Positions 1 through 33,442 of a DNA stretch of 33,442 nucleotides are shown piece after piece. The stretch comes from a virus, in the IMG/VR virus record IMGVR_UViG_3300036399_000593, positions 1 to 33,442 of that record; one strand, given 5' to 3'. The position numbers were made by a program, and so were the translations under genes. Under the pieces are notes generated by a model. The model was given only the letters and a program-made list of their open reading frames with translations. It made no database searches and had not been told where the DNA came from. Positions within the stretch are counted from its first letter, which is position 1. The number at the start of each line of letters is the position of its first letter.

Positions 1-29
1 GGATGTTTATAATACATATATATAAGAAA

Positions 30-50
30 CAATGGGTTAGTACCCCATTG
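30..50 (-). terminator. Hairpin terminator containing the stop codon
   Basis: Read leftward, a perfect 7-bp stem CAATGGG/CCCATTG encloses a 7-base loop holding the TAA stop of the leftward gene, followed by TTTCTTATA. This has the shape of an intrinsic terminator with a modest U tract. The left arm of the hairpin is coding sequence. Confidence 0.6.
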
Positions 51-372
51 CTTCTTCAAAGGTTGAAACAGTTTGAACAACAGCTTCTTCGATAGTTAAG
101 TCTGCAACATTAACCACGATTTCATTACTACGATCTCTTTGGATAATCCAACGACCTGCTTCATTAAGCTCAATGTTTAAGTTCATCAGTCCATCTTTAG
201 GACGTCTTCCTGAACGTAACTCTTGGGTAACAGTTGTTGAGCAGAATGCTTCTTTAACAACTTCACCTTTGTCATTTCTAAGTTTAACCATAATTCTTTT
301 CTCACCCATAAGGTTTTGATCTAAGAATACTAATGAACCTTTTTTACCTGTAATGTCAATTACTTTTGCCAT
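37..372 (-). CDS. Hypothetical small protein, only leftward gene
   Basis: A 111-residue protein running opposite to everything else in the window. I do not recognise the family. It has no signal peptide or membrane segment. It is predicted to alternate short beta strands with charged turns and has an acidic C-terminal third ending in Met-Gly-Tyr. The start is the ATG complementary to 370-372; its stop codon sits inside a terminator-like hairpin (30-50). Its position at the edge of a divergent region suggests that it is the first visible gene of the oppositely transcribed (early/replication) half typical of crAss-like genomes. That role is inferred from layout only. Confidence 0.7.
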   Translation of the reverse strand: MAKVIDITGKKGSLVFLDQNLMGEKRIMVKLRNDKGEVVKEAFCSTTVTQELRSGRRPKDGLMNLNIELNEAGRWIIQRDRSNEIVVNVADLTIEEAVVQTVSTFEEAMGY

Positions 373-416
373 AACGTTTTGATTTTGATTTGTGCGTGTT
401 TTGTCAAATGGGGACT

Positions 417-449
417 ACCCCAACCACGCAAATTATAGGTGGGGTTTTT
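417..449 (+). terminator. Rightward terminator-like hairpin in divergent region
   Basis: ACCCC-A-ACC pairs with GGTGGGGT (one bulged A) around a 12-base loop and is followed directly by five T residues, the form of a rho-independent terminator for rightward transcription. A competing short hairpin, GGGG-ACTA-CCCC at 410-421, uses the same C run, so the two structures are mutually exclusive. No rightward gene lies upstream inside the window. It may insulate the late promoter, stop antisense RNA across the leftward gene's control region, or form in the leader of the leftward transcript. Confidence 0.4.
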
Positions 450-499
450 GTTGGGATGGGTCTACTCCAGCACATACACGATGGGTATCAAAATTTTGG

Positions 500-550
500 G
501 AAAAAAGTTTTTTTTTCTTTTACAGCGTTTTTATAACGAAAAAAGTTTTT
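500..550. repeat. Pair of GAAAAAAGTTTTT direct repeats
   Basis: The 13-mer GAAAAAAGTTTTT occurs at 500-512 and again at 538-550, start to start 38 bases. Each copy is itself near-palindromic (A6-G-T5). They lie directly upstream of the G-rich tract and late promoter. This could be a pair of regulator sites or intrinsically curved DNA. A-tract composition alone could also explain part of it. Confidence 0.4.
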
Positions 551-556
551 ACCTTT

Positions 557-571
557 GGTGGGTGGGTGGGG
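557..571 (+). promoter_or_regulatory. G-quadruplex-type motif upstream of late promoter
   Basis: GGTGGGTGGGTGGGG has four G runs separated by single T residues, a compact parallel-quadruplex pattern (the first run has only two G). It is conspicuous in an otherwise AT-rich region and ends 12 bases before the candidate -33 box. Folding and function are inferred. Confidence 0.45.
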
Positions 572-583
572 TGTATATAATAT

Positions 584-616
584 TTTGTTGTGTATAAAGA
601 TTTTTGTATATCTTTG
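584..616 (+). promoter_or_regulatory. Late promoter P1, Bacteroidota type
   Basis: TTTG at 584-587, then 21 bases, then TATCTTTG at 609-616, an exact fit to the Bacteroidota primary sigma factor -7 consensus TAnnTTTG. The expected start site would be near 622, giving a leader of roughly 20 bases to the ATG at 640. It drives the rightward morphogenesis genes. The promoter overlaps an upstream in-frame TTG (604), which argues that translation starts at 640. Confidence 0.6.
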
Positions 617-639
617 TTCTTAATAAACCAAATAATATA

Positions 640-993
640 ATGATAGTTCAGAAGTTAAAAAGAAATGTACAGGATGATATAGCTCTTGCTGAGAAGTATT
701 ATTCTATTCTTTCAGATGTTAATTCTTTAAATTTAACTACGAGAGAAATACAGTTGATTGCTTTTACAGCTGTGAGAGGTAATATTACGAATGCCAATGT
801 AAGGGAAGAATTTTGTACAAAGCACAATACAACAAACCCTACGATTAACAACATAATTAGTAAGTTGAAAAAGGTTGGAGTGTTTGTTAAGGAGAAGAAC
901 ATGGTGAAGGTTAATCCTGTTATAGTGTTAGATTTTAATAAGGATGTATTCCTTGCAATAACATTGAAGCATGATGACAAACAAACCTCCTAG
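640..993 (+). CDS. Winged-helix DNA-binding protein
   Basis: A 117-residue protein. The segment from about residue 30 to 100 looks like a winged helix: LTTREIQLIAFTAVRG, then a region resembling helix-turn-helix with NPTINNIISKLKKVG as the probable recognition helix and a short KNMVKVNP wing. It is the first gene after promoter P1, so it could regulate late transcription or act in packaging. I chose the ATG at 640 because an upstream TTG (604) overlaps the promoter. It ends in TAG, the only non-TAA stop of the intact genes here; readthrough would add three residues before a TAA. The exact regulatory role is unknown. Confidence 0.7.
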   Translation: MIVQKLKRNVQDDIALAEKYYSILSDVNSLNLTTREIQLIAFTAVRGNITNANVREEFCTKHNTTNPTINNIISKLKKVGVFVKEKNMVKVNPVIVLDFNKDVFLAITLKHDDKQTS

Positions 994-994
994 T

Positions 995-1363
995 ATGTCT
1001 ATTAAGGAATTTCTTGTTAAGAAGATTGCTATTAATAAGGTGTGTGACAAGATGGTTTCTGAGAAGACGATTGATACAATTATTTCACATCAATTTGATT
1101 CTGCCAATGCAGCTACAGCTACAAACAATTCAATTGAGATTTCTGGATTTGGAAAGTTTGTGTTTAATGAGAAACGTGGAGTTAAACAAATGCAGAAATA
1201 CACAGAGCAGGTTAGCTATTATTCTAAGATGTTATCTTCAGAGCTAACAGATGTAGAAAGAAGAAACGCAGAAATGAGACTAGAGTCTGTTAATAATAAT
1301 GTCAAAGCTTTAAAACCAAAACTAAATGAGCCTAGCACAAATAATCGAGGGATGGAAGAATAA
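995..1363 (+). CDS. HU/IHF-like DNA-binding protein
   Basis: About 122 residues. The N-terminal 55 or so match the HU/IHF pattern: SIKEFLVKKIA helix, a second helix ending in IISHQFDSA, then NNSIEISGFGKF, the conserved GFG turn before the DNA-binding arms. A helical, charged C-terminal extension follows. IHF-like proteins next to packaging genes are a known feature of crAss-like phages and probably bend or condense DNA. The start is ambiguous: ATG at 995 lies one base after the previous stop, while in-frame ATGs at 971 and 974 would overlap it. I favour 995 because the family starts close to the SIKEF helix. It overlaps the next gene by 38 bases. Confidence 0.75.
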   Translation: MSIKEFLVKKIAINKVCDKMVSEKTIDTIISHQFDSANAATATNNSIEISGFGKFVFNEKRGVKQMQKYTEQVSYYSKMLSSELTDVERRNAEMRLESVNNNVKALKPKLNEPSTNNRGMEE

Positions 1364-1580
1364 TCTTCTTCCTTCAGAAAAAGAAAAAGAATTGATTCAA
1401 CAGGTGAGTGATTCAAGGATGATAGTGTGTAACAATTGTGAGCACATTTCTACAAAACACAAATCTGTTAGACCAGATGTACATTGTACAGATTGTGGAT
1501 GTACATTAGCAGCAAAAACAAAATGTCTCTCTTGTGAATGTCCTTTAAAGAAATGGACAGCCATAGAAAAAAATACATAA
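1326..1580 (+). CDS. Small zinc-ribbon protein
   Basis: 84 residues: an N-terminal helix, then a cysteine array with pattern CxxC-H...HCTDCGC...CLSCECP followed by KKW. Seven or more Cys and His in about 45 residues strongly suggest one or two structural zinc sites of the zinc-ribbon/knuckle kind. The C-terminal CP..KW signature occurs in short zinc-binding proteins of Bacteroidota and their phages. The start overlaps the HU-like gene by 38 bases, so translation is probably coupled. The partner (DNA, RNA or protein) is unknown. Confidence 0.75.
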   Translation: MSLAQIIEGWKNNLLPSEKEKELIQQVSDSRMIVCNNCEHISTKHKSVRPDVHCTDCGCTLAAKTKCLSCECPLKKWTAIEKNT

Positions 1581-1583
1581 GCC

Positions 1584-1835
1584 ATGGAAGCAAACAAAGA
1601 TTTTAAAGTTACAAAGATTCCTCTAGAGATGTTCATTAATCTCCTTGTTATATTATATGAGGAAGGAGCAAACTTTATTGATCTTTCTGCACAGGTTGAT
1701 GAAGAAGAAAAACAGGACACAATTAAAATAGCTGTTCAAGAAGATTATTATGATGCTGAAGATGATGATGACGAGGAAGATTCTCCAAGAGCAAAAATTA
1801 AACTGTCAGACGATGACATTAACAATTTAATATAA
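1584..1835 (+). CDS. Acidic hypothetical protein
   Basis: 83 residues, not recognised. The N-terminal half (FKVTKIPLEMFINLLVILYEEG) is predicted amphipathic helix. The middle holds a dense acidic run (about residues 54-67, mostly Asp/Glu), and the end is SDDDINNLI. Such acidic tails occur in DNA mimics and in chaperone-like phage proteins, but there is no specific evidence here. The stop overlaps the next ATG in a TAATG junction, indicating translational coupling. Confidence 0.7.
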   Translation: MEANKDFKVTKIPLEMFINLLVILYEEGANFIDLSAQVDEEEKQDTIKIAVQEDYYDAEDDDDEEDSPRAKIKLSDDDINNLI

Positions 1836-2092
1836 TGGCTGCTAGTTTTTATAACCAGAGTTTAAAAGCTTTATCAAAGCTTGATAAACTTTTTCCTTTA
1901 CAGTCATTAGGGAAACACATTGCTACAGCGATGGATGGGCATTGCATAGAGAACCTTTCTAATAAGGAGTTCTACAATATATTAAATGATTACATTATAG
2001 AGCTTGAATCAGGAGTTCCATATTGCGAAGATTTGGAACAGATAATACAAGAGGGCCTCGATTTAAACCATATTCTTGACGAGGAGGAATAA
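1835..2092 (+). CDS. Hypothetical protein upstream of terminase
   Basis: 85 residues, mainly helical, with an acidic C-terminus (ILDEEE). No family recognised, no membrane segment. The start is fixed by the TAATG overlap with the preceding gene. It sits in the small-gene run between the HU-like gene and the terminase, so a role in packaging or DNA handling is plausible by context only. Confidence 0.7.
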   Translation: MAASFYNQSLKALSKLDKLFPLQSLGKHIATAMDGHCIENLSNKEFYNILNDYIIELESGVPYCEDLEQIIQEGLDLNHILDEEE

Positions 2093-2105
2093 CAAAAACT
2101 AAATT

Positions 2106-2441
2106 ATGGCAGCGTTAAAGAAAACTACATACATTAATACAGAGCTTGATTGGGCAGAGCAACAACTCTCAAGTTGGAAACAATACGTTGATGCAAATCC
2201 TATGCACACATTAGAGGATAGAATCAAGTGGAAAGAAACCAAAGCTGGTGGAGCAATGCCAATGGTTATTGCGAGCATTGAGAGCCAAGGAAAATTTATT
2301 CAGGAGACAATGAAAAATTACTTAGCTTTGCTCGAAGTTGTAGACAAGCTACGTGAGAAAGAAGAGGCCAAGAAAGTGGAGACACGAGGTGGTCAAGAAC
2401 TTGGCTCTATGGCTGAAGACTTCTTAAAAGGAAGACGATAA
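2106..2441 (+). CDS. Candidate small terminase subunit
   Basis: 111 residues, largely helical, with a central basic/aromatic part (DRIKWKETKAGG) and a long charged helix (about 55-95) that could form a coiled coil. It ends with a basic FLKGRR, and its stop directly abuts the start codon of the large terminase (TAAATG). Size, helicity and position fit a small terminase (DNA recognition) subunit, but no clear helix-turn-helix is visible, so this is inference from synteny. Confidence 0.45.
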   Translation: MAALKKTTYINTELDWAEQQLSSWKQYVDANPMHTLEDRIKWKETKAGGAMPMVIASIESQGKFIQETMKNYLALLEVVDKLREKEEAKKVETRGGQELGSMAEDFLKGRR

Positions 2442-4463
2442 ATGAAACTACATAGTATAGATTATAAGGATTGGTTCATCAATCAGAAACGTATTCCAGA
2501 TAAAACGTCTGATGAATACAAAGCATTCTTCAACTTCCACAAGGAGTTAAGTATGAATGGCTGTATGATGGATGGACAGTACATCAATCCCTTTCTATAT
2601 TGGCATCTAAACATCTGGCACACAGAGGTGGATATTATAGATGAATATGGACGTATTAATCAGAAATATGCTAACCCTCTTCTTAGAGATAATGAGTGGT
2701 TAGTTACAAATGAAATTGACAGAGCACATAAAGAAAAGAAAGGTTTAGTTATACTAGGTATTAGACGTTTTGCTAAGTCTGTTATTGAGGCAAGTTACAT
2801 AGGACAAGGTGCTACGTTTGATGAGAACTCACAGAACATTATTGCAGGACTAAATGCTCCTGATATCAAGCTTATTACAGATAAGATTGACAAGGGATTA
2901 AACTTCTTACCAGAAGCATGGAGATGGCAGAGGGTAGAAGACAATTGGAAGAACCAAGTGACACTTGGAATTAAAACTAGAGCAGGAGAAAGAATCCCAT
3001 TTTCTCAGATCCTTATTCGTAACTTAGATGGTGGTAATAATGAGGAAGCTATTGCAGGTACAAAACCTCGTAGACTAATCATTGACGAGATAGGTAAAGG
3101 AAGTTTCTTACGAGGACTTCAAGCTGCTACACCTGGATTTACAACACCATTTGGTTGGGGTTGTAGTCCTATTTTGACAGGTACAGGTGGGGACATGAAG
3201 ATGTTTATGGATGCGAAGAGCTTAATGTTTGACGTAGACAATTTTAATTTTCTTACGTATAATAATGCAAAAGATGATAAGCGTGTACATGGACTTTTCA
3301 TCTCACACAAATACAGAATGGAAGCCAAAGAGGAAAGCTCTCTTGGTGCATTCTTAGAAAAACCAGAAGGATCTTCTTTACATGAAGTGAAGATGATGGT
3401 GTCTAATGAAGAGTTAGCCACAAAGATTACAAATGACAATCTCGAGAAGCTTAAAAAAGCAGGAGATAGAATTGCTTATTTAAAGGAGAAGATGTATTAT
3501 CCACAAGAGGTAGATGATATATTCCTGAACGAAGACACAAACATCTTTGACATTGAATCAGCTAAACGTCAAAAAACCAGACTATTAAATCAAGAAAGAA
3601 CAGGAACTCCTGTTGTATTATATGATGATGGACAAGGTGTAAAACATGAGTTTTCAGATAGACTACCAATTACAAATTTTCCATTAAAGAATTCAGATCA
3701 GAAAGATGCTCCTGTAGTTATATATGAGTTTCCTGTAGACACTCCCCCATATGGACTTTATGTTGCAGGGATTGACCCCTACAGACAAGGTAAGTCTGCA
3801 TATTCTACATCGTTAGGATCTGTGTACATATATAAACGTATGCATGCCATAGCTGGAGAGAAATACCAGGATATGTTTGTAGCTAGTTATTGTGCACGTC
3901 CTGACAAAAAAGAAACATGGGAAGAACAGGCACGACTATTGATTAAGTATTATAATGCTAGAGCTCTATGTGAGAATGATGAGATTTCCTTTATAGATTA
4001 TATGATTTCCAAAGGAGATGCGCATTATTTAGAACGTCAACCAGACTGGTTAAAAGAAATAGTTCCCAATACAACAGTTAGACGTGACTATGGTATACAT
4101 AGATCTGCTGAGAAAATACGAGACTTCCTACATGGATGTCTTAAGAAATATACAGAAGAGGCAATACACGTAGAGAAAGATGATGATGGAAATATTATCT
4201 CTGAAACAAAAGGTATGTCAAAGATATTTGATCCTGTGCTCCTTGAAGAAATGATACAGTATAATGAGGATGGTAACTTTGATAGAATCATTGCTGCAGA
4301 ATTAGCTGTGGCATTAGCCATGAAGTTAGATCCTATCATGGGAAGAACTGGTGGGAAAGAAGATGGAAGAATTACATCACTATATAAAACAAAGAAGAAA
4401 AACTCTTTGTTTGCAGAATCTAGTGGAATGTTTAATAATAAAAAACGTAAATTGTTTACATAA
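2442..4463 (+). CDS. terL: Terminase large subunit
   Basis: 673 residues, normal for a large terminase. The motor drives DNA into the prohead at the portal, and the nuclease cuts the concatemer. N-terminal ATPase: deviant Walker A GIRRFAKS (106-113), Walker B LIIDE (212-216, catalytic Glu216) and a coupling motif TGT (246-248). C-terminal RNase H-like nuclease: Asp445 in AGIDPYRQGK, Glu511 in ALCEND, and Asp614 in FDRIIAAELA as probable metal ligands. Its stop overlaps the portal start (TAATG), so the two are co-translated. The first half shows no sign of an intein or frameshift. Confidence 0.93.
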   Translation: MKLHSIDYKDWFINQKRIPDKTSDEYKAFFNFHKELSMNGCMMDGQYINPFLYWHLNIWHTEVDIIDEYGRINQKYANPLLRDNEWLVTNEIDRAHKEKKGLVILGIRRFAKSVIEASYIGQGATFDENSQNIIAGLNAPDIKLITDKIDKGLNFLPEAWRWQRVEDNWKNQVTLGIKTRAGERIPFSQILIRNLDGGNNEEAIAGTKPRRLIIDEIGKGSFLRGLQAATPGFTTPFGWGCSPILTGTGGDMKMFMDAKSLMFDVDNFNFLTYNNAKDDKRVHGLFISHKYRMEAKEESSLGAFLEKPEGSSLHEVKMMVSNEELATKITNDNLEKLKKAGDRIAYLKEKMYYPQEVDDIFLNEDTNIFDIESAKRQKTRLLNQERTGTPVVLYDDGQGVKHEFSDRLPITNFPLKNSDQKDAPVVIYEFPVDTPPYGLYVAGIDPYRQGKSAYSTSLGSVYIYKRMHAIAGEKYQDMFVASYCARPDKKETWEEQARLLIKYYNARALCENDEISFIDYMISKGDAHYLERQPDWLKEIVPNTTVRRDYGIHRSAEKIRDFLHGCLKKYTEEAIHVEKDDDGNIISETKGMSKIFDPVLLEEMIQYNEDGNFDRIIAAELAVALAMKLDPIMGRTGGKEDGRITSLYKTKKKNSLFAESSGMFNNKKRKLFT

Positions 4464-7048
4464 TGGCAATAATTAGATATACCAAAGATGCTACAATACG
4501 CTATGCGTATTTAAACATCTTTCCAGATCAGTTCAAAACTGAAAAAGAAAAGCAAGATGAAAGTTGGATTAAAAATACAATGGACTATTTTGCTAACAAA
4601 GCATATGCTGAATATGTGAAGAACAGGGACACCTTTGTAAAGAACTATGATCTTATGAAAGGTATTCTGAGAATGGAAGACTTCTATCAAGAACCACATG
4701 TGAAAAGTTTTACAGACATGTTAGAAGCTGATCTTCAACTTCCTGCATATGTAAAACACTATTCTATTGTCACCACTCCTGTAAATGAATTGGTTGGAGA
4801 AATAAGCAAACGTCCTGATACTTACAGAGTTAAGGCATTTGATGATGACAGCCAAGCTGAAGAATTACAATTCAAAACAGATATTCTTCAAGAGTACATA
4901 ATAAATAAAGTTAAAAAAGGAATTTACGAAAAGGCTGCAATGCAAGGTCAAGAAATTTCTGATGAAGAAGTTCAACAAATGACAATGGAAGAAGTTAAAG
5001 ACTCGTTAGATTCTTATACATCTGTTGCAGAAAAATGGGCTAATCATATTCTTACATGTCAAAAAGCAGAGTTTAATTTAAAAGAAAAATCAGAAGATGC
5101 ATTTAGAGATCTTCTAATATCAGCAAGAGAATTTTATCACATATATGAAGACAACTCAAAACTTGGTTTCAACATCGAAGTTGCTAACCCAAAGAACACT
5201 TGGTTTCTCACTACTCCTGATAGAAAGTGGATTTCTGATCCCACAGGCAGAGCTCAGGGTGCTTATGCTGCTGGCACAGTACAGGTTATGGAGCTATCAG
5301 AGATCATTGAAGCTATACCAGATCTTACGAAAGAGGAAATTGACCACTTACGCTCGTCACTACAAGACTATGGACTTATCAACGTTAGAGAGTCTAATCT
5401 TGGGAATCCTAATGCTCCTGAAGGTATCGATTCTGTAGTTTACGATACATATGATCCTCTTGTGTTACAAACAAGAATGATGATTGAGTCTGAGATGAAA
5501 GAGAACAATGATGGACTTAAAGACTTTTTAGGGCTAACGTCAAACGTTAGTAGTTTTGGTTATAAGTATGTTGTTGTACGTAGTTATTGGATTTCTAAAA
5601 AGAAAATAGGTAAGCTTATTTATGTTGATGATATGGGTAATGAGCAATCAATGCTTGTAGATGAAAGTTATAAGTCTGGATCCATGCCTACACAACAATC
5701 ATTAGAATGGGGATGGATTAATCAATGGTATCAAGGAACTAAGATTGGTCCAGACATCTATCACATTAAACCATTTAAGTTAATAAATTATTGTCCTATT
5801 ATAGGAACAACATATGAGGTGAAGAATACAGAGGCAAGATCTCTTGTAGATCTTATGAAACCTTTTCAAGTTATATACAATGTATGTATGAACCAATTAT
5901 ACAAACTTCTTGAGAAAGAAGTTGGTAAGGTTCAACTTATGTCATTACGTCACATTCCTATTCCTAAAGATGGAGATGCACAAGATGCTCTTGACATATG
6001 GGAAATGGAAGCACGTAACAGAGGGGTTGTATTTATTGATGACTCTCCAGAGAACTTAAAAGCTCCTAGTTCATTCAACCAATTTACAGCTCTCGACCTT
6101 ACACGTACGCAGGAGATACAATCTCGTTACACTCTTGCACAACAAATGAAAGTGGAATGCTGGGAACTTATTGGTATGTCTAAACAACGTATGGGATCTG
6201 TTGCAGCATCTGAAACTGCTACAGGTACAAACACTGCAATACAACAAAGTTATTCTCAAACAGAACCTTTATTTATTGCACACGAATATGTAATGGGACA
6301 ACTCTATCAAGCAATCATTGATGCTGCATTATATGTAGAGAGTTCTAAACCTCAGTCTACGCTTTCATATATTACATCTGAGGGAGAATCTGCGTTTATA
6401 CAAGTGAATGGTACAGATTTAAAATTCAGAGACTTAAAAGTGTTCCCAACGAATCGTCCTGAAGATACACAAATGTTTAATGAACTTAGACAATTGGCAC
6501 AACCTTTGATGCAGAATGGTGGTTCATTATATGATGTTATTGAATTGTACAGCACTAAGTCTATGAGAGAGATGAAGAAAACCTTCAAAGATCTTAGAGA
6601 TCAACAAATGGCTCAACAACAACAAGCACAACAACTTGAGCAACAAAAACTTGAACAACAACAGCAGCAATCTCAAGCTACACTACAACAAGCTGCTCAA
6701 TTACAACAAGAAAAACAAGCTAATGACGACTATCAAAAAGAACTTGATAGATTATCTAGAGAGAAAATTGCTATCATTCAAGCTACAGGATTTGGTAAAG
6801 TAGAAAGTGAAGACACTAATCAGAATACAATTCCTGATGTATTAGAGATGAGTAAACTTACACAAGAACAAGATAAAGCTGGTAAAGAATATGCTAGCAC
6901 AATGGCTGACATTCAATTGAAAAATAAACAAGCCTCTGATAAAATGTCTATAGAAAGAGAAAAGTTACAAGTGGCTAGAGAGAATATGGCAAACGATCTT
7001 GCTGTTGCAAAAGAGAATGCAAAGGGCAGAAATAACAAAAAAAAGTAA
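4463..7048 (+). CDS. Portal protein
   Basis: 861 residues, directly after the large terminase and before the scaffold-like and capsid genes, the canonical portal position. The dodecameric portal forms the DNA channel and docks the terminase and later the neck. Most of the length has the mixed helix/strand composition of portals. The motif YHIKPFKLINYCPIIG lies centrally, followed by long helices (LVDLMKPFQVIYNVCMNQLYKLL) that may be the stem. The last ~170 residues (from about 705) are extremely Gln-rich and then charged, predicted as a long coiled coil, an enlarged barrel/crown region. The assignment rests on synteny and size and resembles crAss-like portals. Confidence 0.85.
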   Translation: MAIIRYTKDATIRYAYLNIFPDQFKTEKEKQDESWIKNTMDYFANKAYAEYVKNRDTFVKNYDLMKGILRMEDFYQEPHVKSFTDMLEADLQLPAYVKHYSIVTTPVNELVGEISKRPDTYRVKAFDDDSQAEELQFKTDILQEYIINKVKKGIYEKAAMQGQEISDEEVQQMTMEEVKDSLDSYTSVAEKWANHILTCQKAEFNLKEKSEDAFRDLLISAREFYHIYEDNSKLGFNIEVANPKNTWFLTTPDRKWISDPTGRAQGAYAAGTVQVMELSEIIEAIPDLTKEEIDHLRSSLQDYGLINVRESNLGNPNAPEGIDSVVYDTYDPLVLQTRMMIESEMKENNDGLKDFLGLTSNVSSFGYKYVVVRSYWISKKKIGKLIYVDDMGNEQSMLVDESYKSGSMPTQQSLEWGWINQWYQGTKIGPDIYHIKPFKLINYCPIIGTTYEVKNTEARSLVDLMKPFQVIYNVCMNQLYKLLEKEVGKVQLMSLRHIPIPKDGDAQDALDIWEMEARNRGVVFIDDSPENLKAPSSFNQFTALDLTRTQEIQSRYTLAQQMKVECWELIGMSKQRMGSVAASETATGTNTAIQQSYSQTEPLFIAHEYVMGQLYQAIIDAALYVESSKPQSTLSYITSEGESAFIQVNGTDLKFRDLKVFPTNRPEDTQMFNELRQLAQPLMQNGGSLYDVIELYSTKSMREMKKTFKDLRDQQMAQQQQAQQLEQQKLEQQQQQSQATLQQAAQLQQEKQANDDYQKELDRLSREKIAIIQATGFGKVESEDTNQNTIPDVLEMSKLTQEQDKAGKEYASTMADIQLKNKQASDKMSIEREKLQVARENMANDLAVAKENAKGRNNKKK

Positions 7049-7058
7049 TAAACCTTAA

Positions 7059-7121
7059 AGAGGATTAGACATTAATGCTATATTACGACAAAAATTATAG
7101 CATATTGGCAACTAATCCTTT
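7059..7121 (+). promoter_or_regulatory. Nested stem-loop between portal and scaffold
   Basis: The outer stem AGAGGATTAG (7059-7068) pairs with CTAATCCTTT (7112-7121), with one G-U. The inner stem ATGCTATA (7075-7082) pairs perfectly with TATAGCAT (7096-7103), with asymmetric internal loops between. No U tract follows, so it is not a plain terminator. It could be an RNA processing or stabilising element that sets the level of scaffold and capsid mRNA relative to portal. The rest of 7049-7186 is AT-rich leader. Confidence 0.55.
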
Positions 7122-7186
7122 GAAATTAAATATTGTTAAATTAGTTTTACACGTAATATAAACCAAATATTAAACACAACTACATT

Positions 7187-8455
7187 ATGGCTGATAATAC
7201 AGACAACCTGTCTATGGGTAATTTTAGTATCCAAGATACTATGGAGATGGGTATGGGAAATCAGGAATTACTAAATGATTTGTTTTCTCCTGAAACTTCT
7301 ACTTCCAACCCTGAAGATGTCACACCAATCATTAAAGACGCTGAACCTGCTACACCTCCTGCTAAACCAGCAGTACCAAAAGGTAAAGAGATATCACCAG
7401 TTGATGATGATGCTGATGATAAAGAAAAAGGACAATCTCTTATTTCAAACTTCTTAGGTGACAACACTGATGAAGAAGATGAAGATGACGATACACCACC
7501 TGCACCTGTTGCAAAAAATGCACCAACTGATACATCTGATGAAGAAGATGAGGATCCACAAGGTACTCAATTCTCTGCACTAGCAAATGACTTATTCAAG
7601 TTAGGAGTTTTTAATAAAGATGAAGATGACGAAGAAGAACCTATTACAACACCAGAACAATTCTTAGAAAGATTTGAAACTGAAAAGAAAAAAGGAGCTA
7701 CTGAAATGGTTCAAAATTTCATTTCACAATTTGGAGAAGATTATCAAGAAGCTTTTGATGCCATATTTGTAAAAGGAGTTAATCCTAAAGAATACTTTGG
7801 TACATATAACCAGGTGGTTAATTTTGCTGAGATGGATCTCTCAGAAGAATCAAACCAAATAAGAATAATGAAACAAGCATTGGCTGATCAAGGATTTGAC
7901 GCTGATGACATTGATTCAGAAGTTGAAAGACTTCAAAATTATGGTGATCTTGAGAGCGTAGCAACAAAGCATCATAAAGTATTGGTTAAAAAAGAAGCAC
8001 AGAAGTTGGGACAAATGGAAGCTAAGGCTGAACAAGAGTTAAAACAAAAAGCTCAAATTAGAAATCAATATATACAAAATGTTCAAGGTATCCTTGGAGA
8101 AAAATTAAAATCAAAAGAGTTTGATGGTATTCCATTAAACCCAAAATTAGCAACAGAACTACAAGACTTCTTATTAGTTGATAAATGGAAGACAGCATCT
8201 GGAGAAACACTTTCAGATTTTGACAGAACCATTTTAGATCTTAAAAGACCTGAGAATCATGCCATGAAAGTTAAAGTTGGTTTGCTTCTTAAAATCTTAG
8301 AAAAAGATCCAACATTATCAACTATACAAAGAACAGGTGTTAGTAAAAAATCTAACGAGTTGTTTGGAGAAGTTGCAAGACAGGTGACAAAAACAAAAAC
8401 GTCAACTGGTAGTGGTTCAAAAACTAATCCTAATTCGTGGTTCACTAACCTATAA
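7187..8455 (+). CDS. Putative scaffolding protein
   Basis: 422 residues. Residues 1-155 are low-complexity and very acidic with Pro/Ala stretches (runs such as DEEDEDDD), likely disordered. The rest is helical and charged (KKEAQKLGQMEAKAEQELKQK is coiled-coil-like), ending in a Ser/Thr/Lys-rich tail. An acidic, helical, non-enzymatic protein immediately upstream of the capsid gene is the typical scaffold arrangement. It would template prohead assembly with the capsid protein. It could instead be an internal head protein. The start follows an ACTACATTATGG leader shared with the gene at 10246. Confidence 0.65.
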   Translation: MADNTDNLSMGNFSIQDTMEMGMGNQELLNDLFSPETSTSNPEDVTPIIKDAEPATPPAKPAVPKGKEISPVDDDADDKEKGQSLISNFLGDNTDEEDEDDDTPPAPVAKNAPTDTSDEEDEDPQGTQFSALANDLFKLGVFNKDEDDEEEPITTPEQFLERFETEKKKGATEMVQNFISQFGEDYQEAFDAIFVKGVNPKEYFGTYNQVVNFAEMDLSEESNQIRIMKQALADQGFDADDIDSEVERLQNYGDLESVATKHHKVLVKKEAQKLGQMEAKAEQELKQKAQIRNQYIQNVQGILGEKLKSKEFDGIPLNPKLATELQDFLLVDKWKTASGETLSDFDRTILDLKRPENHAMKVKVGLLLKILEKDPTLSTIQRTGVSKKSNELFGEVARQVTKTKTSTGSGSKTNPNSWFTNL

Positions 8456-8490
8456 TAAAGTAATTTAATAACAACAAAAAGTATAACAAA

Positions 8491-10044
8491 ATGAGTATTC
8501 AAACTATCCCAGGGTTAACTGGTTTTACTTACGCTAGAGTAGCCTCTATGGACAAGCGTGCTGTAGGTAAACTTACAGACTCTAACCACTTGGAGTCTTT
8601 TCACTCCACTGAACCAGCTGACTATGATAAAAAAATCATCAGCTTGTACACTCAGAGTTCATTGTACAGCAATGACTTCTTAGACATGATCAACAAAAGC
8701 ACACCTTATTACATTGATAATAATAGTGATGCTTGGAAATGGCAAATTGCTGTTCCTTACAAGTTCCCAAAAATCATTGATATTCCTACTTCTACAGTAG
8801 AGAATAACAAACCAGGGATTGATGGACAAGAATTTACTTTAGTATTAGATACTAATGAGTTCTCTAAAAACGCTATCGTTTCTGTAGGTTCACGTCAGTA
8901 TGGTCCTCGTTTCTATGTAATCAAAGATCCTATTCCATGGAACATGGGTTACTTGTACAGTTTCAACTTAGTAACTGACAATCCAACAATTGATTTTGTA
9001 AACTCTACTTTCTTACAAGTTGGTGTTGAGTTAGAATTGGTTGATGCTGCTATTGGTGAGTTTGACCAAGACTTATTAGGATTGCCTCGTTTAGGTGAGC
9101 AAATCACAATGTTCGAATCTTTAGGTTCTGCATATGGATATGAGCACAAAATCACTGAATGGGCTGATGATAAAATGATGGTTGATGCTTCTGGTAAGCC
9201 TCTTGATATTTTAGTATATGCTCCACAAAGACGTAACCAATTACCTTTAACTCGTAATGATGTTAAATGGGAGCCATTTGTTGAGTTCTGGATGCGTAAA
9301 TCTATGTTGGAATTAAAAGTTAAACGTATGATCTGGGCTAAACCAGGTACAGTTAAATCTGGTGGTTCACAACAAAACTTGAAACGTACATCTGCAGGTG
9401 TTTACCACAGAATGCGTAACAATGGTAACTTAGTACAATATAACAGAGGTGAATTCTCTGCTAACTTGATTCGTTCAGTATTTGGAGATTTATTCTACAG
9501 ACGTGTGGACGTTAAAGATAGACGAGTTAAAATGTACACTAACGAAGCTGGATTCGACGTATTCCAACAAGCTTTGAAAACTGATGCATTAAACTCAGGA
9601 TTAACTTTCATGGCTGACTCTGGAAACAGATACATGCAAGGAGAAGGACAACACATCACTTACAACTTTGCATTTGATGCAATGGTAACTCGTGAGACTG
9701 GTCGTGTTGAATTGATTCACTTGAAAGAATTAGATTTACCACAATCTAACTTAGAGTTTGGACAAAACAAAAAGAGCACTCCAGTATTTATGGTGTTTGA
9801 TGTTTCTCCAATGTCTGATGGTTCAATGGTAAACAACATTCGTGAGGTACGTATGAAAGGTGCGCCTTCTATGACTTGGGGTTATATTGATGGAACTCGT
9901 CACCACTTAGGTTTTGCTAAATCTCAAGGTATGAGCTCTGCTAACAAATTCCCAGGATACGAAATCTGGATGAAAGATCGTTGCGATGTATTCATCGAAG
10001 ACTTATCAAGAACTGTGTTGATCGAAGAAATCCCACAATTCTAA
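8491..10044 (+). CDS. Major capsid protein
   Basis: 517 residues, 35 bases after the scaffold-like gene. Length, position and features such as IPGLTGFTYARVASM near the N-terminus, a central beta-rich region and a terminal helix/strand layout fit crAss-like HK97-fold capsid proteins, which are near 500 residues. The codons are the most uniform in the window (many CGT for Arg, GGT/GGA for Gly, AAC), consistent with very high expression. The leader is A-rich (AACAAAAAGTATAACAAA) without a Shine-Dalgarno. The HK97 fold itself is inferred, not demonstrated. Confidence 0.85.
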   Translation: MSIQTIPGLTGFTYARVASMDKRAVGKLTDSNHLESFHSTEPADYDKKIISLYTQSSLYSNDFLDMINKSTPYYIDNNSDAWKWQIAVPYKFPKIIDIPTSTVENNKPGIDGQEFTLVLDTNEFSKNAIVSVGSRQYGPRFYVIKDPIPWNMGYLYSFNLVTDNPTIDFVNSTFLQVGVELELVDAAIGEFDQDLLGLPRLGEQITMFESLGSAYGYEHKITEWADDKMMVDASGKPLDILVYAPQRRNQLPLTRNDVKWEPFVEFWMRKSMLELKVKRMIWAKPGTVKSGGSQQNLKRTSAGVYHRMRNNGNLVQYNRGEFSANLIRSVFGDLFYRRVDVKDRRVKMYTNEAGFDVFQQALKTDALNSGLTFMADSGNRYMQGEGQHITYNFAFDAMVTRETGRVELIHLKELDLPQSNLEFGQNKKSTPVFMVFDVSPMSDGSMVNNIREVRMKGAPSMTWGYIDGTRHHLGFAKSQGMSSANKFPGYEIWMKDRCDVFIEDLSRTVLIEEIPQF

Positions 10045-10057
10045 TAAAAATAACAGT

Positions 10058-10212
10058 ACTTACTACGCTACCCATTCAGAACAGCGTCCCAGAGTAAGTC
10101 GTAAATCGAAAAGAATTCCCCCCTATCCCCCACTCTCTCCCACCTTGGGGGGAAAACTTTTCAAACAGAATGATGGACTTATGTCGCATTATCCTTCGAT
10201 GGGTACATTCTG
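10058..10212 (+). promoter_or_regulatory. Three tandem hairpins after capsid gene
   Basis: This roughly 200-base gap has no gene but dense structure. Hairpin 1 (10058-10099): ACTTACT-ACGCT pairs with AGCGT-(5-base bulge)-AGTAAGT. Hairpin 2 (10116-10154): TTCCCCCC pairs with GGGGGGAA over a C-rich loop. Hairpin 3 (10166-10212): CAGAATG pairs with CATTCTG. The segment is much more GC-rich than its surroundings. Hairpin 2 resembles a terminator without a strong U tract. The set could partly terminate or stabilise capsid mRNA, or be a small structured RNA. Confidence 0.6.
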
Positions 10213-10245
10213 CAAAGTATAAACCAATTTTAATTAAACTACATT

Positions 10246-11217
10246 ATGGGCAAGTTAGGCAAAATCTCTACAATAAAAAGAGACTATTCAAATAGCGCAC
10301 AGTTGCAAACAATGCAAAGTGAACTATCACGAAAAGGTATGACACGTATTCCTGGAACAGGAGTATTTAAATATCCTTACAAAGAGTTAGATGGACAGTA
10401 TAGAACAGGATTAGATCCAAATGCTTCTTATATTAGAAGAATTGCTGATGAAACAGAACGTGAACTAGAAATAGAACGTGTTACAAAACTTCGTCAAAAA
10501 TTAGAAGCTGCATTAGGTGACATTGATCTTGGTCCTCGTTCTAAGTTTTGGAACTATGGATTATCAACATCTACAGATGATCAAACACATGTACAACCTG
10601 TGAAACTATTAGATGGTGATAACTATTATGATCTTATGGTTCCTTTTCAAGAATTAGCATTTTCATGGTTAAGAGTACATCCAACCATTGCAAGTTCTTA
10701 TCAATCTTGGGAAAGAGGAGAATATCCTGCAGAAACACAGTTTTATGTTGTTGATGATGAAATTGAAAATACAATTATATTCAAGAAAAAACAATTGATC
10801 AACAAAGCAATTGTGAAATTTGATTCTATGACTCCTGAGAAGAAACGTAAAGTTGCAAGACTTTTAGGACTTCCAGTTACAGAAGACACTAAAGAAGAAG
10901 TTGTTTACAACCAAGTAGATAACGTTCTTAAACAAGCAGAGTTTAAATCTGGTACATTCCAAGGATTAAATCCTGTAGAAGTGTTTAGTAGGTTTGCTGA
11001 CATGAAAGAAAACTTGTTACATATTAAAGATTTAGTTAAACAAGCAACATCACATTCTATCTACAGAGTGAAACCAAATGGTAGAGTTTATGAAGGAGAG
11101 TATGAAATTGCAGTTGATGAAGAGTCATTAATTAAATTCTTAATTGATGATGATAACCAAGATGATTTAATCACTCTTGAGCAGAAATTAAAAACTAAAA
11201 AACTAGCTTCTATTTAA
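10246..11217 (+). CDS. Conserved head/neck-region protein
   Basis: 323 residues, soluble. N-terminal residues 1-60 are basic and extended. A charged helix follows (DETERELEIERVTKLRQKLEAAL, about 65-88), then a mixed region with FQELAFSWLRVHPTIASSYQSW. A second helical part (MTPEKKRKVARLLGLP) comes before the acidic end. I recognise it only as the type of protein found right after the capsid gene in crAss-like phages; a precise role (capsid-associated or neck) is not shown by the sequence. Its stop codon lies inside a terminator hairpin. Confidence 0.7.
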   Translation: MGKLGKISTIKRDYSNSAQLQTMQSELSRKGMTRIPGTGVFKYPYKELDGQYRTGLDPNASYIRRIADETERELEIERVTKLRQKLEAALGDIDLGPRSKFWNYGLSTSTDDQTHVQPVKLLDGDNYYDLMVPFQELAFSWLRVHPTIASSYQSWERGEYPAETQFYVVDDEIENTIIFKKKQLINKAIVKFDSMTPEKKRKVARLLGLPVTEDTKEEVVYNQVDNVLKQAEFKSGTFQGLNPVEVFSRFADMKENLLHIKDLVKQATSHSIYRVKPNGRVYEGEYEIAVDEESLIKFLIDDDNQDDLITLEQKLKTKKLASI

Positions 11218-11230
11218 GAGGTTAGTTTTT
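11198..11230 (+). terminator. Terminator hairpin overlapping a stop codon
   Basis: A 13-bp stem AAAAACTAGCTTC/GAGGTTAGTTTTT (two or three G-U pairs) has a 7-base loop, TATTTAA, that contains the stop codon of the upstream gene. The A tract and T tract form the base of the stem, as in many intrinsic terminators. The next gene starts only 14 bases later, so it probably acts as partial attenuation inside the operon. Confidence 0.65.
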
Positions 11231-11243
11231 AAAAATATAAAAC

Positions 11244-11975
11244 ATGATACCAGTAGATAGTCTATTATACAAGATTGACCAAAGATTGAATAAGCTATCA
11301 ACTAATGAGCACCAACAGATTCAACTTGAAGATAAAATCTTAGCTCTGAATGAGGCTCAGATCAAGTTGATAAAGCAAAAGATTGACAACATTAGTACTG
11401 TGAGTCAAATGGGTTTAGACTCATTTAAAAAACGTTACGAAGATCTACAAAGTTTAGTGATGGATTATAATCATCAACCATTAGAGCTTGTAGAATCAGA
11501 TAAAGAAATACATCAGTGGAAAGCTAACATACATCAATTAGAACCACAATATATGTTCTATGTAGATTCATATGTGTTAGCTGATAAAGGAAGATGTAAA
11601 AACAGAAAGATCTGGATTAACAGAGATCTTGCAAAACATGGGGATCTTCAGTTTATTATGAACAACGATCATTACAAACCAAGTTTTGAATATCAAGAAA
11701 CATTTAATCTTTTATCCTCTGATGATATAAGTGTATTTACAGATGGGACGTTCACTCCTAATACTATAAATATAATGTACATGAGATATCCAGTTTACAT
11801 AAATAAAACAGGATTCATTATGTTTGATGGTCAACCATCATTTGATCAAGACTGTGAACTTGAAATGTATCTAGAAGATGAATTGTTAGATTTAACAGTT
11901 GAGAATCTAGCAATGTATACAGAGAATCAAAGTGCAGTTCAAAATGCACAATATAGAATACAAACAAACGAATAA
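11244..11975 (+). CDS. Conserved neck/structural-region protein
   Basis: 243 residues. The first 75 are strongly helical (SLLYKIDQRLNKLSTNEHQQIQLEDKILALNEAQIKLIKQ), a likely coiled coil. The rest is beta-rich with aromatic positions (PQYMFYVDSYVLADKGRCKNRKIWI). It has no enzymatic motif or membrane segment. A coiled coil plus beta domain, between head and fibre genes, is suggestive of a neck or connector component. I do not recognise a named family. Translation could be affected by the hairpin just upstream. Confidence 0.7.
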   Translation: MIPVDSLLYKIDQRLNKLSTNEHQQIQLEDKILALNEAQIKLIKQKIDNISTVSQMGLDSFKKRYEDLQSLVMDYNHQPLELVESDKEIHQWKANIHQLEPQYMFYVDSYVLADKGRCKNRKIWINRDLAKHGDLQFIMNNDHYKPSFEYQETFNLLSSDDISVFTDGTFTPNTINIMYMRYPVYINKTGFIMFDGQPSFDQDCELEMYLEDELLDLTVENLAMYTENQSAVQNAQYRIQTNE

Positions 11976-12000
11976 ATTTTTAACTTAATAAATAAATAAA

Positions 12001-13164
12001 ATGGCAGATTTTTCTTTAACTACTGTCTTTGTAGTACCAGGTTTTCAGAGCTCATTGCCTGTAAATGGTAGCCCTACACAAGACTTAGCAGCTGGTGAAG
12101 TAGGTATTTTTGGTAGCAACTATGAAGCTACTGCAACCCCTAGTTCTTTTAAGTATTTTTACATTGCCCAAGGTAGAACAAACACGTATTTGCAAGGAAC
12201 AAAACGTTCTGATAAAATTGCAGGATGTGGTGGTGGATTTGGTGGATGTAACTCAAATGTAACTGAATGGTACAAAGTGACTGGATGTCCTACTCCTATT
12301 AACCAAATCACTGATGTTGATCAATGGAATGTAAAATGTGGTGACGTTGTAACTTTAACATTACGTGCTCACTCTTCTTACATTGACACATTGTACTTCA
12401 ATGGTTTCACTCGTTCAGTAACTGTACAAGCACCTTGTTGTGATTGTGGTGGTGATCCTTGTGACACTGTTGATGTTGATGCTTTGATTGATCAATTCAT
12501 TGTAAAATTAGAAGCACAAGCTCCTGGTATCAACCCTGATAACATTAGCTTCAACACATTCTTTACATTTGCAAATGTAGGTGGTACAATTTTACGTATT
12601 ACAGGAAAACCATTAACTAAATATGGTCAACCATGTGACGTTGCTGCGTTCCCATTTGAATATGACAGAATGTATTTCAGAACTTTTGTATACAATGGTC
12701 CTGCAACTACAGCTGACTTTATCGTAGCTGATAATTGTAACATTGTTGCTGAAGCTGTTGTTACACAAACATCTAACTATGCTAGAGGTACATCTGCAGA
12801 AATTGCTCAATTAGAGAAAAACTTCTACAGCTACCAAGCAGGTTACTTGAAACACTTATACAGAATGGCTGGTTACAATGGTAACTTTGAGTCTTGGGTT
12901 GTTGATGGTACAACTTATGATACTTTCTACATCAAATTTAATGAGCTAGACAAGTCTGCTTATCAATGGGGTGATTATATTCATGAAGATTCAATGGTGA
13001 TCCTTGCAGTTGCAACTGGTTCAGGTATTGGTAGCGATATTCAAGATGCGTTAGAAGATGCTCTTGGTGAAGCATACGATGATTCAGGAGTATGTCTTAC
13101 TACAACATCTACTACTACAGCAACACCACCAACAACAACGACTACTACTACTACTGCTCCATAA
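12001..13164 (+). CDS. Abundant-type virion protein with Thr C-terminal tail
   Basis: 387 residues, beta-rich, with cysteine clusters (GCGGGFGGC about 75-83; CCDCGGDPC about 144-152). It ends in a Ser/Thr tract finishing TTTTTTTTAP-stop. Regular codon use like the capsid gene suggests strong expression. By position it could be an auxiliary capsid protein or a tail/neck structural protein; I cannot decide between them. The C-terminal Thr tail is the same element used as an inter-module linker in the adhesins downstream. Here it is free, so it may be exposed on the virion as a mucin-like or glycosylated tail, or be a linker whose distal module was lost. Confidence 0.7.
   Translation: MADFSLTTVFVVPGFQSSLPVNGSPTQDLAAGEVGIFGSNYEATATPSSFKYFYIAQGRTNTYLQGTKRSDKIAGCGGGFGGCNSNVTEWYKVTGCPTPINQITDVDQWNVKCGDVVTLTLRAHSSYIDTLYFNGFTRSVTVQAPCCDCGGDPCDTVDVDALIDQFIVKLEAQAPGINPDNISFNTFFTFANVGGTILRITGKPLTKYGQPCDVAAFPFEYDRMYFRTFVYNGPATTADFIVADNCNIVAEAVVTQTSNYARGTSAEIAQLEKNFYSYQAGYLKHLYRMAGYNGNFESWVVDGTTYDTFYIKFNELDKSAYQWGDYIHEDSMVILAVATGSGIGSDIQDALEDALGEAYDDSGVCLTTTSTTTATPPTTTTTTTTAP
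13095..13161 (+). repeat. Poly-Thr coding tract (C-terminal)
   Basis: ACT/ACA/ACG/ACC codons in mixed order encode a Thr-rich tail interrupted by Ser, Ala and Pro. The mixture of synonymous codons argues that Thr is maintained at protein level rather than being a fresh triplet expansion. Confidence 0.8.
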
Positions 13165-13192
13165 GTATAATAGTAAGAACTAATAACTAATT

Positions 13193-13234
13193 AAAAAGGG
13201 GAAGGAAGGTTTTAACTTTCTCTTCCCTTTTTTT
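13193..13234 (+). terminator. Rho-independent terminator
   Basis: AAAAAGGGGAAGG pairs with TCTTCCCTTTTT (one bulge or wobble) around a T-rich loop and runs into seven T residues. It lies in the 86-base gap after the Thr-tailed virion protein. It would separate the abundant head transcript from the less expressed connector and fibre genes. On the other strand the A tract also gives it terminator potential. Confidence 0.7.
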
Positions 13235-13250
13235 ATTAAAATTAAAAATT

Positions 13251-13814
13251 ATGCCAACATTAAAGTTAGATTTCTTAGTAGTTCCTACATATAACACATT
13301 AACTCTTGGGGTGATAGATGCGTCTACATATCCTACAGATCCTCCTGTTGTCACATCTCCAACAATTGAAATAAATATTCCTGGATTTGATACTGCAATT
13401 CTTGCGTTTGATGTAAATAATTTTAATATCTTTACATCATCAAGTTTAGGCATTACTGCATCAGGTGTAAACCAACCTCTTCCTGATGGAGTTTATCATT
13501 TAAAATACTCTGTAGCTCCAGCATATGAAAACTTTGTAGAGAAAACAATTATTCGTGTTGATAGATTACAAGAAAGATTTGATGAAGCATTCATGAAACT
13601 TGAAATGATGGAATGTGATAGAGCAATTAGAACACAATCAAAAGTGGAATTAAGCTCAATATATTTCTTCATACAAGGAGCAATTGCAGCAGCAAACAAC
13701 TGTGCAATTGTCGAATCAAACAAACTATATAATCAGGCATCCATTATGTTAAATAATTTTAACAAAAACAATTGTGGTTGTTCTGGAAATAATTATGCAA
13801 TAAACTTTTATTAA
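13251..13814 (+). CDS. Putative connector/fibre-attachment protein
   Basis: 187 residues with two parts. Residues 1-100 are a beta-sandwich-like domain (LKLDFLVVPTYNTLTLGVIDASTYP; GVYHLKYSVAP). Residues 100-187 are helical (VDRLQERFDEAFMKLEMMECDRAI) and end with a Cys-containing tail (NNCGCSGNNYAINFY). It is followed at once by two very small genes and then the fibres. This trio looks like a unit for attaching fibres or completing the tail, by context only. No named family recognised. Confidence 0.65.
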   Translation: MPTLKLDFLVVPTYNTLTLGVIDASTYPTDPPVVTSPTIEINIPGFDTAILAFDVNNFNIFTSSSLGITASGVNQPLPDGVYHLKYSVAPAYENFVEKTIIRVDRLQERFDEAFMKLEMMECDRAIRTQSKVELSSIYFFIQGAIAAANNCAIVESNKLYNQASIMLNNFNKNNCGCSGNNYAINFY

Positions 13815-13815
13815 T

Positions 13816-13926
13816 ATGGCTGCTTGTGGAAATTGTGGGGCTAGTGTGGGCTGTGGATGCCAACTAAAGAATGGGTTATGTGGAAAATGTCAAAGTGCTC
13901 CTCCTAAACCCCAACCTAAAAAATAA
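13816..13926 (+). CDS. 36-residue cysteine-rich micro-protein
   Basis: ATG at 13816, one base after the preceding stop (TAATATG), 36 residues ending PPKPQPKK. It has seven cysteines in CGNCG, GCGC and CGKC patterns within the first 25 residues, so it probably forms a small zinc knuckle or disulfide knot, with a basic Pro-rich tail. It is tightly packed between two genes with 1- and 5-base gaps, and it is the only open frame filling that interval, which supports it as real. The function is unknown; by context it is a minor virion or assembly factor. Confidence 0.6.
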   Translation: MAACGNCGASVGCGCQLKNGLCGKCQSAPPKPQPKK

Positions 13927-13931
13927 TAATT

Positions 13932-14198
13932 ATGTTATCACCTAGACTAACCAATTGTCCAGAGTGTGCAAACATTCCTTCTCTGATTGCAGAGATTGAT
14001 TGTAAAATTGCAGATATGGCTAATAGCTTATACAACAATGTTGTATTCATGCTTAACCAATCTTTTGCAGGAAGTGTTATGTTTGATCTTTTAAACTATA
14101 AAAGAATCCTTACATACAAATATCATAATCCAAGTTATGCTAGTCAGTATTCTGTGAATATGATTGCTAGTAAAATTAAACTTTTAAAATTCAAATAA
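13932..14198 (+). CDS. Small helical protein before the fibre genes
   Basis: 88 residues. It starts MLSPRLTNCPECANIPSLIAEIDCKI with a CPEC motif, followed by helices (LYNNVVFMLNQSFAGSVMF; LLNYKRILTYKYHN) and a basic end KIKLLKFK. The hydrophobic middle is too interrupted for a confident membrane helix. Spacing of 5 and 1 bases to its neighbours shows it is part of the operon. It may form an oligomeric connector or fibre chaperone; not recognised. Confidence 0.65.
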   Translation: MLSPRLTNCPECANIPSLIAEIDCKIADMANSLYNNVVFMLNQSFAGSVMFDLLNYKRILTYKYHNPSYASQYSVNMIASKIKLLKFK

Positions 14199-14199
14199 G

Positions 14200-15339
14200 A
14201 TGTCTTGTACAAATTGCTTTAATGGGTGTACTGAAACTAATTCAGATCAATGTATTAGATACACAGGAGAAGATGTTCCTGCATTAGGCATTAGTCATGG
14301 TGATAGTCTTTTGGCTGTAGAGAATGCAATTACAACATTTCTTGTTCCTGTATTAACAGGAGAAGGAATTAAACCTATAGTTGATGAGAGCATTATTTGT
14401 AATGTAGTTAAACAGTTTCTTCCAACATGTACACAGTGTACAGGATTCACATTAAATGAAGTCTTAACAGCAATTATTAAAGCAGCATGTTTATTACAAG
14501 AACAAATAGATGATCTTGTTGCAGAATTTGAAGCTTTAAATGCTGATTATAATATAGATTGTCTTGATAGTGTAACAGCATCGTCTGGTACACATGACAT
14601 ACTTCAAGCTGCAATTGATAAAATTTGTGAGCTAGAAGTTAACCTTGGAGCATTAGCTCTTGATCTTGCTACAAACTATTATACTAAAGCACAGGTTGAT
14701 GCAGTTGTCGCAAATTACGTCCCACCTGGTTCAAATTTAGTTAAGAATAAAATGATTCCCTATGTAGCTGTTCCATTTTTTGCTACAGACTTATCAATGT
14801 TTGATCCTACAGGCGCAGGCATAGGTGATTGGATTGATATTTATTTATGTGTTGGATCTAGTAGTAATTCACAAGTACCAGATATACGAGGAAGAGTTCT
14901 TGTTGGAGTTACAACAAATGTTCCAGGAGGACCAATGGATCCAGATGTTGTTCCTAATATGGGAACAGGTGGATTTAATCCTGCGTATACAATAAATACT
15001 ATATATGGAAGTAACAGTATAACACTTGGTGTTACACAAATGCCTACGCATACACATATTATAGATGTAATAAATCCTCCACATAGTCATTTTGTAGCTG
15101 CAGTACAAGGAGGAACATTATCATATCCTGCAAATCCTATCAATCCTATAACATCATATGTAGATTATTCTGATACAGGTAGTTATAGATTTTCATCATC
15201 TTCTCTTCCAGCAACAGTAGGACCAACATCAGCTACTACCACTGCAGTAACTGCAACTGCTCAGAATACAGGAAATGGGCTTCCTCATTCAAATATACAA
15301 CCTGTAATTGCTTGTAATTATATAATATATATACCTTAA
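14200..15339 (+). CDS. Collar-type tail fibre, paralog 1
   Basis: 379 residues. Residues 1-80 are a Cys-bearing N-terminal adaptor starting MSCTNCFNGC with the motif SDQCIRYTG (type A, shared by four genes here). Helical stalk segments follow (LNEVLTAIIKAACLLQEQI; about 85-170). The C-terminal half has hallmarks of phage tail-collar/short-fibre domains: VPDIRGRVLVGV (226-237), paired HTH (284-286) and HSH (295-297) motifs, and a final LPHSNIQPVIACNYIIYI. In T4 short fibres similar HxH histidines bind metal in the trimer axis. It probably trimerises and contacts the receptor. It has a tandem paralog just downstream. Confidence 0.8.
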   Translation: MSCTNCFNGCTETNSDQCIRYTGEDVPALGISHGDSLLAVENAITTFLVPVLTGEGIKPIVDESIICNVVKQFLPTCTQCTGFTLNEVLTAIIKAACLLQEQIDDLVAEFEALNADYNIDCLDSVTASSGTHDILQAAIDKICELEVNLGALALDLATNYYTKAQVDAVVANYVPPGSNLVKNKMIPYVAVPFFATDLSMFDPTGAGIGDWIDIYLCVGSSSNSQVPDIRGRVLVGVTTNVPGGPMDPDVVPNMGTGGFNPAYTINTIYGSNSITLGVTQMPTHTHIIDVINPPHSHFVAAVQGGTLSYPANPINPITSYVDYSDTGSYRFSSSSLPATVGPTSATTTAVTATAQNTGNGLPHSNIQPVIACNYIIYIP

Positions 15340-15349
15340 TTTTATTAAT

Positions 15350-16456
15350 ATGTCTTGCACAAATTGTTATAATGGTTGCGCTGAGATTGTTTCTGATCAA
15401 TGCGTTAGATATACAGGGGTCGATGTACCTCTATTAGGTATTCACAATGGTGACACTCTTCTCACTGTTGAGAATGCAATCATTTCATTTGTTACACCTT
15501 TTCTTGATGGATCAGGTATAAAACCTATTATTGATCCAGATATAATATGTGATGTAGTTAGACAGTATATTCCTACGTGTGTAGAATGTAATGGATTTAA
15601 CTTGAATGATGTATTGTCAGCAATTATAAAAGCTACATGTAATCTTCAAGAACAAATAGACGCTATTGTAGCAGAGCTTGCAGTATTAAATGCACCTTAT
15701 GATAGTGACTGTTTAGTACTTTCTCCAAATGCAGATACACATACTATTGTACAAGCTGTAATAAATAAACTTTGTGAAGTAGAAGCTGACCTTGCTATAT
15801 TAGCATTAGATGTTTCTACAAATTATATTAGAATTGATCAAATCAATAACTACATTGCTGCATACATTAATAGTAGTACAAGCGATTTAGTAAATGCTAA
15901 AATGATTCCATTTGTAGCATTAGAGTTCTATGGTGATTTAATTGGTAAGTTCGATGCTACTGGTGCAGGTATTGGAGCATGGAAAGATATTAATTTATGT
16001 AATGGAAACAATAACACTCCTGATAAACGAGGTAGAGTTGCTGTTTGTGCAATAACAGATATGGGTGGTGGTCAATTGGATCCAGAAGTAGATCCTGCAG
16101 TAAATCCATCATTTAATCCTAATTATGTAATAAATGATAATAGTCATGGTGTTAATTTTATAACACTTAATGAATTTCAATTACCTAGTCATGCACATAA
16201 TAATACTGTTTTTACAGCATTGGAACAAACACCACATACACATGGTTTGACAGGAGGTGTAGTTATGTTTGGTGGACCTTATGGATTAAATTATGCTAGT
16301 GACTTTGCTTTCTTTGCAAAATATGATACAGATCCACAACTTGCTAATATAACAGTAAATACTACAATAAATAATGCTTACACAGGTGGTAATCTACCTC
16401 ATTCAAATATCCAACCAGTTTACCCTTGTTATTATATAATGTATATACCAACTTAA
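15350..16456 (+). CDS. Collar-type tail fibre, paralog 2
   Basis: 368 residues, homologous over its full length to the previous gene: same MSCTNCYNGC start, type A adaptor SDQCVRYTG, helical middle, and collar core PDKRGRVAVC. It also has HAH and HTH metal-type pairs (QLPSHAHNN; TPHTHGL) and the end LPHSNIQPVYPCYYIMYI. The adaptor and stalk are best conserved, while the tip loops between the histidine pairs and the C-terminus differ, as expected for receptor-specificity divergence. The two could form a heteromeric fibre or give alternate receptor binding. Confidence 0.8.
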   Translation: MSCTNCYNGCAEIVSDQCVRYTGVDVPLLGIHNGDTLLTVENAIISFVTPFLDGSGIKPIIDPDIICDVVRQYIPTCVECNGFNLNDVLSAIIKATCNLQEQIDAIVAELAVLNAPYDSDCLVLSPNADTHTIVQAVINKLCEVEADLAILALDVSTNYIRIDQINNYIAAYINSSTSDLVNAKMIPFVALEFYGDLIGKFDATGAGIGAWKDINLCNGNNNTPDKRGRVAVCAITDMGGGQLDPEVDPAVNPSFNPNYVINDNSHGVNFITLNEFQLPSHAHNNTVFTALEQTPHTHGLTGGVVMFGGPYGLNYASDFAFFAKYDTDPQLANITVNTTINNAYTGGNLPHSNIQPVYPCYYIMYIPT

Positions 16457-16458
16457 TT

Positions 16459-18408
16459 ATGTGGCCATATTTACCTCAAAACCCATGTGGGTGTGACTCT
16501 TGTGAGAGTTCTAATGAATCAACAACAAACGTTGGATCAGATAACGTAAGATATATTGGAGAACCTTTAGCTTGTACAGGGATTGAACCTTGTGACACGC
16601 TCACTGTTGCTCTCCAGAAAATTGATAATGCAGTTTGTAATATATTTGATATACTAGATGTATGTTGTACAAATATTACAACTACCACTACTACAAGTTC
16701 TACAACAATTTGTCCTTGTACTACATATGGATATGTTGGACCAAGATTCGATCCTGGTACAATTACATATGTAGAATGTAATACATTAGAGCCAATTACA
16801 GACACTGCATCTAGCACTGTACAATTTGCTTGTATTGATAATAACTATCCAATCATAGAAATTGGTTCAATTAATGTTATAGATACACAAGATTGTTGTT
16901 CAAACATTACAACTACCACTACAACTGCTGTTCCAGTAAATCCATTTTGTTATGAAGTTACAGCTGTAAATAGATGTACTGTTTATTGGACTGATGCAAA
17001 TGGTGATCCTCAATCACAAAACCTTACAAATGCTACAATAAACATTTGTGCTGACGAAGATTCTATTGCAAGTTCTTGTGGTGGAGGTGGAGGTATTTCT
17101 ATAACTGGAGGAACTGTTGCTTGTACAAATGATGCAATGTGTCAACCTACAACTACAACCACTACAACAATAGCTTGTAATTGTATTACATTTAATAATA
17201 CAAGCAGTAGTGCAATAGATATTCTTATTGGATATAATGATTGTATTGGAGAGTTTGTTGAAGATTTTATTTCTGCAAATGATGTATTACAATTTTGTGG
17301 AAGTGGTGGTATAGCAGCTAGTGAATTAGTAATAGTAACAACTGGAGGAGCTTGTATTGCTGAAGTGTGTCCTACAACCACTACCACTACAACAGCTACT
17401 CCATTAGCATGTGTATCTTATTTATTACAAAGTACAGGTGCTGGTGGAGCAAGTAATGAATGGGAAGCATTTGCTTGTAATTCAAACATTGCAGTGAGTG
17501 GAACAATTCCTTTCCCTGGAACAATGGAAACTGGATGTATTACAGAAGGTTCATTATTACTTGGTGCTAATTTAGAAGTTGTTTCTGATGCACCTTGTGA
17601 AGAAGTTAGTTGTGAAGCATTTGAAATACAAGGACTTTCTCCTGTAGGATCTTGGGATGCAATTGATTGTTCTGGAAATAGAGTTGGTGAAGTTGCTCCT
17701 AGTGGTGTCACTGTTCCTACAGGATGTATTATTCCTAATACATTAGTTTTAGATAATGCATATATAAAAAATTATCTTGGACCATGTGGTTCAACTACTA
17801 CCACCACTACATTAGTTCCACCTACCACTACGACAACGACAACTCCTGTTCCTACAAGTTTTAGATATTTTTTCTCTAACGCTGCAATCTCAGGAACATT
17901 AGCATGTGCTCAAATAACGTTCCCAATAGTTTTATATTCAGACGATGCAACTCTTAATTTAGGATCTTTCTTGTACACAGACATGGCATTGACCACTCCT
18001 TTCATAGGAGCTGCAAGATGGTATCAAGAATCTACAAGTGGTATATCTTTTGCTATTCTTAATAGTGGTGAAATTGCTGGTGAATTTAATTGTGCGCCTA
18101 CAACCACAACTACAAGTACAACATTGTTTCCACCAACTACAACAACCACTACAACTGTTGTAAATTTTAGTCATGGACTTTCTGCAGGAGAAACAAACAA
18201 TATATTAGCTTGTCTTGAAACAGTTGCAGCAATAACAGTGTATACAAGTGTTCCTACAATAGTTTTTGGGACTGTTGTATACACTGATCCAACACTAACT
18301 ACTACATTTAATGGAGGAGGAGTATCAGTGTATTATAAAAATTTCTCAGTAGGCAATTGTATTAGAATTAATGGTTCTGGACAAGTTTTCACTACTTTCT
18401 CTTGTTAA
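16459..18408 (+). CDS. Multi-module adhesin with poly-Thr linkers
   Basis: 649 residues from the ATG two bases after the previous stop; a TTG further upstream would overlap that gene. Cys-rich start (NPCGCDSC), type A adaptor at 27-70 (SDNVRYIG...CTGI...ICC-like end), then a string of ~60-100-residue beta modules separated by seven-Thr linkers, usually flanked by Cys. The modules include an NPFCYEV module also found in the gene at 28391, two tandem W[ED]A...C...TGCI repeats, and two tandem YTD..LTT.F.G repeats at the C-terminus. The architecture resembles a mucin-like surface adhesin; likely a virion fibre binding host or environmental glycans. No enzymatic motif. Confidence 0.75.
   Translation: MWPYLPQNPCGCDSCESSNESTTNVGSDNVRYIGEPLACTGIEPCDTLTVALQKIDNAVCNIFDILDVCCTNITTTTTTSSTTICPCTTYGYVGPRFDPGTITYVECNTLEPITDTASSTVQFACIDNNYPIIEIGSINVIDTQDCCSNITTTTTTAVPVNPFCYEVTAVNRCTVYWTDANGDPQSQNLTNATINICADEDSIASSCGGGGGISITGGTVACTNDAMCQPTTTTTTTIACNCITFNNTSSSAIDILIGYNDCIGEFVEDFISANDVLQFCGSGGIAASELVIVTTGGACIAEVCPTTTTTTTATPLACVSYLLQSTGAGGASNEWEAFACNSNIAVSGTIPFPGTMETGCITEGSLLLGANLEVVSDAPCEEVSCEAFEIQGLSPVGSWDAIDCSGNRVGEVAPSGVTVPTGCIIPNTLVLDNAYIKNYLGPCGSTTTTTTLVPPTTTTTTTPVPTSFRYFFSNAAISGTLACAQITFPIVLYSDDATLNLGSFLYTDMALTTPFIGAARWYQESTSGISFAILNSGEIAGEFNCAPTTTTTSTTLFPPTTTTTTTVVNFSHGLSAGETNNILACLETVAAITVYTSVPTIVFGTVVYTDPTLTTTFNGGGVSVYYKNFSVGNCIRINGSGQVFTTFSC
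16927..17148 (+). repeat. NPFCY module, copy 1
   Basis: About 74 codons between two Thr tracts: NPFCYEVTA, a Trp-Asp turn, Gln-rich strand, TINICA, then ITGG and a CT.D..C end. Matches in order and spacing the module at 29891-30118. The similarity is clear in protein but diverged in DNA, so the duplication or transfer is old. Confidence 0.7.
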
Positions 18409-18426
18409 TATTTTAAAGCTAAACTT

Positions 18427-19386
18427 ATGAGTATTCTTAATTGTATAGACACTGGTTCTTGTTCAACACAAATTACTAAATCTGATTTAGTAACATATAT
18501 TGGACTAGATCTATTGTGTACAAATATCCAAACATCAGAAGATCTCACTGAAGCTCTTGTAAAAATAGAAGAACGTATTTGTAGTATAACAGACAGTTTA
18601 AATGTCTGTTGTCCTACAACTACTACAACTAGTAGTTCTACTACAACTACTACAACTACTGAATGTCCTTGTCCAACAACAACGACTACTACTACAGCAA
18701 CACCAACAACAACTACTACTACTAGTTCTACTTCAACTAGCACAACTAGTACAACTAGCACAACTAGTACATCAACTACTACAAGTACAAGTACAAGTAC
18801 CACTACAACAACTACTACTACAGAATTACCAACAGTATTGATTTGTGAACAACGTTGGACAACTAGAAATTTGGATGTAACTACATATAGAAATGGTGAT
18901 CCTATTCCAGAAGTAAGTGATCCTGTTGCATGGGCTGCACTTACTACAGGTGCTTGGTGCTATTACAACAATGACCCTGCTAATGAAGCTATTTATGGAA
19001 AATTATATAACTGGTATGCTGTAACAGATCCAAGAGGATTACCTCCTATAGGATATCATATACCAACTGAAGCTGAATTTGATCAATTAGAAACTTGTTT
19101 AGGTGCTACTGCTGGAGGAAAATTGAAAGAAATTGGAATATCTCATTGGGCTAGTCCTAATGTAGGAGCAATTAATAGTACTGGTTTTACTGGTCTCCCA
19201 GGTGGGGAACGTTTTCCAGATGGAACATTTCTTGGACTTACACTTCGTGCATTCTTTTGGACAAGTACAGTGTTCTTTCCACCATATATTTATTATCATT
19301 CATTAAACTATAATAGTAGTGCTCTTGCATATGGAAGTGATGGAACTGTAAAATATGGAATGTCTGTTCGATTAGTAAAAGATTAA
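18427..19386 (+). CDS. FISUMP-domain adhesin on a Thr/Ser stalk
   Basis: 319 residues in three parts. Residues 19-60 are a type A adaptor (SDLVTYIG...CTNI). Residues 64-132 are an almost pure Thr/Ser stalk with one ECPCP break. Residues 139-319 match the FISUMP domain (Fibrobacter succinogenes major paralogous domain): ICEQRWTTRNLDVTTYRNGD, YGKLYNWYAV (190-199), GYHIPTEAEFDQL, GGKLKEIG, GFTGLPGGER, FFWTST and the end GMSVRLVKD. FISUMP domains are typical of Bacteroidota surface lipoproteins and are probably binding modules, so this is most likely a receptor-binding tip acquired from a host genome. Confidence 0.85.
   Translation: MSILNCIDTGSCSTQITKSDLVTYIGLDLLCTNIQTSEDLTEALVKIEERICSITDSLNVCCPTTTTTSSSTTTTTTTECPCPTTTTTTTATPTTTTTTSSTSTSTTSTTSTTSTSTTTSTSTSTTTTTTTTELPTVLICEQRWTTRNLDVTTYRNGDPIPEVSDPVAWAALTTGAWCYYNNDPANEAIYGKLYNWYAVTDPRGLPPIGYHIPTEAEFDQLETCLGATAGGKLKEIGISHWASPNVGAINSTGFTGLPGGERFPDGTFLGLTLRAFFWTSTVFFPPYIYYHSLNYNSSALAYGSDGTVKYGMSVRLVKD
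18616..18822 (+). repeat. Long Thr/Ser stalk tract with minisatellites
   Basis: About 69 codons encoding nearly only Thr and Ser. Within it, four tandem 9-base units ACTAG[CT]ACA at 18736-18771 (encoding Thr-Ser-Thr) and three ACAAGT units at 18781-18798 are near-perfect at DNA level, suggesting recent expansion by slippage or unequal recombination, so stalk length may vary between relatives. Confidence 0.8.
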
Positions 19387-19403
19387 TTTAAACCAATAAT
19401 AAA

Positions 19404-20234
19404 ATGACAGTATTAATAACATTAACAACAGCAGGATCTGACTCAGGTCCATTTAACCTATACTCAGATGTAGATGGATTTTTATCAGCATTTGAAGTGG
19501 GAGTTGCTAAAATAGATTTATTAGCAGGATATTCTTCATCATTGGTTCCTGACCCAACAACAATTATTAGAGTTATGTCTAGTAATTTTTTGTGTACTAA
19601 TTATATTGATTTAGAATTATATCCTGTAACTACAACAACCACTACAACATTACCATTAGAGTTTTTATTAAGTTACGAATGTGATGGTGAAACAGTAATT
19701 CAAATTACAGCAGACACAATCACTGGAGGTGCGCCAGGTTATTACCCAGCAACTACATTCTTCTATGATGAAGCTTCTGCTCTTGCAAATACAAGTTGGT
19801 CAGCATTTTCAATTGAGTCTATTAGTTATGGTACTAGTGAACCTAATAATACATTCTGGGTAGCAATCATAGATTCAGCAGGAAACGTTGCTGTTAATAG
19901 TATAACTACTAATTGTACAACTACAACAACTACTACAGCACCACTTGATTTTGTATTAACATCTAGTTGTGCTGGAATAAATGCAACACTTAGCATGAGT
20001 GCTTACACTGGAGGATCAGCACCTTATGAATCAGGAAATAATTATTTTACAAGTGAGGCAGCTGCATTAGCTAATACATCTTGGGTTGGACCACCATCAG
20101 GAGCATTTGCAATAGGAATAGGATCTACACCAGGAACTTATTGGATGGTTATTAGAGATTCATTAGGAAATTTAAAAGCTAAAGACATAACTGTAGATTG
20201 TTCAACAACTACAACTACAACTACAATACCTTAA
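19404..20234 (+). CDS. Two-repeat adhesin with type B adaptor and Thr tail
   Basis: 276 residues. The N-terminal ~70 are the type B adaptor (VLITLTTAG..SGPF...LLAG...), shared with the gene at 30153. A Thr linker follows (about 77-83), then two tandem ~95-residue beta repeats, each with L[ED]F, TGGxAPY or similar, EA.ALANTSW and IxDSxGN. They are separated by a Thr linker, and the chain ends STTTTTTTIP-stop. The fold is probably Ig-like; likely a virion surface or fibre component. It is the last gene before a strong tandem terminator. The ATG is preceded by TAAACCAATAATAAA and no Shine-Dalgarno. Confidence 0.75.
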   Translation: MTVLITLTTAGSDSGPFNLYSDVDGFLSAFEVGVAKIDLLAGYSSSLVPDPTTIIRVMSSNFLCTNYIDLELYPVTTTTTTTLPLEFLLSYECDGETVIQITADTITGGAPGYYPATTFFYDEASALANTSWSAFSIESISYGTSEPNNTFWVAIIDSAGNVAVNSITTNCTTTTTTTAPLDFVLTSSCAGINATLSMSAYTGGSAPYESGNNYFTSEAAALANTSWVGPPSGAFAIGIGSTPGTYWMVIRDSLGNLKAKDITVDCSTTTTTTTIP

Positions 20235-20242
20235 TATACAAA

Positions 20243-20301
20243 AAGTCTTGTTTTGTTGGTTTTACAAGACTTCTCCTCAAGATTTTTCTTGGGGAGTTTT
20301 T
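20243..20301 (+). terminator. Tandem intrinsic terminators ending late unit 1
   Basis: Hairpin 1: AAGTCTTG (20243-20250) pairs perfectly with CAAGACTT (20265-20272). Hairpin 2, immediately adjacent: CTCCTCAAGA (20273-20282) pairs with TCTTGGGGAG (20287-20296, one T-G) over TTTT and is followed by five T residues. This is the strongest terminator in the window and divides the rightward genes into two transcription units. Confidence 0.85.
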
Positions 20302-20350
20302 GTTTAATAACTTTTTTAATTATAAAGAATTTCTTGCGTAATTAAAAATA

Positions 20351-20383
20351 TTTGCATATTGTAAAAACTATTATTTATCTTTA
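20351..20383 (+). promoter_or_regulatory. Late promoter P2, Bacteroidota type
   Basis: TTTG (20351-20354), 21 bases, TATCTTTA (20376-20383). Same first seven -7 bases and same spacer length as promoter P1 at 584-616, differing from consensus only in the last base. It lies between the tandem terminator and the ATG at 20412, giving a leader of about 20 bases. Confidence 0.6.
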
Positions 20384-20411
20384 CCATATTTTTAATTAAA
20401 TTAGAACGTAT

Positions 20412-21620
20412 ATGCTTGACAATCAACAATTACTGAATCAGTTGAAGGATATGCTTCGCTGGAAAAAAAGCAAGAGTTACTATGCAAAGTCTTTAGGAAT
20501 TTCTGTATATGAAGTAGATCAACTTCTTTTACAGTTAAGTCATGACAAAAGACCTAAACTACTATCAGATAAAACAATCAAGGTTGATGTTGAAAGAGGA
20601 ACATTAGAAAGCGTAGTAATATGCGATCATGAACCCAAAGACGATCTTGAACTTGCAGCATTACATAAGATAGATCTTGATAAATATATAATTACCAACT
20701 ACTGGTCTAAGCTTTTACCAAATGGTAAGTTTACATCTTCAGTTTTTTCTAAACGAAAAGGACCAAAAGATTACAACCCTGAAGACTTTGCCAAGTTTTT
20801 AGAAAACTACAAACCAAACAACATTACAATTACTCCTGTTGATCATAGCAAAGAGAAAGATTATGTTGACATTGAGGTGTCAATCTCTGATTATCACTTA
20901 GCTAAACGACATGTAGACGAGGATAACAATCCTGTTGAAAGAGCTTACAGATATTTTAATGTGGCTCAATCTTTGATTAAAAAAGTTGCATCTGTATATA
21001 ACATAAACACTATAGTGTTTCCTATTTCGAATGACTTTTTCCATACAGACAATTACCAAAACCAAACTACACAAGGAACTCCACAAGACACTATATTAGA
21101 TTATAGTTCTGAATATGAGTTAGGATTCTCAATACTTGTAGACACAATAAACATGTTGAGATTTTATTCAAGTAATGTTGATGTAATACTTGTTCAAGGA
21201 AATCACGACAGGACTAAATCCTTCTATTTAGCACATGCATTAGAAGTGTATTTCAAACGTGAACTTGATGTTAAGTTTGATAGAGAACATAGTGTTGTAA
21301 AAGGTAAGACGTTAGGAGATACATTTATTGGATGGCATCATGGTAATTGTAAGTTAGAAGACCTTCCACTATTATTTGCCACACATCCTAAATATAGTCA
21401 AGCATTTGGTAATGCTAAATATAGAGAAGTGCACACAGGAGATAAGCATCACTATATGGCTAAAGAAGTCAAAGGTGTAAGAATACAACAAATGCCTAGC
21501 TTGTCTGGAACAGACAGATGGCACTTAGATAATAACTACGTACATTCAGTACGTGCAGCTCTTGCTTTAGTTTATGATAATAAACTAGGAAAAATAGCAG
21601 AGTTTGAAACTCGAATATAA
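20412..21620 (+). CDS. Calcineurin-like metallophosphoesterase
   Basis: 402 residues. Residues 10-45 resemble a helix-turn-helix (SYYAKSLGISVYEVDQLLLQL). The C-terminal ~250 residues carry the ordered metal motifs of the Mre11/SbcD-type superfamily: D160-Y-H162, N207-D208 in place of the usual GD, GNHD (263-266), WHHG (H309, H310) and HTGDKHH (H341, H346). The family hydrolyses phosphodiesters with two metal ions; this one may process DNA. A metallophosphoesterase placed among structural genes recurs in phages of Bacteroidota, so it could be a virion-associated or assembly-linked nuclease. First gene of the second late unit. Confidence 0.82.
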   Translation: MLDNQQLLNQLKDMLRWKKSKSYYAKSLGISVYEVDQLLLQLSHDKRPKLLSDKTIKVDVERGTLESVVICDHEPKDDLELAALHKIDLDKYIITNYWSKLLPNGKFTSSVFSKRKGPKDYNPEDFAKFLENYKPNNITITPVDHSKEKDYVDIEVSISDYHLAKRHVDEDNNPVERAYRYFNVAQSLIKKVASVYNINTIVFPISNDFFHTDNYQNQTTQGTPQDTILDYSSEYELGFSILVDTINMLRFYSSNVDVILVQGNHDRTKSFYLAHALEVYFKRELDVKFDREHSVVKGKTLGDTFIGWHHGNCKLEDLPLLFATHPKYSQAFGNAKYREVHTGDKHHYMAKEVKGVRIQQMPSLSGTDRWHLDNNYVHSVRAALALVYDNKLGKIAEFETRI

Positions 21621-21622
21621 AT

Positions 21623-22348
21623 ATGTCAACATTAAGAAAATTAGTTTCAGACGTAAGATCAACACATAAGCTGCTTTCTACAGACAGCTTAATCACTGAT
21701 AGAGCTATTGCTTCTGAGATCAGAAACAATTCTTTATTGCTCATCAAGAGAGAAACAAATCTCAGAAAGCTTTGGGCTACAGATACTTTATTTACAACCA
21801 TTCCTTGTTTAGAGATGTGCCAAGTGCCAATCTCTGAATGTTGTGACTTTGTAGATGAATGTACAATTGCAAGAAGTAAACATAAGATTCCACGTATATC
21901 AGAAGGTAATTACCAATATGTAATACAAGGAGTTTATTCTATTAATGCATTGAGTGGTCAAGGAAAGAAGTTAAAAGAAATTTCTGTTAATAGATATATA
22001 AATCTATTGAAACTTCCTGTTATAAAGAATCAAGAATACTTCTGGATATCTAATGGATATTTGTATGTAAACAATCCAAACTTACAAGCCATTCGATTTG
22101 TAGCATTATTTGAAGAAGATGTAGACAATGAGATATTATATCCAGAATGTGGATGTGGAAAAGAATATTCTGAAGAAGAGTATTGTATTAATCCATTAGA
22201 TAAAAAGTTTGCTTGTCCAGGATATTTAGAACAACAAGTGTTACAATTAACTTCGCAGAAGTTATTATCTACATACTTTAGTATCAAAACAGATATAAGT
22301 CAAGATGGTGTAGATGGACAAGCCCCAAATTCAAAGCCAACTAGTTAA
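21623..22348 (+). CDS. Conserved crAss-like tail/neck-region protein
   Basis: 241 residues. Starts STLRKLVSDVRSTHKLLS and continues with RETNLRKLWATD, a stretch I associate with a well-conserved protein of crAss-like and related phages. Two cysteine clusters, CLEMC...ECCDFVDEC (about 63-80) and PECGCGKEY...CINP...CPG (about 173-200), could bind metal. The remainder is beta-rich. Its role is probably structural (neck, ring or tail), based on context with the genes that follow. It overlaps the next start as TAATG. Confidence 0.7.
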   Translation: MSTLRKLVSDVRSTHKLLSTDSLITDRAIASEIRNNSLLLIKRETNLRKLWATDTLFTTIPCLEMCQVPISECCDFVDECTIARSKHKIPRISEGNYQYVIQGVYSINALSGQGKKLKEISVNRYINLLKLPVIKNQEYFWISNGYLYVNNPNLQAIRFVALFEEDVDNEILYPECGCGKEYSEEEYCINPLDKKFACPGYLEQQVLQLTSQKLLSTYFSIKTDISQDGVDGQAPNSKPTS

Positions 22349-22824
22349 TGAGAACAAAGGTTGATTGGAGAAGTTCGAGTAAAGATAACTATAGGGAGTT
22401 TTGTGAAAAGTATCCCAACATATTGTTATCTTTTGATGAATGGAGAAGTGTCATTTATACATTCAACGAAGCATTCAAACAATACATATTAGAAACTGGA
22501 GAGAAGATTAAACTTCCTTTTGGTTTTGGAGAGTTCTCAATAAAGAAAAAGAAGAGAAGAAAAATGAAAGGTGTTGATGGAAAGGAATATATTAATCTTC
22601 CCATTGACTGGCAGAAAACTAGAGAGAAAGGAAAAGTTATTTATAACTTCAACTATCACACAGAAGGATTCTTTTTTGGTTGGCACTGGTTCAAACAAAA
22701 TGCTAGATTCAAACATTCTGATCTTTGGTACTTTAAACCTTCTAGAACAACATCAAGATTACTATCTCACTACATAAAGGCTGATGATAAATATCAGCAC
22801 ATATATAGAGAGTGGATAACATAA
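22348..22824 (+). CDS. GFG-motif (IHF-like) conserved phage protein
   Basis: 158 residues. An N-terminal helical part (SFDEWRSVIYTFNEAFKQYILETGEKI) leads into LPFGFGEFSIKKKKRR, a GFG turn with basic arm resembling the HU/IHF core, then a Trp-rich basic C-terminal half (INLPIDWQKTRE; GWHWFKQNARF; WYFKPSRTTSRLL). It probably binds DNA. It is distinct from the smaller HU-like protein at 995. Conserved proteins of this shape are common in Bacteroidota phages. Coupled to the previous gene by a TAATG junction. Confidence 0.65.
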   Translation: MRTKVDWRSSSKDNYREFCEKYPNILLSFDEWRSVIYTFNEAFKQYILETGEKIKLPFGFGEFSIKKKKRRKMKGVDGKEYINLPIDWQKTREKGKVIYNFNYHTEGFFFGWHWFKQNARFKHSDLWYFKPSRTTSRLLSHYIKADDKYQHIYREWIT

Positions 22825-22836
22825 ACACTTACAAAA

Positions 22837-23760
22837 ATGAGTTACTATTACAAATATAATTTTGTTAGCCCAGAGCCAGTCTACGCACTTGTGAAAGAAG
22901 AATTAAAATCTTACTTTGATACAGGAGCTGTAGACGATTTGTTATTTCCAACCTACTTAGATAAATGTCTAAAGAAACTTGGACAATCTAGTTATGTAAT
23001 AGCTCAACAACTTCTACATATAGAAGACTTTGAAGCTAGACTTCCTGATAACTTTCATGCTGTTAGAGAAGCTTGGTTGTGTACATCTATTCCTGGATAT
23101 CCATATCAGACAGCTAACTCATTTTACTCACAAGCTGCTTCAGAGACAACAATACAAATAAGTCCTGTTACATCTAATGGACAACCTTGCACTAACTTAG
23201 AATGCACCACAGGATGTCCTACGTGCATGCCAACATTAGTTCAAGCTGTATATAAAACAAATCAACAAGTTGCTGTAGAATATCATAGACAATACTTATT
23301 GAAACCAGGAAACATTTCTGTTAGAGCAAACTGTTCTTTAGATTGTGCAAACTTTGGTTCATCAGCTGCTGACTCATTTGACATCAGAGATAATAAGTTT
23401 GTCACTAACTTTAGAAATGGAGTGGTACACTTAGTATTCTACTCTACAGAATATGATAATGCAGGAAATCAAATGATGCCTGACAACTATCGTATTAGAG
23501 AGTTCATAGAAGCATTCATTAAATATAAAGTGTTCGAAACACTTGCAAACCAAACTAACGACGAAACTTTTAACCAACTTCAACAAAAACTTGTTTATTA
23601 CAAACAACTTCATGACGAGGCTTTCATTATGGCAAACATCGAAATCAAAAAACAAGATGCTTACACTAAACAAAGACGAATCATAAAAGATTTAAACAGG
23701 TTTAATATGTACGAGTTACCAAATCGTACTAATAGATATGGTAGAAGACGTAATAATTAA
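22837..23760 (+). CDS. Conserved tail-region structural protein
   Basis: 307 residues. The N-terminal region is helical with YALVKEELKSYFDTGAVDD and a pattern of short helices to about residue 75, then a beta-rich middle. A cysteine cluster lies at about 125-140 (CTNLECTTGCPTC). The C-terminal 100 are long charged helices (FIEAFIKYKVFETLANQTND; IEIKKQDAYTKQRRIIKDL). A beta domain with helical end upstream of the giant tail protein fits a tail tube/ring or adaptor component. I do not have a confident family name. Confidence 0.65.
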   Translation: MSYYYKYNFVSPEPVYALVKEELKSYFDTGAVDDLLFPTYLDKCLKKLGQSSYVIAQQLLHIEDFEARLPDNFHAVREAWLCTSIPGYPYQTANSFYSQAASETTIQISPVTSNGQPCTNLECTTGCPTCMPTLVQAVYKTNQQVAVEYHRQYLLKPGNISVRANCSLDCANFGSSAADSFDIRDNKFVTNFRNGVVHLVFYSTEYDNAGNQMMPDNYRIREFIEAFIKYKVFETLANQTNDETFNQLQQKLVYYKQLHDEAFIMANIEIKKQDAYTKQRRIIKDLNRFNMYELPNRTNRYGRRRNN

Positions 23761-23765
23761 TACTC

Positions 23766-26700
23766 ATGGCAGACGATAAACTTGAAAAAATTAAGAAACT
23801 ACTCAGTGGTGATCAAAGTGATGTTAACCAAGAGTATAATGTAGCATCTATAGGAATGAACTTAGATAACACTGTTAGTCAAGTTCCTAAAGGAATGCTT
23901 ACTTATGCATTGAATGCTTCTCTTGAGAACTTTGATGCTAACTCTGTAAACTATCAGAATGAACCAGGAAATGAACCATGCTTTAATAACAATGCTGAGT
24001 TTTTTCCTGCTAATTACATATTGATTGGTACACATCTTATTCAAGAAAAAAATAAACATATATTCTTTCTTACTAATCCTTCAACAGGTGAGTCAGAGAT
24101 TGGATACATGGACAATAATGATTGTAACTATCATGTGTTTATTAGTGCACCTTGTCTTAATTTTGACATTGATTATCCTATACACAAAATTGTACACAAG
24201 ATAACTAACTGTAGTACAGAGATATATTGGACAGATGGATTCAATCCTAGAAGATATTTGGATCTTGACCCTCTTAAAATTCCATATACATTAGCACAAA
24301 GTTCTACTTTTTGTGATCCTAATTATACAAGCCAAATAGATTGTAATCAATTAAAATTACAACCTAATTTTTCTATTCCTGAATTAACTATTGTAGATGT
24401 TATAACAGGGGGGGACCTAACTGCAGGTACAGTGCAGTTTGCAATTCAATATTGTGATGCATCAAGTAATCCTTACACATCATATTATTCAGTTACAAAT
24501 CCTACACCTATTGCAAATGCTCGTGTTACAGATGTTAACTTTAACTATCCTGTTGGAAAATCAGTTGTAGTTGGAATTAATAATCTTGATGCTACAGGAC
24601 AGTTTCAATATTTCAACTTAGCTGTAATTAAAACAGTAAATGCTATTTCATCAGTAGAACTAATAGGTACATACTTCATTGATAATGTAATAATGAGCAT
24701 TACATATAGTGGTCAAAATAAAACAAACATTAGACTTTCTACAGCTGATATTTTTGAAAAGTTTCCTCATTACGAAATAGCACAAGATCTTACATCTGTA
24801 CAAGATATTCTTGTATGGGATAATCTTACATCTATAGATAGAATTAACTACCAATCTATTGCAAGTAAAATAAGATTTCAATGGGAGACATATAGAATTC
24901 CTTCTAATGAAAACTATTCAGATGAATTAAATGCTACAAACTTACGTGGTTATCTACGTGATGAAGTGTATGCATTTGAAATTGTATTCTTATTAAAGAA
25001 TGGAAAACAAACAGATGGTTTTCATATCCCTGGAAGACAAAGAAATAATAATGAGTCTTTTCCAGATGTACCTGACACAAGTCCTGATTTTATAGGAACT
25101 CCTGAATACATTGACCCTCTTACAGGAGTTGGATATAGCCCTTATTGGAAAATATATAATACAGGTAGCGTAGTTGGAATTGGTACAGGGCTACCTATAG
25201 AAAATGCAACACCACACGAATATGGTGATTTTGCATATTGGGAATCAAAAGAAAAATACCCATGTAACGATGCTTTATGGGGAGATCTTGCAGATCAACC
25301 TATCAGACATCATAAGTTTCCTGATGTTCTTGTTAGTCCTATATTTGAAAGTGCTACACCAGTAATTACTGCTAATAAATATAAAGTAGAAATGCAAACA
25401 TCAGATGCTGTATTTCCTATTGGTGTAAAAATTAATATTAGTCAAGTTACGCAATTAATTCAACAATCAAATTTAACAGAAGATCAAAAAGCTGACATTG
25501 CTGGATTTAAAATTATAAGAGGAGACAGAGGAACAAATAAATCAATTGTTGCTAAAGGTATTCTTAGAAATCTTAATTTATACGAAAGAGAAAAACAAAC
25601 TTTTTATTTCCCCAATTACCCATATAATGATCTTAGTGAAGATCCTTTCTTACTTACAGCTAATAATGCATATTCACAATTAGCTGAACCTTGGGTAGTT
25701 ATGTGTACAGAAATTGATCCTGAAACAGAACCAGGTGGTTCATTATATAATCCTGCTGATCCTGATCCTAGACCATATGGAACTTATGAATATACAGATC
25801 CTAATACAAATAAAACTTTTACAGAAAGAATGTATTTGAATGAAATAAAAGAATTTTGTTCAAATAGTAGACCTTTTTTTGTTACAGGTAAAGCATATAT
25901 AGGTCCTGGAAACTATGATGTATATAAAGTAAGAAGTAGAGGATGTAAAGGTTTTCGTGTAAACTGGTCAAGTCCTTATACACTTGATAACACAGCGTTA
26001 GATCCACAAGGTCCATGGTTAGATGGATGGAGTGCTGTGGAATTTAATCTAACCAATGTACTTGTAGGTCTTCTTGTAGTACAAGTATTACCTTTTGCTT
26101 TTCTTGGAATTGAAGCTGTTGTTATTATAGGAGGAATAGTAGTAGATGGTGGTAGAGCATTATATGCCACTGTTGCTGTAGGTGGAACTGTTAGTACTGC
26201 ATGTAGAAATAGATGGTATGATATAGCATGTAAATGTAGTGTAGGACAAGAATATATTCCACCCATTGGTGAATCTCCTAGAGGAGTTATTGATTTTACT
26301 CGTTCTAGAAGATCTAGTGTTAAGTGTGGTGAAACAACTCAACTTCCTGCTATAACAACTGATGCATCAAAATACAGACATGTGTTTAATTCTCCTGAGA
26401 CATCTTTTGGACAACCTTTCTTAGGTAATGTTCTTAAGTTAGAGAACGTAATGTATGGAGCAGGTACTGGACATTTTGTTGCAGTTAATAAGAATGCTAA
26501 GTATAAACTAATTTCAAAAGAGGCTCAAGAAGATGCATTGCGTAGTTCTGATGCTATAGCAAGAATGACTGATCCTTTTAATTTTACTGCTACGTTTACA
26601 GCATATCAGGCATATTTAACTATTTATATAAATGGTATCACAAGAAAGAACTATGCATATTCATTTAATTCAATTGCTAGTTATGATTATTATGGAGATA

Positions 26701-28385
26701 TTGAAAATAATCCAGCATTAGCAATTAAACAACGTAATATTGATATTACACAATATCTTATTCCAGGAGTACAATCTGTAGGAGATAATCATAATATTAA
26801 TAATTTTAATAGAGAATCTTCTGTATTTATAAAAACTATAGAAGATAGAAATACCACTATTACTGTTCCACCTTTATTGTTTCCTAATGACGTTCCAAGC
26901 ATTAGCATAAATGGATCTCCTGGTATTAGCGACTATTCAAGATATACAATTACTAGTTCAGATCGTTGTATTACTCCTGCAGAAGAAAAAGATGATGTAA
27001 CAGTAGTATCTTATTATGCTTCAATGAAAAATGTATTTGATAACCAATGGGGACAAATATATTCTTATGAAACAGTTGATACAGGTTTTCAAAAAACAGT
27101 TCCATTTACAGGAGTGTCAACTGCCACTATATTTGGAGGTGATACATTCATTTCTAGATTTGCATTTAAAACAAAACTTCCATACTTTATTGATAACAGA
27201 GTGGGAGCTCCTGATGATTCAGAGATATTCTATGATGAGATTGGTAACATAGCCTATCCAAAGTACTGGCACTCAGCACGTTCTGTATTATCAGATTTTA
27301 GTCTTGATAATGGAGTTGTAATGACAAACATAGTTTCAATCAAAGCACATAATTTTGATTGCCCTAATGATCCTTCTAAAGTACCTACAGGAAGTGAGAG
27401 TTCTTATAGAACCTATTATGATGGGTATTTTTATTTATTTGCATATGGAGTTCCTAACTTCTATTGTGAGAGCTCTTACAATTTAGATTTGCGTCAAGCA
27501 TTCAATAATAGAGAAGGTGACTTCTGGCCACATGTTAGTACTAGTATTCCTGATGATTGGGTACAAGAAAGTTTTGTTCCAATTTCTCAAGATAATACAT
27601 ATTATTATAATACAACTTTTTCTAAACAGAATAAAGAGAATTACTTCACACACTTACCTCCTGATTGGACAGAACAACTGTGTTATACAAACTATCCATT
27701 CAGAGCAATATACTCAGATCCCCAAACCACAAATGCTGATAACAGAGTTAATAACTGGTTGACGTATAGAGCAACTGCAATGTTTGACTTTCCTCAGAAT
27801 TATGGAAGTCTTACAGCATTAGATGGTATTCAGAATAAAGCTATTTTAGCTAGATTTGAAAACAAGTCATTGTTATATAATACATTGCTTACAATTAACA
27901 CAAGTAATCCACAAGCAGCATATATAGGAAACGATACATTGTTTAAACAATCCCCTCCTATTGACTTTGCTGAAACAGATCTTGGATATGTAGGAAGTCA
28001 GAATAAGTTCTTGTTGAAGATTCCACAAGGACAAATTACTGTTGATGCTAAACGTGGACAAGTGTTTCTTGTTAATAGTAATCAAGCTACAGATCTTTCT
28101 GCATTTGGCACAGGAATGAATAGATTCTTTACAGACCATTTAGCATTTGAGATTCTTAGATATTTCCCTGAAGTAAATACAGATAATCATTTCACAGGAA
28201 TTGGTTTACATGGAGTGTATGATTCTAAATTTGATAGAGTTATTATTACAAAACTTGATTATATTCCTATAGACAAAGATGTGAAATATGATGCTGATAA
28301 AAGAGAGTTTTATATAGAGACAGTGCAGCATATTCCAGATGCTACAACAACATCAACAACTTCTACTACTACAATAATATCTTAA
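23766..28385 (+). CDS. Giant tail (stabilisation/muzzle-like) protein, main part
   Basis: 1539 residues, the largest gene here, beta-rich and aromatic throughout. It starts ADDKLEKIKKLLSGD. Features such as VPKGMLTYALNASLENFD near the N-terminus and repeated short beta blades are what I associate with the crAss-like tail stabilisation/muzzle protein. Residues 765-793 form a strongly hydrophobic 29-residue segment followed by a Cys-rich ACRNRWYDIACKC. It ends in a Thr tract (TTTSTTSTTTIIS), and the next two genes seem to continue the same ancestral protein (see findings). Probably located at the tail tip, with a role in sealing or DNA ejection. Name inferred, not searched. Confidence 0.7.
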   Translation: MADDKLEKIKKLLSGDQSDVNQEYNVASIGMNLDNTVSQVPKGMLTYALNASLENFDANSVNYQNEPGNEPCFNNNAEFFPANYILIGTHLIQEKNKHIFFLTNPSTGESEIGYMDNNDCNYHVFISAPCLNFDIDYPIHKIVHKITNCSTEIYWTDGFNPRRYLDLDPLKIPYTLAQSSTFCDPNYTSQIDCNQLKLQPNFSIPELTIVDVITGGDLTAGTVQFAIQYCDASSNPYTSYYSVTNPTPIANARVTDVNFNYPVGKSVVVGINNLDATGQFQYFNLAVIKTVNAISSVELIGTYFIDNVIMSITYSGQNKTNIRLSTADIFEKFPHYEIAQDLTSVQDILVWDNLTSIDRINYQSIASKIRFQWETYRIPSNENYSDELNATNLRGYLRDEVYAFEIVFLLKNGKQTDGFHIPGRQRNNNESFPDVPDTSPDFIGTPEYIDPLTGVGYSPYWKIYNTGSVVGIGTGLPIENATPHEYGDFAYWESKEKYPCNDALWGDLADQPIRHHKFPDVLVSPIFESATPVITANKYKVEMQTSDAVFPIGVKINISQVTQLIQQSNLTEDQKADIAGFKIIRGDRGTNKSIVAKGILRNLNLYEREKQTFYFPNYPYNDLSEDPFLLTANNAYSQLAEPWVVMCTEIDPETEPGGSLYNPADPDPRPYGTYEYTDPNTNKTFTERMYLNEIKEFCSNSRPFFVTGKAYIGPGNYDVYKVRSRGCKGFRVNWSSPYTLDNTALDPQGPWLDGWSAVEFNLTNVLVGLLVVQVLPFAFLGIEAVVIIGGIVVDGGRALYATVAVGGTVSTACRNRWYDIACKCSVGQEYIPPIGESPRGVIDFTRSRRSSVKCGETTQLPAITTDASKYRHVFNSPETSFGQPFLGNVLKLENVMYGAGTGHFVAVNKNAKYKLISKEAQEDALRSSDAIARMTDPFNFTATFTAYQAYLTIYINGITRKNYAYSFNSIASYDYYGDIENNPALAIKQRNIDITQYLIPGVQSVGDNHNINNFNRESSVFIKTIEDRNTTITVPPLLFPNDVPSISINGSPGISDYSRYTITSSDRCITPAEEKDDVTVVSYYASMKNVFDNQWGQIYSYETVDTGFQKTVPFTGVSTATIFGGDTFISRFAFKTKLPYFIDNRVGAPDDSEIFYDEIGNIAYPKYWHSARSVLSDFSLDNGVVMTNIVSIKAHNFDCPNDPSKVPTGSESSYRTYYDGYFYLFAYGVPNFYCESSYNLDLRQAFNNREGDFWPHVSTSIPDDWVQESFVPISQDNTYYYNTTFSKQNKENYFTHLPPDWTEQLCYTNYPFRAIYSDPQTTNADNRVNNWLTYRATAMFDFPQNYGSLTALDGIQNKAILARFENKSLLYNTLLTINTSNPQAAYIGNDTLFKQSPPIDFAETDLGYVGSQNKFLLKIPQGQITVDAKRGQVFLVNSNQATDLSAFGTGMNRFFTDHLAFEILRYFPEVNTDNHFTGIGLHGVYDSKFDRVIITKLDYIPIDKDVKYDADKREFYIETVQHIPDATTTSTTSTTTIIS

Positions 28386-28390
28386 ATATT

Positions 28391-30148
28391 ATGTCAACAA
28401 ATAATGATAATACAATACCAGTAGTAACAAGAACACAGGTCTATCTTACAGATCCTGAATTCTTCTGTAATAAGTCTTGGACTATTTCATATAATATGAA
28501 TACCAATAGTTGGATTTCATTTCACAGCTATATTCCTAATTGGTATATGGGTGAAAATAATTTCTTCTATTCAGGAATCAATGGCTGTTGTGATGATTTT
28601 GATTCTAATTTTATTGCATTTGTAGGTGATACAAATAAACCAACAACCTCTACAACTACCACAATTCCAACTAGACCAAATTATACAACCACTATAAGAT
28701 ATGTTCCATCATGTGATTTAGTGGGTGAAGCTACAGAACTGTTTTGTGAATTGGCTGGTGAAGTTGTAATTACAGTTTCAACAACAACAACAACTACAAC
28801 TTGTACACCACCTGATAATTTATTTACATATACTTTATATGCTGGATATCAATATGGTAGTGGTATGCCAATTGATTCAACATCAAGTTTGAATGATATG
28901 TGTAATGCTATGGCAATCATTAGACTTGGTAATCCATCAATCAGTGCTGTAACAATTAATGGTTATGCATTTAGTCTTGATGTTTTACAACTTGTTTATG
29001 ATAATCAATTTTCTAGTTGTACATTTATTCCTGATGGATATTATTACACATTAGAAAGCTTATCTGATGGATATGGATATTATGTAACTGATGGATACAT
29101 TGCTAGATTAGTAGATTGTAATTGTGGAACTACAACTACCACTACCACAATTGCACCAACAGTAGGAGAATGCTGTGGACTTTTATTTAGTGCAGCAGAT
29201 AAAATTTATGTTCTCAATGATGATGATAATCCTATAACAGAAGTAATTGTACCAGGATATGTAAGTGGATATGGAATAGCTATGACAGCAAATAAATTCT
29301 GGTCTATTGATACACAATTTATTGAATGGGATATAGCACTGTCTCCATTTAGCGCAATCTTTAATAGAAACATCACTTTCCCTGGAGGATTTACAACATC
29401 ATCAGGGATGGTGGCAATTGATGATGTAACATTAATTACAATTGATGATTCAACAACTCCTCAAGATGTAATAGAAATGGATGTTACAGGACTTGCAGGA
29501 GTTGCAACTATAATGTTTAGTTTACAAACTGATAGAGTTGCAATAGGAAACATGTTGTATACAACAGAAGCTAAACTTATTATAATCAATCAGGATGTAA
29601 CTACATCAGATTATTACATTACACAATATGACTATCCTACATCAGTGATCGAAATAGATTTAAATGTTGGAACGTCTTATGATCTTGTAACATTATCAGA
29701 ATGTAATTGTATTATATTTGCAGGAGATACTTCTGGAAACTTATATGCTGTAGATGAATTACTGTCAGGTATATTAATTCCTATATTTGGTACAGGGCTT
29801 ATTCTTGAATCAGCTACACAAGTAGCAAGTTGTGTTCCACAGTCACTTAATAGTAATGGTAATAATATAACTACAACTACAACAACTACAGTGTTTGTTC
29901 CAAATCCATTCTGTTATACTATCACTGTATCTGGCAATGGATCAGCTACGTTCACTTGGATAGATTATTTAGGAGTGGGACAATTCCAAACATTGGTTAA
30001 TGAAACAATTTACATATGTGCACAACTCAATACTATTGATGGAGAAACAACTGGAGAAGCTATAGTTACTCTTACAGGAGGAATAACTTCTTGTACATCT
30101 GATGGAGATTGTACACCCACAACAACAACAACAACAACTATTCCTTAA
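28391..30148 (+). CDS. Tail-protein middle fragment fused to Thr-linked modules
   Basis: 585 residues, five bases after the giant tail gene in another frame. Residues 12-70 (RTQVYLTDPEFFCNKSW; NSWISFHSYIPNWYMGENNF; GINGCC) look like a continuation of the giant tail protein core. After that come unrelated modules separated by Thr tracts: a short CELAG module, a ~110-residue Tyr-rich module, a ~230-residue beta module with propeller-like character (LLFSAADKIYVLNDDDNP; SGNLYAVD), and a C-terminal NPFCY module homologous to one at 16927. It ends PTTTTTTTIP-stop. Likely a tail-tip adhesion component. Confidence 0.7.
   Translation: MSTNNDNTIPVVTRTQVYLTDPEFFCNKSWTISYNMNTNSWISFHSYIPNWYMGENNFFYSGINGCCDDFDSNFIAFVGDTNKPTTSTTTTIPTRPNYTTTIRYVPSCDLVGEATELFCELAGEVVITVSTTTTTTTCTPPDNLFTYTLYAGYQYGSGMPIDSTSSLNDMCNAMAIIRLGNPSISAVTINGYAFSLDVLQLVYDNQFSSCTFIPDGYYYTLESLSDGYGYYVTDGYIARLVDCNCGTTTTTTTIAPTVGECCGLLFSAADKIYVLNDDDNPITEVIVPGYVSGYGIAMTANKFWSIDTQFIEWDIALSPFSAIFNRNITFPGGFTTSSGMVAIDDVTLITIDDSTTPQDVIEMDVTGLAGVATIMFSLQTDRVAIGNMLYTTEAKLIIINQDVTTSDYYITQYDYPTSVIEIDLNVGTSYDLVTLSECNCIIFAGDTSGNLYAVDELLSGILIPIFGTGLILESATQVASCVPQSLNSNGNNITTTTTTTVFVPNPFCYTITVSGNGSATFTWIDYLGVGQFQTLVNETIYICAQLNTIDGETTGEAIVTLTGGITSCTSDGDCTPTTTTTTTIP
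29891..30118 (+). repeat. NPFCY module, copy 2
   Basis: About 76 codons bounded on both sides by Thr tracts; NPFCYTITV, a TW.D turn, TIYICA, LTGG and CTSDGDC in the same order as the module at 16927-17148. Diverged in DNA sequence. Confidence 0.7.
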
Positions 30149-30152
30149 TGAT

Positions 30153-31019
30153 ATGTCAAAGGTTATAACAATACGATTAACAACTGCTGGAGCAGGGACT
30201 GGACCATTCACGATCACAGATCAGTTTGGTAATGTTATAGCTACAAACGTTTCCAAAAAATCATTGATGGCAGGAATTAGTTATGTAGTTGATAATGTAG
30301 TTGACATAATAACAATTGAATCTACAGGAAAATGTAAATTAAAAAAATCATTCACTCTACAATCAATTACTAGAACTGACTATGCAGCTTTAACATATAC
30401 ACAATCTACTAGTGCATGTCTATGGAGACATCTTACTGACATACATACATATAACTACTATTATGGAAAAATAGAACCATACATTATCGAATACCCTTTT
30501 ACATATCAATACCAAGATGAGATCTTACAGAATGTAAAAGATTACACCAAGGCATATGAATACATTCCTATTCCTGATGGTGTATTTAGTTACAATACAA
30601 AAGTTGAAACAAACGATAAATGGTTCAACAAAGCTATTCTATATAATGGACAACAAAGCTCAGGGTTATTAGAACTTGTAGCAAAACCAATAAATAACTT
30701 ACAAGCATACAACTTATATCCTATCTTTAACACTAATAGTAAAACTATCACTTATACTAAGAGTGATAACTTCTATCAGTATAATACATTCTGGGCATTG
30801 CAGAAGAGTTCTCAGATTCCATTATTCAACACGTCTTGTGAAAGCCTTTCAATTGATAAGGTGATTAATCAATCTAACATGGACTATGGATCTAGATCAT
30901 TTAAGAAAGCTACCCTTAGAGCAAAAGAACTTAAGGTGAGACACATCTTAGATAACTCTGCAACAGTACACTTAGTTAGTCAATTCATAATAGCTCCTGC
31001 TATGATAAGCTATAAATAA
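30153..31019 (+). CDS. Tail-protein C-terminal fragment with type B adaptor
   Basis: 288 residues. Start set at the ATG five bases after the previous stop; an in-frame ATG at 30102 lies inside the previous gene's Thr tract. Residues 3-70 are the type B adaptor (VITIRLTTAG..TGPF...LMAG...), homologous to the N-terminus of the 19404 gene. Residues 85-288 (CLWRHLTDIHTYNYYYG, IIEYPFTYQYQDEIL, FNKAILYNGQQSSG, YTKSDNFYQYNTFW, RSFKKATLRAKELKVRH) match what I recall as the highly conserved C-terminal part of the crAss-like tail stabilisation protein. It therefore seems to be the third piece of a split protein, capped with an adaptor. Confidence 0.7.
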   Translation: MSKVITIRLTTAGAGTGPFTITDQFGNVIATNVSKKSLMAGISYVVDNVVDIITIESTGKCKLKKSFTLQSITRTDYAALTYTQSTSACLWRHLTDIHTYNYYYGKIEPYIIEYPFTYQYQDEILQNVKDYTKAYEYIPIPDGVFSYNTKVETNDKWFNKAILYNGQQSSGLLELVAKPINNLQAYNLYPIFNTNSKTITYTKSDNFYQYNTFWALQKSSQIPLFNTSCESLSIDKVINQSNMDYGSRSFKKATLRAKELKVRHILDNSATVHLVSQFIIAPAMISYK

Positions 31020-31026
31020 AATAGTT

Positions 31027-31062
31027 ATGGAAATTTGGAAACACGTAATCTCTTACAAATAA
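31027..31062 (+). CDS. Possible leader or remnant mini-ORF (11 codons)
   Basis: ATG at 31027 encodes MEIWKHVISYK and its TAA overlaps the ATG at 31062 (TAATG), the same coupling seen at three other junctions here. The last four residues, ISYK, repeat the C-terminus of the preceding protein. It could be a coupling leader, a remnant of a duplicated C-terminus, or chance. Low certainty that it is translated. Confidence 0.25.
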   Translation: MEIWKHVISYK

Positions 31063-33341
31063 TGAGTAGTGGTAAAGTAAAATGCACATGTGGATGGAGT
31101 TGGAACAAGTCTGATTCTAGCAAGAAAGATTTGTACATATGTCATGAGTGTGGTAGAGACAATAGTAACAACATGAAGAATGGTGGTTGGCTAGACAACT
31201 ATGGTGAGGAAGAAAACTATAATGATTATGAAGTTTCTGCTCCTGAAGGATTTGAAGGAGATGGATATAGTAACGTAGGACGTAACTATTCTCCTGCATG
31301 GGGGGGACAGTTTCAAAAAGGGGGTAAACTTAAATTCTTACAACCTACAGATGAAAATCTACCTGAAGGATATGTTATTCCATATAACACTCCTAGTTCT
31401 GAACTAGCTATGTCAATAGGAGGAGAGAATGGGGAACCAGCTTATTTAATCCCTAGCTTTAAATATGGACAACCATTAGATGATCCATTAGCAGAGTTTA
31501 GAAAAACTGGAGAACATCTTGGTGGTCCATTTAAGACATATCAAGAAGCTGATGAATGGGAAAGAACTGTAAGACATCCTGCTGTTGAAAGAAAAGAAAC
31601 TATAATGTTTCCTCAAGAAAAATTTCAACAAGGTGGTGACATTCCTCAACCTACATCAGGTATAGGTAATATATTTAGTAATATGATGGGAGGAAGAAAT
31701 AACTCTCAGTATGAAGTGTATGGGGATAACTCTGCACGTAACCTTAATACATTCAATCCACACTATACAAGAATAGATAAAAAAGAACCTGTTCCTGGTG
31801 CTGAACTTCCTAAAGAAGAAATAAAACTATTTAGAGAAGATGTTCCTGCAGACACAGGATTTATTCCTAAATATTTTTCACAATCATCTACAAGTGACGA
31901 TGATGAATATTCAAGAATACGACCCATATACAGAAAAAAGAAAAAACCTATATATAATATAGAACCAGAAGATGAAGAACTAGAAGAAGATGAAGAGTCA
32001 GAATTTACTGATCCAATCAGTTGGATAATTGATAAAATAACAGATCTCTTTACACCATCTGATGATGAAGAAAATGAATCTGGAGAAAAAGAATCTTGGA
32101 ACATCAAACAAAGAAATACTCGAATGAAAGGTGAGGGAGGAGCGTATGATGCAATGAATATTAATACAAGTGATCCTGAACAAATTAAACGAGCACAAAG
32201 AAAAGCTGACATATTTAATACATCTATAAAGAAGAAATATGGAAACTCCAAGAACCCTAAAGCAATTGAAAGAGCAAACACAATAAAAGATACTGTTACT
32301 GTAACTCCTAATCTTGCAATGGGTGGTTCTGTTCCAGGAGCTGTAGGATTCACATACGCACGTACGAAGGGTATTCCTTCCAATGGTCCATATGCAAAGA
32401 AGACATTGGCTAGTGCACAGGATGGGGAACAATTAGATATGCATGGAAATCCAATGTTTGCAAGGAGAGTAGATAATCCTAATGTAAATAGAAGTTACTA
32501 TGATCCTAGGTTAAACACAATGAACATAGGGACTGATTACACTACATGGAAAGATGATGAGGGTAACCAATTAACAGGAGAAGATTTAAAACTTCATCAA
32601 GATCAGTTATTAGCACATGAAAATTATCACGCTATTCAGCATTCAGAAGGTAGAGATAATTATGACATAGCTCATGATACAGATGATAGACTATGGGCTG
32701 AGATGCAAAATCCACCACAGATGATGACCACTGATGCTGTATGGAATAATTTTTATAATAGAAGCGATTTAGAAAATCAAGAAGACTATATACAATTAAT
32801 AAACGATGTTCCAGAAGCAAGAATTCTTAATAAATATTTATTATTTGATAAAGTTCTTGACAGTCAAAGATATACTAATCCTTTAAACCTAGAAGGAGAG
32901 GCAAAGTATTATGAAGAAGTAGGAAAAGAGTATGACTACAAAAATGGTGGATCAATGTCTTATTACCAACATGGACTAGATTGGAAACCTAAAGGAATGA
33001 AGAATGGTGGGTGGTTAGATTCATTTGCTGAAGGTGGGATCATTAAAGATGACAGAGGACAATGGGCTCATCCTGGAGAGATAACAGAAATAGGTTCTAA
33101 CAATATAACCATGCAAGGAGTTCCTTATGATGTATTAGGAATATCTGATACTGGTGATACAAAACTAATGAAACCAGGAAAGAACTATAAGTTCAAAGGA
33201 AAGAAAGTAACAGAGTTTCCAATGGCTAAGAATGGTGTAAATCAACAAGATGAAAAAACTTTTGAACAGTTAGATCAATTAACTAACTTTACAAACTATA
33301 ACAAACCACAACCAGGTGGATGGTTGAACAAATACAATTAA
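31062..33341 (+). CDS. Zinc-ribbon protein with HExxH metallopeptidase-like domain
   Basis: 759 residues from ATG 31062; a TTG start nine codons upstream is possible but less likely given the TAATG junction. Residues 8-30 form a zinc ribbon (C8, C10, C27, C30). GGWL[DN] motifs occur at 41, 649 and 752 (C-terminal end). Residues ~120-180 contain a conserved-looking phage motif (YLIPSFKYG; FRKTGEHLGGPFKTY). Acidic low-complexity sequence spans about 270-340. Residues 519-523 are HENYH, an HExxH zincin signature preceded by LLA, with Glu611/Glu613 in LEGEAKYYEE as possible third ligand. Could be a packaged cargo or virion peptidase acting on virion proteins or the host envelope. Activity is inferred. 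Confidence 0.7.
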   Translation: MSSGKVKCTCGWSWNKSDSSKKDLYICHECGRDNSNNMKNGGWLDNYGEEENYNDYEVSAPEGFEGDGYSNVGRNYSPAWGGQFQKGGKLKFLQPTDENLPEGYVIPYNTPSSELAMSIGGENGEPAYLIPSFKYGQPLDDPLAEFRKTGEHLGGPFKTYQEADEWERTVRHPAVERKETIMFPQEKFQQGGDIPQPTSGIGNIFSNMMGGRNNSQYEVYGDNSARNLNTFNPHYTRIDKKEPVPGAELPKEEIKLFREDVPADTGFIPKYFSQSSTSDDDEYSRIRPIYRKKKKPIYNIEPEDEELEEDEESEFTDPISWIIDKITDLFTPSDDEENESGEKESWNIKQRNTRMKGEGGAYDAMNINTSDPEQIKRAQRKADIFNTSIKKKYGNSKNPKAIERANTIKDTVTVTPNLAMGGSVPGAVGFTYARTKGIPSNGPYAKKTLASAQDGEQLDMHGNPMFARRVDNPNVNRSYYDPRLNTMNIGTDYTTWKDDEGNQLTGEDLKLHQDQLLAHENYHAIQHSEGRDNYDIAHDTDDRLWAEMQNPPQMMTTDAVWNNFYNRSDLENQEDYIQLINDVPEARILNKYLLFDKVLDSQRYTNPLNLEGEAKYYEEVGKEYDYKNGGSMSYYQHGLDWKPKGMKNGGWLDSFAEGGIIKDDRGQWAHPGEITEIGSNNITMQGVPYDVLGISDTGDTKLMKPGKNYKFKGKKVTEFPMAKNGVNQQDEKTFEQLDQLTNFTNYNKPQPGGWLNKYN

Positions 33342-33342
33342 T

Positions 33343-33442
33343 ATGAAGGCTCAAATATTAAAAATTGCTGGTGTTAAATCTGAAAAAGAATTCTATAAAA
33401 AGTATCCTTCAGAAGAAGCATTTATGAAAGTGCATGGTAAAG
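33343..33442 (+). CDS. Start of a further gene, cut by the window edge
   Basis: Thirty-three codons from ATG 33343, one base after the previous stop: begins MKAQILKIAGVKSEKEFYKK and continues with an acidic/helical stretch EEAFMKVHGK. It remains open at the window end. This opening resembles the N-terminus of large virion or cargo proteins in crAss-like and related phages. The product cannot be assigned from this fragment. Confidence 0.6.
   Translation, partial: MKAQILKIAGVKSEKEFYKKYPSEEAFMKVHGK

Follow-up and report, generated by a model that had tools for sequence, protein, structure and literature searches.

Anchors and tips in described phages, and the Crassvirales window

Conserved anchors with exchangeable tips are already well known (PMC6872550, PMC11414711). 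In T7/K1F and Klebsiella phages, anchor-based receptor-binding proteins have a conserved N-terminal anchor and an exchanged C-terminal receptor-binding part, and the anchor, about 140-160 residues long, usually exists once, on the first protein (PMC6872550). In the branched TSP1-4 complex of Ackermannviridae, up to four receptor-binding proteins combine conserved N-terminal parts with variable tips, and tip recombination has been observed; T4 gp10-like XD domains are used, and the N-terminal domains differ between spikes (PMC11414711). In ΦcrAss001, gp38 and gp39 (THA and THB), encoded just before R2, build a ring of 12 hubs on which the tail fibres dock via the fibre N-terminus; gp22 is attached in this way and bears further fibre proteins (PMC10172136).

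The window analysed here is the whole of a 33.4 kb virus record (33,442 nucleotides). It was found to be a fragment of Crassvirales with core crAss-like virion genes (Table 1). The crAss-type major capsid protein, terminase and portal were recognised by PF23898 (E 3e-27 for the capsid protein) together with phrog_11589, phrog_6681 and phrog_6547. The gene order of ring proteins and muzzle known from gp32-gp44 is present, since the profiles of 11244, 21623, 22837 and 23766 match crAss001 gp34, gp40, gp43 and gp44. Four fibre genes, all complete, closely packed and on the same strand, lie between 13932 and 19404. Gene 20412, between the fibre genes and R2 and within the virion block, is DNA-repair exonuclease-like (phrog_704, E 6e-50), and it is found at the same place in most relatives whose contigs extend there.

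Table 1. Genes and N-terminal modules of the window (genes are named by their first position; a single number is a gene start)
Feature	Position	Strand	Description	Basis
2442	2442		terminase
4463	4463		portal
8491	8491		major capsid protein
10246	10246		ΦcrAss001 gp33 homologue
11244	11244		ΦcrAss001 gp34 homologue, R4
12001	12001..13164		protein ending in a Thr run
13251	13251..13814	+	candidate tail-hub protein, THA/gp38-like: beta-sandwich and helices, C-terminal NCGC motif	gene order, hhalign, model
13816	13816..13926		small Cys-rich ORF
13932	13932..14198	+	candidate second hub protein (THB/gp39 position)	position and size
14200	14200..15339	+	tail fibre: module, helical rod, collar-type (T4 gp10/gp37-like) tip	PHROG 8763/8469, PDB profile search, model
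module of 14200	14242..14343	+	residues 15-48
15350	15350..16456	+	full-length paralogue of 14200, collar-tipped	48% identity over 385 columns; PHROG 8763
module of 15350	15392..15493	+	residues 15-48
16459	16459..18408	+	fibre/adhesin: module, then small domains of unknown family split by Thr runs
module of 16459	16537..16638	+	residues 27-60; similarity extends to residue 70, base 16668
18427	18427..19386	+	fibre/adhesin: module, Thr/Ser stalk, FISUMP tip (residues ~138-318)
module of 18427	18481..18582	+	residues 19-52; similarity extends to residue 62, base 18612
19404	19404..20234	+	fibre-block gene: third unrelated N-terminal anchor and Thr-run domains
20412	20412..21620		exonuclease-like gene
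21623	21623		ΦcrAss001 gp40 homologue, R2
22348	22348		ΦcrAss001 gp42 homologue
22837	22837		ΦcrAss001 gp43 homologue, R1
23766	23766..28385		ΦcrAss001 gp44 homologue, muzzle
28391	28391..30148		gene after the muzzle
30102	30102..31019		stretch resembling the N-terminus of 19404

The four fibres of the window share with the first two of these systems the combination of a conserved N-terminal part and a varying C-terminal part, and with ΦcrAss001 the hub-type genes just before R2, the presence of further fibres and, probably, attachment by the fibre N-terminus, but differ in several respects. Their anchor is a module of about 45 residues, unrelated in sequence to the T7/K1F and Klebsiella anchors and repeated in tandem genes, and their tips are found on other anchors as well. 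One such small module is present on all four proteins, with no XD-like domain recognised, in contrast to TSP1-4. The genes follow hub-type genes, whereas ΦcrAss001 gp22 is encoded far off beside the portal and has an N-terminus unrelated in sequence.

The shared N-terminal module and the four tips

The consensus of the module is SDxVxYxGpxLpcxGIxxxDxLTxxxxKID. The first-pass annotation had proposed an N-terminal motif shared by all four genes, and it was indeed found in each of them, with SD at residues 15, 15, 27 and 19. The literal form SDxx[RT]YxG fits 16459 and 18427, but the collar genes read SDQC[IV]RYTG, with one residue more between SD and Y. The ATG start of 16459 is backed by a start, MWP[YF]LPQN, that is conserved in relatives, while an alternative TTG start at 16426 would overlap the preceding gene.

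Strong pairwise similarity was seen in two of the six comparisons, 14200 with 15350 and 16459 with 18427 (50% identity over 50 aa), and the similarity across the pairs is weak in single-sequence alignments (z 2.3-5.5). Relatives were collected by viral-contig searches (L003-L083, later L086-L109). Iterated profiles recruited one another and were excluded as proof; non-iterated HMM and profile-profile tests were used instead. A non-iterated HMM of 50 collar-gene N-termini matched 28 non-collar ORFs among 2664 at E<0.1, 27 of them on the coding strand, while none of 2664 reversed and none of 13320 locally shuffled decoys reached this threshold. The similarity between independent collar and adhesin profiles, on which the earlier proposal had been made to depend, is present: hhalign gave a score of 45.6 over 45 columns (probability 96%, P 2.1e-9), compared with 21.0 for the best of 200 column-shuffled decoys. 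Sequence comparison thus confirmed that the collar-gene and adhesin-gene N-termini are homologous and that the shared module is real.

In a diverse alignment of the module, the Y is invariant and the G, D and L are nearly invariant. The module has no match in Pfam (E up to 0.01), NCBIfam (E up to 0.1) or PHROG (0.01). Among isolated phages, single-sequence tblastn at E 0.1 found only Cellulophaga phages, and a consensus query added only chance-level matches (E 4-7), for example to Mycobacterium tape measures. A single scan of genomes of bacteria and archaea with the consensus, which probes distant relatives little, confirmed no relative.

Behind the module, the tips were said to differ. However, 14200 and 15350 are paralogues throughout, with 70% identity over residues 1-60, 52% over 61-180 and 45% over 181-379. 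Thus, there are three tip types among the four genes, not four. The collar-type C-terminus, of the T4 gp10/gp37 kind, is borne out by PHROG 8763 (2e-12) and 8469 (1e-10) and, by sequence, by the tail fibre PDB 9qgo (3e-4) and T4 gp10 (2fkk, 0.03). With regard to the trimeric metal-binding fold of such tips, its His pairs 284/286 and 295/297 are invariant. The model of 14200 has a mean pLDDT of 69 and is poor at the tip, and in the low-confidence single-chain model of the collar tip, T4 gp37 and gp10 are found among weak fold matches only. The FISUMP tip of 18427 also stands, as the whole domain matches PF09603 (E 8.5e-37, 127.7 bits against a curated cut-off of 33.9) and TIGR02145 (E 7e-20, 72.4 against 41.65). 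On the other hand, the Ig-like array that had been assigned to 16459 found no backing in Pfam or NCBIfam; the only family match of its small domains in a PHROG search is phrog_21885, of unknown function.

Position of the module genes and the likely attachment site

In the relatives, the order of the locus is constant: R4, a 12001-like gene, a 13251-like gene, a 13932-like gene, optional 19404-type genes, one or more collar-module genes, other module genes, 19404-type genes, R2, R1 and the muzzle. Since the loci were retrieved for their similarity to the fibre block of the window, they are not a random sample. Each of the 33 non-identical complete blocks has one to four module copies, and 32 of them are led by a collar-module gene. 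Within the loci fetched, no module was found outside the interval from 13251 to R2, and its place in the protein is always N-terminal.

Among isolated phages, the searches found the module in Cellulophaga phages of Lightbulbvirus. Cellulophaga phi17:2 gp048 (E 5e-7) and, more weakly, gp047 (E 0.0025) begin with the module and are encoded directly before R2. Their phi4:1 counterparts, gp047 and gp046, have the same starting sequences, and both are annotated in the record as virion proteins by MS/MS. As in the window, the module is N-terminal and the genes are adjacent before R2; unlike in the window, the C-terminal parts are different ones, with neither a Thr stalk nor a FISUMP domain, and the second protein is weakly similar.

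The module is probably the N-terminal virion-attachment domain of tandem tail-fibre or receptor-binding proteins, most likely seated on the tail hub. This reading is suggested by the conservation of the anchor while the tips change, by tips that are recognisable fibre or adhesin parts, and by a homology between collar and non-collar modules that exceeds the decoy controls. It is also suggested because the module is always N-terminal and encoded between the hub-like genes and R2, because the ΦcrAss001 hub genes in that position dock fibre N-termini (PMC10172136), because 13251 weakly resembles gp38, and because phi4:1 gp047 and gp046 are annotated as virion proteins. In this arrangement, the module would seat each fibre on the tail-hub collar round the R1/R2 rings, the place of ΦcrAss001 gp22. 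The part after the module, either a helical rod with a collar tip or a Thr stalk with small domains or FISUMP, would reach the host surface and may bind it there, presumably as an oligomer.

The candidate hub genes were compared with gp38 and gp39. In hhalign, 13251 scored 27.3 against gp38, with a maximum of 21.6 in 150 shuffles; the match covers the C-terminal 64 columns only (P 0.002-0.003) and includes the C-terminal NCGC-G end. Among the virion proteins tested, gp38 is the best match of 13251. A scan of viral contigs with gp38 gave three loci, all close to crAss001, which are too few for a deep gp38 profile. The predicted beta-sandwich and helices of 13251 have a pLDDT of 88, and Foldseek had only FnIII/Ig-type sandwiches, and no hub structure, among the matches listed. 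Profile comparison of the 13932 family with gp39 gave no sequence similarity; thus, the THB assignment is a positional guess. The absence of a hub structure from the listed Foldseek matches and of similarity between 13932 and gp39, together with the weak module membership of phi17:2 gp047, weigh against docking on the hub, and so does the lack of a match between the module profiles and the N-terminus of ΦcrAss001 gp22. A small Cys-rich ORF of 36 residues (MAACGNCGASVGCGCQLKNGLCGKCQ...), 13816, lies between the two hub-like genes.

The target of the module could be the hub, another fibre or the module itself. The main rival is a branched arrangement, as in branched tail-spike complexes, in which the module joins one fibre to another: contact with the hub would be limited to the collar fibres 14200 and 15350, and the Thr-stalk proteins would hang on them. 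The leading position of the collar-module gene in nearly all blocks would fit such a junction, as would the further fibre proteins borne by gp22 and the frequency of branched complexes among phages with several receptor-binding proteins. However, the collar fibres have the same module and would need another anchor, none of which was seen before the module, and L082 retains a module gene without the collar body. The junction is considered unlikely. It is still less probable that the module attaches the proteins to the capsid as head fibres. The short N-termini of the ΦcrAss001 head fibres do dock in capsid pockets, and 12001, two genes upstream of 13932, is at the position of an auxiliary capsid protein; but ΦcrAss001 encodes its head fibres gp21 and gp29 at another place, close to the portal and lysis genes, while the block with the module is flanked by hub-like genes and ring genes and its tips are of tail-fibre types. 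Finally, a chance or compositional similarity of short Cys-rich starts, to which the weak single-sequence cross-pairs might point, was rejected as very improbable, since no decoy attains the observed scores in the HMM and profile-profile tests and L082 has a collar-module chimera.

Docking on the hub remains the preferred reading. The module is best read as the anchor domain of interchangeable tail fibres and as a new family, of a kind that is itself known. In environmental Crassvirales, most of which are uncultured, receptor-binding proteins are difficult to identify, as their tips vary. A short conserved anchor at a fixed gene position is a practical marker for Crassvirales fibres and their tips, and hints at the site of fibre attachment in a clade without a solved virion. 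The anchor family, its use in tandem genes by environmental Crassvirales and the occurrence of common tips on several unrelated anchors appear to be new: subscription journals and preprints aside, no description of any of these was found among the titles and abstracts retrieved.

Exchange of tips on several anchors

As judged from gene sequences, the tips behind the module have been replaced, shortened or extended in close relatives while the module stays 65-94% identical. The relatives of 16459 have N-termini with 76-94% identity and lengths from 141 to 649 residues; some short homologues end at contig edges, but those of L017 (149 residues) and L018 (141 residues) do not. The relatives of 18427, 65-89% identical at the N-terminus, have extra domains or another tip. 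In L082 and L083, a collar-type module is joined straight to a Thr tail.

The first-pass annotation had suggested one docking site on the virion for interchangeable receptor-binding proteins. The module is homologous and the C-termini are exchanged, but the docking site may or may not be a single one, and exchange is seen on other anchors too. In relatives, Thr stalks and tips, FISUMP among them, have been added to 13932 homologues; thus, 13932 is a second anchor type. The 19404 anchor is amplified in relatives, where it bears FISUMP or other tips. FISUMP tips are found on all three anchors, and interchangeability is not tied to the module alone. L007 and L030 share 374 bases of DNA at 92% identity, which belong to a domain of the 16459 homologue in the former and to the end of a 19404-type gene in the latter, while in the same phage pair (L008, L031) the backbone nearby is 69-77% identical and the capsid-gene side 89.5%. 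Since the L007 and L030 genes recur in the separate contigs L008 and L031, misassembly is unlikely. A 430-residue tip with 72% identity is present on a module gene of L030 and a 13932-type gene of L043. Within the window, 16459 and 28391 have a 70-residue domain in common, and the last domain of 28391 is 40% identical to one of 16459.

Recombination at or near the Thr-run linkers would swap the tips and leave the anchor fixed, and the Thr-run DNA (repeat families D2 and D4) may give the short homology for crossovers. The chances seem about even that a common pool of tips is spread over several anchors of the virion that are unrelated to one another (the SD-Y-G module, the hub-position protein 13932, the N-terminus of 19404 and perhaps the muzzle-associated protein 28391) with Thr-run DNA as the crossover site. 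If so, a given tip could be transferred from one site of the virion to another, and the exchange of the same tips between anchors would go beyond the customary view of a single anchor whose tips are swapped.

Some further features of these genes were observed. The long repetitive tip found on two anchors (L030:9141-10886 and L043:5541-7196) has GDTSDLPR-type repeats and is leucine-rich-repeat-like by eye. The start of 28391 resembles the muzzle-type PHROG phrog_37948 (residues 15-64) and is followed by Thr runs and fibre-gene domains; this gene may be a detached muzzle end that serves as a further tip carrier. Gene 30102 resembles the N-terminus of 19404 (40% identity over 42 residues, E 6e-4) and may be a 19404-type anchor that was copied to a site beyond the fibre block. 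The proteins of 12001, 19404, 23766 and 28391 end in a Thr run and 0-3 residues before the stop, and Thr-run C-termini likewise occur on many short module proteins in relatives (L041, L056, L074, L082). Such proteins might be sockets in which no tip is mounted, or what is left after a tip was lost. In L050 (9139-13761), a protein of 1541 residues has long Gly-Thr-Ser-Gly repeats behind the module, which are collagen-like and take the place of the Thr stalk.
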